Notes under the pieces: model-generated
Told to the model about the DNA's origin: nothing
Databases searched by the model: none
Seen by the model: only the letters and a program-made list of their open reading frames with translations
Source of the DNA: a virus
IMG/VR virus record: IMGVR_UViG_3300031774_000028
Coordinates: 1-49,899 of that record
DNA: 49,899 bases
Strand: one strand, 5' to 3'
Part shown: positions 1 through 49,899 of the stretch, piece after piece
Layout of the letters: each line of letters opens with the position of its first letter
How positions within the stretch are numbered: the stretch's first letter is position 1
Made by a program: the position numbers and the translations under genes

Positions 1-744
1 TCTAAAAGCATTAGCCCCATCACTACCTCTTGTTACACTAAGAGCGTTACCAGTAGATCCACTACCATAAATTGTTAAGTTTCCTGCTTTAGTTTGATCA
101 CCTGTAGTTCTTATAACAGTACTGTCTAGTTGAATTGTACCCGTTGAGGTTATTGTACCCCCTGTAATACCATTTGAAGTAGCTATAGAAGTAACACCTG
201 AGCTTGTAGCATATCTTCCATCAAGATCAACTGTTACTGCAGTAAGTCCAGATCTATTAAGTGTTAATACACCATTACCTGTATCAAAAGATGCAGAACT
301 TAAATAATAGTTTGTTGTTGTATCCTTAGATATAATCTCAATAGTATCTGTACTTGCATCAGTCTTTATTGTAATATTACTACCTGCTTTAAATGTAAGT
401 GTATCATTATTATTATCTGCAACAATGTTAGATTGACCAGCTGCTGCAATATTTTTAAATATGTTTTGAGCTGAACCTCTATCACTATTTGATAAGGTTA
501 TTGTACCACTTGATGTTATTGTACCTGTACCAGATAAACCATTAGAACCTGTAACAGTAACTGAAGTCACAGTACCTGTTCCTGAACCTGCACCAATATC
601 TGATAAAAGTTGAGCTTTAGTTCTGTACTTCAATCCTGAACCATCCCATACTAATATACCAGTATATGTACTGTTATCATTCGCTATACTAGTGACAGTA
701 CATGATCCGTTTATTTCTATTGAAGATAAAAAACTTATAGCCAT
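1..744 (-). CDS. Tail fibre protein, C-terminus cut by window edge
   Basis: This frame is open from the ATG at 744 to base 1 (248 codons, no stop), so the gene runs off the left end. The protein begins MAISFLSSIEINGS and then carries low-complexity Gly/Thr/Ser repeats of the form TSV...GLSGTGTITSSGTITL (about residues 50-75) and TSIATSNGITGGTITSTGTI (about 185-205). Such repeats are typical of beta-structured phage tail fibres and occur again in the upstream gene at 842-3247. The likely role is an adhesin or fibre in the virion; no enzymatic motif is visible. It is the last visible gene of the minus-strand virion arm, separated from the upstream fibre gene by a hairpin terminator and a spacer with a TATGTATATTG sequence that resembles the late promoter element. 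Receptor specificity cannot be read from sequence. Confidence 0.8.
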   Translation of the reverse strand, partial: MAISFLSSIEINGSCTVTSIANDNSTYTGILVWDGSGLKYRTKAQLLSDIGAGSGTGTVTSVTVTGSNGLSGTGTITSSGTITLSNSDRGSAQNIFKNIAAAGQSNIVADNNNDTLTFKAGSNITIKTDASTDTIEIISKDTTTNYYLSSASFDTGNGVLTLNRSGLTAVTVDLDGRYATSSGVTSIATSNGITGGTITSTGTIQLDSTVIRTTGDQTKAGNLTIYGSGSTGNALSVTRGSDGANAFR

Positions 745-779
745 GACATTTTATTCTTTGTTTGCAATATACATATTTT

Positions 780-826
780 AAAAAAAAGGGGAAACACTAA
801 ATTCTAGATTTAAATGCTCCCCCTTT
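780..826 (-). terminator. Rho-independent terminator after the 801-aa fibre gene
   Basis: Read on the minus strand, AAAGGGG and CCCCTTT form a 7-bp stem around a spacer that contains a second small inverted repeat (TAAAT/ATTTA). It is followed directly by a run of eight T. It lies 16 bases past the stop of the fibre gene and before the next fibre gene, as expected for an intrinsic terminator. Confidence 0.75.
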
Positions 827-841
827 AAATTCTACTCTTTA

Positions 842-3247
842 TTATCCTACAAGTTGCATTACTACTGTAATGTTATTTGCACCCATATTAGCAGTTGCAG
901 TAAATGTTACAGTTCCTGAAGCTTTATCTGCAAGAACATCCATAAATACTTGATTTCCTTTAGAATCATAAGTTTGAATAATCCAAGGTCCATTAGCTAA
1001 TCCATGAACACCAGTAGCAATACTAAAAGTGTTTGTAGTAGTTGCTGGATAAGTACCTGTGTATGATCTTTTAGATTGAGCACTATTTAATGTTGCTGGA
1101 GTTACATATCTAAATGTATCTGTTCCCGCATCAACTTCAGCTTGTGTTGCTATCTCTGTAACACCAACTGATCCTGTTGCAGCATTAGGTAATGTTCTTT
1201 TACTCATTGATGTAATAACACCATCTGTAACATTAATCTGATCAACTACATCTACATCACTTGTATCAAGATCTGTACTAGTACCAATCTCTTTGTTGAA
1301 TGTACTTGCTAGTTGAGCATCACTAATTCCACCTGCTTTAACAGTAATAAATCCAGTTGCTGTACCAGCAAAAGTTGCACTACTAAATCCAGCAACACCT
1401 TTTTCAGTTGCTCCATCTGTAGCACCTACTCCTGCAATGTTTTGATCTTGAATAACAATAGCATAATCTGAAGCTGGAGGATTAGAACTTGCTGCAATTG
1501 CTTGATTAGCATAAATTGTATCTCCAACCTCTACATCTACATTACTTCCATTAAATGCTATAGTACCATCTTTAGTAACAACAAAGAAATCCCCGGTTGT
1601 TAGTGCAATGTTACTTGCTCCTGCTATTGCTGGTGAGTTTGCTGATGCATCATATCCACCTTGGAATACACCAACTCCGGCCACAAGTGCTTGTACTTGC
1701 CCTAAGTTAACTGCATCTTTTGATGCTGTACCATTTGCTAAAGCTGTAAGTTTGAAAGCTCCAAAACTTAAATCAGCAGAAGGTGCATCAAATACAGATA
1801 ATGAAACCTTACCAAGCGGTTGTTTAACTGTTTCTCCTTTACCACTTGCTGCATCTTGTATTAATATAAGGTCATCAGTCGCTGGAAGTTGTGCCATTAA
1901 TGGAGCATCTTCTATAAGACCAGTTATACCATAATCAACATCAATTGTTCCTGTAGCTGTAATTGTTCCACCTGTAAGACCTTTACCTGTACCAACACTT
2001 GTTACTGTACCAGTTGTATGAGTACCTAAAGTTAAATCACCAAGTATTACTTGACTTGATGAACCTGCTCCTGCAATGTTTATTGTACCTGAAGTAGTAA
2101 TTGGTCCACCTGTAATTGTTAATGCATTACCTGTTTCTGTTATTTCAATACTTGTTACACCTGAACCAGAATCATTAACCCACTCTACTACACCTAATGA
2201 GGAAACAGCAAGTCTTTGCCCATTTCCACCAATTCCTAATGCAGCTAATGAATTTGCACCGTCTGCAAATAATATATCTCCTTTGGTATATGCTGCTAAT
2301 CCTGTACCTCCGTTTACTTCGTTTAATGTACCAGCTAAAGTAATTGTTCCACTAGCTGTAATTGGACCACCACTTGTTGTTAAACCAGTAGTTCCACCAC
2401 TAACATCAACAGAAGTTACAGAACCTGCACCTGCATTAATATAACTTGCTACTTGAGATAAGTTTGCAAATTTAGCATTGCTATCTGTATCATCAGAAAA
2501 TAAAATTTTATCATCCGCAACTAAATCAACAGCTGTTCCATCACTGGCTGCTAATACAACGTTGTCTACTCCTGCATAATCTACTGCTAGTGTTCCTGCT
2601 GCAGTAATTGTACCACCTGTTAAACCTGCTCCAGATCCTACAGAAGTAACTGTACCATCTTTACCAAAACCTGGCATTTTATCAATTGATGTCCTGTAGA
2701 TAACATCATCTGCTACAGCTGAGAACCATAAAAAGTCTTCTGCTGTTGGACTCTGTGCAGTTGCTGATAAGATTGCATTCGCTGCAGTATCATATAGAAT
2801 ATTTACTGTAGGTACGTCTGTTGATTTACCAGTTATACTAATACCAGTACCAGCTACAACATCTGTTACTGTACCAACGTATTGATCAGCTGAGTTAATA
2901 GTAAATGTAGAACCAGCACGTGTTACTGTGGTTGTACCTGTACCTGTATATACTATTGCATCAGTACTAGCTGGATTTGAAGCAACTAAATTTAATGTTG
3001 CTGTTCCGTTACCAGATCCTGTTGCTGTTAAGTCATAGGTTGTGTTACCATCTGCACCTGTTGTTATATCTACCCAAGCAGAACCATCATATAATTTTAG
3101 TTTATTTGTACCAGAGTTATAATAGATTTTACCTGCAATTCCTGACGGGTCTGCGCCAAGAGGCTGAATGATTACATTTTGTATTTGATTATCATTCAGA
3201 TTTAAATTTCCTTGGACATTGAGTCCCGTTAAAAATTGTACTGCCAT
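842..3247 (-). CDS. Tail fibre / adhesin protein with TSV-GLTGG repeats
   Basis: This is an 801-residue protein rich in Gly, Thr, Ala and Ser with no membrane segment. The N-terminus (MAVQFLTGLNVQGNLNLNDN) and the segment GKIYYNSGTNKLKLYDGSAW look like the N-terminal region of marine phage tail fibres. Four repeats follow near residues 197, 272, 360 and 412, each of the type VTSV..G.GLTGG.IT..GTI. The C-terminal part (about 480-801) has an aspartate-rich section and then a domain ending in ANNITVVMQLVG. The repeats suggest an elongated beta-structured trimer, and the role is host recognition at the virion surface. The start is supported by an A/T-rich leader. The neighbouring partial gene at 1-744 shares the repeat type, so the two probably arose by duplication or swap exchangeable modules. 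Function is inferred from composition and repeats. Confidence 0.82.
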   Translation of the reverse strand: MAVQFLTGLNVQGNLNLNDNQIQNVIIQPLGADPSGIAGKIYYNSGTNKLKLYDGSAWVDITTGADGNTTYDLTATGSGNGTATLNLVASNPASTDAIVYTGTGTTTVTRAGSTFTINSADQYVGTVTDVVAGTGISITGKSTDVPTVNILYDTAANAILSATAQSPTAEDFLWFSAVADDVIYRTSIDKMPGFGKDGTVTSVGSGAGLTGGTITAAGTLAVDYAGVDNVVLAASDGTAVDLVADDKILFSDDTDSNAKFANLSQVASYINAGAGSVTSVDVSGGTTGLTTSGGPITASGTITLAGTLNEVNGGTGLAAYTKGDILFADGANSLAALGIGGNGQRLAVSSLGVVEWVNDSGSGVTSIEITETGNALTITGGPITTSGTINIAGAGSSSQVILGDLTLGTHTTGTVTSVGTGKGLTGGTITATGTIDVDYGITGLIEDAPLMAQLPATDDLILIQDAASGKGETVKQPLGKVSLSVFDAPSADLSFGAFKLTALANGTASKDAVNLGQVQALVAGVGVFQGGYDASANSPAIAGASNIALTTGDFFVVTKDGTIAFNGSNVDVEVGDTIYANQAIAASSNPPASDYAIVIQDQNIAGVGATDGATEKGVAGFSSATFAGTATGFITVKAGGISDAQLASTFNKEIGTSTDLDTSDVDVVDQINVTDGVITSMSKRTLPNAATGSVGVTEIATQAEVDAGTDTFRYVTPATLNSAQSKRSYTGTYPATTTNTFSIATGVHGLANGPWIIQTYDSKGNQVFMDVLADKASGTVTFTATANMGANNITVVMQLVG

Positions 3248-3281
3248 TTTGTTTTATTTATTTATTATTTATTTTACTTAT

Positions 3282-3818
3282 TTAATTTAAAAATGCACAC
3301 CCTGAAAAAGATGCATTAAATGTTATTTTTAATTGTTGAGTACTTATATACTCTACATTTCCTACTACTGTAGTATTAGCACTATCTACAACTGTAACTG
3401 ATGGATATGAACCTAAACCATGTGTAATAATCCATTCATCAGATGCAACCTCAAAACATTGAGTGTATGTACCTCCATCTTCAAGTAAATCTTCTAAGTC
3501 ATATATTGTAACTACATTAGTTGGTGTAACAGGACAAGGTATGCTTGCTTTTAAATTTATTTGTGCTAAAGGTTCTACAAATTGACCTTCTATTTCAGTT
3601 GATGCTACTACTTTATTACTAGCTGCATTTTGCCAATCACACAATGATTTCTTTAACACAGCTGATTCAAAATCAGAATAACAGCATGGTGATATTCCAT
3701 ACTTAACTTCTCTAAAAAGAACATACACCTGTTGAGCAAAATTTTGCTCTGTGTTTATTCTCTTTATAAGAGCTTGCTCTTTTTTATAATCACTATTTGA
3801 TGTATGTGTTGTAGGCAT
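3282..3818 (-). CDS. Virion protein with fibre-type C-terminal domain
   Basis: This is a 178-residue protein. The N-terminal half (about 1-75) is charged and helical, with a Cys pair in SPCCYSDFESA. The C-terminal 60 residues contain SDEWIITHGLGSYPSVTVVD and end in TFNASFSGCAFLN. That W-x-h-x-H-x-LG-x-YP-x-V-x-V-x-D pattern is a small beta domain common at the ends of phage tail fibre and appendage proteins. It lies between the large fibre gene and small structural genes, so a fibre-attachment or minor appendage role is likely. The gene starts six bases after the preceding stop. No enzyme motif was seen, and the exact location in the particle is not known from sequence. Confidence 0.65.
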   Translation of the reverse strand: MPTTHTSNSDYKKEQALIKRINTEQNFAQQVYVLFREVKYGISPCCYSDFESAVLKKSLCDWQNAASNKVVASTEIEGQFVEPLAQINLKASIPCPVTPTNVVTIYDLEDLLEDGGTYTQCFEVASDEWIITHGLGSYPSVTVVDSANTTVVGNVEYISTQQLKITFNASFSGCAFLN

Positions 3819-3824
3819 CAGCAG

Positions 3825-4037
3825 TTATGTATTTCTTAAGTTTTTAATTTGATGTGAAGCCAATTGTAAATCAAAATCACGTGATGATGCTTTAACTTTT
3901 TCTTCATTAGCTTTAGCAATTACTTCAGCCTTATTAGCAGCAAATGAAGTTCTACACGTTTTGTGTATAGTAACTCCATCTACTTGAGTCTTTTGACATC
4001 CGCATGTGAACGGTTTATTACAATGGGCACAGTTCAT
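3825..4037 (-). CDS. Small zinc-binding protein
   Basis: This 70-residue protein begins MNCAHCNKPFTCGCQKTQVDG and has CxxC and CGC clusters followed by a further Cys in HKTCRT (around residue 28). This is enough to hold one zinc ion in a ribbon-like N-terminal half. The C-terminal half is a charged helix (NKAEVIAKANEEKVKASS). It sits in the virion arm, 6 bp from the gene that follows and 28 bp after the one before, so it is probably co-transcribed with structural genes. No family is recognised with certainty and its function is unknown. Confidence 0.6.
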   Translation of the reverse strand: MNCAHCNKPFTCGCQKTQVDGVTIHKTCRTSFAANKAEVIAKANEEKVKASSRDFDLQLASHQIKNLRNT

Positions 4038-4065
4038 AATATTTTACATTTTGGTTTATGTATAT

Positions 4066-4617
4066 TTAACATTGTCCTGAAGGACAAGCTATTTTATTCA
4101 ATCTTTGTTTTGCATAAGTATATAGCTGGATTGCTTGAGCAGATGATTGACAATATTCTGCATTTGCAACTGCTGCATCTATAAGAGTTCTAATAAATGA
4201 CATTTCATTTAAAAGATCTTGCTTTTGAAATTCTGGCTGACAAGCCTGAACATCAAGTTTACATAAAACTTCATAATAAGTAGTAAGTAGAGAAGTAACT
4301 CTTAAGTGATTATACTCCACATATACTTTTGCATTTGGAGATACACTATATCTTATAACATATATACCATCAGGTATATCTTGCTGGCTATTGCCGCAAT
4401 TTTCTTTTTGTAATGCTAATGTGCATGCAGTCAAACACATATCAAAATCCTTATCAACTTTTATTAGTACAGGCACACTGAAACCTGGTAATGTGATAAG
4501 TAATTCTTCACAATCCACAGCTAACTCAGATGAGTATTGGCTAGTGTCTTTAATACATAATAAACCGCAATTAGATACAGTTGGGATTTCTAAACTTAAT
4601 ATATGCTTATCTGCCAT
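4066..4617 (-). CDS. Cys-rich virion-arm protein, unknown function
   Basis: This is a 183-residue protein with many cysteines (for example SNCGLLCIKDT, MCLTACTL, IACPSGQC at the end). The N-terminal half looks like a beta-rich domain (about 1-115), and the C-terminal third is helical (LLNEMSFIRTLIDAAVANAE). It is the first gene of a unit that also holds the small zinc protein and the fibre-type protein. A TTTGTATATTA promoter-like element lies 29-39 bp upstream and the terminator of the previous unit just beyond. Position between capsid/ring genes and tail fibres suggests a virion or tail-associated role, but no known family is recognised. Confidence 0.55.
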   Translation of the reverse strand: MADKHILSLEIPTVSNCGLLCIKDTSQYSSELAVDCEELLITLPGFSVPVLIKVDKDFDMCLTACTLALQKENCGNSQQDIPDGIYVIRYSVSPNAKVYVEYNHLRVTSLLTTYYEVLCKLDVQACQPEFQKQDLLNEMSFIRTLIDAAVANAEYCQSSAQAIQLYTYAKQRLNKIACPSGQC

Positions 4618-4645
4618 TTTTTAATACTTTAACATGCTATATATA

Positions 4646-4656
4646 TAATATACAAA
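4646..4656 (-). promoter_or_regulatory. Late promoter-like element TTTGTATATTA
   Basis: Read on the minus strand this is TTTGTATATTA followed by TATATATA, 29-39 bp upstream of the start at 4617. The same 11 bases occur upstream of the genes starting at 11437 and 22424, at similar distances. The element follows a terminator, which fits the start of a new transcription unit. Its use as a promoter is inferred from position and repetition. Confidence 0.5.
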
Positions 4657-4681
4657 AAATAACAGACAATATAAAATAAAA

Positions 4682-4710
4682 AGAGCAGGAGTTTTTAATT
4701 CTCCTGCTCT
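4682..4710 (-). terminator. Rho-independent terminator after the capsid-associated gene
   Basis: A perfect 10-bp inverted repeat (AGAGCAGGAG / CTCCTGCTCT) with a 9-base AT loop is followed on the minus strand by TTTTTATTTTAT. It lies 30 bases beyond the stop of the 484-aa gene. Confidence 0.85.
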
Positions 4711-4739
4711 AGTTTATTTGTGTAAAAATATATTACATT

Positions 4740-6194
4740 TTACCAAGCACTGTTGTATTCTACTGCAATTGGATTCCCAGCTGCATTAGCTAAAGCAACA
4801 ACTTTGTCAAGTAAAGCTTTGACAGCAACATTTGCTGCATCATCATCACACTTAACATAGATTTGGTAAACATACTGATCATTATCAAATAATCCACTTG
4901 GATTGTTGAAACGTGGTACACTGTGTTGTAAGTAGTATGCTTTATATGTAGCACTTCTATCTACAGCAGAAAGTAACTCATCAGACATTTCAATTTCTCT
5001 GATTCTAGCACTGTCAGCGTTTCCTTGGTTGTAAGGAGATTGACGGTATCTTTCAGATAAGATTAAGTCTCTGATTACTTGCTCACCTTGTGTTTGTTGC
5101 ATTTGACCTGGAGTCATTGTTGCAACACCACAATCATTACATACTTCACCTGTTTCATCTAATACAGAAGCAATAATTTCTACTGGCTCAGCATTAAAGT
5201 GATCTCTTGAATCAAAAGAACAATTTCCAAATTTAGTACCTACGTATGCTCCTACAAACTCTACAGTAGCAGAAACTTTACTAGCACCATTTGGATCAGT
5301 TGAAGCAACATATGTTCCAGCTAATACTTCAGCAATAGTGAAAACTTCTTGTGAAACTACTCCTGCAGTTTCTACAGATACAACAACACCACCTTCTGAT
5401 ACAGAAGTAAGAGTTAATGTTGCATCAGCACCACCACCAGAAATTGTTAATACATCACCTACAGCATATCCAGAACCTACAGCAGCCCAGCTAAATGTAG
5501 CAACGGCACCACCTGCAACAGTTAAAATATTAACAGCTGCACCAGATCCAGATCCACCAGTTACTGCAACACCTGCAGCAACAGAATAACCTGTTCCACC
5601 AACTAAAGTTGCATCTTTTGCACCATCAACATCTGCTTCAGCAACAAAAGGTTTGATTAAAGGATTAGCTAATACCATATCAGCCATAGTAGCACCAACT
5701 AATGCAGGATCAAGAAACTCTTGTCCATCAATACAGCAAATGTTTGCTGAATCTCCAATAGCATATGCATTGTGATTTAAGAATCTTAATGCAGGTGAAC
5801 CCTTAACATCCATTCTCATAAATTGTGTTGAACCACATGGAGTACAATCAGAACCTAAAGACAATGAAGCCTTAGACTGTGATGCAACCAAACAGTTTGT
5901 ATACCAAGCTCTAGATACATATCTAGGATTGATTCCTTTAGATTTTACAGATTCTTTGTATCCACCGTGACCTGGATTGTTTCCAATAGTGTCTTTAGTG
6001 TAAAATGAACCTTGTACTAAGTAAGCTAATGAATTAGCTGGCAAAGCACCTCCTGGTATTGCAATAGTTTCCCAATCTGAGTCACTAACAATACCCATTT
6101 CTCCAGCAGCTAGTGCTGATGTAGAGATTCCGGCATTAGCCTCAGTGGAACCTACTACAAACGTTTTGTAAAACGCATGATTAAAATAAGCCAT
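4740..6194 (-). CDS. Capsid/virion structural protein with duplicated Gly-rich insert
   Basis: This is a 484-residue protein beginning MAYFNHAFYKTFVVGSTEAN. Residues of about 200-265 hold a Gly/Ala-rich insert in which a block is repeated: GTGYSVAAGVAVTGGSGSGA, then GSGYAVGDVLTISGGGADAT. Such GxGYxVGDVLTxSGG repeats occur in surface-exposed phage structural proteins. The flanking regions are more complex, with paired cysteines (SDCTPCGSTQ, CNDCGV) and a helical C-terminus (ALLDKVVALANAAG). It has its own upstream region with a dyad and a promoter-like element, and a strong terminator, suggesting high expression as expected for a major virion component. I infer a capsid-associated, head-fibre or tail protein; the exact role is unknown. 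Confidence 0.6.
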   Translation of the reverse strand: MAYFNHAFYKTFVVGSTEANAGISTSALAAGEMGIVSDSDWETIAIPGGALPANSLAYLVQGSFYTKDTIGNNPGHGGYKESVKSKGINPRYVSRAWYTNCLVASQSKASLSLGSDCTPCGSTQFMRMDVKGSPALRFLNHNAYAIGDSANICCIDGQEFLDPALVGATMADMVLANPLIKPFVAEADVDGAKDATLVGGTGYSVAAGVAVTGGSGSGAAVNILTVAGGAVATFSWAAVGSGYAVGDVLTISGGGADATLTLTSVSEGGVVVSVETAGVVSQEVFTIAEVLAGTYVASTDPNGASKVSATVEFVGAYVGTKFGNCSFDSRDHFNAEPVEIIASVLDETGEVCNDCGVATMTPGQMQQTQGEQVIRDLILSERYRQSPYNQGNADSARIREIEMSDELLSAVDRSATYKAYYLQHSVPRFNNPSGLFDNDQYVYQIYVKCDDDAANVAVKALLDKVVALANAAGNPIAVEYNSAW

Positions 6195-6230
6195 AATTTT
6201 TGTTTTTTGTTGTTATAAATATATAAAGTT

Positions 6231-6245
6231 TGTACATTGTGTACA
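6231..6245. promoter_or_regulatory. Operator-like dyad TGTACA-TTG-TGTACA
   Basis: A perfect inverted repeat lies 37-51 bp upstream of the start at 6194, next to TACGTATATTA (6250-6260), a variant of the late promoter-like element. A similar dyad (GTACAA-ATA-TTGTAC) lies at the same distance upstream of the gene starting at 8040. This could be a binding site for a dimeric regulator or part of the promoter; there is no direct evidence. Confidence 0.35.
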
Positions 6246-6305
6246 TTAATAATATACGTAATTAATTTTAAATAAGAAAGCTATACTGTATAAATAATTT
6301 TTTGT

Positions 6306-7013
6306 TTAATTATTGCGTTCAGCTGCAGCTTGTCCTCTTTGTTGTTGATACTGATTTTCAATATCACCTGCTATTAAAGATGCTGTGTCATCTAACATTA
6401 ATTCAACTACATCATCTTTAAATTCACAGTCTATGTTAACAGGGCTTGTAACACCTGTATATGGATCTGTACATCCCAATACTTCTATATAGACTGGTTT
6501 TCTATAATATGTTAAAACAGGGTTGACAATATTAAAGTTATTGTTTTTATATATTCTTATTGTATTAGTTTGCATAGTACAAAAAGTTTCACCCCATTCA
6601 TAATCTGGATTTTTTAAAGGATCTCTTAGCAGTAATGGTACATTAGCTACTTCAGAAAGGTATACAGTCATTGATCTAGGATCTGGACAACATTCTGAAG
6701 TAGCGTCTGTACTTACTTTTTTATATTCTAAGTATTGATCTACTGGAAAATTATTTGATTCAAAATAAGTTTCTGATACAGTTCCTGTTAATAAAAGTTC
6801 TATTAATAGGGGTTGTAAATCATCAATTCTTTTTTTAGATAACTCATCCCCTTCTTTGTACATATTACCACCATGTAGCTGTCTTCTACACCATTCTAAT
6901 TGTACTTTATTAAAAGCTTCTACAAATTGCCAACATTCTATATTGTCATAATCTTGACTATCTAGTTTATTAAGCCTTTGCTTTAATTTTAATAAAAGAG
7001 TATTGTTATTCAT
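6306..7013 (-). CDS. Head-tail ring/adaptor protein (probable)
   Basis: This 235-residue protein begins with a basic helix (LLLKLKQRLNKLDSQDYDNI). The core (about 80-185) is mixed, and it ends in a helix and Gln-rich tail (ASLIAGDIENQYQQQRGQAA). This build, with a C-terminal helix of the ASLIAGDIE..YQ type, is common to podovirus head-tail connector or ring proteins. In crAss-like phages a protein of about this size follows the capsid genes. It probably forms a ring below the portal and bridges head and tail. It follows the 338-aa gene by 10 bases. The assignment rests on position and overall shape rather than a diagnostic motif. Confidence 0.5.
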   Translation of the reverse strand: MNNNTLLLKLKQRLNKLDSQDYDNIECWQFVEAFNKVQLEWCRRQLHGGNMYKEGDELSKKRIDDLQPLLIELLLTGTVSETYFESNNFPVDQYLEYKKVSTDATSECCPDPRSMTVYLSEVANVPLLLRDPLKNPDYEWGETFCTMQTNTIRIYKNNNFNIVNPVLTYYRKPVYIEVLGCTDPYTGVTSPVNIDCEFKDDVVELMLDDTASLIAGDIENQYQQQRGQAAAERNN

Positions 7014-7023
7014 TATTCAAATT

Positions 7024-8040
7024 TTATGAGTTCCAGTATGGTTCCACCTTAGCAAGTAATGACATTAAAGTATCTTCATTCTCTGGATTCTTTAAGTGTT
7101 GCATACATTCAGATGGTGATTTACCCAACTTAACACCACTATCAATTGGTTCAATCCAACCTCCGGCTTTAGTTGTTATAAATCTATAGTAAAGAGAATC
7201 TTTAATCAATGCTCTTATTTTTAATTCTTCCATGTCTAAACTAGCTACTTCTAAAAATTGAGAAGCTGCTCTTTTTTTAGATGACTCGGCACCAAAACCA
7301 TTAATGTATGCATCCATATTTTCATATAATACATCATTAGGTGTAGCTTTTACATATTGAACACTGTCTACATCACATATTTTTGCAACGTACATAAGTT
7401 TAGCAACATTAGAATCATACATATTTTGTAATGCAACTAGTGCTTTATTTCTAAGTTTACTTAATTCAGTTCTTGTAGATAATGATTCTTTTGCAGTATC
7501 TAAGAAAAACTTAAAAGGTGTATTAGATTCCTTTGCTGCTTTTAATGATTTAGCAACAATAGAAAAACCACCTGCATTAATTGCATGTAATTTAATAAGA
7601 TCATAAGGGTCTGTAGCTGGATCTAGGAATGTTGGATCATTACCACATCTTAAACTAATCTTATCCCAAAATGCAGAATTATCAGGTTTCATTATTGTAA
7701 GTTTATTCCAAAACTCTTTATCCTCTGTGTCAACAACATTAGCAGCTAATTCAGCTTCTAACTGTGCTACAACTGTTCTTATCTCTTTAATTTTTGCTTT
7801 CTTCTCTGATTTTGGAAGCATTTTTACTTCAGGTGCAAACTCATTTAAACCTGTAACATAACGTTTAACACCATTCATTTCTAAACATGCTAAACTTTCT
7901 TCATGAAAAACACCATCATGCAATGATAATCCATATTGCTCAAGTCCCATGTTTTCTTTATTTGCATTAAAGAAAGGACGTATGGCTATAGTCTTACTTT
8001 TTGTTTGCTGATATTTTTCTACAATTGTGTAATCCTCCAT
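7024..8040 (-). CDS. Conserved virion-arm protein, unknown function
   Basis: This 338-residue protein is soluble and mainly helical. It contains a charged helix (KKAKIKEIRTVVAQLEAELA, about residues 80-100), a section with DPTFLDPATDPYDLIKLHAI (about 134-155), and a C-terminal region ending ENEDTLMSLLAKVEPYWNS. It lies between the capsid-decoration candidate and the ring-protein candidate, with 10 bp to the latter, so it is likely structural or an assembly factor. The upstream region contains an operator-like dyad (8085-8099). I recognise no catalytic motif and no named family. Confidence 0.5.
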   Translation of the reverse strand: MEDYTIVEKYQQTKSKTIAIRPFFNANKENMGLEQYGLSLHDGVFHEESLACLEMNGVKRYVTGLNEFAPEVKMLPKSEKKAKIKEIRTVVAQLEAELAANVVDTEDKEFWNKLTIMKPDNSAFWDKISLRCGNDPTFLDPATDPYDLIKLHAINAGGFSIVAKSLKAAKESNTPFKFFLDTAKESLSTRTELSKLRNKALVALQNMYDSNVAKLMYVAKICDVDSVQYVKATPNDVLYENMDAYINGFGAESSKKRAASQFLEVASLDMEELKIRALIKDSLYYRFITTKAGGWIEPIDSGVKLGKSPSECMQHLKNPENEDTLMSLLAKVEPYWNS

Positions 8041-8084
8041 TTTTTTTTTGGTTTTTAAAATTAATAATTATTTACTAGTCAAAA

Positions 8085-8099
8085 GTACAAATATTGTAC
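8085..8099. promoter_or_regulatory. Operator-like dyad GTACAA-ATA-TTGTAC
   Basis: A perfect 6-bp inverted repeat with a 3-bp centre lies 45-59 bp upstream of the start at 8040. On the minus strand it overlaps ATATTTGTAC, close to a host -7 box (TAnnTTTG). A related dyad lies upstream of 6194. Function is inferred only. Confidence 0.35.
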
Positions 8100-8123
8100 A
8101 GTTTATTTATTAATAATTTCTAA

Positions 8124-8144
8124 AGCAAGATGTTTAGTCTTGCT
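8124..8144 (-). terminator. Hairpin after the 78-aa gene, weak terminator candidate
   Basis: AGCAAGA and TCTTGCT form a perfect 7-bp stem with a 7-base loop, 16-36 bases past the stop of the gene at 8160-8396. On the minus strand it is followed by TTTAG rather than a long T run, so termination would be weak. It may instead protect the mRNA end. Confidence 0.4.
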
Positions 8145-8159
8145 AAAGTTTTTTGACGT

Positions 8160-8396
8160 TTATTCTTCTACAGCGTCTATAACTATTTTTAATACACCTG
8201 CTGTATGGTATAAGTCTCCTTTTTCCAAACCTGCAGCTATTGCTTCAACATTAGATACAAACTCTAAATCTGCCGCTCCTCTAACCCAATCAATTACTTC
8301 ATTAACATGAAGCAATCTTGCTAGACCGGTAGTATTTACTTTACCTACATAAGCTTTATCTTGAAACTTCTGTGTAACTTTTTTTAATTGTGCCAT
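8160..8396 (-). CDS. Small capsid decoration or head-fibre candidate
   Basis: This 78-residue protein begins MAQLKKVTQKFQDKAYVGKV and ends GDLYHTAGVLKIVIDAVEE. The GDLY.T.G.LKIV motif is a short beta element often seen at the end of small phage surface or fibre proteins. The gene lies immediately downstream of the major capsid gene, but a terminator separates them, so it may be expressed at a lower level by read-through. A role in decorating the capsid or anchoring head fibres is suggested by this position and motif. It is not proven; no family name is claimed. Confidence 0.5.
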   Translation of the reverse strand: MAQLKKVTQKFQDKAYVGKVNTTGLARLLHVNEVIDWVRGAADLEFVSNVEAIAAGLEKGDLYHTAGVLKIVIDAVEE

Positions 8397-8416
8397 TTTT
8401 ATTTTATTTAAGGATT

Positions 8417-8450
8417 AAAAAAAAGGGAGGAGGATTAACCCCTCCCCTTT
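8417..8450 (-). terminator. Rho-independent terminator after the major capsid gene
   Basis: On the minus strand an A/G-rich arm (AAAGGGGAGGGG) pairs with CCTCCTCCCTTT with one bulge or mismatch and a short loop, followed by a run of eight T. It starts 15 bases after the capsid stop codon. A partial terminator here would separate very high capsid expression from downstream genes. Confidence 0.75.
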
Positions 8451-8464
8451 AATATTAATGTTCT

Positions 8465-10084
8465 CTAGAATGATCCTCCTGTGATAGGGTTTCTCATTAC
8501 AATTTTTAGAACTTTAGTTGGATCCTTAACCCAAATAGCTGGCATTGTTTGAGTCATCATAACTCTATATCCATTGAAGTTTCCAGAAGATGCAAACCCT
8601 TGAGTTCTTCCCATGTAGTCCATAGTACCATTTTGGTAGAACCACTTAAGTTGATTATCCCAAGAAAGTTTCAACAAGTGAATGTTGTCATTTCCTTCAT
8701 CAGTTACATCAAAGATAATAAAGCTATAAGAACTTAGAGGTCTTCCATCAATTAATGGATTCTCAATGTCATTTGTATTTAAGTTATCAAATGCTGGATT
8801 CAATACAAACTTAACGTTAGCTAAGAATGGAATAGTAAAGCTTGTGTAAGCAAAACCGTAATCCAAATCCATACCAGAACCTTTAACAGCTCCTATATCA
8901 GATGCATTTTGAACTAAACCAGAACCATATACTTCATCAGCAATAGCTTTGTTGATCAATTGCATTCCTGCAATACCTGTTTGTACAACAAGTGATCTTT
9001 GTGGGTCCGGTCCTTTAAACTCAACTTTACCTTGATAGAAGTTGTAAAGCTCAGACTTAAACATATCAAGAGTAAATGAAGACTTGTTATATACTCTTTT
9101 GAAAGAGTTATCTAACTGTGCCCATAAACCTACAGATAATCTAATATCATCTGGTCCGTCTTGTTTAATTCTACCACCTTTACCCCACATTAGGTAAGTT
9201 TCAATATCCGTTGCAATTTTAGATAAGTGAGCTGCTTCCATATTTGTAATGAAAGTACGTGTAAGAGTACCATTTTCCATAGCTTCTCTTGCACCAGCTT
9301 TACCCATATTTGCTACTAAACCTTCAATTGAAGGAACAGATGGATTTGCTGAGTCAGTGTTAAAGTTTCTCCAGATCTCAGTTACTGGTACAGTACCATC
9401 AGCATTCAAACCACCTTTGATCATTAGATCAGCACGGCTAGAAATAGAATAATGTACATGTGCTTCAGCTCCTCCTACAAAATTGTAGAATTCACGGAAA
9501 CCAGAACCTGTTTCAATGTCAGAGAATCTTTCTCCGTACTCACCTCTTGCAGAACCTTTTCTGAAGAACTTTGTACCTTGAGCTAAATACTTATTATCTA
9601 AGCTAGCTGCATTGTTGTTGTTTACCAATTGAACTGTATAGATGTAGCCGTCACCTGCTGGGATAATATCATCAGCTGTGATGTAAAGCTCTAATCCATT
9701 GTATTTGTCATATGTGATAATATCACCATGTCCAAATGTTCTTTTGGAAATCTTAATTTTAAATGTAGTACCGTCTACACCTTTACTTGTGTTTCCTGCT
9801 TCAATATCTGCTACAATGTAGGGAAGATCTTGTGCAATTGGAGTTTGCCATTTGTACTCACCACGTGCATTGTCCACCATGATTGTATTCTTTCCACCGA
9901 AAGATGCCATTTGATATAAAGGCATTTCAACCTTTTGGGTCATTGCCCAAAGGTCTACTGGTCCCATATCCATAGGTTCTGCTGAACCTAGCATCTGAGT
10001 CAAGTGATAAGAATCAACATGAGAACTAGCTTTGTAGCTTGTATCTCTTAGGAAAATTCCATTATTTAATACTGGAGTTGCCAT
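8465..10084 (-). CDS. Major capsid protein (HK97-fold, crAss-like)
   Basis: This 539-residue protein lies directly downstream of a scaffold-like gene and the portal, the usual place of the major capsid gene. It begins MATPVLNNGIFLRDTSYKAS. Features in order are an N-terminal arm (about 1-60), a Gly/Tyr-rich E-loop-like region (DNARGEYKWQTPI at about 72-85), a central domain with SGFREFYNFVGGAEAHVHYS (about 195-215), and a beta-rich C-terminal domain ending LKIVMRNPITGGSF. The size and these features fit the crAss-like and Cellulophaga phage capsid proteins. It would assemble the icosahedral shell on the scaffold. The leader (AAGTAAAAATTATG) is of the A-rich type found before other abundantly made proteins here, and a strong hairpin terminator follows. 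The fold is inferred from family resemblance. Confidence 0.8.
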   Translation of the reverse strand: MATPVLNNGIFLRDTSYKASSHVDSYHLTQMLGSAEPMDMGPVDLWAMTQKVEMPLYQMASFGGKNTIMVDNARGEYKWQTPIAQDLPYIVADIEAGNTSKGVDGTTFKIKISKRTFGHGDIITYDKYNGLELYITADDIIPAGDGYIYTVQLVNNNNAASLDNKYLAQGTKFFRKGSARGEYGERFSDIETGSGFREFYNFVGGAEAHVHYSISSRADLMIKGGLNADGTVPVTEIWRNFNTDSANPSVPSIEGLVANMGKAGAREAMENGTLTRTFITNMEAAHLSKIATDIETYLMWGKGGRIKQDGPDDIRLSVGLWAQLDNSFKRVYNKSSFTLDMFKSELYNFYQGKVEFKGPDPQRSLVVQTGIAGMQLINKAIADEVYGSGLVQNASDIGAVKGSGMDLDYGFAYTSFTIPFLANVKFVLNPAFDNLNTNDIENPLIDGRPLSSYSFIIFDVTDEGNDNIHLLKLSWDNQLKWFYQNGTMDYMGRTQGFASSGNFNGYRVMMTQTMPAIWVKDPTKVLKIVMRNPITGGSF

Positions 10085-10135
10085 AATTTTTACTTGTTTT
10101 TGTTGTTAATATTAATTGTTATTTATTTTTGATTG

Positions 10136-11437
10136 TTAAATCCGTTTGAATATGTTGTTGGTTCTAGGTAATTTTCTTCCTGACTTCTTCTTTCCTTCTT
10201 CCTTACTCTGTATTCCTAAAGAGTTAGATCCGCCTGCATTTGCCTGTTCAGTCTTTAATTTTCTTACAGTTTGCTCAACACTTTTCTGTGCACCTTTATC
10301 CATTATTTTTGCTTTGTATCCATCTGGATCTTGTAACAACCATAATGCTTCAGAAATTAATGTATAGTTTGGTTCAACAAACTGATACTTTTCTAAAAGA
10401 TGACCAAGCAAATTTGTATTACGTCCACTAACAGATGGGTAACTTGGTTGTACTAAACCATTATACAACATTGTTTGTGTTCTCTTATCAACTTTTATAT
10501 CACCTAAATTACCATCCTTTAATGTTTCATATACACTAGACATGTATTGTTTAGATGCTTGTTCTTGCTGCTTCTTTTTAAGCTCTTGCTCTTCTATCTT
10601 TTTAGCAACAACCTTTTCTTGCATTTTATCTAATTTAGGTTTAAACTTAGATGCTTGTTTTTCTAGTTTACCTAAATCTTTCCAAATTTCAATTTCTTCA
10701 GAGATTTCTTCTTGTGTTCCATATCCTGTAGCACCTAAATATTCTCTAATAATTGTTTCTTGGTCTTGTTCTTTCTTAATGCTAAGCTCTTTAGTTTTTT
10801 CAACTTGAGCTAATGTTGAAAATAATCCTTTAAGATCTTGACCACCATCTGCTACATATCTTGCTGCTACTTGAAGTTCTTCAGGTAAACTAGCAAAAAA
10901 TTGTTTTGGGGTTTCTCTTCTTACTTGATTAGCTTTTTCTTCTAAATTAGCTTGAATTAATTCTTCCCAATCCTTGGCAGTATAGTCTTCTAATTCTTTA
11001 TCATCATCAAAAGGAACTATCTTATCATCTTTAATAAGTTTAGAAAATACATCAGATATTCCTGATATACTCTTTCTACCTCTTTTAGATGGTTTTTCTT
11101 CTTCTGCAACTTCATCAACTTCATCTAAAGATTCTAGTATATCAGCAGCTTCTTCTACTTTGCTACTAGTATCTTCTTTGGCAGTTTCTTTTTCTGCAGT
11201 TACCTCTTCTTTTTCTGTTTCATCAACTTTAGCAGTTAAGTCATCAGCATCATCTTTATCTGGATCAGCAAAAGAAAAATCTGCTTTTTCTTGCAATCCT
11301 GATAAAATATTTCTTTTTGGTTTTTCTTCCGCAGGTAATGTGACAGCTCCACTTCCTGGAGCACCATCAAATATTTCATCAATGTTAATGTCTAATGTCT
11401 CTACGTTACTGTTCACAGTGTTTGTTTTGGTATCCAT
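10136..11437 (-). CDS. Capsid scaffolding protein
   Basis: This 433-residue protein is highly charged. Residues 50-115 are very acidic (DPDKDDADDLTAKVDETEKE), the middle (about 210-310) is a long Lys/Glu/Gln coiled coil (KKIEEQELKKKQQEQASKQY), and the C-terminus is basic (EGKKKSGRKLPRTNNIFKRI). Coiled-coil proteins with an acidic N-terminus and a basic C-terminal capsid-binding tail, encoded between portal and major capsid genes, are typical phage scaffolds. It probably directs procapsid assembly and is then lost or cleaved. No protease motif is seen in it. The promoter-like element TTTGTATATTA at 11474-11484 suggests scaffold and capsid start their own transcript. Confidence 0.72.
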   Translation of the reverse strand: MDTKTNTVNSNVETLDINIDEIFDGAPGSGAVTLPAEEKPKRNILSGLQEKADFSFADPDKDDADDLTAKVDETEKEEVTAEKETAKEDTSSKVEEAADILESLDEVDEVAEEEKPSKRGRKSISGISDVFSKLIKDDKIVPFDDDKELEDYTAKDWEELIQANLEEKANQVRRETPKQFFASLPEELQVAARYVADGGQDLKGLFSTLAQVEKTKELSIKKEQDQETIIREYLGATGYGTQEEISEEIEIWKDLGKLEKQASKFKPKLDKMQEKVVAKKIEEQELKKKQQEQASKQYMSSVYETLKDGNLGDIKVDKRTQTMLYNGLVQPSYPSVSGRNTNLLGHLLEKYQFVEPNYTLISEALWLLQDPDGYKAKIMDKGAQKSVEQTVRKLKTEQANAGGSNSLGIQSKEEGKKKSGRKLPRTNNIFKRI

Positions 11438-11473
11438 ATTATTGTTGGTTTTAATATTAAATCCTTATATATA

Positions 11474-11484
11474 TAATATACAAA
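11474..11484 (-). promoter_or_regulatory. Late promoter-like element TTTGTATATTA
   Basis: The minus strand reads CATTTTGTATATTATATATATAAGG, 37-47 bp upstream of the scaffold start. It matches the elements at 4646-4656 and 22460-22470 over the 11-base core, and the first of these over a longer stretch. It lies in a 125-bp gap between portal and scaffold, so it may start a scaffold-capsid transcript. Confidence 0.55.
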
Positions 11485-11562
11485 ATGTTTTTTCACATAC
11501 AATGCAATAAACTTATATAATTTTAAATTTTAGTAAAGTTTTTTGCAGTATATAGCTAACAC

Positions 11563-14322
11563 TTATTTATCTTTCTTCTTTTTATTAGAAGATTGTACAT
11601 CATACTTGTTTTTGTTTTCTCTAGCTATCTCTAATTTAGTATTAGCTATTTGCTTATCTGCAGATATTTTTTCTCTTTCTACATTTAATCTAGATTGCTC
11701 AAGTATTCCCTTTTGAGTTAGTTCTGTACGCTTAAGATTAGCTTGCTCTCTATATTGTGTAGTTTCTCTAATGTCTTTCATAGCATCTTGAAAATCAGAT
11801 ACTTTATTTTCATTAACATCACTCATTGAACCATAACCAGCAGCTCTAATTTCAGCAATAGTTAAATCATTTTGTCTATCCTTATCATTTTCCATTTGCT
11901 CAGCTTGCAGTTTCATTTGTTCTTCTTGAGCTTTAGCTTGTAGTTGCTCTTGCTGCATTTGCTGTTGTTGTTGCATATCTTGCTGTCTCTGAGCTTGTAT
12001 TCTTGCTTCAGAATCTTTTAGTATATCTGTTACTCCAGCAATAGAGTCTGCTTTTACAATATTACCTAACTCATATATTGATGCTCCAGTAGTATTATTA
12101 GTTAAAGCCATTTGCTTTAGCTGTTCTAGAATTGCTCTATGATTTGTTTTAGTTGTTGCAAAAACATTAAAGTCTCTTAATAATAAATCAGTACCATTAA
12201 TTGTAAAGTTTACTTTTTGTGCTTCACTAGATATATAACTAAGTCTGACGCTTGGGTTTGTACTATTATAGAACTGTGCTAAGTCAGTTCTCATTTGATG
12301 CACCCTAGGCATTAAATGATCTGAGTGTTGTACAAAGTATATTTCTGTTTGCGCATAGGATTGTTGCATAGCATTAACTACACCTGTTGCAGTTTGTGCT
12401 GATACAGCTCCACCTAGACGTTGTGGATTGATTCCAATTGCATCAAAACATTGTTGTTTAAAATAATTAGCTAACTGAATACGTGACATTAATCTACCTG
12501 TTTGCTCCATATTAAGAGTCTGGTAGTGATTAAAGTTTGTAGCATTTTCTGTATTAGTAATAGATGTATCTAAAGGTAACATGCTAAAATCTTTCATAGC
12601 AGTGTATGCTTTAGCATAATTATTTTTACCCCAATCTTCTCCCATTGAATGACGTGGTAAAGCATTTTGATCAAACATAATTACAGTACCTAATTCATCA
12701 ATTAGTATATCTGCTATTTGATTATTTACCATGTTATACCCAACCTGATAAGCTTTCATTAAATCTACTAATGAAGTAGATCTTGTATTTCTATCAGAAA
12801 ATACACGACCTTCTACTGGAAGTTTACACCCATATAATGTATTAGAACCTTTAAATTGGAAAGGTAACCTACCAGGTTTAGTTCTATTAATACCTACATA
12901 AATAGGATTAACGTTATCACCCATTGTAGTATGCCACATTGCTGGTACATTAGGTCCTATTTTTACTCCACCCCAAGTTTCATTAATCCAGATCCAATCA
13001 ATATGTTCTCCCTGTAATAAAGTTTCTTTAGATTTATTTTTAAATATTGATGTATCATATACAGGTTTTTCTGTAATCTTAAATGTTTCATCAATTATTT
13101 CTTGAGTAACCTCACCGTCTAGTTCAATTTTAGTAAGATGTCCTACCTTTCTTTGAGTTTTCCAATAGATTGTAGAAACTCTCATCAGGTTGCTATCACC
13201 CCATTGTATTAAGTCTTCACTTTCATCTAATATTTGAGATACTATATCTCCACCACTTGATGGGTCATTCCAATAGTTACTTGTATATTGTCTATATGCT
13301 AGACTAGGAGAATTAGTATTCCATTCATGTGACCTTGTTGCATCATAATAAGATCCATCATTTTGATAACCGTTAACTTGGTATTGTGCAGATCTAGCTG
13401 GATATATTTTTTGTAAAGATTTTAATTGCTTCTCATCCATTAAATACCCATACTTATCTACTACATCAGATACTGTCATTAAATCTATCTTACCTACATA
13501 ATTAGATTCAGATATATATCTTTGATCTGGAGACTTTTGATAAAATGTTAATACAGGATTCCATAATTCAACATCATAGTCATCCTCTAACATGCGGAAA
13601 TGCCAGAACTCTCTATCTGCAATTAAGCTATCTCTAAAACCTCTTTCCTCAAGCTCTTGCATTTTGAATCTTTCCTCATCAACATTTAATTGATGTGATG
13701 CCCATTCTTCTACACTACTTCTATAAGACTTACTAAAGTAATCTTCTATTTCTGGTAATGATTTTAAATTTTCTGGAGATAGTTTCTGTTGTGCTTCTTC
13801 TGATGCCGGATCCATTCCTGCTTCTATCATTGACTGAACAAGATTCCTTTCTGCATCAGCAAGTAATACTTGTTCAATTTCAACTTTCTTCTGCTCCAAC
13901 ATTTCATTGTATGACTTGTCATCTACAGCTCTAAATTGAACTTTATTATATCTCTTAGCAAACTCTCCGCTTAAAACATTAATAACATTAGGTACAATAG
14001 GATAAAACTTTAATTCTAACGCAGATTCATTTTCTGTTGTTAGAACATCCATTAGTTCTTTGTAATCATTGTCTTCTTCAACAATGTAATCTGTTTTATC
14101 AATAATACCTTTAGCTAATTTATAATTCTTTAAAAGCCTTCTAGCATTTAAACGCAAAAATTCTATTCCTTGAACTTCAAGCCAATCTAAATTCCATGCA
14201 GCCCACTCATCAGTTTTTTGTTTAGATGAAATAAACTGAACTGGTTGAGTTAAACTAGAGAACGTAGGGCCGCTCTCTGCCTTAGCTCCATTTTTTAACT
14301 GCATTGCATTTAATACTTTCAT
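11563..14322 (-). CDS. Portal protein
   Basis: This 919-residue protein lies directly after the terminase large subunit and before scaffold and capsid, the standard position of the portal. The N-terminal half contains long charged helices and Trp/Tyr-rich sections (RSYRSSVEEWASHQLNVDEE at about 200-220). The central part has GINPQRLGGAVSAQTATGVV (about 630-650), a portal-like stem/crown segment seen in crAss-like portals. The C-terminal 150 residues form a Gln-rich coiled coil (QRQQDMQQQQQMQQEQLQAK) followed by Lys/Glu helices. The portal forms the dodecameric DNA channel at one capsid vertex. It is longer than most podovirus portals, mainly through the C-terminal coiled-coil tail. A 21-bp gap to the terminase stop indicates co-transcription. 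Confidence 0.8.
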   Translation of the reverse strand: MKVLNAMQLKNGAKAESGPTFSSLTQPVQFISSKQKTDEWAAWNLDWLEVQGIEFLRLNARRLLKNYKLAKGIIDKTDYIVEEDNDYKELMDVLTTENESALELKFYPIVPNVINVLSGEFAKRYNKVQFRAVDDKSYNEMLEQKKVEIEQVLLADAERNLVQSMIEAGMDPASEEAQQKLSPENLKSLPEIEDYFSKSYRSSVEEWASHQLNVDEERFKMQELEERGFRDSLIADREFWHFRMLEDDYDVELWNPVLTFYQKSPDQRYISESNYVGKIDLMTVSDVVDKYGYLMDEKQLKSLQKIYPARSAQYQVNGYQNDGSYYDATRSHEWNTNSPSLAYRQYTSNYWNDPSSGGDIVSQILDESEDLIQWGDSNLMRVSTIYWKTQRKVGHLTKIELDGEVTQEIIDETFKITEKPVYDTSIFKNKSKETLLQGEHIDWIWINETWGGVKIGPNVPAMWHTTMGDNVNPIYVGINRTKPGRLPFQFKGSNTLYGCKLPVEGRVFSDRNTRSTSLVDLMKAYQVGYNMVNNQIADILIDELGTVIMFDQNALPRHSMGEDWGKNNYAKAYTAMKDFSMLPLDTSITNTENATNFNHYQTLNMEQTGRLMSRIQLANYFKQQCFDAIGINPQRLGGAVSAQTATGVVNAMQQSYAQTEIYFVQHSDHLMPRVHQMRTDLAQFYNSTNPSVRLSYISSEAQKVNFTINGTDLLLRDFNVFATTKTNHRAILEQLKQMALTNNTTGASIYELGNIVKADSIAGVTDILKDSEARIQAQRQQDMQQQQQMQQEQLQAKAQEEQMKLQAEQMENDKDRQNDLTIAEIRAAGYGSMSDVNENKVSDFQDAMKDIRETTQYREQANLKRTELTQKGILEQSRLNVEREKISADKQIANTKLEIARENKNKYDVQSSNKKKKDK

Positions 14323-14343
14323 TCTAGAATATATTTAATTGTT

Positions 14344-16530
14344 CTATTTATAATTTTTAAAACCTGACCTTCTTGGTCTGGAGCTATTTCTTGATTTATT
14401 TTGCCCAATATTTTTGAACGGACTATACTTTAATTTAGTGAATTTTTCTGAATTTACCAAAGAATTATCTTCTGATTCCCGTCTTTTAGAATAACCTCTG
14501 TTAGACTGTTGTATTTTTACAAATGCAATTAATGCACCAAATGCAACCAGTCTATCCACGTTCAATCCTGGATAGTAAGCTAACATTTCTTTAATTAACA
14601 TTGGATCCGGTATTCTTTCAACACCTAATGTTTGATTTGTAACTACACCGTTAATATCAGTTTCTTCATCTATTACTTCTCTTAAAAACTCAATTGCATA
14701 AGAAATCAAATGGCTTTTAAATAATGTTCCTGTATTCTTCCAACCGTATTCTTGATATACAGTTCTATTGGAACCCAAGTCTTTTAAGAAAAGTATTTGT
14801 TGTTTAGGTACTAAGTATCTCTGTTTTTTTCTAGCAATCATATGCTGGATAAAAAGTGAAATGTTATTCTCTACCAATGTCCAAGCATTATACCATTCAA
14901 TTATTAATTCAAGTCTTTCATGAGTTTTATTAATGTCATCAAATCTACCACACCATGCAGCTACTACTTTATCTTTTTCAATAAACTGTTCAACATCACC
15001 TGCTGCTGTAGTTCTTGTAACTTCAGTTGCATTTTTATATACAAAGATACTACAAAGAGAATCAGATGTAGTTGTTTTTCCTTCTGACACGGGGTCAATA
15101 GAAGCATAATATGCACCAAACTCTGGATTCTTTACAGGCCTTTCCCATACAACTATAGTACCTGTTTTATCAGTTTGTTTTTTATCTACTGGAAATCTTG
15201 TAATAGGTAATTTATTTGTCCTTTTAGCAAAAATTCCTTTTTCATCCCTATCTAATTTAATTAATTCATAAGGATATTCTTTTTCTTGAATTCTTTTTTG
15301 TTGTTTACTTAATATTCCTTGAGGAAAAACAGATTCTTTTCTATATGCAAATGCTTCTGCTATATTCAAAGGTTTTTGAGATATTCTTAACTGATATTGT
15401 TCTCCACTTAATTCATTCTTCCAACGTGCTCTTTCCGTTACTATAGCTTCAATAGCTTCATCAATTAAAGAGTTACCATAATCATCAATATAAGGTGGCA
15501 TAGACCACTGTTCAGGAATAAATAACCCTGCCATACCAATGCCTCCGTCAGCATCCATTAGATTAGTTTCTACTGCATATATATCATTTGCTTTTGGATT
15601 GAGTATCATATCCTTTAAAGGATTACACTGTTCCAAGTCACCAACAGATCCTGCAGCTATAAACATACCTGTTGTTACCATACCTGAAGACATTGCAGGA
15701 CGTAAATACTCATATGTTTGCATCATCTTTGGTGCTATACCAGCTTCTTCATGAAAGAAGTATGTTGTAGGTCCACCTACTCCAGATGTTGCATTCTTTT
15801 CAAATGATGCCCCTTGTATTTTAGATTTTAAACCCCTGGCTGTTTTCCTATTACCAACTTTAACTTCTATCTGTTGCTGCCATAGTAAAACCTTTTCTGG
15901 ATTACTTGGTCTGTACCATGCAGTATGCTCATTCAGAAATGTTTTGTATTCATCTAAAAACTTCCAAGAACCTTTATCATTTATGTAATCTTTTAATGAT
16001 GCACCAATTTTACATGTACTACCTTCTTCAAACCAGTATGTATTAATTATTTTTCCCATATGAAAATAGGAAGATGCAATCTGACGTTTCTTTAATATTG
16101 CAGAGTGTTGATAATGCAACTCTGCAAGTATTTCATACAAAGCCATATGATACTGAGCATCACGCACTTTAGCAAAACCATATTTTTTCTCTTCTTTATC
16201 ATATATGGGTAAAAAATTAAGCCACATGTAGTAGTCACGTGTTAGGTACCATGTAAGTCCATTGTGTTTATATATCACACCTTCTCTACACTTAATCTTC
16301 TGATCTTCCCAATATGCTATAAAGTCTTTAGATCTAAAAGGTTTATCACAATAGAAGCCAAGTTTATTAAAAGTTTTAGCTTCACTATTGAATTCTTTAG
16401 ACATACTGGTAAAATTATAATTACCAGGCTCCTTAAATATATCCAATAAAAACTTTATAAAACTTTCTCTATCTTCAAACTCTGTTGTTTCCCACTTATT
16501 ATTATTATATGTAGGAATGGTTTTATACAT
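14344..16530 (-). CDS. terL: Terminase large subunit
   Basis: This 728-residue protein is the DNA-packaging motor ATPase and nuclease. An N-terminal ATPase region has a Q-motif/Walker A-like site around residues 145-160 (LKKRQIASSYFHMGK), which departs from the classical GxxxxGKS. Walker B with its catalytic Glu is near residue 255 (TTYFFHEEAG). The nuclease domain shows the first acidic residue near 477 (YYASIDPVSEGKTT), a second region near 580 (FLKDLGSNRT), and the third near 660 (GLNVDRLVAFGALIAF). The C-terminus is basic (RNSSRPRRSGFKNYK). It cuts concatemers and pumps DNA through the adjacent portal. The start overlaps the GroES-like stop by 8 bp, suggesting coupled translation. No small terminase subunit is identified nearby. 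Confidence 0.85.
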   Translation of the reverse strand: MYKTIPTYNNNKWETTEFEDRESFIKFLLDIFKEPGNYNFTSMSKEFNSEAKTFNKLGFYCDKPFRSKDFIAYWEDQKIKCREGVIYKHNGLTWYLTRDYYMWLNFLPIYDKEEKKYGFAKVRDAQYHMALYEILAELHYQHSAILKKRQIASSYFHMGKIINTYWFEEGSTCKIGASLKDYINDKGSWKFLDEYKTFLNEHTAWYRPSNPEKVLLWQQQIEVKVGNRKTARGLKSKIQGASFEKNATSGVGGPTTYFFHEEAGIAPKMMQTYEYLRPAMSSGMVTTGMFIAAGSVGDLEQCNPLKDMILNPKANDIYAVETNLMDADGGIGMAGLFIPEQWSMPPYIDDYGNSLIDEAIEAIVTERARWKNELSGEQYQLRISQKPLNIAEAFAYRKESVFPQGILSKQQKRIQEKEYPYELIKLDRDEKGIFAKRTNKLPITRFPVDKKQTDKTGTIVVWERPVKNPEFGAYYASIDPVSEGKTTTSDSLCSIFVYKNATEVTRTTAAGDVEQFIEKDKVVAAWCGRFDDINKTHERLELIIEWYNAWTLVENNISLFIQHMIARKKQRYLVPKQQILFLKDLGSNRTVYQEYGWKNTGTLFKSHLISYAIEFLREVIDEETDINGVVTNQTLGVERIPDPMLIKEMLAYYPGLNVDRLVAFGALIAFVKIQQSNRGYSKRRESEDNSLVNSEKFTKLKYSPFKNIGQNKSRNSSRPRRSGFKNYK

Positions 16531-16801
16531 CTCTCAGAATAGCAAATATATCTCCTTCTTGTATAAGCAAGTGTTCTGTTTCATCATGCTTCATTGGTAC
16601 GGGTAGGCAATGATCTGTATATTGTACAACATCCCCCACTTTTATTTCTGAAACTGTTTGACCTACACCAACTACAGTTCCTATATTTTCTTGTTCTTGT
16701 GCAGATGAAGGAATCATAATTGTAGTATTTTTAAAATACTGTTCAGCTTCCTTTTGTTTGATTAGAATCTTTTTTCCTATTGGTATTACTTGTTGTGCCA
16801 T
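16523..16801 (-). CDS. GroES-like co-chaperonin (Cpn10)
   Basis: This 92-residue protein matches the Cpn10 pattern along its length: VIPIGKKILIKQKEAEQ, then a mobile-loop region with a hydrophobic tripeptide (TTIMIPSSA, compare GGIVL in host GroES), GTVVGVGQTVSEIKVGDVVQ, and a C-terminal EHLLIQEGDIFAILRDV. The family caps GroEL-type chaperonins; phage members such as T4 gp31 replace host GroES to fold capsid proteins. Located between small virion-arm genes and terminase, it probably serves capsid folding together with the host GroEL. The roof-loop region (CLPVPMKHDETE) differs from bacterial GroES. It ends 8 bp inside terL and overlaps the end of a small upstream reading frame. Confidence 0.82.
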   Translation of the reverse strand: MAQQVIPIGKKILIKQKEAEQYFKNTTIMIPSSAQEQENIGTVVGVGQTVSEIKVGDVVQYTDHCLPVPMKHDETEHLLIQEGDIFAILRDV

Positions 16802-16895
16802 TGTTTTTAGTTTTTGTATTGTTAGTTTTTTTTACTTCCTTTTCAAATATTGGTTCATCCCAATAACAGAATAGCCATTTTTCTTGTACTTTCAT
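16743..16895 (-). CDS. Small overlapping protein upstream of GroES-like gene
   Basis: A 50-codon frame starts at an ATG one base after the stop of the upstream gene (TAAA-ATG junction) and ends 58 bp inside the GroES-like gene in another frame. The first 22 residues (MKVQEKWLFCYWDEPIFEKE plus VK) look protein-like, and the rest is Lys/Asn/Thr-rich and may be constrained by the overlap. It fills an otherwise empty 95-bp gap, and the tight junction suggests translation. No family is recognised and it could be non-functional. Confidence 0.4.
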   Translation of the reverse strand: MKVQEKWLFCYWDEPIFEKEVKKTNNTKTKNNGTTSNTNRKKDSNQTKGS

Positions 16896-16896
16896 T

Positions 16897-17415
16897 TTAC
16901 ATTTGATCATAAGCTAATCCGGCACCTCCACGCACTGAACTTTCTTGCTCTTGTTTCATATCACTAAATGCTCCTTTGTATGATTGTCTTATATTCTCAA
17001 ATTTAGCTGCTGCATTTACCATGGAATTAATATTTCCATCTCTACCATGTTCTATAGGTGTGACTTCCATATACTTACCTAATCTATCTAACATGGATTT
17101 TATACCTACATAAGCTCTGTATGTTGGTGTTTCATATAATTTCTTACACATGTCTAGAGCATATCTTATCTTTCCATCTTCTGGTGATTCCTCCAACTTT
17201 ACTTCTTCAATTATAATATCTTCTTTCTCATGCTCAGGTAAATTAAAAAATGGATTCATATCAGGATTAGGACAACTCATATAAAAAATATATTGATAAA
17301 CCTGTAAGTATGTATCAGGATATTCAGTCATAATTGCTTTTAGAAAAGGTAAAGCATAGCAATGTTCTGTTGGAATTACTTTACTGTTTTGTACGTCAAA
17401 TAGTCTTACTAGCAT
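16897..17415 (-). CDS. Conserved hypothetical protein near terminase
   Basis: This 172-residue soluble protein begins MLVRLFDVQNSKVIPTEHCY and has a helical, charged middle part (IIIEEVKLEESPEDGKIRYA). The C-terminal part is NSMVNAAAKFENIRQSYKGA, then an acidic/Gly-rich end. It lies three bases after a 92-aa gene and one base before a small frame, within a tightly packed run leading to terminase. Position suggests a packaging or virion assembly factor, but no motif supports a specific role. A small terminase subunit is a possibility that cannot be confirmed from sequence. Confidence 0.5.
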   Translation of the reverse strand: MLVRLFDVQNSKVIPTEHCYALPFLKAIMTEYPDTYLQVYQYIFYMSCPNPDMNPFFNLPEHEKEDIIIEEVKLEESPEDGKIRYALDMCKKLYETPTYRAYVGIKSMLDRLGKYMEVTPIEHGRDGNINSMVNAAAKFENIRQSYKGAFSDMKQEQESSVRGGAGLAYDQM

Positions 17416-17418
17416 AAT

Positions 17419-17697
17419 TTATTTATTTGCATCCATTATATCCTTAATATCTTGAAAGTTTGCTTGAACAACTATAGGTGATGGATCTACTATCTGCGTC
17501 CCTGTTTTTAAAGTTAATAAAACCAAACCGTTCATAACCCCTTTGTTAAGTGTAGAATAGTATGGGGTTGCTGCCATTATACAAGTTGCATCTATATAAA
17601 GATCTTGATAACTACCTGCTTCTACATATTCTTTATAAGGTTGACCATTACTTAAACTTACTCTTACAGCTACTTTTGTTAATGTTATATTGCTCAT
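17419..17697 (-). CDS. Small hypothetical protein, beta-rich
   Basis: This 92-residue protein begins MSNITLTKVAVRVSLSNGQP with alternating hydrophobic residues typical of beta strands, and ends VVQANFQDIKDIMDANK. No Cys-metal sites, signal peptide or membrane segment are visible. It lies between a PD-(D/E)XK nuclease (2-bp gap) and the 172-aa gene (3-bp gap), so it is part of one operon. The function is unknown; its reading frame is supported by packing and by the AATTATG-type start. Confidence 0.5.
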   Translation of the reverse strand: MSNITLTKVAVRVSLSNGQPYKEYVEAGSYQDLYIDATCIMAATPYYSTLNKGVMNGLVLLTLKTGTQIVDPSPIVVQANFQDIKDIMDANK

Positions 17698-17699
17698 AA

Positions 17700-18512
17700 T
17701 TATCTATTGTCTTTTAACCACATTATTAGTGATGTTACTTCTGATTTTAAGTATGGTAATTCATACATTTTTATACCTTCTAATGAAGGTTCTCCATTTA
17801 CTATTTTAGTAATGGGATAACCATTATCATCATCTCCAACTTTTTCAAACTTAACATGCTGTATAACCAACTTACCTATCTTAAGTTTGGGGTTGTGCTT
17901 TTTAATAATATACGCATAAATACTGAGTTGTAGGTTATAATGGTTTAAATTACAATCATCTAAATTGTTAACAGGACTATACATTTTGTTTGTTATACCT
18001 TCCCAATTAGTAAATCCTTTCTCTTTTATTTCCTTATTGGTTTTATAATCATATATGTTTATATAACCATTTACAATTTCAACTAAGTCTGCCTGTCCAC
18101 ATATTCCTGCTGATTTTAAATATACCAAGTGTTCTGGATAAATACCTTCTTTAAGCTTTTGCTCTGGAGCCATTTTAACACCATTCTCATTAGTAATAGG
18201 TTTGATAATAGGTATTTGTGTACCATCCCTTTCTATTGTCTTAAAATCAAGCATATCAGCTTCTCTTTGATCATGGTAGTAATTACCTAGACCAATAGCT
18301 CTTTTAGTTTCATTGTCCCATGCAGTAAGTATTTCTTTTTCAGTCATACCATACCATTTGGACCTTTTGTTTTTAGATGATTTTTTTGCTTGTCCTTCTC
18401 TGTCAAACTTAGGTTTAAATTTACCAATAAAAGAAGTTACGCTTAACCAATTAATAGAGTCATTATCTATACTTTCATATGAATGACCCTCTTCTTTAAA
18501 TATAATAGCCAT
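17700..18512 (-). CDS. PD-(D/E)XK nuclease (Cas4/RecB-like)
   Basis: The protein is 270 residues from the ATG at 18512 (MAIIFKEEGHSYESID); an upstream in-frame ATG at 18542 would add ten residues (MVVYYYNTII). I prefer 18512 because it follows ATAATTATG, the local start context. The nuclease core is GQADLVEIVNGYINIYDYKT followed by NKEI (around residues 138-160), giving G-x-x-D ... D-Y-K-T-x-K as in RecB/Cas4-type nucleases. A conserved Gln/Tyr helix follows (NHYNLQLSIYAYIIKKHNP). There is no 4Cys iron-sulfur motif, so it is not a classical Cas4. It may process DNA ends or recombination intermediates during packaging or replication. It is encoded among virion-arm genes, apart from the recombination genes on the plus strand. 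Confidence 0.75.
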   Translation of the reverse strand: MAIIFKEEGHSYESIDNDSINWLSVTSFIGKFKPKFDREGQAKKSSKNKRSKWYGMTEKEILTAWDNETKRAIGLGNYYHDQREADMLDFKTIERDGTQIPIIKPITNENGVKMAPEQKLKEGIYPEHLVYLKSAGICGQADLVEIVNGYINIYDYKTNKEIKEKGFTNWEGITNKMYSPVNNLDDCNLNHYNLQLSIYAYIIKKHNPKLKIGKLVIQHVKFEKVGDDDNGYPITKIVNGEPSLEGIKMYELPYLKSEVTSLIMWLKDNR

Positions 18513-18593
18513 AATTATAGTGTTGTAGTAGTATACCACCACAAACCTTCTGTGTTAGTTTCTACTGTTGTTGTTGTGTCTTTGTATATGTAA

Positions 18594-18926
18594 TTAATTT
18601 GCATTTTCATCTTTTATAATTTTTTCAAATATTTGTTCTTCTTCTTCCTCAGTAGTAACTGATTCCCAAAAACCTTTTGGACATTCTGAAGATAAAGATC
18701 TTACTTTAAAACCCAGACTACAACCACAATCACTACAACATGGTTGTGTTCCAGGTGCTAAACAACTATCTCCTTTAGCATCAAACAAACTACATTTTAT
18801 GCAGATCTGAAACCTTTCAGTTGCTATAGCTTCAACATGTTCTTTTTTAAATACATTATTCTTTATTCCTTCTGCAATCTTTCCTGCATTTTTAAAGGCA
18901 TCTAAGTATTTTTTTATCTTGCTCAT
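18594..18926 (-). CDS. Zinc-binding protein with CxxC and CGC clusters
   Basis: This 110-residue protein has an N-terminal basic helix (KIKKYLDAFKNAGKIAEGIK) and then a Cys-rich domain at about 41-84: CIKCSLFDAKGDSCLAPG, CCSDCGCSLGFKVRSLSS, ECPKGFW. The seven or more cysteines could hold two zinc ions. The pattern C-x2-C...C...CC-x2-C-x-C...RSLSS-x-CP is shared by small proteins of Bacteroidetes phages. The C-terminus is very acidic (TTEEEEEQIFEKIIKDEN). Its start overlaps the stop of the HU/IHF-like gene by four bases (ATGA-type), implying coupled translation. The function is unknown, with nucleic-acid or virion association plausible. Confidence 0.6.
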   Translation of the reverse strand: MSKIKKYLDAFKNAGKIAEGIKNNVFKKEHVEAIATERFQICIKCSLFDAKGDSCLAPGTQPCCSDCGCSLGFKVRSLSSECPKGFWESVTTEEEEEQIFEKIIKDENAN

Positions 18927-19276
18927 TTTCCTCTAAACTTTTTCTTACTTAAGATATCATTTTTAATTACTTCAAGAGCCTTTTCCATCTCATTAATATT
19001 TGAAGTTATTGTTTCACTTTTTGCATATCCATTATAGGTACGCTTTGCTACATTACCCAACATGCTTTTTTGTTTTTTAATTGCATGTTCTAACTTCTTT
19101 TTTCTAAGATAAAAGGTACCTAATCCTTCCACATAAATCCTAGGATGAGCAAGTGATGATAATTTTTTCCTTACTCTACTAAAATAAAATGTTATAAAAT
19201 CATCAACTAACTGTGAGTGTACACCCACTTCTTCAGCAATACCTTTCTTAAACTCATTATGCTTCTTTGGGTTCAT
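18923..19276 (-). CDS. HU/IHF-like DNA-bending protein
   Basis: This 117-residue protein begins MNPKKHNEFKKGIAEEVGVH. It follows the HU/IHF pattern: an N-terminal helix pair (SQLVDDFITFYFSRVRKKLS), a beta turn (HPRIYVEGLGTFYLRKKKLE, equivalent to V-x-l-x-G-x-G-x-F), and a basic arm (AIKKQKSMLGNVAKRTYNGY). HU/IHF proteins bend or wrap dsDNA; members are conserved in crAss-like phages near terminase. The arm is shorter or altered compared with bacterial HU, and the C-terminal helix (NEMEKALEVIKNDILSKKKF) is added. It probably acts in packaging or genome organisation. It overlaps the preceding wHTH-like gene by 20 bp and the next gene by 4 bp. Confidence 0.7.
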   Translation of the reverse strand: MNPKKHNEFKKGIAEEVGVHSQLVDDFITFYFSRVRKKLSSLAHPRIYVEGLGTFYLRKKKLEHAIKKQKSMLGNVAKRTYNGYAKSETITSNINEMEKALEVIKNDILSKKKFRGK

Positions 19277-19628
19277 TACCTAATATTTTGTAATCCAATA
19301 AAACTAAACCACTTGTTTGTACATTGATTGTTTTATTAATGACTATTGTTTTTTTATTAGTACCCATTTTACTTAATAGTCCTTTTCTTTCTATTTTAGA
19401 AATTGCATTTCTAGCTGATTGAGAACTTTTAAATATACCTTTTTCAGTTAACAGATTACAAAACTTAGCTATCTCAATTTTAGGATTAAAAGATAATTCT
19501 GCTAAAAAATCTAAATCTGTTTTAGTCAACAGGATATTATTAAAAAAACAATACGTAAGTATTTGATACTTAACTGTTTGATTAATATCAACCTTTAATT
19601 TTATATCTACTTTGTTTACTACAGCCAT
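19257..19628 (-). CDS. Winged-helix-like DNA-binding protein (probable)
   Basis: This is a 123-residue protein. Residues of about 28-95 look like a wHTH domain: NILLTKTDLDFLAELSFNP, a helix with FCNLLTEKGIFKSSQSARN, then a recognition-type helix AISKIERKGLLSK and a wing (MGTNKKTIVINKTI). It probably binds DNA, as a late-gene regulator or packaging-related protein. It is next to the HU/IHF-like gene, overlapping it by 20 bp, and one base after the endolysin stop. The fold is inferred from the pattern of helices and the S-x-x-S-x-R-x-x-I-x-x-L-x-x-K-G-x-L core; no close family is named. Confidence 0.5.
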   Translation of the reverse strand: MAVVNKVDIKLKVDINQTVKYQILTYCFFNNILLTKTDLDFLAELSFNPKIEIAKFCNLLTEKGIFKSSQSARNAISKIERKGLLSKMGTNKKTIVINKTINVQTSGLVLLDYKILGNEPKEA

Positions 19629-19629
19629 A

Positions 19630-20550
19630 TTATAAACTCATTATCATATCTACAAAGTCAGGATGTGGATAACAATCAGACTTATCTCTCCTTACATTGG
19701 TATGTGTTAATAATCCTTTTACCTTTCCATAGAAAGCATCTTCATGAAATCCAAAGGCTTTATGTGCACCATGCTCATGAATATACTGTTGAAGTCCTAT
19801 TCTAATATCAATATTATCTCTTTCTGCTACAAATTTAATCCACTTTTCAGTTTCCTTAATTTGTTCTTCCGAATAAGTATGCCATATAGAATGACCTCTG
19901 AAAGGTTTTTCTAGTTCAATAACCTCAGAATCAGCACATTTGCTATTAAAGTATGTTTTGTGATCTTCATCAAGGTATCCAGCACTGCAAATTTCTAATC
20001 CTACAGAATGTCTATTCATCCATCCTGATCCAGTTCTTCCAAGGTGCCACCCCTGGCACTTTTCTGGAAATGCTTGTACCATAACACCATCATATTCAGT
20101 ATCACCTGTTCTATGATTTCTTCCACCTAATACAAACTCTGTTGCTACTCTTCCTCTTTTATCTCTACCCCAGTGATCAACTGTTCTGTATGGGTTTTCT
20201 CTACCTGCCGTATGGTGTAGAAATATATATTCATTAGTTATAGGTCCCTTAACATATTCACCTTTAGGTAAATAGTATCTGTGAATAGTTTGATTATATT
20301 CCGTAATAAAATACTCATCAGAAATATCACTATCCTCATCTATTTCATCTAATACTAATATAGATTTATTTAAAAGAAGTGTCCATACAGGAGAATCAAC
20401 TATTCCTGTTACAGGAAAGTTATTAGAAAGCTGAAATCTAATTACTGCTTTCTCAGTCAATGGTCCAAAATGACCATCAACTGCTATCTTTAATGCCGTT
20501 TGAAGTGTTTTGACATCTTGCCCTTTATCACCTTTCTTTAGAAGTTTCAT
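19630..20550 (-). CDS. Endolysin: N-acetylmuramoyl-L-alanine amidase with PG-binding domain
   Basis: This is a 306-residue protein. Residues 1-60 form a PG_binding_1 domain (LLKKGDKGQDVKTLQTALKI ... VDGHFGPLTEKAVIRFQ). An Amidase_2 domain covers about 100-300. Zinc ligand candidates are His in IFLHHTAG (near 110) and the pair in LTHTNVRRDKSDCYPHP (near 283-298). WHLGRTG (near 167) and HSVGLEICSAG are family signatures. It would cut the bond between MurNAc and the stem peptide to release progeny. No signal peptide is visible, so a holin or other export route is needed; none is recognised next to it. It sits among virion-arm genes, 1 bp from both neighbours, which also allows a virion-associated lysin role. 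Confidence 0.85.
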   Translation of the reverse strand: MKLLKKGDKGQDVKTLQTALKIAVDGHFGPLTEKAVIRFQLSNNFPVTGIVDSPVWTLLLNKSILVLDEIDEDSDISDEYFITEYNQTIHRYYLPKGEYVKGPITNEYIFLHHTAGRENPYRTVDHWGRDKRGRVATEFVLGGRNHRTGDTEYDGVMVQAFPEKCQGWHLGRTGSGWMNRHSVGLEICSAGYLDEDHKTYFNSKCADSEVIELEKPFRGHSIWHTYSEEQIKETEKWIKFVAERDNIDIRIGLQQYIHEHGAHKAFGFHEDAFYGKVKGLLTHTNVRRDKSDCYPHPDFVDMIMSL

Positions 20551-20551
20551 G

Positions 20552-20857
20552 TTAATCTTCTATTTTAGATGCAGCTTCCTCCATTGCTTGTTTAAATGCC
20601 TTAGCTTCATCAGAGTTTGGATTAGACCCTTCTTCTTGAGAAGCATATTGTTGAGCCATAAACATTTGAGCTTGCATACGTTCTGCTCTGGACTTTTCAA
20701 TAGTAGCCAGTAACATTTCATATTCTGCTTGTACTTCTAAATGAGGAATGTTGTCTTTGTAGAATGCAGTAATTTCTTCTCTGCGTGCTGCCATTTCCTC
20801 TTTAGATAAAGTAGGATCTTGGTCTTGTAATGGATTTTGGTTTTTAGAATTTGCCAT
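20552..20857 (-). CDS. Charged coiled-coil protein upstream of endolysin
   Basis: This 101-residue protein is counted from MANSKNQNPLQDQDPT at 20857. An upstream in-frame ATG at 20893 is less likely because the A-rich leader (AAAAAAAGCAAA) sits just before 20857. It is helical and charged, with SKEEMAARREEITAFYKDNI, EVQAEYEMLLATIEKSRAER and MQAQMFMAQQYAS, a probable coiled coil, and an acidic end. Similar short proteins occur before structural genes in crAss-like phages. No membrane segment is present, so it is not a holin. It is separated from the endolysin start by one base, and a host -7 box-like TATATTTG lies 34-41 bp upstream. The function is unknown. Confidence 0.6.
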   Translation of the reverse strand: MANSKNQNPLQDQDPTLSKEEMAARREEITAFYKDNIPHLEVQAEYEMLLATIEKSRAERMQAQMFMAQQYASQEEGSNPNSDEAKAFKQAMEEAASKIED

Positions 20858-20890
20858 TTTGCTTTTTTTAATTATTAAACGTAATTTATA

Positions 20891-20898
20891 CAAATATA
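20891..20898 (-). promoter_or_regulatory. Promoter-like -7 box TATATTTG
   Basis: The minus strand carries TATATTTG, an exact match to the Bacteroidetes -7 consensus TAnnTTTG, 34-41 bp upstream of the preferred start at 20857. No convincing -33 TTTG is seen at 19-21 bp, and the region is simple AT sequence, so chance is possible. A short AAAAG/CTTTT hairpin with T run lies upstream, which may end the previous transcript. Confidence 0.35.
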
Positions 20899-20958
20899 TA
20901 TATAAATAGTTTAAATAAAAAAAGTTTAGGCCCTTTTATATTTATTTTATTTTTTCAT

Positions 20959-21201
20959 TTAACGCTTTTTGCCTTTATGAAGGCCATGCTTTGCGTGTTG
21001 CTTACCTTTCTTGGTAGCTGCTCTTTTCTTCTTGTTAGCAGCAGCTAACTTCTTTCTTCCTGCTGCAGTGCTTTTAAGTTTAGCAATAGTCTTAGAAGGT
21101 GCATATACTTCTCCGGTATCCTTACTCTTTTTACCAGAAGGAGTTCTCCACTTCTGTTTAGTCCATTTGTCTAAACTCTTTTGTGATTTAGCTTTTGCCA
21201 T
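20959..21201 (-). CDS. Small basic protein with WTKQKWRTPSGK motif (DUF5872-like)
   Basis: This 80-residue protein has about a third Lys/Arg. The N-terminal part, SLDKWTKQKWRTPSGKKS and TGEVYAPSKTIAKLKS, resembles a short domain of viral proteins (DUF5872-like, from memory). The C-terminal half is a Lys/Ala tail (AAGRKKLAAANKKKRAATKK), like histone H1 tails. It would bind DNA strongly. It is the last of four tiny basic proteins encoded in series; its ATG overlaps the stop of the previous one by one base (TAATG). A DNA-compacting, packaged or ejected protein is a reasonable inference, without direct proof. Confidence 0.65.
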   Translation of the reverse strand: MAKAKSQKSLDKWTKQKWRTPSGKKSKDTGEVYAPSKTIAKLKSTAAGRKKLAAANKKKRAATKKGKQHAKHGLHKGKKR

Positions 21202-21326
21202 TACCTTTTCTTTTTAATAGGTACACAATTATTTACAATCTTGCCACCTTTTTTCTTCACGCCTTTCTTGACATAACCAGTCCAACAAGCTGATTTCTTT
21301 TTTGATTTTTTATTTGGTAGTGCCAT
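21201..21326 (-). CDS. 41-aa basic protein with CWxGY...NCVP motif
   Basis: This short frame encodes MALPNKKSKKKSACWTGYVK, then KGVKKKGGKIVNNCVPIKKK and R. The CWxGYxxxGxKxKxGKxVxNCVP pattern is a familiar terminal motif in marine phage proteins, here as a free-standing peptide. Two Cys and many Lys suggest nucleic-acid or metal binding. It starts at an ATG that overlaps the preceding stop by one base and ends by overlapping the next ATG by one base (TAATG at both ends). That is strong evidence that it is translated. The function is unknown; the context is the basic mini-protein cluster. Confidence 0.65.
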   Translation of the reverse strand: MALPNKKSKKKSACWTGYVKKGVKKKGGKIVNNCVPIKKKR

Positions 21327-21517
21327 TACTTCTTAGTTTTGTAGCCTCCACCATTAGCTTTATAACGCTTAGCAAGCATCTGAGCTTTACGTGCAGACCA
21401 TTGTCCAGGTGCTCCACCTTTCCCCCCTGCTTTAATAGAGTTGAAGAGTCTTTTACGCATTGCAGGTTTAGTATAGTTGCCCGCCTTGTTTACTGTACTT
21501 TTTTTCTTTGCTGCCAT
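21326..21517 (-). CDS. 63-aa basic protein, GGKGGAPGQWSARKAQ motif
   Basis: The start is taken at 21517 (MAAKKKSTVNKAGNYTKPAM), because this ATG overlaps the preceding stop as TAATG; a longer frame from 21550 would run into the upstream gene. The core is MRKRLFNSIKAGGKGGAPGQ followed by WSARKAQMLAKRYKANGGGY. This sequence is a recognisable small family in marine phages. It is very basic without acidic residues, so it very likely binds nucleic acid. It is the second member of the four-gene basic cluster. Its biochemical role is not known. Confidence 0.7.
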   Translation of the reverse strand: MAAKKKSTVNKAGNYTKPAMRKRLFNSIKAGGKGGAPGQWSARKAQMLAKRYKANGGGYKTKK

Positions 21518-21771
21518 TACTTTCTTGATTTTGCCCCAGAGCATTTCCAACGCTTACGGGATAAATTATTTGGTGTATTAGGATCATTTCTTTTTTTTGC
21601 AGAAAGTCTTTTCTTAATTCCTAAACTTCTTGCACAATAACTATCACCCTTTGAAGTACCAGGCTTTACTCTTGGTCCGCCCCCTTTAGCCTTACCAGCT
21701 TGTCCGTAACTAACTTTCTTTCCGGATTTAGTTACTTTAACTCTAGCCTTTCCTTTTCTTGGTGTTGCCAT
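21517..21771 (-). CDS. 84-aa basic protein, DUF6321-like
   Basis: This 84-residue protein has a basic N-terminus (MATPRKGKARVKVTKSGKKV) and the signature SYCARSLGIKKRLSAKKRND plus PNTPNNLSRKRWKC. The SxCARxxGxKxxL...DPNxxNxxSRKxWKC pattern is, from memory, that of the DUF6321 family, found in phages and large viruses and linked with DNA binding. It is the first of four basic mini-proteins; the stop overlaps the next ATG by one base. It lies 3 bp after a fibre-like small protein. A role in compacting DNA in the head, or entering the cell with it, is inferred from composition. Confidence 0.72.
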   Translation of the reverse strand: MATPRKGKARVKVTKSGKKVSYGQAGKAKGGGPRVKPGTSKGDSYCARSLGIKKRLSAKKRNDPNTPNNLSRKRWKCSGAKSRK

Positions 21772-21774
21772 TTC

Positions 21775-22095
21775 CTAAGATATTTTATTGTATTGAGTTA
21801 CTCCATCATTACTAATAGTTTGTTCCCACTTAGTACCATCTTCAGAAACTATTACTATACGAGAAAAAGTTTTAGTTCCGGTTATAGTTTGATCTGACCC
21901 TATATTAACAGAGTTACCACATGTAAACTTTTTTAAATCTGCTAACGTAGTAAGCTCAGAGTTTAATTTAGGATGTTGTTTTAATCTTTCTTGTGTACTT
22001 GCGTATCTAGCAATAGCAATGTAATCATCAGCTTTTGGTATCACTGACTTTTTTCTAGTCAGCATACTAATCATGTCTTGTAATATATTTCCCAT
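21775..22095 (-). CDS. Small fibre-like virion protein
   Basis: This 106-residue protein is taken from MGNILQDMISMLTRKKSVIP at 22095; the longer frame from 22164 overlaps the upstream gene. Residues of about 20-60 are helical, and the C-terminal part has NIGSDQTITGTKTFSRIVIV followed by SEDGTKWEQTISNDG. The G-x-QTITGTKTF motif is frequent in tail-fibre and baseplate-associated proteins. It probably is a small virion or fibre-adaptor protein. It lies two bases after the UVR-like gene and 3 bp before the basic cluster, so it is part of the first late transcript. Confidence 0.6.
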   Translation of the reverse strand: MGNILQDMISMLTRKKSVIPKADDYIAIARYASTQERLKQHPKLNSELTTLADLKKFTCGNSVNIGSDQTITGTKTFSRIVIVSEDGTKWEQTISNDGVTQYNKIS

Positions 22096-22097
22096 TT

Positions 22098-22424
22098 CTA
22101 TTTGGTTTGGTTTATTAGTAAGCTTGGAAACTTTTCTTCTAGTATATCTCTCAGCATAGCACATCTTTCATACTCCTCTGATTCAATATACCACGCAATC
22201 ATTCCTTCTAATTCAGTTTGTAAAGGGCCAGAATCCGGATCAAAAGCCATCAGTGCAGAATCCCCATCCTTAAATGAATCTTCTAGTAATGTATGGAAAT
22301 CAATTTCTCCTGTAAGAACTTTATATGAATTGTCATAAGCCAAATTTACTTGATCTAATTCAGCTTCTTTTTTCTTAATTTCTTCCATAGGATCATACTC
22401 CCTCCCGTCTTCTTCTTTACTCAT
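22098..22424 (-). CDS. UVR-motif-like acidic protein, first gene of the virion arm
   Basis: This 108-residue acidic protein begins MSKEEDGREYDPMEEIKKKE with a helical N-terminus. The C-terminal part, LEGMIAWYIESEEYERCAML followed by RDILEE, resembles a UVR motif (the UvrB/UvrC interaction helix: L...M...IE.EEYE.CA.LRD.L). UVR motifs mediate protein contacts, for example in UvrBC and in Clp/McsA partners. It is the first gene on the minus strand, with a TTTGTATATTA element 36-46 bp upstream. Whether it has any repair role is unknown; being first in the late arm it could as well act in assembly. Confidence 0.6.
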   Translation of the reverse strand: MSKEEDGREYDPMEEIKKKEAELDQVNLAYDNSYKVLTGEIDFHTLLEDSFKDGDSALMAFDPDSGPLQTELEGMIAWYIESEEYERCAMLRDILEEKFPSLLINQTK

Positions 22425-22459
22425 ATCTTAAATTATAGAGTTAGTTGCGTTTATATAAT

Positions 22460-22470
22460 TAATATACAAA
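22460..22470 (-). promoter_or_regulatory. Late promoter-like element TTTGTATATTA (virion arm)
   Basis: The minus strand reads AATTTGTATATTAATTATATAA, 36-46 bp upstream of the first late gene. The 11-base core is identical to copies at 4646-4656 and 11474-11484. As the only element before a long series of closely spaced minus-strand genes, it is a good candidate for the main late promoter. Confidence 0.55.
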
Positions 22471-22606
22471 TTATTTGTGAGGGTTGAAAATTAAATTCCA
22501 TATTTCCCAGTTTCACCAGATTAAAAAAAATTTTATTTTTAATTTTTGTACCCCCCACGGTATTGTAAAAGTTTTGTGTTTGGCATTCTGAAGAGGATCT
22601 ACTATT

Positions 22607-22622
22607 CTGCTCCCCAGCTAAT
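22607..22622 (+). repeat. Direct repeat copy 1, CTGCTCCCCAGCTAAT
   Basis: This 16-base sequence recurs at 23127-23142 with one change (G to A), both copies in non-coding DNA on either side of the first plus-strand gene. Both are in regions otherwise poor in C/G, which makes the match stand out. It may be a binding site, an iteron or part of an early regulatory element. Confidence 0.5.
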
Positions 22623-22684
22623 TATTGCGGATAGGGTACCCCCGTATGTAAGTGGTATCCATAATTATTTTAAATTCATAAATT

Positions 22685-23014
22685 ATGTCAGTATTCTTCA
22701 GAAAAGTACAAATCAATGAGTCAACAGGCTCAGCAATGATTCAGTGTACATCAACACCAATCACAAACAAAAAGACTACACTTGCTGGTCTTGCTGTGGG
22801 TAGTAGAACTCAAGGTAATATTACCTTCGGTCAATTATCTCTTATAGACCCAGAAACCAATCTGGTAATGAGAGCTAATCATCCAACAATCCAAGAGCTA
22901 ATGAAAAAATTAGAGCCTGGACAAGAGATGCCTGGATTCCGTATGTCAGATAATGCAGTAACGGACCTGAGAACCGGAGAACTCACAACACTAATGTGGG
23001 TGGAAGCAGTATAA
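22685..23014 (+). CDS. First plus-arm gene, conserved hypothetical protein
   Basis: This 109-residue protein begins MSVFFRKVQINESTGSAMIQ, with a Thr/Gly-rich beta-like middle part (TLAGLAVGSRTQGNITFGQL) and a C-terminal part ELMKKLEPGQEMPGFRMSDN. It is soluble with no known motif. It is the first gene of the plus-strand arm and is isolated: a 260-bp control region upstream, a hairpin right after its stop (23019-23046) and then almost 500 bp of non-coding DNA. That placement suggests a strongly and separately expressed early protein. Function is not recognised. Confidence 0.6.
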   Translation: MSVFFRKVQINESTGSAMIQCTSTPITNKKTTLAGLAVGSRTQGNITFGQLSLIDPETNLVMRANHPTIQELMKKLEPGQEMPGFRMSDNAVTDLRTGELTTLMWVEAV

Positions 23015-23018
23015 TCTT

Positions 23019-23046
23019 AATGGCCGTGTGTAAAAGCACGGTCATT
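23019..23046 (+). terminator. Hairpin after the first plus-arm gene, no T tract
   Basis: AATGGCCGTG and CACGGTCATT form a 10-bp stem with one G-T pair and an 8-base loop, starting four bases past the stop at 23014. It is followed by ATAATAACC, not by a T run, so it could be an RNA-stabilising or processing hairpin rather than a classic terminator. Confidence 0.45.
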
Positions 23047-23126
23047 ATAATAACCATTGTTACAATTCCTATGTTACATTAACCAATTCTTTACCTCTAT
23101 TTCTGCTCATCTTCCAATATCAACCT

Positions 23127-23142
23127 CTGCTCCCCAACTAAT
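23127..23142 (+). repeat. Direct repeat copy 2, CTGCTCCCCAACTAAT
   Basis: This matches 22607-22622 at 15 of 16 positions in the same orientation, 520 bp away, with the first plus-arm gene between the copies. It lies in the long non-coding region. Confidence 0.5.
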
Positions 23143-23397
23143 CTCTGCATCTTACTAATAATTAGTAATTAGTTATGTAAAAATTATTTATTTGGGTGTT
23201 GCACAATGAAGATGACATCATATAAGCCATATAATATACCTTTAAGGCCATTAAAATAATAACTGGACCCTATATATATAAATATAGCTAACAATACTAC
23301 AAGAGTAACAATTACACTCAACAATATAACATGAGTAGTTGTTGTCTCTTCCTCTATAGGAATAGTATCATATTACCCGCAATATTAAAATCAAAAG

Positions 23398-23472
23398 CTT
23401 AGAGCAATGAGTCACGCAATACCACTGACTATTCTGTAATAGTGTCAGCCAATAATGGATAAGCACTCTAAG
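23398..23472 (+). ncRNA. Candidate structured leader RNA or attenuator
   Basis: An outer stem CTTAGAG (23398-23404) / CTCTAAG (23466-23472) encloses an inner hairpin CTG-ACTATT-CTGT-AATAGT-GT-CAG (23425-23448), whose central 6-bp stem with tetraloop is perfect. The outer stem is followed by TTATTTTT. It lies 28 bp before the start at 23501, so it could be an attenuator, a processed small RNA, or a 5' leader fold. This is drawn by eye only. Confidence 0.35.
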
Positions 23473-23500
23473 TTATTTTTAACCACTAACATTAAATCAA

Positions 23501-23707
23501 ATGAAAAATTCTAAAATCATGTTGGCAACAGTAACAACATTTATCCTAACTGTAATATTTATAAATACAATCGTATGGTATCTAGAAGATACTTGGACAT
23601 TTAAAGAATGCTTTGGCCATGGTGCAACCATAGGGGTATCAGTAATCTTTGGATGGTTACCAGCAATATTCGTTGGTCAAGACGTAAATGAAAAACTTAA
23701 TCACTAA
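23501..23707 (+). CDS. Small membrane protein, two TM segments
   Basis: This 68-residue protein has TM1 at about 6-27 (IMLATVTTFILTVIFINTIV), a short loop with WYLEDTWTFKECFGHGATIG, and TM2 at about 42-58 (IGVSVIFGWLPAIFVG), ending in a polar tail. It is probably in the inner membrane. It begins a run of small early-type genes, just before a lipoprotein gene (10-bp gap). Proteins of this sort often alter the host envelope or block superinfection, but no family is recognised. A holin role is possible, although the endolysin is far away on the other strand. Confidence 0.6.
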   Translation: MKNSKIMLATVTTFILTVIFINTIVWYLEDTWTFKECFGHGATIGVSVIFGWLPAIFVGQDVNEKLNH

Positions 23708-23717
23708 TCCTTAAACT

Positions 23718-23891
23718 ATGAAAAGAAAGTTTCTTTATCTAATGCTATTACTCTTTATTGGAGGACCAGTATTACAATCATGTGGATCCACACGTAATAG
23801 ATGTGGGACATCAAAAAACAAAAAAGCTTGGGCCAAGAAAAACTATTGGGTATCCAAGAAAAAACACAAACGTTCTAAATGGGGTAGATAG
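23718..23891 (+). CDS. Small lipoprotein (lipobox LQSC)
   Basis: This 57-residue frame encodes MKRKFLYLMLLLFIGGPVLQ and then SCGSTRNRCGTSKNKKAWAK. A positively charged start, a hydrophobic stretch and L-Q-S-C at residues 19-22 form a lipoprotein signal with Cys22 as lipid site; SCGS is typical of Bacteroidetes. The mature part is about 36 residues, very basic (KKNYWVSKKKHKRSKWGR). The protein would sit in the inner or outer membrane of the infected cell. Phage lipoproteins such as T5 Llp block their own receptor, so superinfection exclusion is a plausible inference. The stop codon falls in the loop of the terminator that follows. Confidence 0.68.
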   Translation: MKRKFLYLMLLLFIGGPVLQSCGSTRNRCGTSKNKKAWAKKNYWVSKKKHKRSKWGR

Positions 23892-23906
23892 TCTATCCCT
23901 TTTTTT
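23881..23906 (+). terminator. Rho-independent terminator overlapping the lipoprotein stop codon
   Basis: GGGGTAGA and TCTATCCC form an 8-bp stem (one G-T pair) with a three-base loop that is the TAG stop codon (23889-23891), followed by seven T. Terminating ribosomes would cover the stem, so termination of transcription may depend on translation of the lipoprotein gene. Confidence 0.75.
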
Positions 23907-23927
23907 ATTAATTAATACCACAAAACC

Positions 23928-24212
23928 ATGCAAGTAAAAATCATTAATCCTGAACAATTTGTTCAGCACAACAACAAAATTGGTATACTAATGTATACTA
24001 ACATTGAAAGTCCAACAGTTAACCTATTTACAGGAGAACAACATTTCGTAATCAAACGTAATGAACTTGAATCACCACTAATGGAAGATTTAAACGCAGA
24101 GTTAATTAACAATAATGAGTTAAGAACACTGGCCTTGGACAACAACCTAATAGAGGTAAAAAGATTCTCTATGGTAGAATATATAAACTATTGTCAATCC
24201 TATAATAAATAA
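23928..24212 (+). CDS. Hypothetical early-region protein
   Basis: This 94-residue soluble protein begins MQVKIINPEQFVQHNNKIGI and has a beta-rich first half and a helical second half with ESPLMEDLNAELINNNELRT and MVEYINYCQSYNK at the end. No catalytic or metal-binding pattern is seen. It follows the lipoprotein terminator and precedes a membrane-protein gene by 4 bp, so those two probably share a transcript. It belongs to the group of small, poorly conserved genes that phages use early in infection. Function unknown. Confidence 0.5.
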   Translation: MQVKIINPEQFVQHNNKIGILMYTNIESPTVNLFTGEQHFVIKRNELESPLMEDLNAELINNNELRTLALDNNLIEVKRFSMVEYINYCQSYNK

Positions 24213-24216
24213 AGCC

Positions 24217-24552
24217 ATGAAAAAATTTCTTAGATCACTTATTAAAATAATATTCGTTGTAGTACAACCTATATTAGCAACAGTAACATTTGCAGCAATC
24301 GTATTTAATGATGGGTTCATATCTACACCATTAGTGTGGACGGGACTTATATTATCTTACTTTACAGTATTGATATTAGCAATTATAGTATATTATTATC
24401 TGCCAAGGGTAAGTATGCTACCAAAGTTTGACATAGAGTTTCTACCATTAGTTGGTATAGGAATAGGTGTTGACCTTGGTTATCATGGAAAAGATTTTTC
24501 TGTAATTATATTTATCCCATTTGTGTCATTGGAGATAAAACAACAAGTTTAA
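24217..24552 (+). CDS. Membrane protein, two TM segments
   Basis: This is a 111-residue protein with TM1 at about 8-30 (IKIIFVVVQPILATVTFAAI) and TM2 at about 40-63 (WTGLILSYFTVLILAIIVYY). The last third is beta-like and amphipathic (DIEFLPLVGIGIGVDLGYHG, then FSVIIFIPFVSLEIKQQ). The basic N-terminus (MKKFLRSLIK) points to a cytoplasmic start. It lies 4 bp after the previous gene. A holin-like or envelope-modifying role can be considered, but there is no family evidence. The non-coding stretch after it ends with a strong inverted repeat. Confidence 0.55.
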   Translation: MKKFLRSLIKIIFVVVQPILATVTFAAIVFNDGFISTPLVWTGLILSYFTVLILAIIVYYYLPRVSMLPKFDIEFLPLVGIGIGVDLGYHGKDFSVIIFIPFVSLEIKQQV

Positions 24553-24665
24553 CAAATTAAAAGTGCCACACCTGACACCCTAACAACACCAGTATTATTA
24601 TATATATTATTACTAGGTAGTAAGGCTAGGGAAATACACAGCATATATGGTTAGTGGTAACCTAA

Positions 24666-24701
24666 CATAGTGGGTTCAATCATTAGTATTGGCCCACTAT
24701 G
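24666..24701 (+). terminator. Inverted repeat CATAGTGGG / CCCACTATG
   Basis: A perfect 9-bp inverted repeat with an 18-base loop is followed by TTTATTAAAATT. The second arm contains the ATG at 24699, which makes that ATG a poor start. It may terminate the upstream transcript or regulate the next gene. The loop sequence (TTCAATCATTAGTATTGG) has a further small pairing. Confidence 0.45.
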
Positions 24702-24719
24702 TTTATTAAAATTAAATCA

Positions 24720-25268
24720 ATGGGAAGAACAAGTACAACATACGTAATATCAGAAAAAACAACTAAAGAAATTATATATGGGATAATCAACAAATCAAAG
24801 TTGTCTAATCCTGAAAATATTGTGCATATCATGAATATCCTTAATGAAGGATTAAGTGACGCACATATGAGTTTTGTTTTAAACAGTGTTTTATCTTATA
24901 AAGAAATTAAAACTTTAGAGATAGGTGATATTGTTAAAGTAAAACCACCAAACTATCATGCAGGTTCACACTTTGAATGGGATGTCCTAATTGATAAAGG
25001 TCTTGGTACTATGGATGGTTATGTCTATGGTAGAATTAAATCAGATGGTTCATGGAGTGATGGGTTTGATCCGTATCATATAGATATGGAGGTAATGCTT
25101 TATTATTATGATGTAGAGAACCAGGTTATAAAAGAAGAGTCAGTAAAAATTAATACATTTGACATTGAGGTAGTAGATAAAAAGACTATCCCTTTCTTTA
25201 ATAAAGTAGTTCAAACAGAATTATTCAGTGAAATTAATGGAACTGATATCAATGAAATATCAATTTAA
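24720..25268 (+). CDS. Hypothetical protein of early region
   Basis: This 182-residue protein is counted from MGRTSTTYVISEKTTKEIIY at 24720, after an A-rich leader; an in-frame ATG at 24699 lies inside a hairpin and is less likely. The N-terminal 70 residues are helical (ENIVHIMNILNEGLSDAHMS), followed by a beta-rich part that begins LEIGDIVKVKPPNYHAGSHF, which resembles an SH3-like start, and an acidic C-terminus. No catalytic motif was seen. It is followed at 9 bp by a 61-aa gene. Role unknown; likely an early, host-directed protein. Confidence 0.5.
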   Translation: MGRTSTTYVISEKTTKEIIYGIINKSKLSNPENIVHIMNILNEGLSDAHMSFVLNSVLSYKEIKTLEIGDIVKVKPPNYHAGSHFEWDVLIDKGLGTMDGYVYGRIKSDGSWSDGFDPYHIDMEVMLYYYDVENQVIKEESVKINTFDIEVVDKKTIPFFNKVVQTELFSEINGTDINEISI

Positions 25269-25277
25269 AATCAAGAC

Positions 25278-25463
25278 ATGGCAACAATAACTAGTGAATT
25301 ATTAACCAGTGAGTATAACAAGTGGTTAAAGAGTGATAGGTCAATACCTTTTGGTAAGATGATGAATGATAGATACGGTATGAGAGATGATGAACTAAGT
25401 AATGAAGTAGATCATAACTTTGCTTTATTGATCATCATGTCTAAACATGTCACAGAATTATAG
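25278..25463 (+). CDS. Small hypothetical protein
   Basis: This 61-residue protein (MATITSELLTSEYNKWLKSD ... NFALLIIMSKHVTEL) is acidic to neutral and mainly helical. It overlaps the following wHTH gene by 17 bp, in another frame, so it may be translationally coupled to it. No motif is recognised. The start is supported by a short A-rich leader after the preceding stop. Confidence that it is a real gene comes from packing between two neighbours rather than from similarity. Confidence 0.45.
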   Translation: MATITSELLTSEYNKWLKSDRSIPFGKMMNDRYGMRDDELSNEVDHNFALLIIMSKHVTEL

Positions 25464-25695
25464 ATTTGGTGTAGTTAGCCGTGAGGTTATATTGTCACCA
25501 GACTTATCAATAAAAGCTAAAGCACTATACTCAGTTTTAGCATGTTATGCAAACAAACAAAGATCTTGTTTTCCTTCTATATCAACATTAGCGGATGACT
25601 TAAATATAAGTCAAAGAACCACAAAGAGACTGATAAAAGAACTGAAAGACCAAGATTATATTAAAAGAGTAGGTAGAAAGCTAATAATAAAATAA
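25447..25695 (+). CDS. HTH_36-type winged-helix regulator
   Basis: This is an 82-residue protein. Its pattern, SPDLSIKAKALYSVLACYAN, CFPSISTLADDLNISQRTTK, RLIKELKDQDYIKR, is that of HTH_36 domains found at the N-terminus of plasmid and phage replication or regulatory proteins (LS..AK.LY..L..YA....CFPS...LA..L..S.RT..R.I.EL...GYI.R). The domain fills the whole protein, so there is no effector part. It would bind DNA as a repressor, activator or adaptor for early gene control. A non-coding gap of 114 bp with a host -7 box follows, possibly one of its targets. Confidence 0.68.
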   Translation: MSQNYRFGVVSREVILSPDLSIKAKALYSVLACYANKQRSCFPSISTLADDLNISQRTTKRLIKELKDQDYIKRVGRKLIIK

Positions 25696-25779
25696 CCTGT
25701 TAGCTATATATATGCAGACTTTTTACTCCTAATAATAAAAGACATCCTTATTATGTTATATTAGATACATAAATTATCA

Positions 25780-25787
25780 TATTTTTG
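25780..25787 (+). promoter_or_regulatory. Promoter-like -7 box TATTTTTG
   Basis: TATTTTTG matches the Bacteroidetes TAnnTTTG box and lies 22 bp before the start at 25810. No TTTG -33 element is seen at the expected distance, so support is partial. It lies in the 114-bp gap after the wHTH gene. Confidence 0.4.
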
Positions 25788-25809
25788 TTAAACTTACTTA
25801 GCAAATAAA

Positions 25810-26079
25810 ATGATAATACAGTTACCTAATGGACGCATAATAGAATGTTCAGTTGAGCAATATTTATCTTTATCAGATGATGAGATAAATGACCTCAATG
25901 GTTTAGGTGGAGTATATACCAAAGAAGTGGGTAATCCTTTTTACAATCAATTTTCTGGAACACAAGAGAAAGAACCTGATGAAGATCCTGAAAGGATCAT
26001 TGAAGATTCTAGATCTTTAGATGAGATAGATAGTTCAGAGAAATTGGAGGACCCGTATTTTCATCCAGATGATGTCTAA
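25810..26079 (+). CDS. Acidic protein, MIIQLPNGRIIE family
   Basis: This 89-residue protein begins MIIQLPNGRIIECSVEQYLS followed by LSDDEINDLNGLG. This N-terminal motif recurs in small proteins of Bacteroidetes phages. The C-terminal half is very acidic (EKEPDEDPERIIEDSRSLDE) and probably disordered. Acidic phage proteins of this size often mimic DNA or bind host proteins, but nothing here proves this. It starts a unit with the acidic-tailed gene at 26132, which ends in a strong terminator. Function unknown. Confidence 0.55.
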   Translation: MIIQLPNGRIIECSVEQYLSLSDDEINDLNGLGGVYTKEVGNPFYNQFSGTQEKEPDEDPERIIEDSRSLDEIDSSEKLEDPYFHPDDV

Positions 26080-26131
26080 AAGATAGACAGAATCATTCAC
26101 ACATTTTATTAAATTTTAAAAAGCAAAAATT

Positions 26132-26701
26132 ATGCAAAGTAAAGTAAACATCATTGCTGATGACATGGGAAATGTTATCCGCCAATCAAGCACAAGTTCA
26201 GAGTACGGTTATGTAAGATTACAACAAGACAGAGTTACCTTTGGTAATGGAGGTTGGGTTAAGAAATCAAACATAAGTACATTATTACATGGTAAATTAG
26301 AAGATCTACAATCTATTGGTTTAGAATCTATGACAACATTACCAGGTAAAATCATCATCAAAGAACAATTTGATGCATTTTCAACTAATGATCCTGATAG
26401 AGACCTAAAGTATGCAGGTGATACAGGTATTATCTGTTGTGTTGATGGAGAACCTATTTATAGGAAAACCTTTTTTGTTGCTGATGCAACAGCGGAGGAT
26501 GTATTGTTAGCTCATAATAATGGTGCTGCAATAAAAGAAGCAAACGCTTCAACTTCATTTAACTTAGAGAAAAAACCAAAGAAAGCTACAACAGCTGAGG
26601 CATTTGGATTTGACTCATCAGAAGAAAAAGTAGAAGATGAAATTGTTGATGAGAAAGCAGAAGAATTAGTAGTAGAAGAAGAAGAGACATTTGAACTCTA
26701 A
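26132..26701 (+). CDS. Acidic-tailed protein, candidate ssDNA-binding protein
   Basis: This is a 189-residue protein with a globular N-terminal domain (about 1-135: MQSKVNIIADDMGNVIRQSS, SEYGYVRLQQDRVTFGNGGW, ICCVDGEPIYRKTFF). A Lys-rich linker (EKKPKKATTAEAFGFDSSEE) follows, with an acidic tail ending VVEEEETFEL. A beta-rich core plus acidic tail with a terminal aromatic is the design of T7 gp2.5 and SSB proteins, which suggests ssDNA binding, but the similarity is in layout only. The leader TTAAAAAGCAAAAATTATG and the strong terminator suggest high expression. A second SSB candidate exists at 35553. Confidence 0.5.
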   Translation: MQSKVNIIADDMGNVIRQSSTSSEYGYVRLQQDRVTFGNGGWVKKSNISTLLHGKLEDLQSIGLESMTTLPGKIIIKEQFDAFSTNDPDRDLKYAGDTGIICCVDGEPIYRKTFFVADATAEDVLLAHNNGAAIKEANASTSFNLEKKPKKATTAEAFGFDSSEEKVEDEIVDEKAEELVVEEEETFEL

Positions 26702-26725
26702 ATAAACATCTCTGAAGGATGACTG

Positions 26726-26770
26726 AAAAGGGACTTGACCACTAGAAATAGTGTGATAGTCCCTTTTTTT
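26726..26770 (+). terminator. Rho-independent terminator
   Basis: AAAGGGACT and AGTCCCTTT form the outer stem, and CACTA-GAAA-TAGTG an inner hairpin, followed by seven T. It lies 25 bp after the stop at 26701. Confidence 0.85.
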
Positions 26771-26816
26771 ATTATTAAATCTAGAATTATATTAAATAAA
26801 AATTAAAACTATATGT

Positions 26817-27359
26817 ATGCTATCTCAAGAACAATTAAAACAACTAAAACAAAATGAAAGTAAAGATCTCCTAAGTAAAAGACTTCAACGTTACCACTAT
26901 TATGGAATACTTGATGAATATCAGTTACATCCACCTACAATTATTAACAACTTTGAGTATACCAAGTTAAATTCATACCAACACTTCTTGTTTAAGAGAG
27001 TGTTACATGGGTTAAACGTGTATGATAAAGCTGAGGTTGAAAAATTACATTGGGATAAGAAAAGAAGAATCTCTAAAGTTTGGAGAAGAGGTCAAAGGGA
27101 AATTAATGCCTGGAAACAAATGATTTGCAGTAAAAAGATCAACAACTACTTTAAAAGAACATTTAAAGGTAAATCAGTTGAATTCTTGATATCTATACCG
27201 GTTGATGAGTATTTAGAAGACTATAATAACACAATGTCTTTTAAAGATTTAGGTATAGTATATGAAGATGTGATACTTTTATTCATGTCAAAGGGTTTAT
27301 TACCAGCAAATTACTTAACTTTAAGTCCAAATGACAATCAGAAAAAGTTGAAAGCATGA
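26817..27359 (+). CDS. Hypothetical basic protein
   Basis: This 180-residue protein is helical and basic. It begins MLSQEQLKQLKQNESKDLLS and contains LNSYQHFLFKRVLHGLNVYD and WDKKRRISKVWRRGQREINA (about 80-100), a strongly basic helix that could bind nucleic acid. The end is DNQKKLKA. The stop overlaps the next start (ATGA), and the next gene encodes an HNH protein, so the two may work together. No family is recognised. It follows a terminator and a 46-bp AT-rich gap that may hold a promoter, though no clear box is seen. Confidence 0.5.
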   Translation: MLSQEQLKQLKQNESKDLLSKRLQRYHYYGILDEYQLHPPTIINNFEYTKLNSYQHFLFKRVLHGLNVYDKAEVEKLHWDKKRRISKVWRRGQREINAWKQMICSKKINNYFKRTFKGKSVEFLISIPVDEYLEDYNNTMSFKDLGIVYEDVILLFMSKGLLPANYLTLSPNDNQKKLKA

Positions 27360-27760
27360 TTCAACAAAAAAAGAAACTATGTAACAATTGCAATACGGAA
27401 CAGTTTATCTGGAAAAATGATAAAGGAAGCCGTTATTGCAAAAGTTGCTGGTACAAAAGTAAGAGTTCAGATGCTAAACCTTTAATGAGAAAACCCATTA
27501 AGCAAAAGTCAAAGAAAATGCAAGTTATTGAGTTAGCTTACAGTAAACTTAGACGTAAGTTTCTTGAAGAGAATCCAATATGTCAAGCAGCTTTGCACAA
27601 TTGCACGTTACATTCTACAGATGTACATCATAAGAAAGGACGTGGAGAATATCATTTAAAGGTTAGCACTTGGCTATCATCATGCAGGTCATGTCACATG
27701 TGGATAGAAGAACATCCAAAAGAGGCTATAGAATTAGGTTTTTCTGAAAAGAGGATTTAA
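27356..27760 (+). CDS. HNH-type endonuclease with zinc ribbon (NinG-like)
   Basis: This is a 134-residue protein. An N-terminal zinc ribbon (CNNCNTEQFIWKNDKG, then YCKSCWYKS; CxxC ... CxxC) precedes a basic linker. The C-terminal HNH part is CQAALHNCTLHSTDVHHKKG, then WLSSCRSCHMWIEEHPKEA. The VHHKKGRG motif with downstream CRSCH fits HNH/NinG-like domains, with His83-His84-like catalytic/metal residues. It may nick or cut DNA during recombination or host DNA attack. It is immediately upstream of the tRNA cluster. As a small solitary HNH beside tRNAs, it could also be a homing-type element; the coupled upstream gene argues for an ordinary phage gene. Confidence 0.68.
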   Translation: MIQQKKKLCNNCNTEQFIWKNDKGSRYCKSCWYKSKSSDAKPLMRKPIKQKSKKMQVIELAYSKLRRKFLEENPICQAALHNCTLHSTDVHHKKGRGEYHLKVSTWLSSCRSCHMWIEEHPKEAIELGFSEKRI

Positions 27761-27772
27761 ATTTGATCATCA

Positions 27773-27846
27773 GGTCCTATAGCTCAATTGGATAGAGCAA
27801 CAGCCTTCTAAGCTGTAGGTTCAAGGTTCAAGTCCTTGTGGGATCA
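27773..27846 (+). tRNA. tRNA-Arg (anticodon TCT)
   Basis: The acceptor arms GGTCCTA and TGGGATC pair with two G-T pairs. The D arm is GCTC/GAGC, the anticodon stem ACAGC/GCTGT with loop CTTCTAA (TCT), and the T arm CAAGG-TTCAAGT-CCTTG; discriminator A. CCA is not encoded. It reads AGA, a frequent codon in this AT-rich genome. Confidence 0.93.
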
Positions 27847-27851
27847 CTGTT

Positions 27852-27940
27852 GGCCGGATGATGAAATTGGTAGACATGAAGGACTTAAAATCCTTTGGAC
27901 AGCAATGTCCGTGTGGGTTCAAATCCCACTCCGGCTACCA
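27852..27940 (+). tRNA. tRNA-Leu (anticodon TAA)
   Basis: This type II tRNA has a long variable arm (TGGACAGCAATGTCCGT). The acceptor is GGCCGGA/TCCGGCT with a G-T first pair, the D arm ATG/CAT, the anticodon stem AAGGA/TCCTT with loop CTTAAAA, and the T arm GTGGG/CCCAC. CCA is encoded and ends exactly where the next tRNA begins. It reads TTA. Confidence 0.92.
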
Positions 27941-28014
27941 GCACTCTTAGCTCAGTTGGTTAGAGCAATTCACTCATAATGAAAAGGTCACAGGTTCAAG
28001 TCCTGTAGGGTGCA
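27941..28014 (+). tRNA. tRNA with CAT anticodon (Met or Ile2)
   Basis: The acceptor is GCACTCT/AGGGTGC, the D arm GCTC/GAGC, the anticodon loop CTCATAA (CAT) with a stem that has one A-A mismatch at its outer end, and the T arm ACAGG/CCTGT. The first acceptor pair G-C excludes the usual initiator mismatch. Whether it is elongator Met or Ile with lysidine needs comparison of identity bases. Confidence 0.88.
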
Positions 28015-28055
28015 CCTTTATAAATCTAAAAAATTAAAAAATTCATGTAATAATT

Positions 28056-29156
28056 ATGACTAAAAGAGAAATAGTACAAGCAGATGCATTATCTATAGCT
28101 GCACAACATAAAAGATGTGGTTTAGGCATATCTATGGGTGTAGGTAAGACAAGAATTGCTATACAACACTTACAAAGAAACTATAATCCTTTCATAAAAG
28201 CATTGGTAGTAATACCAAAACATTCAGTAGCCCAGTCTTGGATTGATGAATTAGATAAAATGAACTTAGAAGGTTTAGTTAAACATATAACGTTTACAAC
28301 ATATTTATCTATAAACAAACAGAATCCAAATGACTATGATATAGTTTATTTAGATGAATGTCATAGCTTATTAGAATCACATGAGCCATTTTTGTCTGTA
28401 TTTACAGGTAAAATATTAGGTTTAACAGGTACACCACCAAAGCGTGCTGATTCTGTAAAAGGTAGAATGGTTAAAAAGTATTGCCCTATCAAGTTTACAT
28501 TTAGTGTAGATGATGCAACAGATTCTAAAATACTAAACAACTATAAAATTTTTGTTCATCAACTACAGTTGTCTAAACTTAAGACATTAAAGAAGAAGAA
28601 TAAAAATGGAGGTTTTTGGTGGACATCAGAATTTTTGGATTATGGTTATTCTACAAAGCGTTATGCAGATGCCAATACACCAAAGCAAAGACAATTTGCT
28701 GCAATCATGAGAATGAAAGCATTGATGGATTATTCTACTAAAGAAGATTATGTTAAATCATTAACTTCTAACTTAGGTAGTAAGTGCATTATATTTGCTA
28801 ACACACAAAAACAAGCAGATAAGTTATGCAAGCATAGTTATCACTCTGGTAATGCAAAATCAGAAGAGAATCTAGAATTATTCTCTGATGGTAGAATTGA
28901 TAAGTTATCATGCGTGTTACAATTATCAGAAGGTGTTACAATTCCAAACCTTAAACAAGGTATTATTATGCATGCATATGGTAATGAGAGAAAATCTTCA
29001 CAAAGAATAGGTAGATTGCTAAGACTTAATCCATCTGAAACAGCAGTATGTCATATACTATGTTATACAGGTACACAAGATGAGACATGGGTCACCAATG
29101 CTTTGAAAGATTTTGACAATTCTAAAATTAAATTTTACAATCCTTTAAAAAACTAA
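28056..29156 (+). CDS. SF2 DNA helicase (SNF2/DEAD-like)
   Basis: This 366-residue protein shows motif I near residue 28 (SMGVGKTRIAIQHL), motif II near 105 (IVYLDECHSLLE, a DECH box), motif III near 126 (ILGLTGTPPKRA), motif IV-like IIFANTQKQADKL, and motif VI near 326 (SSQRIGRLLRLNP). This set is typical of superfamily 2 helicases acting as translocases or branch-migration enzymes in crAss-like and other phages. It probably works in replication or recombination. It follows the tRNA cluster and heads a run of small genes. At 366 residues it has only the two RecA-like domains with no added substrate domain. Confidence 0.85.
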   Translation: MTKREIVQADALSIAAQHKRCGLGISMGVGKTRIAIQHLQRNYNPFIKALVVIPKHSVAQSWIDELDKMNLEGLVKHITFTTYLSINKQNPNDYDIVYLDECHSLLESHEPFLSVFTGKILGLTGTPPKRADSVKGRMVKKYCPIKFTFSVDDATDSKILNNYKIFVHQLQLSKLKTLKKKNKNGGFWWTSEFLDYGYSTKRYADANTPKQRQFAAIMRMKALMDYSTKEDYVKSLTSNLGSKCIIFANTQKQADKLCKHSYHSGNAKSEENLELFSDGRIDKLSCVLQLSEGVTIPNLKQGIIMHAYGNERKSSQRIGRLLRLNPSETAVCHILCYTGTQDETWVTNALKDFDNSKIKFYNPLKN

Positions 29157-29157
29157 G

Positions 29158-29304
29158 ATGAGTATTCAAGAATGGAGTTGGATGGATGATAAAAAGACAG
29201 AAACTAAAACTAATAAAGTTCATAAGTGTCTACAATGTGGTAAGCTTTCAGAGTATGAAAGTTATTGCAGCAGTAGATGCTGGATGGACAGTCAAAAAAA
29301 GTAA
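29158..29304 (+). CDS. 48-aa zinc-ribbon-like protein
   Basis: The frame begins one base after the helicase stop and encodes MSIQEWSWMDDKKTETKTNK, then VHKCLQCGKLSEYESYCSSR and CWMDSQKK. CLQC and CSSRC give a CxxC...CxxxC site that can bind zinc. It is followed after 3 bp by another small zinc-ribbon gene. The tight spacing and Cys pattern support a real gene; the function is unknown, possibly an accessory to the helicase. Confidence 0.58.
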   Translation: MSIQEWSWMDDKKTETKTNKVHKCLQCGKLSEYESYCSSRCWMDSQKK

Positions 29305-29307
29305 ACT

Positions 29308-29562
29308 ATGGGAAGAATGAAAGAGCTCTTTATTGAGCAACAAAATGAAATGGAAGCAGACAACACTTTTTATAAAGGTGTTCATGACTCTATGATACAC
29401 AGCTATGCTAGAAAAGCAATAGAAGAATACATAGAAGAAGGAGAAACTCCTTGTCCTAATTGTCACAAAGTTTCTTTATTACGTAATGAATCAAATGCTA
29501 AGTGCACTGAGTGTGGGCAAGAGTTTGTTTACGTTGATGGAGGAGCACTAAGATTTATGTAA
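29308..29562 (+). CDS. Small zinc-ribbon protein
   Basis: This 84-residue protein has a helical N-terminal half (KELFIEQQNEMEADNTFYKG, DSMIHSYARKAIEEYIEEGE) and a C-terminal zinc ribbon: CPNCHKVSLLRNESNAKC followed by TECGQEFVYVDGG (CxxC ... CxxC). It may bind nucleic acid or protein. It is in series with another mini zinc protein and the acidic protein that follows after one base. No specific role is known. Confidence 0.6.
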   Translation: MGRMKELFIEQQNEMEADNTFYKGVHDSMIHSYARKAIEEYIEEGETPCPNCHKVSLLRNESNAKCTECGQEFVYVDGGALRFM

Positions 29563-29563
29563 T

Positions 29564-29812
29564 ATGGAAATAGAACTTATAACACAAACAGGTGAATCAG
29601 TTACAATTGAGTACACCTATGACCCAGGAGAACCAGATCAATATTATGATTCTAATGGAGATCCAGGAACACCAGGTTATGGACCATCAGCAGATATAAC
29701 TCATGTATGGTATAGTGGTCTTGATAGAACAGGTAACTTCGTTAATATTGATGTCATGAATCTCATAGATGAAGATTTTGAACAAGAAATTTTAGATGCT
29801 CATGAATTTTAA
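29564..29812 (+). CDS. Acidic hypothetical protein
   Basis: This 82-residue protein begins MEIELITQTGESVTIEYTYD and has a Gly/Pro/Asp-rich middle part (DSNGDPGTPGYGPSADITHV) and an acidic end (LIDEDFEQEILDAHEF). It is likely beta-rich at the start. The ATG is one base after the preceding stop, and its end overlaps the next gene by 17 bp. No motif is recognised. Its acidity and small size fit many phage accessory proteins, without telling the function. Confidence 0.5.
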   Translation: MEIELITQTGESVTIEYTYDPGEPDQYYDSNGDPGTPGYGPSADITHVWYSGLDRTGNFVNIDVMNLIDEDFEQEILDAHEF

Positions 29813-30362
29813 AAAGGCAATAAAAGACATATTAAAAATTTGTGGTGTATCATCATTAGTTCTTATACTAATAATGTTTGCAGCACACTATATACCTACT
29901 GGATCTTACAGTGAATCATCAGAACGTGAATTTTATTTATCTGATAATGGTGCACATGTAGATATAGTATTAAGAGAAGATGGAGTTTTTAAGTTATATG
30001 GTTGGGGATCTAAAGTATTCTTTACAGAAGTAGATACTTTTGATAGTTTAACTATAGGAAAATTATATAGAACTTTGATTACTGACCCTTCTACTTTAGT
30101 ACGTGTACAGAAGACTTTCTATTTTGACTCTTTTAATTGGAAAACAGTTAAGTGTTCTGAAAAACAATACCAAATAATTAAAAAGCATGTAGATGAATCA
30201 CATTATAATTCAGAATATATGCCAAATTATTATTATGGTAAAGACAACTACCGTTGGTATTACACCTGTAACACATGGGTGAATGACGGATTAAAGAAAG
30301 CAGGTTTAAAAGCACCTTTATATACACTTACAAGTGAATCAATAACTAAATTTTATAATTAA
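29796..30362 (+). CDS. DUF2459-like membrane-anchored protein
   Basis: This is a 188-residue protein. A TM segment at about 15-33 (VSSLVLILIMFAAHYIP) anchors the rest outside the cytoplasm. The body follows the DUF2459 pattern: NGAHVDIVL near residue 50, YGWGSKVFF near 68, a middle with LYRTLITDPS, and YTCNTWVNDGLKKAGL near 157. The conserved His and the Cys in TCNTW are in line with a papain-like (NlpC/P60-type) hydrolase in permuted order, as believed for this family. A target in the envelope, such as peptidoglycan or lipid, is inferred. ATG codons at 29796 and 29802 are both possible. It is odd among replication-arm genes, so it may be an acquired accessory gene. Confidence 0.65.
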   Translation: MLMNFKKAIKDILKICGVSSLVLILIMFAAHYIPTGSYSESSEREFYLSDNGAHVDIVLREDGVFKLYGWGSKVFFTEVDTFDSLTIGKLYRTLITDPSTLVRVQKTFYFDSFNWKTVKCSEKQYQIIKKHVDESHYNSEYMPNYYYGKDNYRWYYTCNTWVNDGLKKAGLKAPLYTLTSESITKFYN

Positions 30363-30372
30363 AACTTATCAC

Positions 30373-30468
30373 GTGAAAACAGATGACCCAAAAGAACCAG
30401 AAACTCAATTAGACCAACCAGAAGACAACAGTAATAATACTAACCAAGATGAACACATGTTTATATGA
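30373..30468 (+). CDS. Possible 31-aa acidic peptide with GTG start
   Basis: A 32-codon frame from GTG at 30373 encodes a peptide rich in Asp, Glu, Asn, Gln and Pro (PKEPETQLDQPEDNSNNTNQ). Its stop overlaps the next ATG (ATGA), which is the main support. The GTG start and low complexity make this uncertain; the stretch could instead be a non-coding leader. Confidence 0.3.
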   Translation: MKTDDPKEPETQLDQPEDNSNNTNQDEHMFI

Positions 30469-30617
30469 AAAAAGAAAAAAAAATAAGACAGTACAGAAGT
30501 AACCAAGGTAGATCACCTGAAAAACAATCAAATATATACAAAGGATGTTTTTGGACTCTACTAATATTTTTAGTAGTATCAATAACATGTGCAATAGGTA
30601 ATGTTATATCAGGATGA
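30465..30617 (+). CDS. 50-aa single-TM protein
   Basis: The frame encodes a basic N-terminal part (MKKEKKIRQYRSNQGRSPEK) and one TM segment (about 28-48, FWTLLIFLVVSITCAIGNVI), with an N-in topology expected from the positive charges. It overlaps both neighbours by four bases (ATGA), strongly suggesting that it is translated. It may be an inner membrane peptide acting on the host; no family is recognised. Confidence 0.55.
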   Translation: MKKEKKIRQYRSNQGRSPEKQSNIYKGCFWTLLIFLVVSITCAIGNVISG

Positions 30618-30997
30618 AAGATAACTTATATATAAAAGCTTCAATTAAGAATGGAGAGTTGTATTTTCCAAAGAAAGCAGTTCAAACCAGATTTAATAAA
30701 TGGTTAGGTAGTTTACCTGATGACTCTAATTTAGAAATATTTATTGGTGTAGGTGGTGATAAGGGTAGTAACCCACAGTTAGCACGTGTACATGCAATGA
30801 TTAGAGAAATAGCACAAGAAATTGGCTACACATTTATAGAAGCAAAGATGGAAGTAAAAAGAGCATGTGGATTATGCTTTGTTAGAGATGGACAAGAGTA
30901 TTGTAAATCTTTTGCAGATTGTGATAAAGATGAACTTAATTTAGCTATACAATCATGTATAGAAATTGGAGAGTTTAACGGTATGAATTTAAGATAG
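30614..30997 (+). CDS. Conserved hypothetical protein, possible recombination factor
   Basis: This is a 127-residue protein beginning MKDNLYIKASIKNGELYFPK. The middle (SNLEIFIGVGGDKGSNPQLA, then RVHAMIREIAQEIGYTFIEA) is helical, and the end holds cysteines (ACGLCF, YCKSFADCD). The layout with an N-terminal strand pair and NPQLARVHAM helix recalls small NinB-type or related proteins in phages, but I do not claim a match. It ends directly against a minus-strand gene, with a palindromic hairpin at the junction. Its role is unknown; proximity to ung and replication genes suggests DNA metabolism. Confidence 0.5.
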   Translation: MKDNLYIKASIKNGELYFPKKAVQTRFNKWLGSLPDDSNLEIFIGVGGDKGSNPQLARVHAMIREIAQEIGYTFIEAKMEVKRACGLCFVRDGQEYCKSFADCDKDELNLAIQSCIEIGEFNGMNLR

Positions 30998-31009
30998 TTA
31001 TTTAACTAT
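30994..31009. terminator. Palindrome at convergent gene ends
   Basis: ATAGTTA-TT-TAACTAT is a perfect inverted repeat that covers both stop codons (TAG of the plus gene, TAA of the minus gene). T-rich sequence follows on the plus side. It could act as a weak bidirectional terminator; AT-only pairs make it unstable. Confidence 0.35.
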
Positions 31010-31438
31010 TTTCATCTTACTGTTAATCTCTTTGATTTTATCTGCTGTAGATTTACCTGCTGTAACTAAATCAGCAAGATCTTTTAGATCATCTTTGGTA
31101 GCAGTAGTCTCAGTTAAAAGTTCAAGACCTTGTTCTTTTGCTAAAAATCTTAGAAGTTGAAGTAAAGAAAACAATGTATAAATATTAGATTCATTTATAT
31201 CAAGTTTAATATTTTCTCTTGTTTCATCAGAGATTTCTTGTCCATCTTCTAATTGCATTATAGTACCAAACTTTTTAAATAGTTTAGGTAGTCCTGCTGG
31301 ATTTGGATAGTCTGTTACCATGTCAGTTAAGATTCTAGAAATACCGGAAATATATGCAGTTGATACAGTAATACCTGTTATAACTTTTGAAAAGTCATAA
31401 GTAACAGTTGATTCTAAATTTTGATTTTCTTCAGACAT
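30998..31438 (-). CDS. Lone minus-strand gene in the replication arm
   Basis: This 146-residue protein is counted from MSEENQNLESTVTYDFSKVI at 31438; a longer frame from 31468 lacks leader support. It is helical and acidic, with FSLLQLLRFLAKEQGLELLT and LKDLADLVTAGKSTADKIKE. It is the only gene against the direction of its arm, with a TATATTTG box 18-25 bp upstream and convergent end on the left. Independent transcription suggests a gene acquired or regulated separately, for example expressed late or at low level. It could be a virion-associated or regulatory protein; no family was recognised. Confidence 0.6.
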   Translation of the reverse strand: MSEENQNLESTVTYDFSKVITGITVSTAYISGISRILTDMVTDYPNPAGLPKLFKKFGTIMQLEDGQEISDETRENIKLDINESNIYTLFSLLQLLRFLAKEQGLELLTETTATKDDLKDLADLVTAGKSTADKIKEINSKMKIVK

Positions 31439-31455
31439 AATAAAAGATTTATATA

Positions 31456-31463
31456 CAAATATA
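31456..31463 (-). promoter_or_regulatory. Promoter-like -7 box TATATTTG for the lone gene
   Basis: The minus strand has TATATTTG (fits TAnnTTTG) 18-25 bp upstream of the start at 31438, inside the 44-bp divergent gap with ung. A -33 box is not evident. The surrounding TTTGTATATAAAT also resembles the late element TTTGTATATTA, so the gene might belong to the late class. Confidence 0.4.
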
Positions 31464-31482
31464 CACAAAAATTGAAAGAAAT

Positions 31483-32157
31483 ATGGAAAAAAACCTTATA
31501 ATTCTAAAAGACAATTTAAAAAAAGATATAGAAAGCTCAGGTTGGGCAGATGTATTATTTCCTTACATAGATAGTAAACTTTATGATGATCTAACAGATT
31601 CATTAGTAAGTTTAGTTGAACAGGGTAAAAGATTTACTCCAAAGTTTAAAGACATTTTTAATGCATTTAAGGAATGTAAATATGATGATCTAAAAGTTGT
31701 TATAGTAGGACAAGATCCTTATCCTCAATTAGGATCAGCTGATGGTTTAGCATTTAGTTGTAGTAAAAAAGATAAAGTAGAAAAGTCTTTACAATATATT
31801 AATAAAGCAATTGATACGGATCATACTGATTTAAGATGTTGGGCTAACCAAGGCGTATTATTAATTAATACAGCTCTTACAGTTGAAGTAAATAAAATAG
31901 GGTCTCATTTTTGGAATTGGAAACCTTTTACTGAACATTTGTTTAGTAAGATTAATCAAGACAATAAAGATATTGTTTTCATATTAATGGGTAAAAAAGC
32001 AGAAGCATGGGAAAGACTAATATCTAATCAAAAGATACTTAAGTGTACACATCCTGCATCAGCTGCATATAGAGGTGGTGTTTGGGATTCAAATGACGTG
32101 TTTAACAAGACTAACATAGAACTAAATAAACAAGGTAAAACTTTGATAGACTGGTAA
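31483..32157 (+). CDS. ung: Uracil-DNA glycosylase, family 1
   Basis: This 224-residue protein removes uracil from DNA by cutting the glycosidic bond. The water-activating motif VVIVGQDPYPQLGSADGLAF lies near residues 71-90 with catalytic Asp in GQDPYP, and the minor-groove/catalytic His motif near 188 is KCTHPASAAYRGG (HPSPLS in the usual family). Length and motif spacing fit family 1 UDG. Such an enzyme is conserved in crAss-like phages, where it may protect newly made DNA or act with replication. It lies in front of the DnaA-like and helicase genes. The HPASAAYRG variant is a mild departure from the standard loop. Confidence 0.92.
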   Translation: MEKNLIILKDNLKKDIESSGWADVLFPYIDSKLYDDLTDSLVSLVEQGKRFTPKFKDIFNAFKECKYDDLKVVIVGQDPYPQLGSADGLAFSCSKKDKVEKSLQYINKAIDTDHTDLRCWANQGVLLINTALTVEVNKIGSHFWNWKPFTEHLFSKINQDNKDIVFILMGKKAEAWERLISNQKILKCTHPASAAYRGGVWDSNDVFNKTNIELNKQGKTLIDW

Positions 32158-32173
32158 AATTTCCTTAAATTTG
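32142..32173 (+). promoter_or_regulatory. Host-type promoter TTTG-N20-TAAATTTG
   Basis: TTTG at 32142-32145 and TAAATTTG at 32166-32173 match the Bacteroidetes -33 (TTTG) and -7 (TAnnTTTG) boxes with 20 bp between them, 22 bp before the start of the DnaA-like gene. The -33 box lies inside the end of ung. It is the best match to the host consensus in this window and could drive the replication operon. Confidence 0.6.
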
Positions 32174-32194
32174 TAAACTAGATAATAAACATAA

Positions 32195-32656
32195 ATGACT
32201 AATAATCAACACAATAGGCTTGATAATGACATAGTTAAGTTCAAAGAAACTATGCTCAGACAGTATGGAATTGAGATCATTGTATTTCAAAAATTACACA
32301 ATGAAGGAGAGTACAGGCCAACACTTCAACAAATACATAAAGCATGTATAACTGTTATGCATACGCTTTATCCTGAACTACAAAATATCAATAAGCTTTC
32401 TGAATTAAACAGAACAAAAGACTTGGTAATGTTCAGAAAGATTTACTGTCATATAGGTCATACTATGAGATATACTTGCCATGCTGTAGGTAAATATATT
32501 AAACGTGATCATTCAAGTGTAGTGCACAGTAGAAACAGCGTTGATGATATGCTTTATATAAAAGATAAAAGTTATATGAATGCATTTGATAAAGTTAATA
32601 AACTAATAAATACTTATGTGGGAATTATTCCAAATAATATACAAAAACAAACTTAG
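32195..32656 (+). CDS. Stand-alone DnaA domain IV-like protein
   Basis: This is a 153-residue protein. The C-terminal half (about 85-140) contains FRKIYCHIGHTMRYTCHAVG and KYIKRDHSSVVHSRNSVDDM, a match to the DNA-binding domain IV of DnaA (signature: G..f..RDHSTV.ha...i). The AAA+ domain of DnaA is absent; the first 80 residues are a different helical part. It probably recognises DnaA-box-like sites in the phage or host genome, to start or block replication. It stands before a possible loader and the DnaB-like helicase, with its own host-type promoter. The residues RDHS...H are those that read the DnaA box in the host protein. Confidence 0.78.
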   Translation: MTNNQHNRLDNDIVKFKETMLRQYGIEIIVFQKLHNEGEYRPTLQQIHKACITVMHTLYPELQNINKLSELNRTKDLVMFRKIYCHIGHTMRYTCHAVGKYIKRDHSSVVHSRNSVDDMLYIKDKSYMNAFDKVNKLINTYVGIIPNNIQKQT

Positions 32657-33206
32657 TCCAAATCAGGCAGCTATATTATTTGGTATGAAACTAAAGATAG
32701 CTTTACCTAAGATTTCAGAAGATGACAAAAAAGCATTAGTTGATAATGGATATGTTACATTTGATAATGAATCATATAAATTAACAGCAGATGCAAAAGT
32801 CTTTATAGCACACTTAGATAATTATTTTATAAAAGCAAAAAAGAAAACAAACATCCAACTTATGGGTAAAGACTTTGCTGATAAAATAAATACCTATAGG
32901 GAAATATTTCCAAATCAAAGATTGCCTAGTGGTAAACCTGCAAGAGTCAACGTAAAAATGTTATCAAGTTCTTTTAGATGGTTGTTTGAGACATATGATT
33001 ATACATGGGATCAAGTATTTGAAGCTACAAGAATGTATGTGAATGAGTACAGAGATGCAGAATATATGTATATGCAGACAAGTCAATATTTTATATGTAA
33101 GCAAGACAAACATAAAGTTAAGTCTTCTACATTAGCTGATTATTGTGATATGATCAGAGATGGTATAGACACAGAACAACAAACATTTAAAGAAAAAGTA
33201 GTATGA
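32616..33206 (+). CDS. Replication protein, possible helicase loader
   Basis: This is a 196-residue protein. The N-terminal 70 residues look like a winged helix (LSPNQAAILFGMKLKIALPK, then ALVDNGYVTFDNESYKLTAD). The C-terminal part (RVNVKMLSSSFRWLFETYDY, VNEYRDAEYMYMQTSQYFIC) is helical and conserved-looking. It overlaps the DnaA-like gene by 41 bp, and the following small gene starts at its stop, just before the DnaB-like helicase. The position between an origin-binding protein and the helicase suggests a helicase loader or primosome factor; this is inference from context only, since no AAA+ site is present. Confidence 0.5.
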   Translation: MWELFQIIYKNKLSPNQAAILFGMKLKIALPKISEDDKKALVDNGYVTFDNESYKLTADAKVFIAHLDNYFIKAKKKTNIQLMGKDFADKINTYREIFPNQRLPSGKPARVNVKMLSSSFRWLFETYDYTWDQVFEATRMYVNEYRDAEYMYMQTSQYFICKQDKHKVKSSTLADYCDMIRDGIDTEQQTFKEKVV

Positions 33207-33361
33207 CAGTAGAAGAACAAGCAGAAGTATTAAATAAATTAAACCTTGTACTTGAAGATTTTCAAATGCTAAGAGATGGTGAATGGGAACCAGACACTAA
33301 ATCATGTAATTCAAGCATAGATAATGTAACAAGTATTATATATACAATAGAGAATGGCTAA
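33203..33361 (+). CDS. 52-aa acidic protein before the helicase gene
   Basis: The frame encodes MTVEEQAEVLNKLNLVLEDF, then QMLRDGEWEPDTKSCNSSID and NVTSIIYTIENG. It starts at the preceding stop (ATGA) and overlaps the helicase start by 8 bp, so it sits in a continuous chain of coupled genes. It is acidic and helical at the start. The function is unknown; it may assist helicase loading or be a small partner protein. Confidence 0.55.
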   Translation: MTVEEQAEVLNKLNLVLEDFQMLRDGEWEPDTKSCNSSIDNVTSIIYTIENG

Positions 33362-34310
33362 ATCAACAGAAGGATGGGTGGGGCAATATTCCGCATTCAA
33401 TGAAGCATTAAAATACATGCAAGGTAGACAAAATGGGACTGAAAAGTCTATATATACACCGTGGCCTAAATTTAATGATGCTGCTACTGATGGTTTAGAA
33501 TGGAATACTCTAACTGTAATTGGTGGTAGACCTGGTTCAGGTAAAACACTTATTAAAGATCAGATTATAAGAGAATCTTTTGCATTAAATCCAGATGATG
33601 ATTTTAGAGTATTAGAATTTCAGTTTGAGATGGTTGGTAGAACATCAGCTATTAGAGAGTTTAGTTCTATTACTGGTAAAACATATAAAGAATTATGTAG
33701 TGCTGGTAGTATACTTACTTCTGATGTATTGAATACATGTCATCAGTATGCTAAGGAAAGAGTTAAGCATCCGGTAGATATAGTTTCAACACCTATGACT
33801 GTAAATCAAATGCGTGAGCAAATTGATATGTACATGAACAAGCATAAAGGTAAAAAAACTATTATAACATTGGATCATACAATGCTTGTAAAGAGAGCAC
33901 CTTATCAGAATAACACATTAGATATGTTATTTGAATTAGGTGAGTTTTTTACACAATGTAAGAGAGATTATCCATGTTTGTTTATTTCACTATCACAACT
34001 TAATAGAAATATTGATAATCCAGATAGAGCAATAGATGGTAAGTATGGTAATTATATTCTTGAGTCAGATATATTTGGTTCAGATGCTATGTTACAACAT
34101 GCAGATATGCTTATTGGTATAAACCGTCCTGCTAAACAAAAGATTAGGTTCTATGGGCCAGATAGATATATTATAGAAAATGATAGAACTTTGGTATTAC
34201 ACTTTTTGAAAGCAAGAAATGGTGATGCAAGAATGAGTTTCTTTAAAGCAAAGTTTGAACAAATGCAGATTGAAGAAATGCAAACCCCTGGTCAACAAGA
34301 ACGCAGATAA
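33354..34310 (+). CDS. DnaB-like replicative helicase ATPase
   Basis: This 318-residue RecA-fold ATPase has a Walker A at residues 57-65 (GGRPGSGKT), Walker B at about 170 (KTIITLDHTMLV), and a motif 3-like SLSQLNRN at about 212. A DnaB-type C-terminal part follows with DAMLQHADMLIGINRPAK. It lacks the N-terminal DnaB domain and most of the primase-linker region. It probably unwinds the phage replication fork with the downstream primase. It ends with a Gln-rich tail. It lies after a chain of overlapping genes with the DnaA-like protein, which supports a role at the origin. Confidence 0.82.
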   Translation: MAKSTEGWVGQYSAFNEALKYMQGRQNGTEKSIYTPWPKFNDAATDGLEWNTLTVIGGRPGSGKTLIKDQIIRESFALNPDDDFRVLEFQFEMVGRTSAIREFSSITGKTYKELCSAGSILTSDVLNTCHQYAKERVKHPVDIVSTPMTVNQMREQIDMYMNKHKGKKTIITLDHTMLVKRAPYQNNTLDMLFELGEFFTQCKRDYPCLFISLSQLNRNIDNPDRAIDGKYGNYILESDIFGSDAMLQHADMLIGINRPAKQKIRFYGPDRYIIENDRTLVLHFLKARNGDARMSFFKAKFEQMQIEEMQTPGQQERR

Positions 34311-34329
34311 CAAATTAAAAAGTAAAAAA

Positions 34330-34830
34330 ATGGGAATAACACCAGAACAACGTAAACAAAAAGTAAATAAATTAAAAGAAGAGCATGAAGATTACTTTCA
34401 AACTATTGGTAATTTAAATGCACTGTTTATACCTAAGATGGCATATAGACCACCAGGTAAAGATGACTTACATGTAAGTTTCTTTCCTAGTGAGATGGAA
34501 AAGAGTCAAGACATTTATACAGAGTTTGTAAGTATAAACTATGACTCAGAAGATCCTAAGAGAACTTTGTACCTTCTGAAATTTAATCCACACTGGAGAG
34601 AAGAGTATGAGATGATTACAAGTAACTCAGGTTTCCAAAGACATTTAGTTCCTGCAAGTGAACTTAAGGTTATTAATGATGTAACAAGTAGAGGTAAATT
34701 AGATCTAGACTTTGCAGAGTTACCTAACCCGGATGATAAACCATCTAACAATGATGAAAATCTAATAGCAGGTAAACTAAATGAGATAAACAATTCACTT
34801 CAACAATTAATTAAAATATTAAAAAAATAA
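34330..34830 (+). CDS. Conserved replication-arm protein, unknown function
   Basis: This 166-residue protein is counted from MGITPEQRKQKVNKLKEEHE at 34330, preceded by the leader TTAAAAAGTAAAAAA; an upstream ATG at 34255 lies inside the helicase gene and is rejected. The body has LFIPKMAYRPPGKDDLHVSF, YSDEDP-like acidic parts and YLLKFNPHWREEYEMI; the C-terminus is a helix (KLNEINNSLQQLIKILKK). It lies 3 bp upstream of a Sak4-like ATPase. The start leader implies good expression. A role in replication or recombination is inferred from neighbours only. Confidence 0.55.
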   Translation: MGITPEQRKQKVNKLKEEHEDYFQTIGNLNALFIPKMAYRPPGKDDLHVSFFPSEMEKSQDIYTEFVSINYDSEDPKRTLYLLKFNPHWREEYEMITSNSGFQRHLVPASELKVINDVTSRGKLDLDFAELPNPDDKPSNNDENLIAGKLNEINNSLQQLIKILKK

Positions 34831-34833
34831 ATA

Positions 34834-35517
34834 ATGGCAAACAGCATATTAATAATAGCAGATTCAGGTACAGGTAAATCAACATCAATTAGACACTTAG
34901 ATCCTGATGAAACATTTATAATTAACATTGCAAACAAACCACTACCTTTTAAAGGTTGGAAATCTAATTATACAGCAATCAATAAAGAAAATCCAAAAGG
35001 TAATTTGGCTTCTTCTTCATCAGCAGCTGGAATAATGAAGGCAATTACACATGTAGATCAAAAAATGCCAAAGATCAAAACATTAGTTATTGATGATTGG
35101 CAGTATATGAGTTCTTTTGAATACTTTGATAGAGCTAATGAGAAAGGTTATGATAAGTTTACCCAGATTGCAGCAAACTTAGCTACAGTAGCTAAAATGC
35201 CTAAAGATCTAAGGGATGACTTAACTGTAATATTTTTAACTCATTCTGAAGATTCAACTGATATCAATGGTAATAGAAAAATTAAAGCAAAAACCATTGG
35301 TAAAATGATAGATAACACACTAACTTTGGAAGGTCTGTTTTCTATAGTTCTATTTGGAAAGGTAAATAAAAATGATGATGGTGAACTTGAATATGGTTTT
35401 GAAACTCAAAACAATGGAGAGAACACATGTAAATCACCACAAGGTATGTTTGAAGACTTCTTCATCCCAAACAACCTGCAGTATGTAAAAGACTGCATTA
35501 AAAAATATGAAGAGTAA
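34834..35517 (+). CDS. Sak4-like RecA-fold recombinase ATPase (AAA_24)
   Basis: This is a 227-residue protein. Walker A is at residues 9-16 (ADSGTGKST), with a Walker B-like segment at about 85-92 (KTLVIDDWQYM), and a sensor-like strand at about 130 (LTVIFLTHSED) with GNRKIKAKTIGKMI following. Pattern and size fit the AAA_24/Sak4 family of phage single-strand annealing recombinases, which act with an SSB. The next gene encodes an SSB-like protein, the classical partner. It probably promotes strand annealing or exchange in replication-linked recombination. Confidence 0.78.
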   Translation: MANSILIIADSGTGKSTSIRHLDPDETFIINIANKPLPFKGWKSNYTAINKENPKGNLASSSSAAGIMKAITHVDQKMPKIKTLVIDDWQYMSSFEYFDRANEKGYDKFTQIAANLATVAKMPKDLRDDLTVIFLTHSEDSTDINGNRKIKAKTIGKMIDNTLTLEGLFSIVLFGKVNKNDDGELEYGFETQNNGENTCKSPQGMFEDFFIPNNLQYVKDCIKKYEE

Positions 35518-35552
35518 TTTATTTAAAAATCAATAATTAAAAAGTAAAAATT

Positions 35553-36227
35553 ATGTTTAACACACAAGGAATGACAGCCGGATCAGGCAAAGAAAAACCA
35601 GTTATTGGAACAGGTAACCAAAAAGTAAAGATTAACTCTGTTACTTTTGATCAAACACCATATGATGCAAATGCATATAACATTACATTGCATGTAGAAA
35701 GTGAGCCTGTAACAGGTGAATTTCAAGGATTTTTAGTAGATCAAAATAATCCTAATGGACCACGTTATTCAGGTCAAGTAGGTAGAGTAAGGTTTAGCCC
35801 TTATGCATATAAAGATACTATTCTTCCTAATGGTAATGAGATTAGCCGTGACAATGAAGTTATGAAAGCTATGGTATTTTTAGCTGAAACTCTAAACAAA
35901 AGAGCGGATCTAGATAAGATTAGTGCAAACACAATTGAAGAATTCATGAGTGCATGTAATGGTATCTTTTCTAATTCAGGTTTTGTAAACGTATGCCTTG
36001 CAGCACGTGAATGGGAAAACAAAGAAGGTTATATTAACAATGATTTGTTTCTACCAAAAATGAGTAAAGGTAATGTGCCAATAGAAGCACTTGATGTAGA
36101 GTCATCTAAATTAATTACATTTGATTCTAACAATCCTCTTCACTTAAGAAAAGTTGTTAAAACAGATGCTCCAGCAACAACAAGCTTTGAGCCAACAACT
36201 TCATCAGCAAGTGACTTTGATCTGTAG
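35553..36227 (+). CDS. Single-stranded DNA-binding protein (SSB-like)
   Basis: This 224-residue protein has a beta-rich core, likely an OB fold (KVKINSVTFDQTPYDANAYN, ITLHVESEPVTGEFQGF, YSGQVGRVRFSPYAYKD). It then has a helical section (VMKAMVFLAETLNKRADLDK), and a Thr/Ser-rich linker leading to the C-terminal tail SASDFDL, with an acidic-aromatic end as in SSBs. It directly follows the Sak4-like gene, whose family works with an SSB. The leader TTAAAAAGTAAAAATTATG and the strong terminator fit a highly expressed protein. Start confirmed by this leader. Confidence 0.7.
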   Translation: MFNTQGMTAGSGKEKPVIGTGNQKVKINSVTFDQTPYDANAYNITLHVESEPVTGEFQGFLVDQNNPNGPRYSGQVGRVRFSPYAYKDTILPNGNEISRDNEVMKAMVFLAETLNKRADLDKISANTIEEFMSACNGIFSNSGFVNVCLAAREWENKEGYINNDLFLPKMSKGNVPIEALDVESSKLITFDSNNPLHLRKVVKTDAPATTSFEPTTSSASDFDL

Positions 36228-36247
36228 TCAGAAATTAACCTAAAATT

Positions 36248-36276
36248 AGAGGGGGTGTAATGCCCCCTTTTTTTTT
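36248..36276 (+). terminator. Rho-independent terminator after the SSB-like gene
   Basis: AGGGGG and CCCCCT form a GC-rich stem with a seven-base loop (TGTAATG), followed by nine T. It starts 20 bp after the stop at 36227 and lies before the primase start at 36290. Confidence 0.88.
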
Positions 36277-36289
36277 CAATTTGATTAAT

Positions 36290-37264
36290 ATGTTTAACAC
36301 TAAAAATTTAGTATTAGAAATAGATGATATACCAAGTTATTGGGTGTTTCAATATTATTTAAATTTATCAGAAACCTTAACAGGACAGGATATAAAAATA
36401 CATTCAGTATTTAATCCTAATGAGAAAACACCAAGCTTTTGTGTTTATGTTGACCCAAGAATAAGTCAATATAAATTTAAAGACTTCTCAACTGGTAATA
36501 ATGGTAATAAAGTTGACTTAGTAAAACTTATGTTTAATATTGGTTATACTAAAGCTGTAATGAAAATTATATCTGACTATAATATATATGTCAAGCAGAA
36601 TGGTAAAGCTAAAATTGAATTTAAACCTGTATCTAAATGGGAAGTGGATTTTATAAAACACAGACCTTGGAATCAATTAGATGCAGATTACTGGTTATCC
36701 TATAGGATAGGTATGTCTATGTTGGATTTGTATAATGTCAAGCCAATTGAGTATTATAATCTCATAAAGCAAGAAGATGGCCACATTAATACATTGAAAA
36801 TACAGGCACCAAGAATTTATGGTTACTTTAATAAACATGGAGAAGTATATAAAATATATCAACCCAAGAGTAAACATAGATTTCATAAAGTTAATACTTA
36901 TCTTCAGGGACTAGATCAATTGAAATATGAGAAACCTTATTTAGTAATATGTTCATCATTAAAAGATGCAATGTGTTTAAAAAGTATGGGTTATAACGTT
37001 GAAGTTGTAGCACCAGACTCAGAGAATACTATAATTAAACCTCACATTATACAAAACTTTAAAAAAAAGTATAAAAAGGTTATTACATTGTTTGATAATG
37101 ATGAAGCAGGTTTTAAAGCAATTGAAAGATATGCAAATGCATATAATATTCAAGGATGTTACTTAACTATATGCAAAGACATATCAGATGCTATGGAAAA
37201 ACATGGCTTTGATAAGTTACATGAAGCATTAAAACCATTACTAAAGCAAACACTTAATAAATAA
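36290..37264 (+). CDS. DnaG-like primase (TOPRIM)
   Basis: This 324-residue protein is counted from MFNTKNLVLEIDDIPSYWVF at 36290; an ATG at 36260 lies in the terminator and is rejected. The N-terminal part has NPNEKTPSFCVYVDP and DFSTGNNGNKVDLVKLM, which follows the CHC2 zinc-finger domain pattern (EKTPSF...F..G..GD.IDF) but lacks its zinc cysteines. The TOPRIM domain lies at about 215-310 with VICSSLKDAMCLKSMG (Glu replaced) and VITLFDNDEAGFKAIERYA, the DxD motif. It would lay down RNA primers for the helicase and polymerase. It lies 1 bp upstream of a RusA-like gene. Confidence 0.78.
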   Translation: MFNTKNLVLEIDDIPSYWVFQYYLNLSETLTGQDIKIHSVFNPNEKTPSFCVYVDPRISQYKFKDFSTGNNGNKVDLVKLMFNIGYTKAVMKIISDYNIYVKQNGKAKIEFKPVSKWEVDFIKHRPWNQLDADYWLSYRIGMSMLDLYNVKPIEYYNLIKQEDGHINTLKIQAPRIYGYFNKHGEVYKIYQPKSKHRFHKVNTYLQGLDQLKYEKPYLVICSSLKDAMCLKSMGYNVEVVAPDSENTIIKPHIIQNFKKKYKKVITLFDNDEAGFKAIERYANAYNIQGCYLTICKDISDAMEKHGFDKLHEALKPLLKQTLNK

Positions 37265-37265
37265 T

Positions 37266-37664
37266 ATGAAAAAACCAAAAAAATGGTGGATACCAGGTTC
37301 CGTACCTTCCAGTAAAAATGGAAGAAGATGGACGGGTAAATACTTTATAGCTAGTAAGACAGTAGTTAACTATAGAAAGCTTACTAAAGAATACTATGAA
37401 AAGTATGCTGAAGAGTTTAAAGCAGAATTATCTAAATGTACTTTGCCGGCTAAGATATCTTTTACATTTGTAAGGGGTACCAAACATAAATTTGATTACA
37501 TCAATCCTGCACAAACAGTTCAAGATGATATGGTTAAAGCGGGTTGGATTGAGGATGATAATGCAGAGTTTATTCTTCCTGTATTTATTCAATATACATA
37601 TGATAAACAGAATCCTGGAGTATGGATAGAAATATTAACTGATGAATGTAATAAAGAAAAGTGA
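37266..37664 (+). CDS. RusA-like Holliday junction resolvase
   Basis: This is a 132-residue protein. The N-terminal strand part (WWIPGSVPSSKNGRRWTGKY) matches the RusA 'PGxPxSxN' pattern, and the core KFDYINPAQTVQDDMVKAGW followed by IEDDNAEF holds the conserved Asp residues (D-x-x-N ... D-D ... D-D). These bind metal and cut four-way junctions. It would resolve recombination intermediates before packaging. It lies 1 bp after the primase, overlaps the following gene by 23 bp, and belongs to the same transcript. Confidence 0.78.
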   Translation: MKKPKKWWIPGSVPSSKNGRRWTGKYFIASKTVVNYRKLTKEYYEKYAEEFKAELSKCTLPAKISFTFVRGTKHKFDYINPAQTVQDDMVKAGWIEDDNAEFILPVFIQYTYDKQNPGVWIEILTDECNKEK

Positions 37665-37932
37665 TTTCTTTAATATTTTAAGATTACTTAATGGCCTACC
37701 TGTTGATTTTGATTTAGGAATGCATTGTTATAATAGTTTAGAGTTACAAGATAAATATATAACTGATAAGCTATTTGCTAAAGCTTTGCATTATGATGCA
37801 AGAAAATTGTTTTTGAAAAGTAGAAACATTAAATATTCTTTAGGTTCTCTTACAATAAAATGTATACTTATTGATATTGGTGGTACATATAATGAAGAAA
37901 CTTATAAAAAAATATTAGATAAAATTATATAG
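37642..37932 (+). CDS. Hypothetical protein
   Basis: This 96-residue protein begins MNVIKKSDFFNILRLLNGLP and contains HCYNSLELQDKYITDKLFAK, then a beta-like end (LTIKCILIDIGGTYNEETYK). It overlaps the end of the RusA-like gene by 23 bp and ends two bases before the VWA-peptidase gene. It may be coupled to both. No motif is recognised. Confidence 0.45.
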   Translation: MNVIKKSDFFNILRLLNGLPVDFDLGMHCYNSLELQDKYITDKLFAKALHYDARKLFLKSRNIKYSLGSLTIKCILIDIGGTYNEETYKKILDKII

Positions 37933-37934
37933 AT

Positions 37935-39098
37935 ATGATGAACATACAAGATATAGTTGCACGGACAACTAAAAGTTTAATATTTGAAGAGCCCTTTTAC
38001 GGGCTTTTTTTAATTGGTATAAATAAACAATACAGTGATAAAATACCTACAGCAGGTGTTAGTAAACACGGTATTGGCATGCAGTTAACAATCAATCCTG
38101 ATTTTTACTTAAACTTAAGTGAAGATCATAGGTATGGTTTGGTAAAGCATGAGCTATTACACATTGCATTTGGGCACTTAGTAATGAGAGATCTATATTC
38201 TAATCATAAGTTATTTAACATAGCTGCTGATTTAGAGATCAACCAGTACATACTGGAAAGTAAATTACCTGAAGGTGGTTTATTACTCTCAAGTTTTCCT
38301 GAATTAAATCTTCCTACTAAAGCAGGAACAAAAGAATATTATAAACTTTTGGAACAAGCGCAGCAAGATGGGAGTTCTCCTTCATTAGATAATCTAATGG
38401 ATGAAATGAATGGTGAATCACAATATTGTCATGGTACATGGAATGAATTTGATGATTTATCTGAAGCAGATAAAAAGCTTGTACAAAAACAGGTTGATCA
38501 TCAGCTTAAGGAAGCAACACAAGAAACTCTTAAAAAGCAAGGTAGTGTGCCAGGAGAGTTAGCAGAACTAATTCACAAGTTAATGCATGTTGAACCTGCA
38601 AAGTTTAATTGGAAAGCTTACTTAAGAAGGTTTGTTGGTAATTCAAGTATAGTTTACACTAGAAAAATGAGACGTAAGTATAATAAACGTTATTCTGAGA
38701 ATCCAGGTTTAAAGATAAAGTTTAAGAATCACATACTTGTTGGTGTTGATACATCAGGATCTGTAAATACAGAAGAACTAAAAGAATTCTTCTCTGAGTT
38801 AGCACATATGCATAAAACTGGTCATAAGATTACAGTTGCACAGTGTGATACACAGCTTAAAAGTGTAAAAGAATTCAATCCTAAAAAAGATTGGGAAATA
38901 CATGGTCGTGGTGGAACAAGCTTCCAACCAGTAATTGATCACTATAATGAAAAGAAAGGAGTTTATACAGCTCTTATATATTTAACAGACGGTGAAGCAT
39001 ATTCTCCTGATGACTGTCCAAAAAATACCCTATGGGTACATAGCAGTATATCAGAGATAAATGATGAATTACCAGGACAAAAGATAAAACTAAATTAA
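37935..39098 (+). CDS. VWA-domain metallopeptidase-like protein (DUF2201-like)
   Basis: This is a 387-residue protein. A zinc-peptidase-like site, HELLHIAFGH, at residues 71-80 (HExxH with a further His) is followed by a helical, acidic middle, and a VWA domain starts at about 265 with the MIDAS motif VGVDTSGSVNTEEL (DxSxS) and later YLTDGEA (about 350). This two-part build is known from the DUF2201 proteins (putative metallopeptidase plus VWA-like) encoded with MoxR AAA+ ATPases. The next gene is exactly such an ATPase, 15 bp away. The pair probably acts as a chaperone or peptidase on some protein complex. M1 or M2 may be the start. Confidence 0.82.
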   Translation: MMNIQDIVARTTKSLIFEEPFYGLFLIGINKQYSDKIPTAGVSKHGIGMQLTINPDFYLNLSEDHRYGLVKHELLHIAFGHLVMRDLYSNHKLFNIAADLEINQYILESKLPEGGLLLSSFPELNLPTKAGTKEYYKLLEQAQQDGSSPSLDNLMDEMNGESQYCHGTWNEFDDLSEADKKLVQKQVDHQLKEATQETLKKQGSVPGELAELIHKLMHVEPAKFNWKAYLRRFVGNSSIVYTRKMRRKYNKRYSENPGLKIKFKNHILVGVDTSGSVNTEELKEFFSELAHMHKTGHKITVAQCDTQLKSVKEFNPKKDWEIHGRGGTSFQPVIDHYNEKKGVYTALIYLTDGEAYSPDDCPKNTLWVHSSISEINDELPGQKIKLN

Positions 39099-39113
39099 AT
39101 TAAAAAAGTAAAA

Positions 39114-40382
39114 ATGGGTCAAGTAAATTTAAATGCTACAGAACTAAAAGGATTTGTAAACCACATAATCACAAACAACAGATTCTTACAAAAAGAAGGT
39201 AAGCAATCTGTATCTGTTGAGGTTGTTGGTGAATCAGGTATTGGTAAAACGTCAACCATTGTTGAACTAGCTAAAGAGAATGATTTAAACTTTGTTAAGT
39301 TAAACTTAGCACAGATAGAAGAGCTAGGTGACTTAGTAGGTTTCCCAGTTAGACAATTCCAAATGTATAAAGAGACAAAAGTTTCAGAAAATAAAAATGA
39401 CATATCTTATACTGCTGCACAAAGAGCTGCTGCATCATCATCTCTGGCAAAGATGCCTCAAGCAAAAACCAAAAAAGTTGGTTTATGGGTTGATGAACTT
39501 GCTGTACAAGAGTATCTAAAAAATGGATACAAAATGACTGGTAAGAACAGAATGTCTTATTGTCCACCAGAGTGGATTGCTGATAAAAAATCAGGTGGTA
39601 TCTTATTACTAGATGACTGGAACCGTGCTGATGTACGTTTTATTCAAGCTTGTATGGAATTGATTGACAGACAGTCTTATATTTCATGGACACTACCACA
39701 GGATTGGCATATTATATTAACAGCTAACCCGGATAACGGAGATTATATGGTTAACAGTGTAGATAGTGCACAGAAGACTAGATATGTAACCGCAAATCTT
39801 AAGTTTGATGTTAATGTATGGGCTCAATGGGCAGAAGAAGCAGGTGTAGATTCTAGATGTATTAACTTTTTGTTATTGAATCCTGAGTTAGTAACTCAAG
39901 AAACAAATGCAAGATCTATTACTACATTCTTTAATGCTATATCAAGTTTTGATAATTTTGAAGATAACCTCAGCATGATTCAAATGATTGGTGAGGGTAG
40001 TGTAGGTGATGCTTTTGCATCAATGTTCACAACCTTCATTAATAATAAACTTGATAAGCTTGTAACACCAAAAGATTTGTTGACACATGATAATCAGCAA
40101 TATATTTTAGGTGAACTTAGAAGTTGTATTGGTAAGGATGATAATTACCGTGCTGATATAGCATCTACATTAGCTACACGTTTAGCAAATTATGCTGTTG
40201 TGTATTCTAAAGAAAATACCGTAAGTCAAAAGAATACAGATAGACTAAAGACACTATGTACTGAAGACTATTTTACTAATGACTTAAAATATTTGATTGT
40301 AAGATCAATATTTAGTGGTAATAAACAAAAGTTCAATAAATTAATGATGATCCCTGAGATTGTTAAAATGACAATGAAATAA
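39114..40382 (+). CDS. MoxR-type AAA+ ATPase
   Basis: This is a 422-residue protein. Walker A is at residues 38-46 (GESGIGKTS), with NLAQIEELGDLVGFP just after, and Walker B at about 160 (GGILLLDDWNRADV). Sensor 1 is at about 201 (ILTANPDNGDYMV) and an Arg-finger region at DSAQKTRYVTANL. The order and the 'DDWNRA' box fit MoxR/AAA_5 ATPases, which remodel proteins together with VWA-domain partners. The preceding gene encodes the VWA partner; two paralogous unknown proteins follow with overlaps or 1-bp gaps. The TTAAAAAAGTAAAA leader suggests strong translation. Its substrate is unknown. Confidence 0.83.
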   Translation: MGQVNLNATELKGFVNHIITNNRFLQKEGKQSVSVEVVGESGIGKTSTIVELAKENDLNFVKLNLAQIEELGDLVGFPVRQFQMYKETKVSENKNDISYTAAQRAAASSSLAKMPQAKTKKVGLWVDELAVQEYLKNGYKMTGKNRMSYCPPEWIADKKSGGILLLDDWNRADVRFIQACMELIDRQSYISWTLPQDWHIILTANPDNGDYMVNSVDSAQKTRYVTANLKFDVNVWAQWAEEAGVDSRCINFLLLNPELVTQETNARSITTFFNAISSFDNFEDNLSMIQMIGEGSVGDAFASMFTTFINNKLDKLVTPKDLLTHDNQQYILGELRSCIGKDDNYRADIASTLATRLANYAVVYSKENTVSQKNTDRLKTLCTEDYFTNDLKYLIVRSIFSGNKQKFNKLMMIPEIVKMTMK

Positions 40383-40383
40383 A

Positions 40384-41421
40384 ATGGCAAATAAATCAGT
40401 ATATCAAGATTTTGATACTGATGCTTTAAATTACTTTGCATTGGAGAGTGACACCGTTTATGGTGTCCTCTCTAATACAGACTGTAATAAAGTATTATGT
40501 ACTCAAGATCAAACAACATATGAAAAAATACACAGTATATTAACGGTCCCCACAGAAGATGACCAAACTTTTAGAACCAAAAAGAAAGCTTTTATACTAC
40601 CTAAGTGTAATGTATCACAAGATAGATTAAAGGCTGCTCTTAAAGAGCACGGTATAACTGTTACAAATGATTATGAATTAGCAGATCTTATAATTGGGCA
40701 TGAGGATATTTCTACTCATACATTACAGAATGCGGAAAATATCCCGTCTACTATAATGATGAATAAGATATGGAATTATGAAACTACAATGGGAGATGCA
40801 ACAAAAACAGGTGTCCTAAAAAAAGTCTCAGATTCTGGTTTAGAATGTATTATTACACCTAAGATTACAGACAATGTAAGATATTATGATATAGATATAA
40901 ATGATAGTCTATATGATACCTGGATGCTTACTGGTATGGCTATAAACTTGGCTCATATAATTGATACCACACATGTTAGTGTTATTGATCCTGAGACTGT
41001 GTTACATGCATCTGCTACTAAAATGACTCTTGATGAAGGTCTGTTTAATGATTTAAAAGCGCAATTAAAGGCTTATGGTGATGATAAGGCCTTAGCTCTT
41101 AAAATTGTTCCTACTATAGATTATAAAAAAAATTATCATTTATTATGGCAATTTTCACAAGACTGTAGTAGTATAACATATGCAGATAACAGAGATAAAG
41201 ATCTACAGTATTGGTTAAAAGAATCTGGATTTCTTGATTTTGAAAGAAAGAGTGCTCAGGACATGATACTTTGGTTAGAAGAGAGAGAATTGTTATGTAA
41301 AACAAGTTTCAGATATTTAGAACCTATAGTAAGAAAAGAAATAAGCATTCATAACAGGGATCTTTATACTTTTAAAGTAGCTGTAAAAAAAGAATATCAA
41401 AAATATTTAAAAAATGACTAA
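40384..41421 (+). CDS. MoxR-VWA cassette partner protein A (paralog of the next gene)
   Basis: This 345-residue protein is not recognised as a known family. It starts one base after the MoxR stop. Residues 68-115 (FILPKCNVSQDRLKAALKEH ... ADLIIG) and 235-255 (ALALKIVPTIDYKKNYHLL) align without gaps with residues 72-117 and 265-288 of the next protein, so the two are paralogs. The first block looks like a small alpha/beta unit, and the second like a helical (HEAT-like) repeat. There are no catalytic motifs. Context suggests an adaptor or substrate of the MoxR-VWA pair. The end overlaps the next gene by 8 bp. Confidence 0.6.
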   Translation: MANKSVYQDFDTDALNYFALESDTVYGVLSNTDCNKVLCTQDQTTYEKIHSILTVPTEDDQTFRTKKKAFILPKCNVSQDRLKAALKEHGITVTNDYELADLIIGHEDISTHTLQNAENIPSTIMMNKIWNYETTMGDATKTGVLKKVSDSGLECIITPKITDNVRYYDIDINDSLYDTWMLTGMAINLAHIIDTTHVSVIDPETVLHASATKMTLDEGLFNDLKAQLKAYGDDKALALKIVPTIDYKKNYHLLWQFSQDCSSITYADNRDKDLQYWLKESGFLDFERKSAQDMILWLEERELLCKTSFRYLEPIVRKEISIHNRDLYTFKVAVKKEYQKYLKND

Positions 41422-42580
41422 AAAAATATATAATTTTAATTTAAAGAGAGATGATGTTACAGTCAACAAAAACGTTGAACTAACATCTGGAGCATTTGAT
41501 ATAGAACTAACAGATGAACTGTATGTTGGTAGTAGTGATAACTATCATTTATCAGGTGATGATCTTGCAAATTTTGGGTTACATAACATAGTTACTGGTA
41601 AACAGCAACCATCTGTTATTAGCTTACAAGATGTAAAGATTTATAGATATCCTAAATTAAACTTACCAAGACAAAAGTTTGATTTGTTAAAGGAAAGGTT
41701 TGATTGTAAAATTACTAGGAATAGTGATAAGGCAGACATACATGTAGTGTCATATAAGTTTTTAGAATCTTTATTCACATACAATTGGTATAGTAATAAA
41801 TTTTTAGATTACAGAGACTTCGTTAGAGTTTGTATTATAGCAAAAGAGAAAGGTATGTTTACTGATGGAGCTCTTAATCAGCTTAGAGAAAAACTATCTG
41901 GAATGGATCAAAACTCTATTGTTGCTTTTAATCAACACTACTATAATAGTAGTAATAATGTTCAGTTATGGAGAGACCAATTTCTTAAGATTACAGAACC
42001 TTTTCATGAAGCAGCAAATCTAGGATCTAGAGTAGTTATGATTGAAAAAGGTAAAGTTAAAGATTATGATAGAGTTGTTAATTCTGTAGCTACTGTTGTA
42101 TTTGATACTGCAATAACTGAAATAATTGATGAAGATTTAGCAATTATTGAAGATGATCAATACGGTACCATAGAACAGATGATTACAAGTAATGATATAG
42201 AAAATAGAACATTGGCTCTTGAAATGCTAGCTAATTCTAATATAGAAAAATCATTTAATGTAGTATCTAGTTTGTATTGGTGGCACTATGATTGGATGAA
42301 AGCTACTAATAATTGGAATACAGTAAATGTAAAAGCTATGAGGTCACGGTTAAAATCATATGAAGGTGGTCATGATACTAATAATGTTTATTCTTATAAT
42401 AGATACATCATGGCTTTGACAGAAGATAGAAAATTAACTAAATTTGCTGTTGACAATACCAGATCTTTATTTCTCAATAAATGCTTAAATGCAATGGTAG
42501 GACCAGGAGCTGAAGTATTTAAAGTTGATTTAGAACATCTTGTATTAAAGGAAAAATATAATAACTCAATTAATGAATAG
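41414..42580 (+). CDS. MoxR-VWA cassette partner protein B (paralog of previous gene)
   Basis: This 388-residue protein contains the shared blocks at 72-117 (YRYPKLNLPRQKFDLLKERF ... KADIHVV) and 265-288 (TLALEMLANSNIEKSFNVV, preceded by MITSNDIEN). The second block resembles a HEAT-like helix pair often seen in Bacteroidetes phage proteins (M...D.EN..LA.E.L). Between them is a helical region (FVRVCIIAKEKGMFTDGALN). It overlaps the upstream gene by 8 bp and the next nuclease gene by 8 bp, so all are in one chain. The role is unknown; tandem duplication next to MoxR suggests a hetero-complex. Confidence 0.6.
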   Translation: MTKKIYNFNLKRDDVTVNKNVELTSGAFDIELTDELYVGSSDNYHLSGDDLANFGLHNIVTGKQQPSVISLQDVKIYRYPKLNLPRQKFDLLKERFDCKITRNSDKADIHVVSYKFLESLFTYNWYSNKFLDYRDFVRVCIIAKEKGMFTDGALNQLREKLSGMDQNSIVAFNQHYYNSSNNVQLWRDQFLKITEPFHEAANLGSRVVMIEKGKVKDYDRVVNSVATVVFDTAITEIIDEDLAIIEDDQYGTIEQMITSNDIENRTLALEMLANSNIEKSFNVVSSLYWWHYDWMKATNNWNTVNVKAMRSRLKSYEGGHDTNNVYSYNRYIMALTEDRKLTKFAVDNTRSLFLNKCLNAMVGPGAEVFKVDLEHLVLKEKYNNSINE

Positions 42581-43571
42581 AAACATTGAAAAAGAAGAGC
42601 AGTTTTACTCAAATGATAAATTTAAGTTTAGCTACTCTTCTTTAAATAAACTTTTATTTTCACCATCCTTATTTTATAAGGACTATATTTTAAATGACCG
42701 TGAGGTTAGAACAGATAAACATTTAGTAGAAGGCAAGCTTGTACATTGTTTGGTGTTTGAACCTGAAAACGTTGAGAACAAGTTTAGTATTGTACCTGGT
42801 AAAGCACCATCAGATAGTGTTAGAAAGGTTTTAAAGAACATGTCTTTATATACTGATGCAGAAAAGTTATTTGATGTCCCATCTGAAATAGTATTGGATT
42901 CACTCAAAGAAATGAATTTGTATCAGTCTCTAAAAACAGATGAGCAACGTATTGTTAAGATTATAAAAGATGAGTTTGAACCTTATTGGGAATTCTTATC
43001 TAACAAAAACGTTGATGTTGTAGATCAAGATACTTTATTAAAGTGTACAGAGCAGGCAGAGTTTATTAAAAGTAACAGTGATGTTATGGCAATATTTGAA
43101 GAAGTTTCAACAGACTTTGATTTAGACCCAATAGAAACTCATGCAGAAAAATATCTGAGTTGTACATTATCTAAAATGCCTTTTGGTTTGCATGGTTACA
43201 TAGATTACTATAAAGTTAATCATGATGAGAAGCTTATAACTATATGTGATCTTAAAACTACAGGTAAAACAATAGCTGACTTTAATGATACAGTAGAGTT
43301 TTATAACTACTGGCTTCAAGCTGCTATTTATTGTAAACTTGTTTATGAAGATATAAGTAAATCAATTGATAATGTAGATGAGTATAAGATTGAGTTTAAG
43401 TTTGTTGTTATAGATAAATATAACCAAGTTTATACTTTTGAAGTTACAGATGCTACACTTAATAAATGGGCGCAAGCTTTTAGTAATGTAATTAAGGCTG
43501 CAGAATACCATTATAATGAAAGAAATTATAGCTTACCTTATAATTTCTTAATTGAAAAAGTTAGATTATAG
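42573..43571 (+). CDS. PD-(D/E)XK exonuclease (RecB/ExoVIII-like)
   Basis: This is a 332-residue protein. The nuclease core is PFGLHGYIDYYKVNHDEKLI, TICDLKTTGKTIADF (about 205-235): G-x-x-D ... D-x-K-T, followed by the conserved helix YNYWLQAAIYCKLVYE. The N-terminal half has FSYSSLNKLLFSPSLFYKDY and EGKLVHCLVFEP, the S-x-l ... G-x-l-x-H pattern of this nuclease class (YqaJ/ExoVIII/AddB-like). It probably resects DNA ends for the Sak4-like annealing protein. It starts inside the end of the paralog gene by 8 bp. It is the second nuclease of this class in the window (the other at 17700). Confidence 0.78.
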   Translation: MNRNIEKEEQFYSNDKFKFSYSSLNKLLFSPSLFYKDYILNDREVRTDKHLVEGKLVHCLVFEPENVENKFSIVPGKAPSDSVRKVLKNMSLYTDAEKLFDVPSEIVLDSLKEMNLYQSLKTDEQRIVKIIKDEFEPYWEFLSNKNVDVVDQDTLLKCTEQAEFIKSNSDVMAIFEEVSTDFDLDPIETHAEKYLSCTLSKMPFGLHGYIDYYKVNHDEKLITICDLKTTGKTIADFNDTVEFYNYWLQAAIYCKLVYEDISKSIDNVDEYKIEFKFVVIDKYNQVYTFEVTDATLNKWAQAFSNVIKAAEYHYNERNYSLPYNFLIEKVRL

Positions 43572-43572
43572 T

Positions 43573-44148
43573 ATGGGTATTGTGTATACAGATTATTTTC
43601 AGAAGAGTAGGGTCTTTCTTTATCCTTTATTGGATTTAAAGAAAGGATTGGCATACGTTCCAAAGCAAACTTATATAGCTATGGATAATGTGCACTCTTT
43701 TGATGATTACAAATTTCTTTGTGAATACAAAGTTAAAATGTGTGATTCATTTGATAAGTTCTGTAAAAGATACATAAGAAACCATCCTAAATTTGATGAG
43801 TATATAGACCTGGGAGATAATAAACATTTATTTGTTTTTGATTTCTCAGGCTATAAAAGTGACTTTAACAAATTTCTAAAAGGAAAATATTCTCAATTTA
43901 GTTTAAACTCTAAGGTAATAATTATAGATTTCTTTAGTGATTCTAAATCTTCAGACTTTGTTGAAGCATTTTTATCACCAGAAGGATTTCATGAATTTTA
44001 TGCTGATGAGCTAGATGTTGAAGTAGAACTTTTAGAAGATGTGTTTGAATTATGCAGCCCGCCAGACTTGATAAAAGAAACAGTTATTAATAAAAATGGT
44101 GCATTTCTTTCTTTATTAAAAGAATGTAATGTATATTTGCCTAAATAA
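43573..44148 (+). CDS. Hypothetical protein
   Basis: This 191-residue protein is counted from MGIVYTDYFQKSRVFLYPLL at 43573, directly after the nuclease stop; the frame open from 43552 overlaps that gene. It contains KFCKRYIRNHPKFDEYIDLG and FVFDFSGYKSDFNKFLKGKY, followed by VIIIDFFSDSKSSDFVEAFL, and looks alpha/beta. No metal or nucleotide site is clear. It is in the chain with the nuclease and followed by a 138-aa gene and a terminator. Function unknown. Confidence 0.5.
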   Translation: MGIVYTDYFQKSRVFLYPLLDLKKGLAYVPKQTYIAMDNVHSFDDYKFLCEYKVKMCDSFDKFCKRYIRNHPKFDEYIDLGDNKHLFVFDFSGYKSDFNKFLKGKYSQFSLNSKVIIIDFFSDSKSSDFVEAFLSPEGFHEFYADELDVEVELLEDVFELCSPPDLIKETVINKNGAFLSLLKECNVYLPK

Positions 44149-44160
44149 AAAAAAATCAAT

Positions 44161-44577
44161 ATGTCAAAAATTGGACAAAATATGATGTTAGTAAGTTCTA
44201 GTTTTAGAAATGCTAAATCATTTACAATGATTCCAGTCAGTAATGACTCACCTTATACAGAAGCTATGTTTGACCCTACGTCAGGCATTTTAGCAGTCAT
44301 CAGTAAAGTGATGAAACAATCCTATCATATGGTTCCTAAGTTAGATGATGATGGTCAACCTATGAGACTTAAGACACCTAATAAGCAAACAGGTAAAACA
44401 CATAAAGAAGAAAGAAGATTAGTGGATACTTTTTCTGAATTTTATTTATCAGATAAAAAAGACATTGAAGACTTTATTAATATATTTGCAATCAATGCAT
44501 CTTCTTATGATTACAAACAATTTTTTGTAGATATTGAAGAAACAAAAGTTTCTAAAATTATCATGCCTGGTCAATAA
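44161..44577 (+). CDS. Conserved hypothetical protein
   Basis: This 138-residue protein begins MSKIGQNMMLVSSSFRNAKS, then FTMIPVSNDSPYTEAMFDPT and GILAVISKVMKQSYHMVPKL; it has a charged loop (NKQTGKTHKEERRLVDTFSE) and ends with a beta-like section. It is the last gene before a terminator, so the transcript from the MoxR cassette and nuclease probably ends here. The A-rich leader (AAAAAAAATCAATATG) supports the start. No family is named. Confidence 0.55.
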   Translation: MSKIGQNMMLVSSSFRNAKSFTMIPVSNDSPYTEAMFDPTSGILAVISKVMKQSYHMVPKLDDDGQPMRLKTPNKQTGKTHKEERRLVDTFSEFYLSDKKDIEDFINIFAINASSYDYKQFFVDIEETKVSKIIMPGQ

Positions 44578-44610
44578 GTAGCCTATTCTATTTATTAAAT
44601 AATGTAAAGG

Positions 44611-44635
44611 AGCCCATTAATTTGGGCTTTTTTTT
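44611..44635 (+). terminator. Rho-independent terminator
   Basis: AGCCCA and TGGGCT form a 6-bp stem with a six-base loop (TTAATT), followed by eight T. It lies 34 bp after the stop at 44577. Confidence 0.85.
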
Positions 44636-44651
44636 GCTCTAATATATTTAT

Positions 44652-44984
44652 ATGGCTAAATTAACAGATGAAGAAATAATGGATGTAAACATCCTATTTG
44701 CTATGACTAAGTGCATAGGTGAACTTGCACATGGGTTACAGTATATACATACACAACAAGTTAAACAGAAGATTAAACAAGTAATCAAGACTGTTGACTT
44801 ATATGAAAGAGAGATTGATAAAAAGTTAGAGCGTGAGGGATCTCCTGAAGCAGTAGAAAGCATCTATGATAGTATTATGGATTTAATATTAGAAGCTAAA
44901 GTAGTAGCACTTAAAAATTATAAAGATGGAAACACTGTTACAAATGAAAGAGAGATTAATGACTCTAGCTCTAAAAAAGCATAA
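44652..44984 (+). CDS. Hypothetical helical protein
   Basis: This 110-residue protein is almost entirely helical (MAKLTDEEIMDVNILFAMTK, CIGELAHGLQYIHTQQVKQK, SIYDSIMDLILEAKVVALKN) with a polar end (NEREINDSSSKKA). It follows a terminator by 16 bp, so a promoter may overlap the terminator region; none is clear. The end overlaps a small Fis-type HTH gene by 59 bp in another frame. Unknown function. Confidence 0.52.
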   Translation: MAKLTDEEIMDVNILFAMTKCIGELAHGLQYIHTQQVKQKIKQVIKTVDLYEREIDKKLEREGSPEAVESIYDSIMDLILEAKVVALKNYKDGNTVTNEREINDSSSKKA

Positions 44985-45072
44985 AACTGTAAGAAGTGCA
45001 GCTAAAGCTTTAGGTATTAATGAAAGAACTCTACATACATTTAAAGATAAACTTAAAGAAGAAAAAGAATGA
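44926..45072 (+). CDS. 48-aa Fis-type HTH protein
   Basis: The frame encodes METLLQMKERLMTLALKKHK, then TVRSAAKALGINERTLHTFK and DKLKEEKE. This matches the C-terminal DNA-binding part of Fis/NtrC proteins (L..AL....n...AA..LGI..rTL..k). It overlaps the upstream gene by 59 bp and the polymerase start by four bases (ATGA). It has no other domain, so it would be a minimal DNA-binding peptide, possibly acting as a dimer in regulating or organising DNA. Good Fis pattern despite the small size. Confidence 0.62.
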   Translation: METLLQMKERLMTLALKKHKTVRSAAKALGINERTLHTFKDKLKEEKE

Positions 45073-47075
45073 AACATTGGGTAATGGATTATGAAACACT
45101 TTATGATTGTTTTACTGGTGTTTTTGAAAATTATAAAACTACAGAGACTAAGATATTTGTAATATCACGGTTAAGAAATGATCAGACAGAATTTATAAAC
45201 TTTCTAGAAGACAACATCACAAACAAAGAGTGGCATATATCCTATAATGGATTAGCATTTGATGCGCAAGTAACTCACTATATATTAGATAATGTTAGTA
45301 AATGGAAAGATGAAGAAGGTTTAGGTCTTGATGGTCATCTAGTTGCTAATATTATTTATAAGTATGCACAGAGATGTATACAGAAATCAAACAATAAAGA
45401 GTTTAGTGATTATCCACAATGGAAGATGAGAATAGGTCAAATAGATTTATTTAAAATGCACCATTGGGATAACCCGGCTAAACGTTCTAGTCTTAAATGG
45501 ATTCAGTATAGTATGGATTGGCAGAATATATTAGATATGCCTATTCATCATGAAACTGAAATCAGAACTCAAAAAGATCTAGACACTATACTTGAATACT
45601 GCATTAATGATGTTAAGTCTACAAAAGAAATCTATAACAGATCAAGATCTCAAGTAGCTTTAAGAAAAGAATTGACAAGTACATACAATATTAACATGTT
45701 TAGTGCCTCAGAGCCTAGGATTAGTAAAGAGATATTTGGATATTATTTATCTAGAAACTTAAATATTCCTAAAAGAGATCTCAAACAGATGAGAACTTAT
45801 AGGGATACAATTAAGATTAAGGATATTATATTACCATACATTTCTTTCTCATCTCAAGAGTTTAAGGTATTGTTTGATAGGTTTGCTTCATTAGAAGTTA
45901 ACGCAGGTAGTCTTAAGGGTAGTTTTAAATACAACATAAACTATAAGGGTGTCAATACACACTTTGGTTTAGGTGGTGTTCATGGTGCTATAAAGAAAGG
46001 TGTTTATGAACCGGATGATGACATGATGATTATGTCTTCTGATGTAACATCTTTTTATCCTAATCTGGCTATTAAAAACAAGTGGTCTCCGGGTCATTTC
46101 CCTAAAGAAGAATTCTGTAATCAATATGAGTGGTTCTTTGAAGAGCGTAAGAAGATTCCTAAGAGCAATCCAATGAACTATGTATATAAGATTATACTTA
46201 ATTCTACTTTTGGTCTTAGCAATGATGAAAATAGCTTCTTTTATGATCCTGAGTTATGTATGAGAATAACAATCAATGGTCAACTATCCCTAATGATGCT
46301 TTATGAGCAAATTATGGAGCGTATACCGGGTGCTATTGCTTTATTACAAAACACAGATGGTGTAGAAACTATAATACCAAAGGCATTTTATGATGAGTAC
46401 ATGCTTATATGTGAAGAATGGGAAAAGAAAACCAATCTTAATTTAGAGCATGATGAATATCAGAAGATGGTTATTGGTGATGTTAACAACTACATTGGTA
46501 TTAATAAGTGGGTTGATGTAGATATATCTACTTGGAGAAAACTAAAAACTGACAATCCTCATTACTTATTTAAAGTAGAGAATGATAAGTTTAGTTTTGC
46601 CCCGGTAAAACTTAAGGGTAGATTTGATTTTCATAACCTGCAGTTGCACAAGAATAAATCTAAACTTGTTATACCAAAGGCAATCTATCATTACTTTGTT
46701 CATGATATGTTACCTGAAGATTATATTGATACAAATAAAAACATATTAGATTATTGTATTGGTGGAAAATCAAAAGGTGATTGGCAACAGGTTGCTAGAC
46801 AAATAAAGAATGGTATATTTGATGAAGAAAAATTACAGAAGATTAATAGATATTTTATATCTAAATCCGGTGTAAAGATTCTTAAAGTTAACAAGAAAGA
46901 TAAAAGAGAGATACAGTTAGAAGCTGGCAAATGGTTGCAGTCAATATTTAATGATATGCAATTAGAACCTAAGTGGGAAAACTATGATATTGATAAAAAA
47001 TATTATCTTGAAGCTATAGAGCAAGAGATTAATAATATTATTGATGTTGCTCCAAATCAATTAACACTATTCTAA
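45069..47075 (+). CDS. Family B DNA polymerase with 3'-5' exonuclease
   Basis: This is a 668-residue protein. Exonuclease motifs are ExoI at 7-10 (DYET), ExoII near 61 (SYNGLAFDAQ) and ExoIII near 177 (YCINDVKST). Polymerase motif A is near 324 (SSDVTSFYPNLAI), motif B near 374 (YKIILNSTFGLS), and motif C near 427 (LLQNTDGVETI), where the usual DTDS is NTDG and the catalytic Asp is kept. The protein is short for family B, close to other crAss-like phage enzymes. It copies the phage genome together with the helicase, primase and SSB. PhoH follows with a one-base stop/start overlap (TAATG). Confidence 0.87.
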   Translation: MKHWVMDYETLYDCFTGVFENYKTTETKIFVISRLRNDQTEFINFLEDNITNKEWHISYNGLAFDAQVTHYILDNVSKWKDEEGLGLDGHLVANIIYKYAQRCIQKSNNKEFSDYPQWKMRIGQIDLFKMHHWDNPAKRSSLKWIQYSMDWQNILDMPIHHETEIRTQKDLDTILEYCINDVKSTKEIYNRSRSQVALRKELTSTYNINMFSASEPRISKEIFGYYLSRNLNIPKRDLKQMRTYRDTIKIKDIILPYISFSSQEFKVLFDRFASLEVNAGSLKGSFKYNINYKGVNTHFGLGGVHGAIKKGVYEPDDDMMIMSSDVTSFYPNLAIKNKWSPGHFPKEEFCNQYEWFFEERKKIPKSNPMNYVYKIILNSTFGLSNDENSFFYDPELCMRITINGQLSLMMLYEQIMERIPGAIALLQNTDGVETIIPKAFYDEYMLICEEWEKKTNLNLEHDEYQKMVIGDVNNYIGINKWVDVDISTWRKLKTDNPHYLFKVENDKFSFAPVKLKGRFDFHNLQLHKNKSKLVIPKAIYHYFVHDMLPEDYIDTNKNILDYCIGGKSKGDWQQVARQIKNGIFDEEKLQKINRYFISKSGVKILKVNKKDKREIQLEAGKWLQSIFNDMQLEPKWENYDIDKKYYLEAIEQEINNIIDVAPNQLTLF

Positions 47076-47737
47076 TGGCAAAAACAAATATAACAAAGAG
47101 ACCACCTAAAGGGTCTATCAGATTTAGTATTACATTATCAGAAGAACAAAAGGTTGCAAAAGAACAAATACTTAAACATCCTTTTAGTTTTATACATGGG
47201 AACGCAGGTAGTGGTAAAACACTACTTGCTGTCCAAATAGCACTAGATCAATTTTTTAAGAGACAATACAATAAGATTATTATTACTAGGCCTACTGTGG
47301 CAACAGAAGATAATGGTTTTTTACCTGGCTCTGAAAAAGAAAAGATGGAACCTTGGTTGGTACCTATTAAATCTAATATGCGTAAGGTCTATAATAAACC
47401 TGAGCTTTTAGAGAAGCTTGAATCTGAAGAACAAATAGAATTGGTTTCTTTATCTCATTTTAGAGGAAGGACATTTGATCACTCTGTTGTTATTGTAGAT
47501 GAGTTTCAGAACTTAACACGCTCTCAGTTTTCAATGGCTTTAAGTAGACTAGGTAAAGATTCAATGATGATCTTTTGTGGAGACAATCAACAAATAGATT
47601 TAAAAGACAAAAATTATTCTGCAATTAATGAAGTTGCTAAGATTACAAGTTCTCTTCATGTATATAAAGTTGTACTAGAAGATAACCACCGTCATGAATC
47701 ATTGACTGAAGTATTAGAATTATTAAAAAACAATTAA
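47075..47737 (+). CDS. phoH: PhoH-like ATPase
   Basis: This is a 220-residue protein. Walker A is at about 43-50 (HGNAGSGKTLL), with IIITRPTVATEDNGFLPGSE as the PhoH signature after it. Walker B is at about 137 (SVVIVDEFQNLTRSQFSMAL), and MMIFCGDNQQIDLKDKN and LEDNHRHESLTEVLELL are at the end. PhoH proteins are P-loop ATPases related to SF1 helicases, common in marine phages, with likely RNA or DNA processing activity. The start overlaps the polymerase stop by one base, so the two are made together. Confidence 0.9.
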   Translation: MAKTNITKRPPKGSIRFSITLSEEQKVAKEQILKHPFSFIHGNAGSGKTLLAVQIALDQFFKRQYNKIIITRPTVATEDNGFLPGSEKEKMEPWLVPIKSNMRKVYNKPELLEKLESEEQIELVSLSHFRGRTFDHSVVIVDEFQNLTRSQFSMALSRLGKDSMMIFCGDNQQIDLKDKNYSAINEVAKITSSLHVYKVVLEDNHRHESLTEVLELLKNN

Positions 47738-47742
47738 ACAAT

Positions 47743-48045
47743 ATGGATTATTTTGAATTAGAATGCGCAGTAGAAAACTGGGCTATGGAAAAAGGTATTC
47801 TTGCTAAAGCTACACCAATGGCCCAAGCACTGAAAACATTAGAAGAAACAACTGAGCTTTGCACGGCCATTAATGTTAAAGACCGTGAAGAGATCATTGA
47901 TGCTATGGGTGATATTATGGTTACCTTGATTATTCAAGCTAAGATGCAAAACATTAGTTTAGAAAAATGTTTAGAAAGTGCTTACAATGTAATTTCACAA
48001 CGTACAGGTAGGATGGTTAATGGTCAATTTGTTAAAGACCGTTGA
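47743..48045 (+). CDS. MazG-like nucleotide pyrophosphohydrolase
   Basis: This is a 100-residue protein. ALKTLEETTELCTAINVKDR and EEIIDAMGDIMVTLIIQAKM give the ExxE...ExxD (E-E-x-x-E ... D-x-x-G-D) metal-binding pattern of MazG-type all-alpha NTP pyrophosphatases. Phage forms may hydrolyse (p)ppGpp or aberrant dNTPs. Size agrees with a single MazG domain. It follows phoH by 5 bp and the next gene begins within its stop. Confidence 0.78.
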   Translation: MDYFELECAVENWAMEKGILAKATPMAQALKTLEETTELCTAINVKDREEIIDAMGDIMVTLIIQAKMQNISLEKCLESAYNVISQRTGRMVNGQFVKDR

Positions 48046-48875
48046 TTAAAGTTCAGAAAACCAAAACTTTAATTACCAAAACAAATAATAATAGTAGTAA
48101 TTGCATAGCTCCAAACATCATATATGGGTGTTTTGGAGGCTGTGTAGATACATATTGTTATATGTCTAGATATAATGGTAAAAGAGTTTTTGTTAACAAG
48201 AACGTTGATGAGATTTATGAGTCTGTTGTTGAATGGGAAAAGGAATTTACTAAAGTCCCTGATCAACAAGACCCTATATATACTATGGTAGATGTTGCCT
48301 GCAATTCAGATTTAGTACTGATGCAGAAACACATGCCTGAACCTTTGATTGATTATCTTAAGAGGTTTGATAATCACCCACAACTTAATAGTACTATGGC
48401 CACTAAGTATCCAGGGTTGTTAAAGTTAGATGTAAATCACTTTAATAAACCACCACGGGTACGTGTAAGTCTTATGCCTCAGAAGTATTCTAATATATTA
48501 GAACCTAAGATGCAAAAGATAGTAAGCCGTATAGCTGATATTAATAGGCTTAAGAAATTGGGCTGGGAAGTACATTTAAATTATAGCCCTTTAATTTTTT
48601 ACCCCGGTTGGAAAGAAGAGTATAATAATCTTTTTTCTATGGTAAAAGATGTAGCAGGTGAAAATAAATGTGAAGTTATTGCTTTAACTAATCATGTTAA
48701 GCAAATGATTAAAACAACACCAGAAGCAAGAGAGTTGATGAGAAGATCTTATGAAATTAAGAATCAATCAGGAGTTATGAGATATCCTTTAGAACATAAA
48801 GGAAGGTTGTTATCTGAATTTAAAGAAATTTATTCAAAGTATTTTTCTATAAAAACAATCAGATATATATTTTAA
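48042..48875 (+). CDS. Radical-SAM / spore photoproduct lyase-like protein
   Basis: This is a 277-residue protein with a TTG start at 48042 overlapping the MazG stop; no ATG exists before residue 41, so an alternative start is needed. The Cys cluster is GCFGGCVDTYCYM at residues 29-41 (C30, C34, C39), spaced C-x3-C-x4-C rather than the usual C-x3-C-x2-C of radical-SAM enzymes. VDVACNSDLVLM (about 87) recalls the SPL family 'SCNSD' motif, and RVRVSLMPQKYSNILEPKMQ is also typical of it. It may repair or modify nucleic acid. The iron-sulfur site would hold SAM; the substrate is unknown. Confidence 0.65.
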   Translation: MIKVQKTKTLITKTNNNSSNCIAPNIIYGCFGGCVDTYCYMSRYNGKRVFVNKNVDEIYESVVEWEKEFTKVPDQQDPIYTMVDVACNSDLVLMQKHMPEPLIDYLKRFDNHPQLNSTMATKYPGLLKLDVNHFNKPPRVRVSLMPQKYSNILEPKMQKIVSRIADINRLKKLGWEVHLNYSPLIFYPGWKEEYNNLFSMVKDVAGENKCEVIALTNHVKQMIKTTPEARELMRRSYEIKNQSGVMRYPLEHKGRLLSEFKEIYSKYFSIKTIRYIF

Positions 48876-48925
48876 TTGGTTATCCCATATAAAATAGTTA
48901 TATTTACACTTTAAAAGTTTAAACT

Positions 48926-49780
48926 ATGCGTTATAAAAGAGCAGTAGAAACAACACAGAATTATTTAGAAAGTCAACCTTTACCTAAACATGGTAAGAGT
49001 TATACAGTCATATCACATAAACAAGTGATAGATGACACAAAAAATTTATTGGAGAATAGTGGATTTACTATTCGTAAAGAATTATATAGAGCAAACATGA
49101 ATGCCAATGTAGCACAAGGCATATATCATATCTATCCTTCTCAGACAACTGATGAAGATATCTCTAAAGAAAGAGAATTAGGGATGATGTTTGCCTGGAC
49201 AAACTCTTATGATAAGAGTACAAGATTTCAGTGTGCAATTGGTGCATATGTTATGGTATGTAACAATGGTATGGTAGCTGGAGACATGATGAACTTTAAA
49301 AGAAAACACACAGGATCCGCAGGTCATGATATTAAAATGCAGCTGAGCAATCAAATTAAGAATGGAGAAGTTCATTATTCACGCATTCTTAAAGATAGAG
49401 ATGCATTAAAGTCTACATTGTTAAGTAAGACAGAGCAAGCAGCTTTAGTTGGTAGACTATTTATAGATGAAGAGATTGTAACTTCTTCACAGATGTCTAT
49501 AATTAAGAAAGAGATTAATAAACCTTCTTATGATTACTTAACAGATAATAACAATGCTTGGAGTTTTTACAATCACGTAACACATGCATTAAAACTATCT
49601 ACACCAAGGGATTGGTTACAAGATTCTCAGAACTTTCATGATTTTATGATGTCTGATGTTGTAAACAATCAAACAACTAATACTGAAAAATGGGAGCTAG
49701 TAGGTATCAATGGAGAGACAATTGAAATTGATGAAGAACTAGAAAAGCAAAGCATTATAATTGATGAATGCATTTTGTAA
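48926..49780 (+). CDS. DUF932 (phage/plasmid-like) protein
   Basis: This 284-residue protein fits the DUF932 pattern: N-terminal HKQVIDDTKNLLENSGFTIR, ELGMMFAWTNSYDKSTRFQC, AIGAYVMVCNNGMVAGD (the conserved 'VCxNG' segment) and FKRKHTGSAGHDIKMQLS. The C-terminal part has NNNAWSFYNHVTHALK, also typical. DUF932 proteins are spread on phages and plasmids; their role is unknown, perhaps related to DNA or defence. The start lies after a 50-bp gap with an A-rich leader. The end overlaps a tiny TM peptide frame. Confidence 0.78.
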   Translation: MRYKRAVETTQNYLESQPLPKHGKSYTVISHKQVIDDTKNLLENSGFTIRKELYRANMNANVAQGIYHIYPSQTTDEDISKERELGMMFAWTNSYDKSTRFQCAIGAYVMVCNNGMVAGDMMNFKRKHTGSAGHDIKMQLSNQIKNGEVHYSRILKDRDALKSTLLSKTEQAALVGRLFIDEEIVTSSQMSIIKKEINKPSYDYLTDNNNAWSFYNHVTHALKLSTPRDWLQDSQNFHDFMMSDVVNNQTTNTEKWELVGINGETIEIDEELEKQSIIIDECIL

Positions 49781-49839
49781 TAGCAGTATTGTTAGCTTGT
49801 TTTTGCTTTTACATTAGCAGTAGAAGTGAAGACTATTAA
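49768..49839 (+). CDS. Possible 23-aa membrane peptide
   Basis: The frame encodes MHFVIAVLLACFCFYISSRS and EDY, a single hydrophobic segment with a polar end. It overlaps the DUF932 gene end by 13 bp and lies just before a terminator hairpin. The size makes it uncertain; it might be a small membrane peptide or chance. Confidence 0.35.
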   Translation: MHFVIAVLLACFCFYISSRSEDY

Positions 49840-49842
49840 TTA

Positions 49843-49890
49843 TAGGAGGCCAACCAACTAAGAGATTTTCTCTTAGGCCTTCTATTTTTA
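49843..49890 (+). terminator. Terminator-like hairpin at right edge
   Basis: CTAAGAGA-TTT-TCTCTTAG is a perfect 8-bp hairpin, with outer AGGC/GCCT pairing across a bulge, followed by TTCTATTTTTATAT. It lies just after the last frame and probably ends the polymerase-to-DUF932 transcript. Confidence 0.7.
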
Positions 49891-49899
49891 TATATATAT

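Follow-up and report, generated by a model that had tools for sequence, protein, structure and literature searches.

In E. coli DnaA, six residues (R399, P423, D433, H434, T435, and H439) make base-specific contacts with DNA (PMC7561715), and the substitutions R399A and T435M leave the protein defective in binding the DnaA box (PMC5742627). The DNA-binding domain involved, domain IV, also has relatives outside whole DnaA proteins. GafA of Rhodobacter capsulatus is a transcription activator with a DnaA-like domain, and a small, separate DnaA-like gene precedes the gafA homologues of Hyphomicrobiales (PMC9638019). Phage databases, too, contain scattered examples of free-standing DnaA DNA-binding domains, under names that imply a part in replication initiation. 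Among them are gp026 of Flavobacterium phage vB_FspS_tooticki6-1 (PF08299), an annotated DnaA C-terminal protein in phage record MW202828, and proteins of uncultured Caudovirales phages entered in BFVD as 'Chromosomal replication initiator, DnaA C-terminal'. In the literature that we searched, no function is described for a free-standing DnaA DNA-binding domain in a phage.

Here we describe such a protein, DnaA4, encoded in a 49,899-base IMG/VR virus record (IMGVR_UViG_3300031774_000028, positions 1-49,899, analyzed over its whole length and hereafter called the window). Its relatives carry the helicase module with DnaA4, without DnaA4, or with a replacement, which offers a natural comparison through which the role of the protein becomes testable. 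We find that DnaA4 is an accessory, dispensable factor and not the obligatory initiator of the helicase encoded beside it; a 'DnaA-like' label in a phage need not equal 'initiator'.

A marine Crassvirales-like phage

The window is best described as belonging to a marine Crassvirales-like phage, a relative of the gut crAss phages, a placement made from best sequence matches and not a formal classification. Both portal and terminase find matches among phage PHROGs, the closest named matches of the terminase being crAss phages at ~25% identity, and its helicase is closest to named Crassvirales, with gut members up to 37% identical. The order helicase, hypothetical protein, Sak4, hypothetical protein, primase is common to the window and gut Crassvirales, and terminase, portal, helicase, and replication gene order are all of the kind typical of Crassvirales. 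Relatives in IMG/VR were recovered through the helicase at 90-100% identity.

Two further genes of the window may be recorded here. The DNA polymerase gene (45069-47075) lies ~11 kb downstream of the helicase gene; six gut Suoliviridae have their polymerase gene directly before the winged-helix gene instead. The other gene, 48042-48875, encodes a protein with a match to spore photoproduct lyase (Pfam SPL, E 6.5e-17), which is odd for a phage of a presumably non-sporulating host.

Organization of the gene run

The first-pass annotation of this DNA had described four open reading frames in overlapping frames, headed by the DnaA-like gene. All four are present (Table 1), with overlaps of 41 nt between DnaA4 and the 196-aa gene, 4 nt between the 196-aa and 52-aa genes, and 8 nt between the 52-aa and helicase genes. 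The run does not begin with DnaA4, since a gene of the uracil-DNA glycosylase (UDG) superfamily comes first on the same strand, separated from DnaA4 by 37 nt. A divergent minus-strand gene stands directly before UDG. This conserved gene (30998-31468, minus strand) interrupts the plus-strand replication block, and it is found also in locus L049 (1988-2425, minus strand).

Table 1. Features of the UDG-DnaA4-helicase run, in window coordinates
Feature	Position	Strand	Evidence or remark
UDG superfamily (uracil-DNA glycosylase) gene	31483..32157	+	Pfam UDG E 6.3e-15; first plus-strand gene of run
DnaA4, 153-aa free-standing DnaA domain IV	32195..32656	+	Pfam PF08299, predicted structure, base-contact residues, dN/dS
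R73 codon; counterpart of R399 of E. coli DnaA, which contacts the minor groove	32411..32413	+	Invariant in 23/23
Codons R104-V109 (RDHSSV), counterparts of R432-V437 of E. coli DnaA, start of recognition helix	32504..32521	+	H106 corresponds to H434, invariant in 23/23
196-aa winged-helix protein, crAss001 Gp86 homologue	32616..33206	+	hhalign, winged helix, helicase-adjacent position
52-aa protein	33203..33361	+	Open reading frame; present in only part of relatives
318-aa DnaB-type helicase, RecA-like domain only	33354..34310	+	DnaB_C, PHROG_19, Walker A GGRPGSGKT

The block of UDG, DnaA4, winged-helix, and helicase genes is kept in dozens of IMG/VR contigs. Wherever DnaA4 is present, its immediate neighbors are UDG on one side and the winged-helix gene on the other. 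Its overlap with the winged-helix gene varies among lineages from 28 to >100 nt, and in most of these relatives the winged-helix gene abuts the helicase gene or is separated from it by the 52-aa gene only. The 52-aa protein has no family match in Pfam or PHROG searches.

Some variation was seen along the run. In the subclade of the window a TAG trims the overlap between DnaA4 and the 196-aa gene to its 41 nt (32616-32656). In close relatives of the window the DnaA4 frame runs past a TAG, and reassignment of this codon was considered; because coding coverage barely changed when TAG was left open and no suppressor tRNA was found, TAG was treated as a stop. Some relatives have additional genes separating the 196-aa gene from the helicase gene: in L047 (3127-5450) one has a ThyX-like RHRS motif and one is metallophosphoesterase-like when judged by eye, and gaps at this place occur also in L038, L065, L090, and L032.

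DnaA4 is a free-standing DnaA domain IV

DnaA4 matches the Pfam profile Bac_DnaA_C (PF08299) with E 6.1e-6 and 26.6 bits, below the curated cut-off of 31.5. The same profile is matched by all 23 aligned members of the family (best E 3.1e-9), and the relative in the record of locus L031 exceeds the cut-off at 35.1 bits. A structure predicted from the 23-sequence alignment has pLDDT of 91-97 over residues 41-140 and divides the protein into the domain proper (residues 42-143) and a poorly predicted N-terminal extension (residues 1-41). The modeled domain superimposes on the DNA complexes of domain IV from M. tuberculosis DnaA (3pvp; Z 15.2, 1.7 A over 95 residues) and E. coli DnaA (1j1v; Z 14.5, 1.6 A over 91 residues), and the first non-DnaA fold appears only at Z 6.0. 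The likeness takes in the whole domain fold, the helix-turn-helix, the basic-loop arginine equivalent to R399, and H434. No AAA+ domain III with its ATP site is present in the 153 residues, for which Pfam gives Bac_DnaA_C alone and the model shows domain IV with a short extension. Compared with whole DnaA, the protein lacks domains I-III and so the AAA+ ATPase, oligomerization, and helicase-loading parts. By profile matches and predicted fold, DnaA4 is a free-standing DnaA domain IV. The first-pass annotation had proposed just such a domain without the AAA+ part, and HMM comparison did recover domain IV.

None of the 23 family members departs from E. coli DnaA at the positions of R399 and H434. 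DnaA4 of the window keeps R399, D433, H434, and H439, has serine in place of T435 and histidine in place of P423 (four of six identical, one conservative change). At positions 433, 435, and 439, most of its relatives carry N, A, and N, respectively. Since R399 and H434 do not vary while 433, 435, and 439 are substituted in most relatives, the sequences suggest that DnaA4 probably binds DNA and that much of the family probably recognizes an altered sequence.

Foldseek comparison of DnaA4 with BFVD returned dozens of DnaA C-terminal entries (top E 3.0e-5). The proteins of uncultured Caudovirales phages have the same fold, as does tooticki6-1 gp026, which likewise consists of an isolated domain IV (Foldseek 5e-4). 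Free-standing phage DnaA_C proteins are similar in size to DnaA4 (~100-190 aa) but only ~14-27% identical to it, and a tblastn search with DnaA4 against named phages gave no match, these other proteins being reached by fold search only. The tooticki6-1 gene lies in the phage early region and not beside a helicase gene, whereas DnaA4 stands directly before the helicase partner. Free-standing DnaA_C proteins are thus already annotated in many phages, and DnaA4 is a further member of this set. With GafA, DnaA4 shares a domain IV-like DNA-binding domain detached from DnaA, GafA itself being located on an element of phage origin (PMC9638019). GafA is, however, a longer transcription activator with two DNA-binding domains, whereas DnaA4 has a single such domain and its gene is part of a replication run; outside its domain IV there is neither room nor a match for a second, sigma-like DNA-binding domain.

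The winged-helix partner and the helicase

The 196-aa protein starts with a MarR-like winged helix (residues 1-76, Z ~10), and its C-terminal part is helical. No ATPase match was found in Pfam or PHROG, and the protein does not have the AAA+ character of an ATP-dependent loader of the DnaC/DnaI type. Alignment of profiles with crAss001 Gp86 (hhalign 98.5%, E 1.6e-15, 155 columns), together with the position before the helicase gene, marks it as a homologue of the Gp86 family. A gene of this family is the conserved neighbor of the helicase gene across Steigviridae, directly before it, and is annotated as 'replisome organizer protein' in Kolpuevirus 'frurule'. In six Suoliviridae the slot of the 196-aa gene is taken by an 'ScpB-like' winged-helix gene, whose product has weak similarity to the 196-aa protein.

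The 318-aa helicase matches Pfam DnaB_C (E 4.2e-17) and the DnaB-like helicases of PHROG_19 (E 3.7e-30), with no Pfam match to the DnaB N-terminal domain. The descriptions in the first-pass annotation of a winged-helix protein without an ATPase site and of a minimal DnaB-like helicase lacking its N-terminal domain therefore both hold, the shortness of the helicase being ordinary among its gut relatives: the gut Crassvirales helicases that match it measure ~300-325 aa. A helicase without the N-terminal domain and an adjoining winged-helix protein are normal Crassvirales parts.

Distribution and evolution of DnaA4

Most of the IMG/VR helicase loci have DnaA4, as an iterated profile search showed. 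In several loci UDG is followed directly by the 196-aa gene, with the helicase and winged-helix genes intact; UDG precedes the 196-aa gene in every relative without DnaA4 that we examined. The C-terminal tail of DnaA4 (YVGTIPEN...) is conserved and was considered as a functional peptide, an idea set aside in favor of overprinting. The YVG codons of the tail, TATGTGGGA, contain the ATGTGGGA start of the 196-aa gene (MWE), and the tail occurs also in relatives without the domain. Because its conservation is due to overprinting, the tail is uninformative on whether DnaA4 was lost or gained. Whole-record searches of G010 (107.9 kb) and G012 (118.3 kb, with 127-base direct terminal repeats) found only this overprinted tail and no credible Bac_DnaA_C match, and a DnaA_C match is likewise absent from six gut Suoliviridae genomes and from cr106_1 (Steigviridae).

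In a tree built from the 196-aa protein and the helicase, both deep sides include loci with DnaA4. The loci without it require at least four changes, two of which are forced by well-supported branches. The simplest reading is that an ancestral DnaA4 was lost several times; the root of the tree is not fixed, which leaves room for gains as well. Loci L049 (815-1336) and L054 (1592-2113) encode a different free-standing DnaA_C protein of 173 aa with a long C-terminal extension. It lies 1.8 kb upstream of the usual DnaA4 slot, which is empty, and upstream of UDG, and it looks like a replacement of DnaA4.

Values of dN/dS are 0.23-0.44 for DnaA4 (with the lowest counts in the closest pair), 0-0.16 for the 196-aa protein, 0.04-0.07 for UDG, and 0.03-0.05 for the helicase. 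DnaA4 is under purifying selection that is weaker than that on its neighbors, evolving ~5-10 times more freely than the winged-helix protein and the helicase. These values for DnaA4 and the conservation of the block across contigs show that its genes are real. It is this fast evolution, together with the absence of DnaA4 from branches that keep both the 196-aa protein and the helicase, that identifies it as accessory.

Search for a DNA target

The first-pass annotation had suggested looking for clusters of DnaA-box-like sites. With TTATNCACA taken as the standard DnaA box, the window, a partial record, holds 3 scattered copies of this box against ~5 expected, and six relatives (four with DnaA4, two without) show neither enrichment nor a cluster, so that no cluster of the standard box turned up across the seven virus records. 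A Markov expectation hinted at depletion, and avoidance of DnaA boxes by the phage was considered; permuted motifs gave it no significant support.

GC skew switches at ~22.5-25 kb of the window, and no iterons or tandem repeats were found near the switch. A non-coding stretch of 486 bases located there (23015-23500), the largest internal gap, is a candidate regulatory or origin region, and it contains no DnaA boxes.

Possible roles of DnaA4

The role that we tentatively prefer, and consider quite possible, is that of an accessory protein that binds a phage-specific site and helps the winged-helix protein to bring the helicase there. DnaA4 would recognize a short DNA site of the phage, no longer, or not only, the standard box; it would assist the winged-helix protein encoded beside it, which is the helicase partner conserved in Crassvirales, in bringing the helicase to this site; and such delivery might raise or time early replication. 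The protein would not be an obligatory initiator, since relatives replicate without it. Its fold, its base-contact residues, its position next to the helicase partner, purifying selection on it, and its apparent replacement in L049 and L054 all point this way. Counting against it are the lack of enriched or clustered DnaA boxes and of iterons, the intact helicase and winged-helix genes after loss of DnaA4, its fast evolution, and the substitution of D433, T435, and H439 in most relatives.

Rapid divergence and repeated absence are more in keeping with a regulator than with a core part of the replication machinery. DnaA4 might instead be a transcription regulator, as GafA is, with the DnaA fold binding phage or host promoters and the gene placed in an early or middle operon like those of many phage regulators. 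We consider this rather unlikely, as the gene lies inside the replication run beside the helicase partner and not in a regulatory block, and as the model, domain IV with its 41-residue extension, includes no sigma-like or second DNA-binding domain.

Host-takeover genes commonly evolve fast and are repeatedly absent, as is the case for DnaA4. Without an AAA+ part, it could occupy DnaA boxes of the host, at oriC and the dnaA promoter, and so block or titrate host replication. DnaA4 of the window retains R399, D433, H434, and H439 along with the conservative T435S, and the phage genome is not enriched in TTATNCACA, so that canonical boxes, if bound, would be those of the host. This explanation is nevertheless unlikely: D433, T435, and H439, which are needed for contact with the canonical box, are changed in most relatives, boxes are not significantly depleted in the phage, and the gene sits within a replication run.

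It is improbable that the locus embodies a split system in which a detached origin-reading part of DnaA works in trans with a dedicated winged-helix partner and a helicase lacking an N-terminal domain, a system that some relatives would have given up or replaced by an unrelated DnaA_C protein (L049 and L054). A role for DnaA4 as the actual initiator, recognizing the origin in a simplified split system while the 196-aa protein loads the DnaB-like helicase, is very improbable, for although gene order, frame overlaps, conserved base-contact residues, and the 196-aa protein as conserved helicase neighbor speak for it, some sub-branches have the same helicase and winged-helix protein but no DnaA4, which is missing also from one Steigviridae and six gut Suoliviridae genomes, and no cluster of boxes or iterons was found. 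The first-pass annotation had inferred a simplified, split initiation of this kind. Its proposal of DnaA4 as the origin recognizer is weakened by the missing box cluster, by the absence of the protein from branches that keep its partners (the genome with direct terminal repeats included), and by its ~5-10 times freer evolution; what stands is the arrangement itself, a DnaA domain IV that lacks the AAA+ region, beside a winged-helix protein and a short helicase.

Follow-up and report, generated by a model that had tools for sequence, protein, structure and literature searches.

A marine crAss-like phage, a relative of gut crAssphage represented here by a stretch of 49,899 nt (the window), encodes at positions 37935-42580 a VWA protein and a MoxR-type ATPase followed by two further proteins, P3 and P4, which raises the question of whether the four form one system and on what such a system would act. 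An initial annotation, made from the sequence, had proposed that the ATPase and VWA protein constitute a module with two dedicated partners, encoded by four packed genes with the motifs HELLHIAFGH and DTSGS, and that the system may be undescribed.

Organization of the cassette

The coordinates, spacings and motifs were confirmed, with open reading frames of 387, 422, 345 and 388 aa for VWA, MoxR, P3 and P4, respectively. The features of the locus are as follows.

37935..39098, + strand: VWA protein, a DUF2201 protein with an N-terminal HExxH metallopeptidase and a C-terminal VWA domain with intact MIDAS (phrog_1314, 1.4e-64)
38148..38177, + strand: HELLHIAFGH zinc-protease motif, residues 72-81 (translation; invariant residues)
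38748..38762, + strand: MIDAS motif DTSGS, residues 272-276 (further ligands T328 and D352)
39114..40382, + strand: MoxR-type AAA+ ATPase (phrog_1297, 4.2e-35)
39228..39254, + strand: Walker A GESGIGKTS, residues 39-47 (alignment of relatives)
39600..39617, + strand: Walker B ILLLDD, residues 163-168 (Asp replaces the usual catalytic Glu)
40384..41421, + strand: P3, third core component, with a predicted BRCT-like domain and helical C-terminal array (AlphaFold pLDDT 88.8)
40573..40722, + strand: predicted BRCT-like segment of P3, residues 64-113 (the most conserved part of P3)
41414..42580, + strand: P4, a fast-evolving paralogue of P3 and a lineage-specific add-on (AlphaFold pLDDT 90.9)
41621..41779, + strand: predicted BRCT-like segment of P4, residues 70-122 (Foldseek match to PARP1 BRCT)
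42573..43571, + strand: RecE/exonuclease VIII-like nuclease, the next gene in the operon (phrog_412, 4.3e-16; PDDEXK_1, 4.9e-07)

The VWA and MoxR genes are separated by 15 bp and the MoxR and P3 genes by 1 bp, while P3 and P4 overlap by 8 bp. Since the 3' end of P4 overlaps the exonuclease gene (start 42573) by 8 bp and a 96-aa gene ends 2 bp upstream of the VWA gene, the operon continues in both directions. The cassette sits in a replication/recombination operon, in line with the proposed place among recombination genes, next to the RecE-like exonuclease and with the head genes on the opposite strand, although this position is no proof of a replication role for the cassette. The exonuclease is context rather than a core component, a distant lineage having a different exonuclease family there (phrog_107 in L279 and L281); the cassette lies just upstream of the exonuclease gene even where the family differs. 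Membership in Crassvirales was supported by TerL, which matches Crassvirales at about 25%, and by the presence of portal and TerL PHROGs, and the replication gene order is similar to that of phi14:2. The initial assignment of a MoxR–VWA module, here in a crAss-like phage, was correct.

The VWA protein and the MoxR ATPase

In the VWA protein, matches to DUF2201_N (E 1.9e-18) and DUF2201 (E 6.6e-16) both exceed the Pfam cut-offs, so that the HExxH-bearing DUF2201_N domain and the MIDAS-bearing DUF2201 VWA domain are combined in a single chain, where the VWA match extends to residue 375 of 387. HELLHIAFGH, the MIDAS residues D272-T-S-G-S276, T328 and D352 are essentially invariant among 46 non-redundant relatives. 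Relatives are present in 410 phage records, and the HExxH motif is kept in the homologues of N4-like phages, cyanophages and Vibrio, Thermus and Moorella phages. The PHROG label 'HNH endonuclease' for this protein was rejected because the family is DUF2201.

The Walker A and Walker B motifs, sensor-1 N205, R223 and R267 of the ATPase are invariant among 33 relatives (mean column identity 87%). Its nearest solved structures in the PDB are midasin AAA+ modules and it aligns with the MoxR proteins of S-TIM5, LIT1 and Shigella B2; its own Pfam AAA_5 match falls below the cut-off. The Walker B region, LLLDDWNRAD, has Asp in place of the catalytic Glu throughout this MoxR subfamily, with Glu in the other phage MoxR proteins checked, and ATP hydrolysis could consequently be slow or absent.

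P3 and P4 are distant paralogues

No family in Pfam, PHROG or NCBIfam matched P3 or P4 above cut-off. Family profile searches found no catalytic domain in either protein, and a check for structural or known replication functions likewise returned none. By hhalign, P3 and P4 align collinearly over their full lengths with E-values of 1.6e-4 to 3e-3, scores of 31-40 and low to moderate probabilities of 10-50%. Among the controls, none of 30 column shuffles scored above 20.9 and no other module protein above 25. A first alignment was only partial and became full-length once more diverse P3 sequences were included. The two proteins also share four significant Foldseek hits, the only ones in the viral library: A0A8S5TKB2 and A0A8S5TL70 (both Podoviridae sp. 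ctz6O13), A0A8S5QMV2 (CrAss-like virus ctYsL76) and A0A6J5LXR8, all uncharacterised and with 10-16% sequence identity to P3/P4. From the full-length profile match and the shared structural neighbours, we concluded that P3 and P4 are distant paralogues. The phage ctz6O13 was also seen, by Foldseek, to carry two P3/P4-like proteins.

A BRCT-like segment is predicted in both proteins, picked up independently by Foldseek and, weakly, by sequence profile. Against the PDB, the top Foldseek matches of the P4 segment were PARP1 BRCT structures (probability 0.98, E 0.14, rmsd 2.3-2.6 Å over 51-52 columns), and the similarity was weaker for P3 (Foldseek, viral library). PARP1 BRCT was also the first match of a combined P3 and P4 segment profile (E 0.077), with PARP1 BRCT hits at E 0.08-0.13. 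The Pfam BRCT score of P3 was 14.1 bits, below the gathering cut-off of 21.3, with a weak match in 15 of 49 P3 members (best 0.017) and none for P4. In P4 the segment is basic (pI 9.5) and the remainder of the protein acidic. BRCT domains bind phosphopeptides or proteins too, so DNA as the ligand of P3/P4 is not implied. Other matches were weak: YqeY for the P4 profile (E 0.03), and likewise DUF4240, Ish1 and DNA_alkylation. The match of P4 to a PADLOC 'homing endonuclease' model (E 4e-4) was rejected, since it covers only that model's last 56 positions and has no other support.

Distribution, gene order and evolutionary rates

No homologue of P3 or P4 was detected by tblastn at E<0.1 in 50,697 phage records. 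Among GTDB genomes, P3 was found at a single locus. It lies on a Pseudomonadales MAG contig of 114.7 kb with a replication operon near-identical to that of this phage, and we read this contig as phage. None of the four cassette genes gave a match in ten reference crAss-like genomes. P3/P4 profiles, run against these genomes and six other phages, picked up only one frame of Vibrio phage phiKT1024 (E 0.002, 63 positions); it carries a putative chitinase annotation and was dismissed as a chance match.

The four genes had been expected to co-occur in related phages. Of 260 loci, 223 kept the order VWA–MoxR–P3–P4, and most of the others were truncated at a contig end or split; P3 and P4 were at most 10 bp apart in all of 241 cases. 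Insertions in two loci (L104 and L248) have sequence features resembling group I introns, and an Rfam search of them gave nothing at E<0.1. For all four genes, dN/dS was well under 1 in most close pairs, which together with the retained order argues that the cassette is more than a chance arrangement.

The rates differed among the components. Close pairs in the phage's own clade gave dN/dS of 0.25-0.31 for P4, 0.11-0.21 for P3, 0.01-0.05 for MoxR and 0.04-0.11 for VWA, and mean identities among 67 phages were 38.5% for P4, 63% for P3 and 86.7% for MoxR. In some close pairs the dS of P3 was raised, reaching 0.62 in the L010-L052 pair versus 0.02-0.10 for P4, VWA and MoxR, as if P3 alleles had been swapped. 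The neighbouring g96 had dN/dS of 0.21-0.58 and g198 was likewise fast-evolving. The partial distance correlation of VWA with P3 (0.45) was joint highest among 91 gene pairs, equal to that of Sak4 with SSB, and ranked 1-3 in 73 of 100 half-samples; the MoxR–P3 and MoxR–P4 correlations were at background level.

A three-gene unit shared with a deeply diverged lineage

A deeply diverged crAss-like lineage has contiguous VWA (62-64% identical), MoxR (65-67%) and P3 (36-38%) genes and lacks P4. In the same lineage, TerL is 26%, portal 20%, primase 29-32% and the DnaB-like helicase 25-34% identical; the genes flanking VWA–MoxR–P3 differ, and the other replication genes are 25-34% identical or undetectably similar. 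Within the phage's own lineage, TerL (74-80%) and MoxR (79-80%) diverged at similar rates, and the contrast between the two lineages makes the block look like a unit passed on horizontally, an argument for P3 functioning with MoxR–VWA. The core unit is therefore VWA–MoxR–P3, and P4 is an add-on outside it. The proposed pair of dedicated, unrecognized partners thus stood in that both proteins match no family and co-occur with the module, but they are related to each other rather than independent, and the minimal unit includes P3 but not P4.

Proposed function and alternatives

We tentatively prefer, at somewhat short of an even chance, a remodelling machine in which P3 (and P4) are adaptors to nucleoprotein complexes in replication or recombination. 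MoxR would form the AAA+ ring of an ATP-driven protein-remodelling machine, the VWA domain of the DUF2201 protein would use its MIDAS to hold the target, which the HExxH domain joined to it may cleave once so presented. P3, joined in the present phage's lineage by the paralogue P4, would act as a dedicated adaptor or scaffold delivering the machine, with the helical C-terminal half contacting the VWA–MoxR complex and the BRCT-like domain contacting DNA or nucleoprotein. The P3/P4 family probably aims the machine at DNA-bound complexes, the contact with DNA being a step that we infer; likely targets would be stalled replisomes, recombination intermediates or host proteins on phage DNA.

P3 and P4 could instead recognize host or defence proteins that MoxR–VWA unfolds, cuts or inactivates. 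We consider this unlikely, but the pace at which P3 and P4 change keeps it a rival: they evolve far more quickly than MoxR and VWA by dN/dS and than MoxR by mean identity, and the raised P3 dS in some close pairs also speaks for it. However, g96 and g198 evolve fast with no sign of a host-directed role, most pairs are still under dominant purifying selection, and the core unit is retained lineage-wide as sampled (through P3 and MoxR), whereas counter-defence genes are patchy. The counter-defence role raised by the initial annotation gained no specific support, with no convincing match to PADLOC defence-system models. Chance neighbourhood of P3 and P4 with the module seems most improbable: gene order in phage replication operons is frequently conserved without physical interaction of the products, but VWA–MoxR–P3 is common to a lineage in which the flanks differ and the other replication genes have little or no detectable similarity.

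A chaperone role in virion assembly, in which MoxR–VWA–peptidase helps to assemble and process structural proteins, has been proposed for Group 2.2 jumbo phages, which have this domain combination (PMC7824862). It has been shown in part for p618/p892 of Acidianus two-tailed virus (ATV), where p618 binds both p892 and virion proteins (PMC4124505). Moreover, gp24/gp25 homologues of some N4-like phages lie near a second structural module (PMC4193335). For the present cassette we hold it distinctly unlikely, given its place in the replication operon, with the head genes on the other strand, the absence of convincing similarity of P3/P4 to virion proteins and the assignment of N4 gp24/gp25 to the middle genes (PMC4193335); a dedicated structural substrate is made less likely by TerL and portal being only 20-26% identical between lineages that share the cassette. 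More doubtful still is the reading of P3 and P4 as the machine's own substrates, assembled, metal-loaded or processed by it and then acting alone. MoxR ATPases are thought to be chaperones that mature dedicated protein complexes (PMC3893208), and the tight co-inheritance of P3 with MoxR–VWA suits a substrate as well as an adaptor, but neither protein has a detected catalytic domain, and the fast divergence of P4 beside a constant MoxR–VWA better suits a recognition role.

Extending the adaptor reading, one may picture VWA–MoxR–P3 as a mobile machine of three components that deeply diverged crAss-like phages exchange as one block. It would be a phage counterpart of bacterial vWA–MoxR ternary systems, its BRCT-plus-helical adaptor aiming an AAA+ unfoldase with an attached metalloprotease at nucleoprotein on replicating phage DNA and its range of targets widened by the duplication giving P4; taken as a whole, this picture is possible but doubtful.

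Comparison with known systems

MoxR–VWA pairs are core in N4-like phages and also occur in jumbo phages and cyanophages, and for the metallopeptidase type the published accounts examined give no established function in any tailed phage. The suggestion of an undescribed system holds for the P3/P4 family and not for the pair, which is already described (PMC7824862, PMC4193335, PMC7650795). P3/P4 add a putative adaptor family to crAss-like phages beyond the gut, and a family of partners that accompanies the pair even in deeply diverged phages offers a handle on its targets.

RavA–ViaA and ATV p618–p892 resemble the cassette in joining a MoxR ATPase to a VWA co-chaperone. ViaA has, to our knowledge, no peptidase domain. 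The p618–p892 system is also without one (PMC7824862), and both systems have other targets (PMC4124505, PMC3893208). Among solved folds, PARP1 BRCT (2cok, 2le0, 7scy) comes nearest to the BRCT-like segment in both Foldseek and sequence-profile searches; the likeness is weak and limited to about 50 residues, with no common architecture otherwise.

Closer are the pairs of other phages. In the jumbo phages, MoxR likewise adjoins a VWA protein whose N-terminal domain is a metallopeptidase, but no third component is described (PMC7824862), whereas the crAss-like pair lies in a replication operon with P3/P4. The N4 genes gp24/gp25 are core genes of N4-like phages (PMC4193335, PMC7650795), and in N4/Schitoviridae the AAA+ and DUF2201/VWA genes are direct neighbours or separated by a single gene, within the replication region and ahead of the helicase and DNA polymerase; their VWA proteins are mostly 22-28% identical to the crAss-like VWA, their Walker B has Glu, and a profile search found no P3/P4 in LIT1 and Shigella phage B2.

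The VMAP/iSTAND conflict systems of multicellular bacteria share the combination of MoxR, vWA and a dedicated third protein, and such vWA–MoxR pairs have been suggested to remodel the complex they form with that protein (PMC7159879). P3/P4 had no significant Pfam, PADLOC or PHROG match to a VMAP-C or inactive STAND component, in libraries that may lack VMAP-C models, and a variable effector of the VMAP/iSTAND type is absent C-terminal to the VWA domain. The cassette thus differs from these systems in having another third protein and in residing in a phage replication operon instead of a bacterial conflict island.

Organization of the cassette and its surroundings

The large terminase encoded in the 49.9-kb virus record showed about 25% identity to those of crAss-like phages, and portal and head proteins on the minus strand matched the PHROG families for these proteins. 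On the plus strand lies a replication module consisting of a DnaB-like helicase, Sak4, a putative SSB, a primase, a putative RusA, an exonuclease and PolB, in which the SSB and RusA labels come from position and by-eye reading, not from a search. Several related contigs measured 113–117 kb, so the window probably covers under half of a genome. Its features of interest are as follows.

27773-28016: three consecutive tRNA genes (Arg-TCT, Leu-TAA, Met-CAT) where the replication arm begins
37642-37932: small fast-evolving gene 5' of the VWA gene
37935-42580 (+): cassette of the VWA, MoxR, P3 and P4 genes, in that order
37935-39098 (+): VWA gene, phrog_1314 family

Each of the four ORFs was confirmed, as were the spacing and motifs described in the initial annotation. 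In the VWA protein, DUF2201_N, which carries HELLHIAFGH, is fused to a DUF2201 VWA domain whose MIDAS is complete, and the MoxR ATPase has all AAA+ motifs, with the Walker B Glu changed to Asp across its whole subfamily. The phrog_1314 family is labelled ‘HNH endonuclease’, a name found for its proteins in many GenBank phage records; the members checked were DUF2201 metallopeptidase-VWA proteins. The small gene preceding VWA had a dN/dS of 0.21-0.58 in close pairs and about 25-44% identity in most relatives, where the RusA–VWA gap is a 0.3-1.6 kb slot holding its homologue or other variable genes. Upstream of most start codons in the operon (37600-42580) the sequence is A-rich and shows no clear Shine-Dalgarno motif, the pattern expected for hosts in the Bacteroidota.

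Co-occurrence of the four genes

The order VWA-MoxR-P3-P4 was found in 223 of the 260 loci listed (the window, IMG/VR loci and one GTDB contig), which overlap among searches and thus represent fewer than 260 independent phages. With at most 80 loci listed per search, distant relatives were reached by walking along P3 only, and this estimate of co-occurrence is biased upward because such a walk is blind to members of this MoxR–VWA subfamily without P3. Loci deviating from the full order were in most cases cut off at a contig end or had genes broken up by insertions or frameshifts. P3 and P4 were spaced by 10 bp or less in 241/241 cases; inserts were found at 36 VWA–MoxR and 9 MoxR–P3 junctions. 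Co-occurrence across crAss-like phages, the check suggested in the initial annotation, held within the window's lineage for all four genes and in a distant lineage (described below) for three of them, P4 being undetected there; in ten reference crAss-like genomes, none of VWA (phrog_1314), MoxR, P3 or P4 was matched. One contig of 114.7 kb assigned to a Pseudomonadales MAG (WLWP01000004.1) contains a near-identical replication operon (86-100% for all genes except g110) and is probably a phage contig binned with a bacterium.

Insertions of ~1.1 kb interrupted the VWA or MoxR gene in some relatives. One with a LAGLIDADG-like ORF lies exactly inside the VWA HExxH codons (L104:7547-8660; also L106 and L108), and one with a GIY-YIG-like ORF lies directly 3' of the MoxR Walker B motif (L248:3447-4530); both ORFs are homing-endonuclease-like. 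The L104 flanks can be joined to read HEL|LHIAFGH in frame, and the insert is preceded by T and ends in G, as in group I introns; an Rfam search of the L104 and L248 insertions found no match.

Sharing of VWA–MoxR–P3 with a distant lineage

Walking outward along P3 led to four loci (L278–L281) from a different crAss-like lineage (L281 contig: TerL, phrog_6681, E 2.4e-135), in which VWA (62–64%), MoxR (65–67%) and P3 (36–38%) were contiguous and no P4 was found by profile search. The exonuclease at the same place is replaced by a different family there, the gene after P3 being a phrog_107 exonuclease in L279 and L281 instead of the window's RecE-like phrog_412. Between the window and this lineage, identities were only 26% for TerL, 20% for portal, 29–32% for primase and 25–34% for helicase, and Sak4 and Pol had no match, with contigs that do not all reach every gene. 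Because the three cassette proteins were more alike than these, and because TerL (74–80%) and MoxR (79–80%) diverge alike within the window's lineage, the VWA–MoxR–P3 block appears to have moved between crAss-like lineages as a unit, and it is the minimal unit. Extreme constraint could possibly account for the same sharing, but P3 is already down to 43–47% within the window's lineage, which speaks against it.

Among 67 distinct phages carrying all 14 module genes, on which distances were computed, mean identity was 87% for MoxR, 81% for VWA, 78% for Pol, 63% for P3 and 38.5% for P4. In three close pairs (window versus its own clade), dN/dS was ~0.05, 0.06–0.11, 0.11–0.21 and 0.25–0.27 for MoxR, VWA, P3 and P4, respectively. 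In some pairs dS was raised for P3 and not for P4, VWA or MoxR, suggesting P3 allele exchange. The VWA–P3 partial distance correlation (0.45, joint top of 91) is the only hint, a weak one, that P3 may contact VWA directly.

Predicted folds of P3 and P4

P3 and P4 matched no family and were not found in the phage collection; their profiles found nothing in six phages with VWA relatives, one sub-threshold P4 match being rejected as chance. Their AlphaFold models were confident (mean pLDDT 88.8 and 90.9) and follow one layout, with a small alpha/beta part at the N terminus, then a BRCT-like segment and a C-terminal half that is mostly helical. In a viral structure library, the two models shared the same four significant matches, and one phage contributed two of these. 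With diverse sequences, hhalign aligned P3 and P4 over their full length (E 1.6e-4 to 3e-3, score 31–40, probability only 10–50%), where 30 column shuffles scored at most 20.9 and other module proteins at most 25. Taken together, the alignment and the shared structure matches point to P3 and P4 as paralogues. The predicted BRCT-like segment is supported by a Foldseek match of P4 to PARP1 BRCT (prob 0.98, E 0.14), by the joint P3+P4 segment profile, for which PARP1 BRCT ranks first (E 0.077), and by sub-threshold Pfam BRCT matches of P3. The segment is basic in P4 (pI 9.5) and less strongly so in P3 (pI 8.1), in otherwise acidic proteins.

Possible role and comparison with known systems

We prefer P3 and P4 as adaptors of the MoxR–VWA machine because P3 has been inherited together with the pair in both lineages, carries no catalytic signature and is variable next to a constant machine. 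The adaptors would direct the machine to a nucleoprotein, a target that we infer from the BRCT-like segment, the setting in a replication operon and the adjacent exonuclease gene. It is also possible that P3 and P4 are substrates, or that the machine is aimed at the host, with which their fast evolution is consistent. A role in virion assembly is possible as well and has a precedent in jumbo phages, where a MoxR–metallopeptidase/VWA pair was described and proposed to act in virion assembly and proteolysis (PMC7824862), but is at odds with the location of the genes.

The suggestion of an undescribed system fails for the pair itself, already known in phages, and stands for P3 and P4. Relatives of the VWA protein occur in 410 phage records, and an AAA+ ATPase gene was adjacent or a few genes off in 5 of 6 phage loci inspected, the exception being Vibrio phage phiKT1024 (nearest MoxR-like match ~45 kb away). 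Among N4-like phages, the N4 genes gp24 and gp25 are part of the core set (PMC4193335, PMC7650795). The replication gene order of the window resembles that of Cellulophaga phage phi14:2, in which the genes for RusA, a 93-aa product and an exonuclease are contiguous, whereas in the window the putative RusA gene is followed by a 96-aa gene and the four cassette genes lie between the latter and the exonuclease.

Follow-up and report, generated by a model that had tools for sequence, protein, structure and literature searches.

What are the two unnamed genes, A and B, that follow a MoxR-type ATPase gene in an uncultured virus, and what could they do beside it? The original prediction, made from the letters of the DNA, held that they are paralogs which duplicated long ago and specialised, perhaps as a hetero-pair on the MoxR ring, and relied on two gapless blocks that lie in the same order in both proteins. 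The window, i.e. the whole stretch of DNA analysed, covers positions 1–49,899 of the IMG/VR virus record IMGVR_UViG_3300031774_000028 and is a whole virus record by itself. Its large terminase shares about 24–26% identity with the terminases of Crassvirales and Flavobacterium phage FPSV-S29, which points to a distant crAss-like phage as the source. The phage group carrying A and B is abundant, uncultured and marine. The genes that concern us are the following:

37642..37932, + strand: gene E, 96 amino acids, apparent stand-alone relative of the helical domain of A and B, directly upstream of D
37935..39098, + strand: gene D, DUF2201 protein with a metallopeptidase-like domain (HELLH) and a VWA domain with MIDAS (DTSGS...T...D)
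39114..40382, + strand: gene C, MoxR-type AAA+ ATPase (GESGIGKT, LLLDDWNRA, TANP; phrog_1297, E 4e-35)
40384..41421, + strand: gene A, 345 amino acids, predicted BRCT-like domain with a long insert, then a predicted helical armadillo/HEAT-like (ARM/HEAT) domain
41414..42580, + strand: gene B, 388 amino acids, very likely paralog of A, domains in the same order, 8-base overlap with A
42573..43571, + strand: PD-(D/E)XK nuclease, exonuclease VIII-like, 8-base overlap with B

The genes around A and B encode DnaB, AAA_24, a primase, RusA, the PD-(D/E)XK nuclease, a PolB-like polymerase and PhoH. A polymerase of 668 amino acids (45069–47075) is unusually short and divergent, and resembles family B DNA polymerase and an RNase H-like exonuclease only weakly. 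The replication module also includes a spore photoproduct lyase-like gene (PF20903, 48042–48875), for which a function in DNA repair is possible. Gene orientation and GC skew both flip at 22500–24700, with structural genes on the − strand to the left and replication genes on the + strand to the right; this segment is likely a divergent control region or a replication origin. Three clustered tRNA genes (Arg-TCT, Leu-TAA and Met-CAT) lie at 27773–28016.

C and D form a MoxR-VWA pair of adjoining genes with an intact MIDAS. In 103 C sequences the Walker A, Walker B and sensor 1 (LTANP) motifs, with their MoxR-type spacing, are about 100% conserved. The Pfam AAA models remain under their cut-off on C, and its placement in the MoxR clade comes from the reading of these motifs and from the MoxR labels of phage homologues. 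D matches PF13203 and PF09967, with DUF2201 over the cut-off; in 106 sequences its HELLH motif (invariant at H, E, L75 and H) and the complete MIDAS (DTSGS, T328 and D352) are essentially invariant. PHROGs (phrog_1314) and many phage records label D an “HNH endonuclease”, which looks wrong in view of the zincin-like HELLH and the VWA MIDAS.

Scans of IMG/VR yielded as many as 215 confirmed stretches with A and 202 with B, and the two families are present on some two hundred virus contigs or more; the family profiles were built from 115 A and 111 B sequences. The order C-A-B on one strand was found in all 309 loci holding the three genes, a count in which loci from one contig can repeat, and all five genes (A to E) are present in 99 loci distinct by A sequence. 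The commonest gap between C and A is one base, A and B mostly overlap or lie a few bases apart, and the E-D and D-C spacings are mostly as tight. Among the loci with room for both, none has only one of the two; nor was any locus found in which the MoxR-VWA set and the A-B set are separated. Disparities appear in the rates at which the five proteins change: in the same genomes the median pairwise identity is 86% for C, 79% for D, 56% for A, 36% for B and 31% for E. The unequal rates of A and B, together with the strict rule of one A and one B, fit the predicted specialisation of the two copies.

Relatives were also looked for in other phages. A tblastn search of 50,697 phage records with A and B, taken to an E of 1, gave no match. 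The B profile, in a search run without a positive control, found nothing in nine phage records (six crAss-like or related, S-TIM5, LIT1 and MTATph1), and these nine records hold no match to the BRCT family. Faecal scaffolds named “Bacteriophage sp.” and carrying MoxR were rejected as relatives: two have MoxR beside DUF2201, A and B are absent from all of them, and their DNA looks bacterial. Two relatives of B lie on contigs of MAGs that bear the names Campylobacteraceae and Pseudomonadales; these are most likely phage contigs binned with the MAGs.

The paired strings quoted for A and B exist in the register given, A70–89 with B77–96 (block 1) and A236–254 with B266–284 (block 2). Block 1 continues at the +7 offset to the “AD” of A100–101 and B107–108:

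40591..40686, + strand: block 1 in A, residues 70–101, offset +7 to B
41642..41737, + strand: block 1 in B, residues 77–108, offset +7 from A

The similarity of the two single sequences is nevertheless at chance level, and the blocks by themselves are no evidence. BLASTP of A against B gave only a non-significant E of 0.86, in the stretch of block 1; against 2000 shuffles the Smith-Waterman alignment has a z of 0.04, and the global alignment a z of 0.83. Two collinear gapless blocks that score equally well were obtained in 275 of 300 shuffles. The original prediction did choose the right diagonals: that of block 1 (32 residues) ranks 2nd of 112,098 gapless placements and that of block 2 (19 residues) 5th of 120,990. 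Thus the strings and their register stand, while the significance read from two sequences alone does not. That the blocks are real follows from the family profiles, the predicted structures, the fold matches shared by both proteins and an alignment of secondary structure only that falls in the same register.

With the deepest alignments, hhalign matched the A profile to B with E 0.0014 and B to A with E 0.0020 over 127–136 columns (A 209–346, B 233–385), against 0.16 and 0.35 for the reversed-profile controls. The C-terminal halves alone reach 1.1e-4 over 119 columns; the N-terminal halves give 0.029 in the +7 register, and the stretch of block 1 (53 columns) 3.9e-4. Between the insert regions there is no profile match (E 0.37). 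The hhalign probabilities for the two families are modest, 14–56%. Among 992 ordered pairs of profiles from 32 families of the neighbourhood, the pairs A-B, A-E and B-E take 6 of the top 11 places, the others including true P-loop ATPase pairs. A sequence search of the PDB with the A and B profiles returned nothing meaningful.

The two blocks lie within the most conserved stretches of B. A gapless profile-profile scan gives them, at their exact limits, a poor score (block 1 ranks 12,328 of 112,098), as the residues fixed there differ between the two families, while windows on or beside the same diagonals (A89/B96 and A215/B244) are top-ranked in the same scan. Near-invariant positions lie at matching places in A and B, namely P73/P80, A100-D101/A107-D108, W130/W125, D202/D231, L304/L341 and F330/F369; the W130/W125 pair is set by model position, as the alignment of secondary structure puts A130 elsewhere and D202 one residue off.

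AF2 models computed from separate alignments reached a pLDDT of 89.2 and a pTM of 0.81 for A, 88.1 and 0.70 for B, and display the same order of secondary-structure elements. Alignment of the secondary-structure strings (A 61–345 with B 66–388) has a z of 4.84, and none of 1000 shuffles was as good. This alignment, which uses no residues, places A70 on B77, A89 on B96, A100 on B107, A236 on B266 and A254 on B284, i.e. in the register of the two blocks. Thus the statement of the original prediction that the rest of the two proteins differs is wrong: the correspondence spans from block 1 to the C-terminus, and strong differences are confined to the N-terminal ~65 residues and the insert.

Foldseek against BFVD retrieved with both models the same four phage proteins, with probability 1.00 and over nearly the full length (E 5.5e-7 to 1.5e-6 for A, 1.8e-8 to 4.2e-6 for B), the next match having an E above 0.1. 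They are A0A6J5LXR8, A0A8S5QMV2 (Crassvirales ctYsL76), and A0A8S5TL70 and A0A8S5TKB2 (Podoviridae sp. ctz6O13). No other structural relatives over the full length were found for both A and B; the four proteins are uncharacterised, with 10–17% identity. The TM-scores are only 0.30–0.44, with rmsd of 9–15 Å, which indicates that the orientation of the domains differs and that they do not superpose as one rigid body. Since two of the four proteins come from ctz6O13, that phage has a pair as well. A0A8S5TKB2 scores slightly better with A and A0A8S5TL70 with B; from these small differences, the duplication may be older than the divergence of these phages.

The structure alignments of the models delimit the domains as follows:

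40564..41022, + strand: predicted split BRCT-like domain of A, residues 61–213, insert about 105–198
41621..42139, + strand: predicted split BRCT-like domain of B, residues 70–242, insert about 113–226
41023..41418, + strand: predicted helical ARM/HEAT-like domain of A, residues 214–345, with block 2 (236–254) inside
42143..42577, + strand: predicted helical ARM/HEAT-like domain of B, residues 244–388, with block 2 (266–284) inside

In the PDB structure search the top rows are mostly BRCT domains for both models, with Z of 5–7.5, i.e. below 8 and under the level that the tool takes as unambiguous. Examples are 3szm_H for A (Z 6.7, rmsd 3.2, 69 residues aligned) and, for B, 2le0 (Z 7.1, rmsd 3.6, 79 aligned) and 9dfq (Z 6.3, rmsd 2.4, 72 aligned). 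The BRCT alignment enters at A 61 and B 70 and closes with the last strand and helix, up to A 213 and B 242, with the long insert between. The next PDB matches are armadillo/HEAT proteins, on A 214–289 and B 244–319: A 219–285 aligns with 4u54 (Z 5.5, rmsd 2.9, 66 residues) and B 247–319 with 1jpp_B (Z 5.0, rmsd 2.6, 72 residues), an arrangement common at such Z.

The Pfam matches are weak and all under threshold. BRCT (PF00533) scores 14.1 bits on A, the cut-off being 21.3, and is not listed for B. Weak BRCT matches, the best with an E of 0.0083, occur in 14 of 50 A members; only Ish1 is matched as often. In 6 of 52 B members there is a weak match to the DNA alkylation repair family, which has a HEAT-like fold. 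The predicted fold resembles the BRCT domains of MCPH1, PARP1, XRCC1 and Dbf4, from which A and B differ by the long insert inside the domain, the C-terminal helical domain and the Pfam score under the cut-off. The Pfam and NCBIfam models revealed no catalytic signature in either protein. A single weak PADLOC match relates B, for the one B sequence queried, to a homing endonuclease (E 4e-4, 56 residues at the end of the profile), and it falls in the insert. A role in defence or anti-defence was considered and is unsupported.

A third relative lies on the other side of the motor genes. Against the helical parts, the profile of gene E reaches an hhalign E of 1.6e-4 with B and of 7.6e-4 with A over 100 columns. 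Run against 2,807 ORFs, the HMM of the E family retrieved, after its own members, 30 sequences of B and 20 of A, and nothing from unrelated families; one extra ORF of 102 amino acids looks like an E member. In the window its first non-self matches are A and B. E thus looks like a stand-alone helical domain, and a very fast evolving one.

We are therefore confident that A and B are old, diverged duplicates of a gene encoding a BRCT-like domain, with its insert between the third and fourth strands, followed by a helical ARM/HEAT-like domain. The shared predicted fold and the match of the family profiles, the two checks named with the original prediction, both speak for the ancient paralogy that was predicted. 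Since the duplicates always follow the MoxR-VWA pair, they are probably a two-part adaptor for this motor in phage DNA replication, and on balance we favour the model in which they have been kept as its specialised adaptor layer. Every related phage keeps both copies, one A and one B. C would be the hexameric motor, and D would plug its ring and bind clients or adaptors via the metal site. A, B and E would make up the recognition layer, with the helical domain as the common docking part, and a BRCT-BRCT hetero-pair of A and B would bridge the motor to the replication or recombination complex encoded around it. Ring binding, A-B pairing and the target process are what we infer here; the hetero-pair on the MoxR ring is a sensible guess from the C-A-B gene order and the analogy with known MoxR-VWA systems, and the neighbours DnaB, AAA_24, primase, RusA, nuclease, polymerase and PhoH suggest that the target is probably a replication or recombination complex. 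The gradient of conservation, C and D above A, then B, then E, fits a fixed motor with fast-evolving adaptors.

The two paralogs could instead be the clients or substrates of the MoxR-VWA pair, e.g. parts of a complex for replication or recombination that is put together by the motor. The client on which a known MoxR-VWA pair acts is usually encoded next to it, as cNOR is for NorQD (PMC9976466), and a client can evolve more rapidly than its motor, which is the pattern seen in A and B. But the helical domain is also found in the stand-alone E, which suggests a docking module used several times, and neither A nor B has a recognised catalytic signature; this alternative seems to us rather unlikely. 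BRCT and HEAT-like proteins are often replication or repair scaffolds. A and B could thus share an operon with the MoxR-VWA pair and work apart from it, as the neighbourhood, made up of replication and recombination genes, and the under-threshold BRCT and DNA alkylation repair matches would allow; this is less likely still, because the C-A-B order is never broken, the gaps from E to B are mostly minimal and no locus separates the two sets. Convergence of unrelated proteins on common alpha/beta and helical-repeat folds, for which the chance-level pairwise similarity, the frequency of BRCT and ARM/HEAT folds and the modest TM-scores might be quoted, is highly improbable given the adjacency of the genes, the same domain order with the same insert splitting the BRCT, the single register obtained both from blocks chosen on sequence and from secondary structure, the conserved residues at matching places and the same four, and only four, BFVD matches.

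The adaptor model can be set beside known systems. NorQ/NorD, RavA/ViaA and CbbQ/CbbO likewise consist of a MoxR ATPase and a VWA protein with a metal site, encoded side by side; the phage set departs from them in having a DUF2201 metallopeptidase-VWA as its VWA protein and in adding A, B and E. In NorQ/NorD the VWA metal site is dispensable for ring binding and required for client activity (PMC9976466). Ternary systems centred on MoxR-vWA have as third partners VMAP, iSTAND, FtsH or a beta-propeller, mainly in multicellular bacteria (eLife 2020, 9:e52696, PMC7159879). They are alike in having a MoxR AAA+ and VWA core plus a conserved operon partner, whereas the phage partners are a BRCT-like/ARM-like paralog pair and a stand-alone helical protein, and BRCT is unmentioned in that paper. 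None of the Pfam, NCBIfam and PADLOC models names A, B or E as VMAP, iSTAND, FtsH or beta-propeller, the comparison being made by model names. Among phages, N4-like ones (LIT1 gp24- and gp25-like genes), cyanophage S-TIM5 and Moorella phage MTATph1 carry a homologous phrog_1297 ATPase gene at a short distance from a DUF2201-VWA gene; A, B and E are not recognisable by profile near these pairs, and B nowhere in the records. Thus the motor pair does not depend on A and B everywhere. In the literature we found no paper on a MoxR-VWA-BRCT/ARM set, nor on MoxR-VWA or BRCT with crAss-like phages. Tentatively, then, this widespread marine crAss-like lineage may possess a dedicated MoxR-VWA machine with a client-recognition layer of three related proteins, two BRCT-ARM and one ARM-only, acting in replisome assembly or disassembly, which would be a hitherto undescribed type.

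Two families that PHROGs, Pfam and NCBIfam leave unnamed are thereby given a predicted fold and a domain plan, and old duplications in phage operons prove recoverable by profiles and predicted structures despite a pairwise similarity at chance level. MoxR-VWA machines occur widely, in bacteria and archaea as well as in phages, but their clients and adaptors are known in a few cases only. A strictly linked set, with a frozen motor and paralog partners that evolve at different rates, would offer a tractable route to how such a motor recognises its targets.
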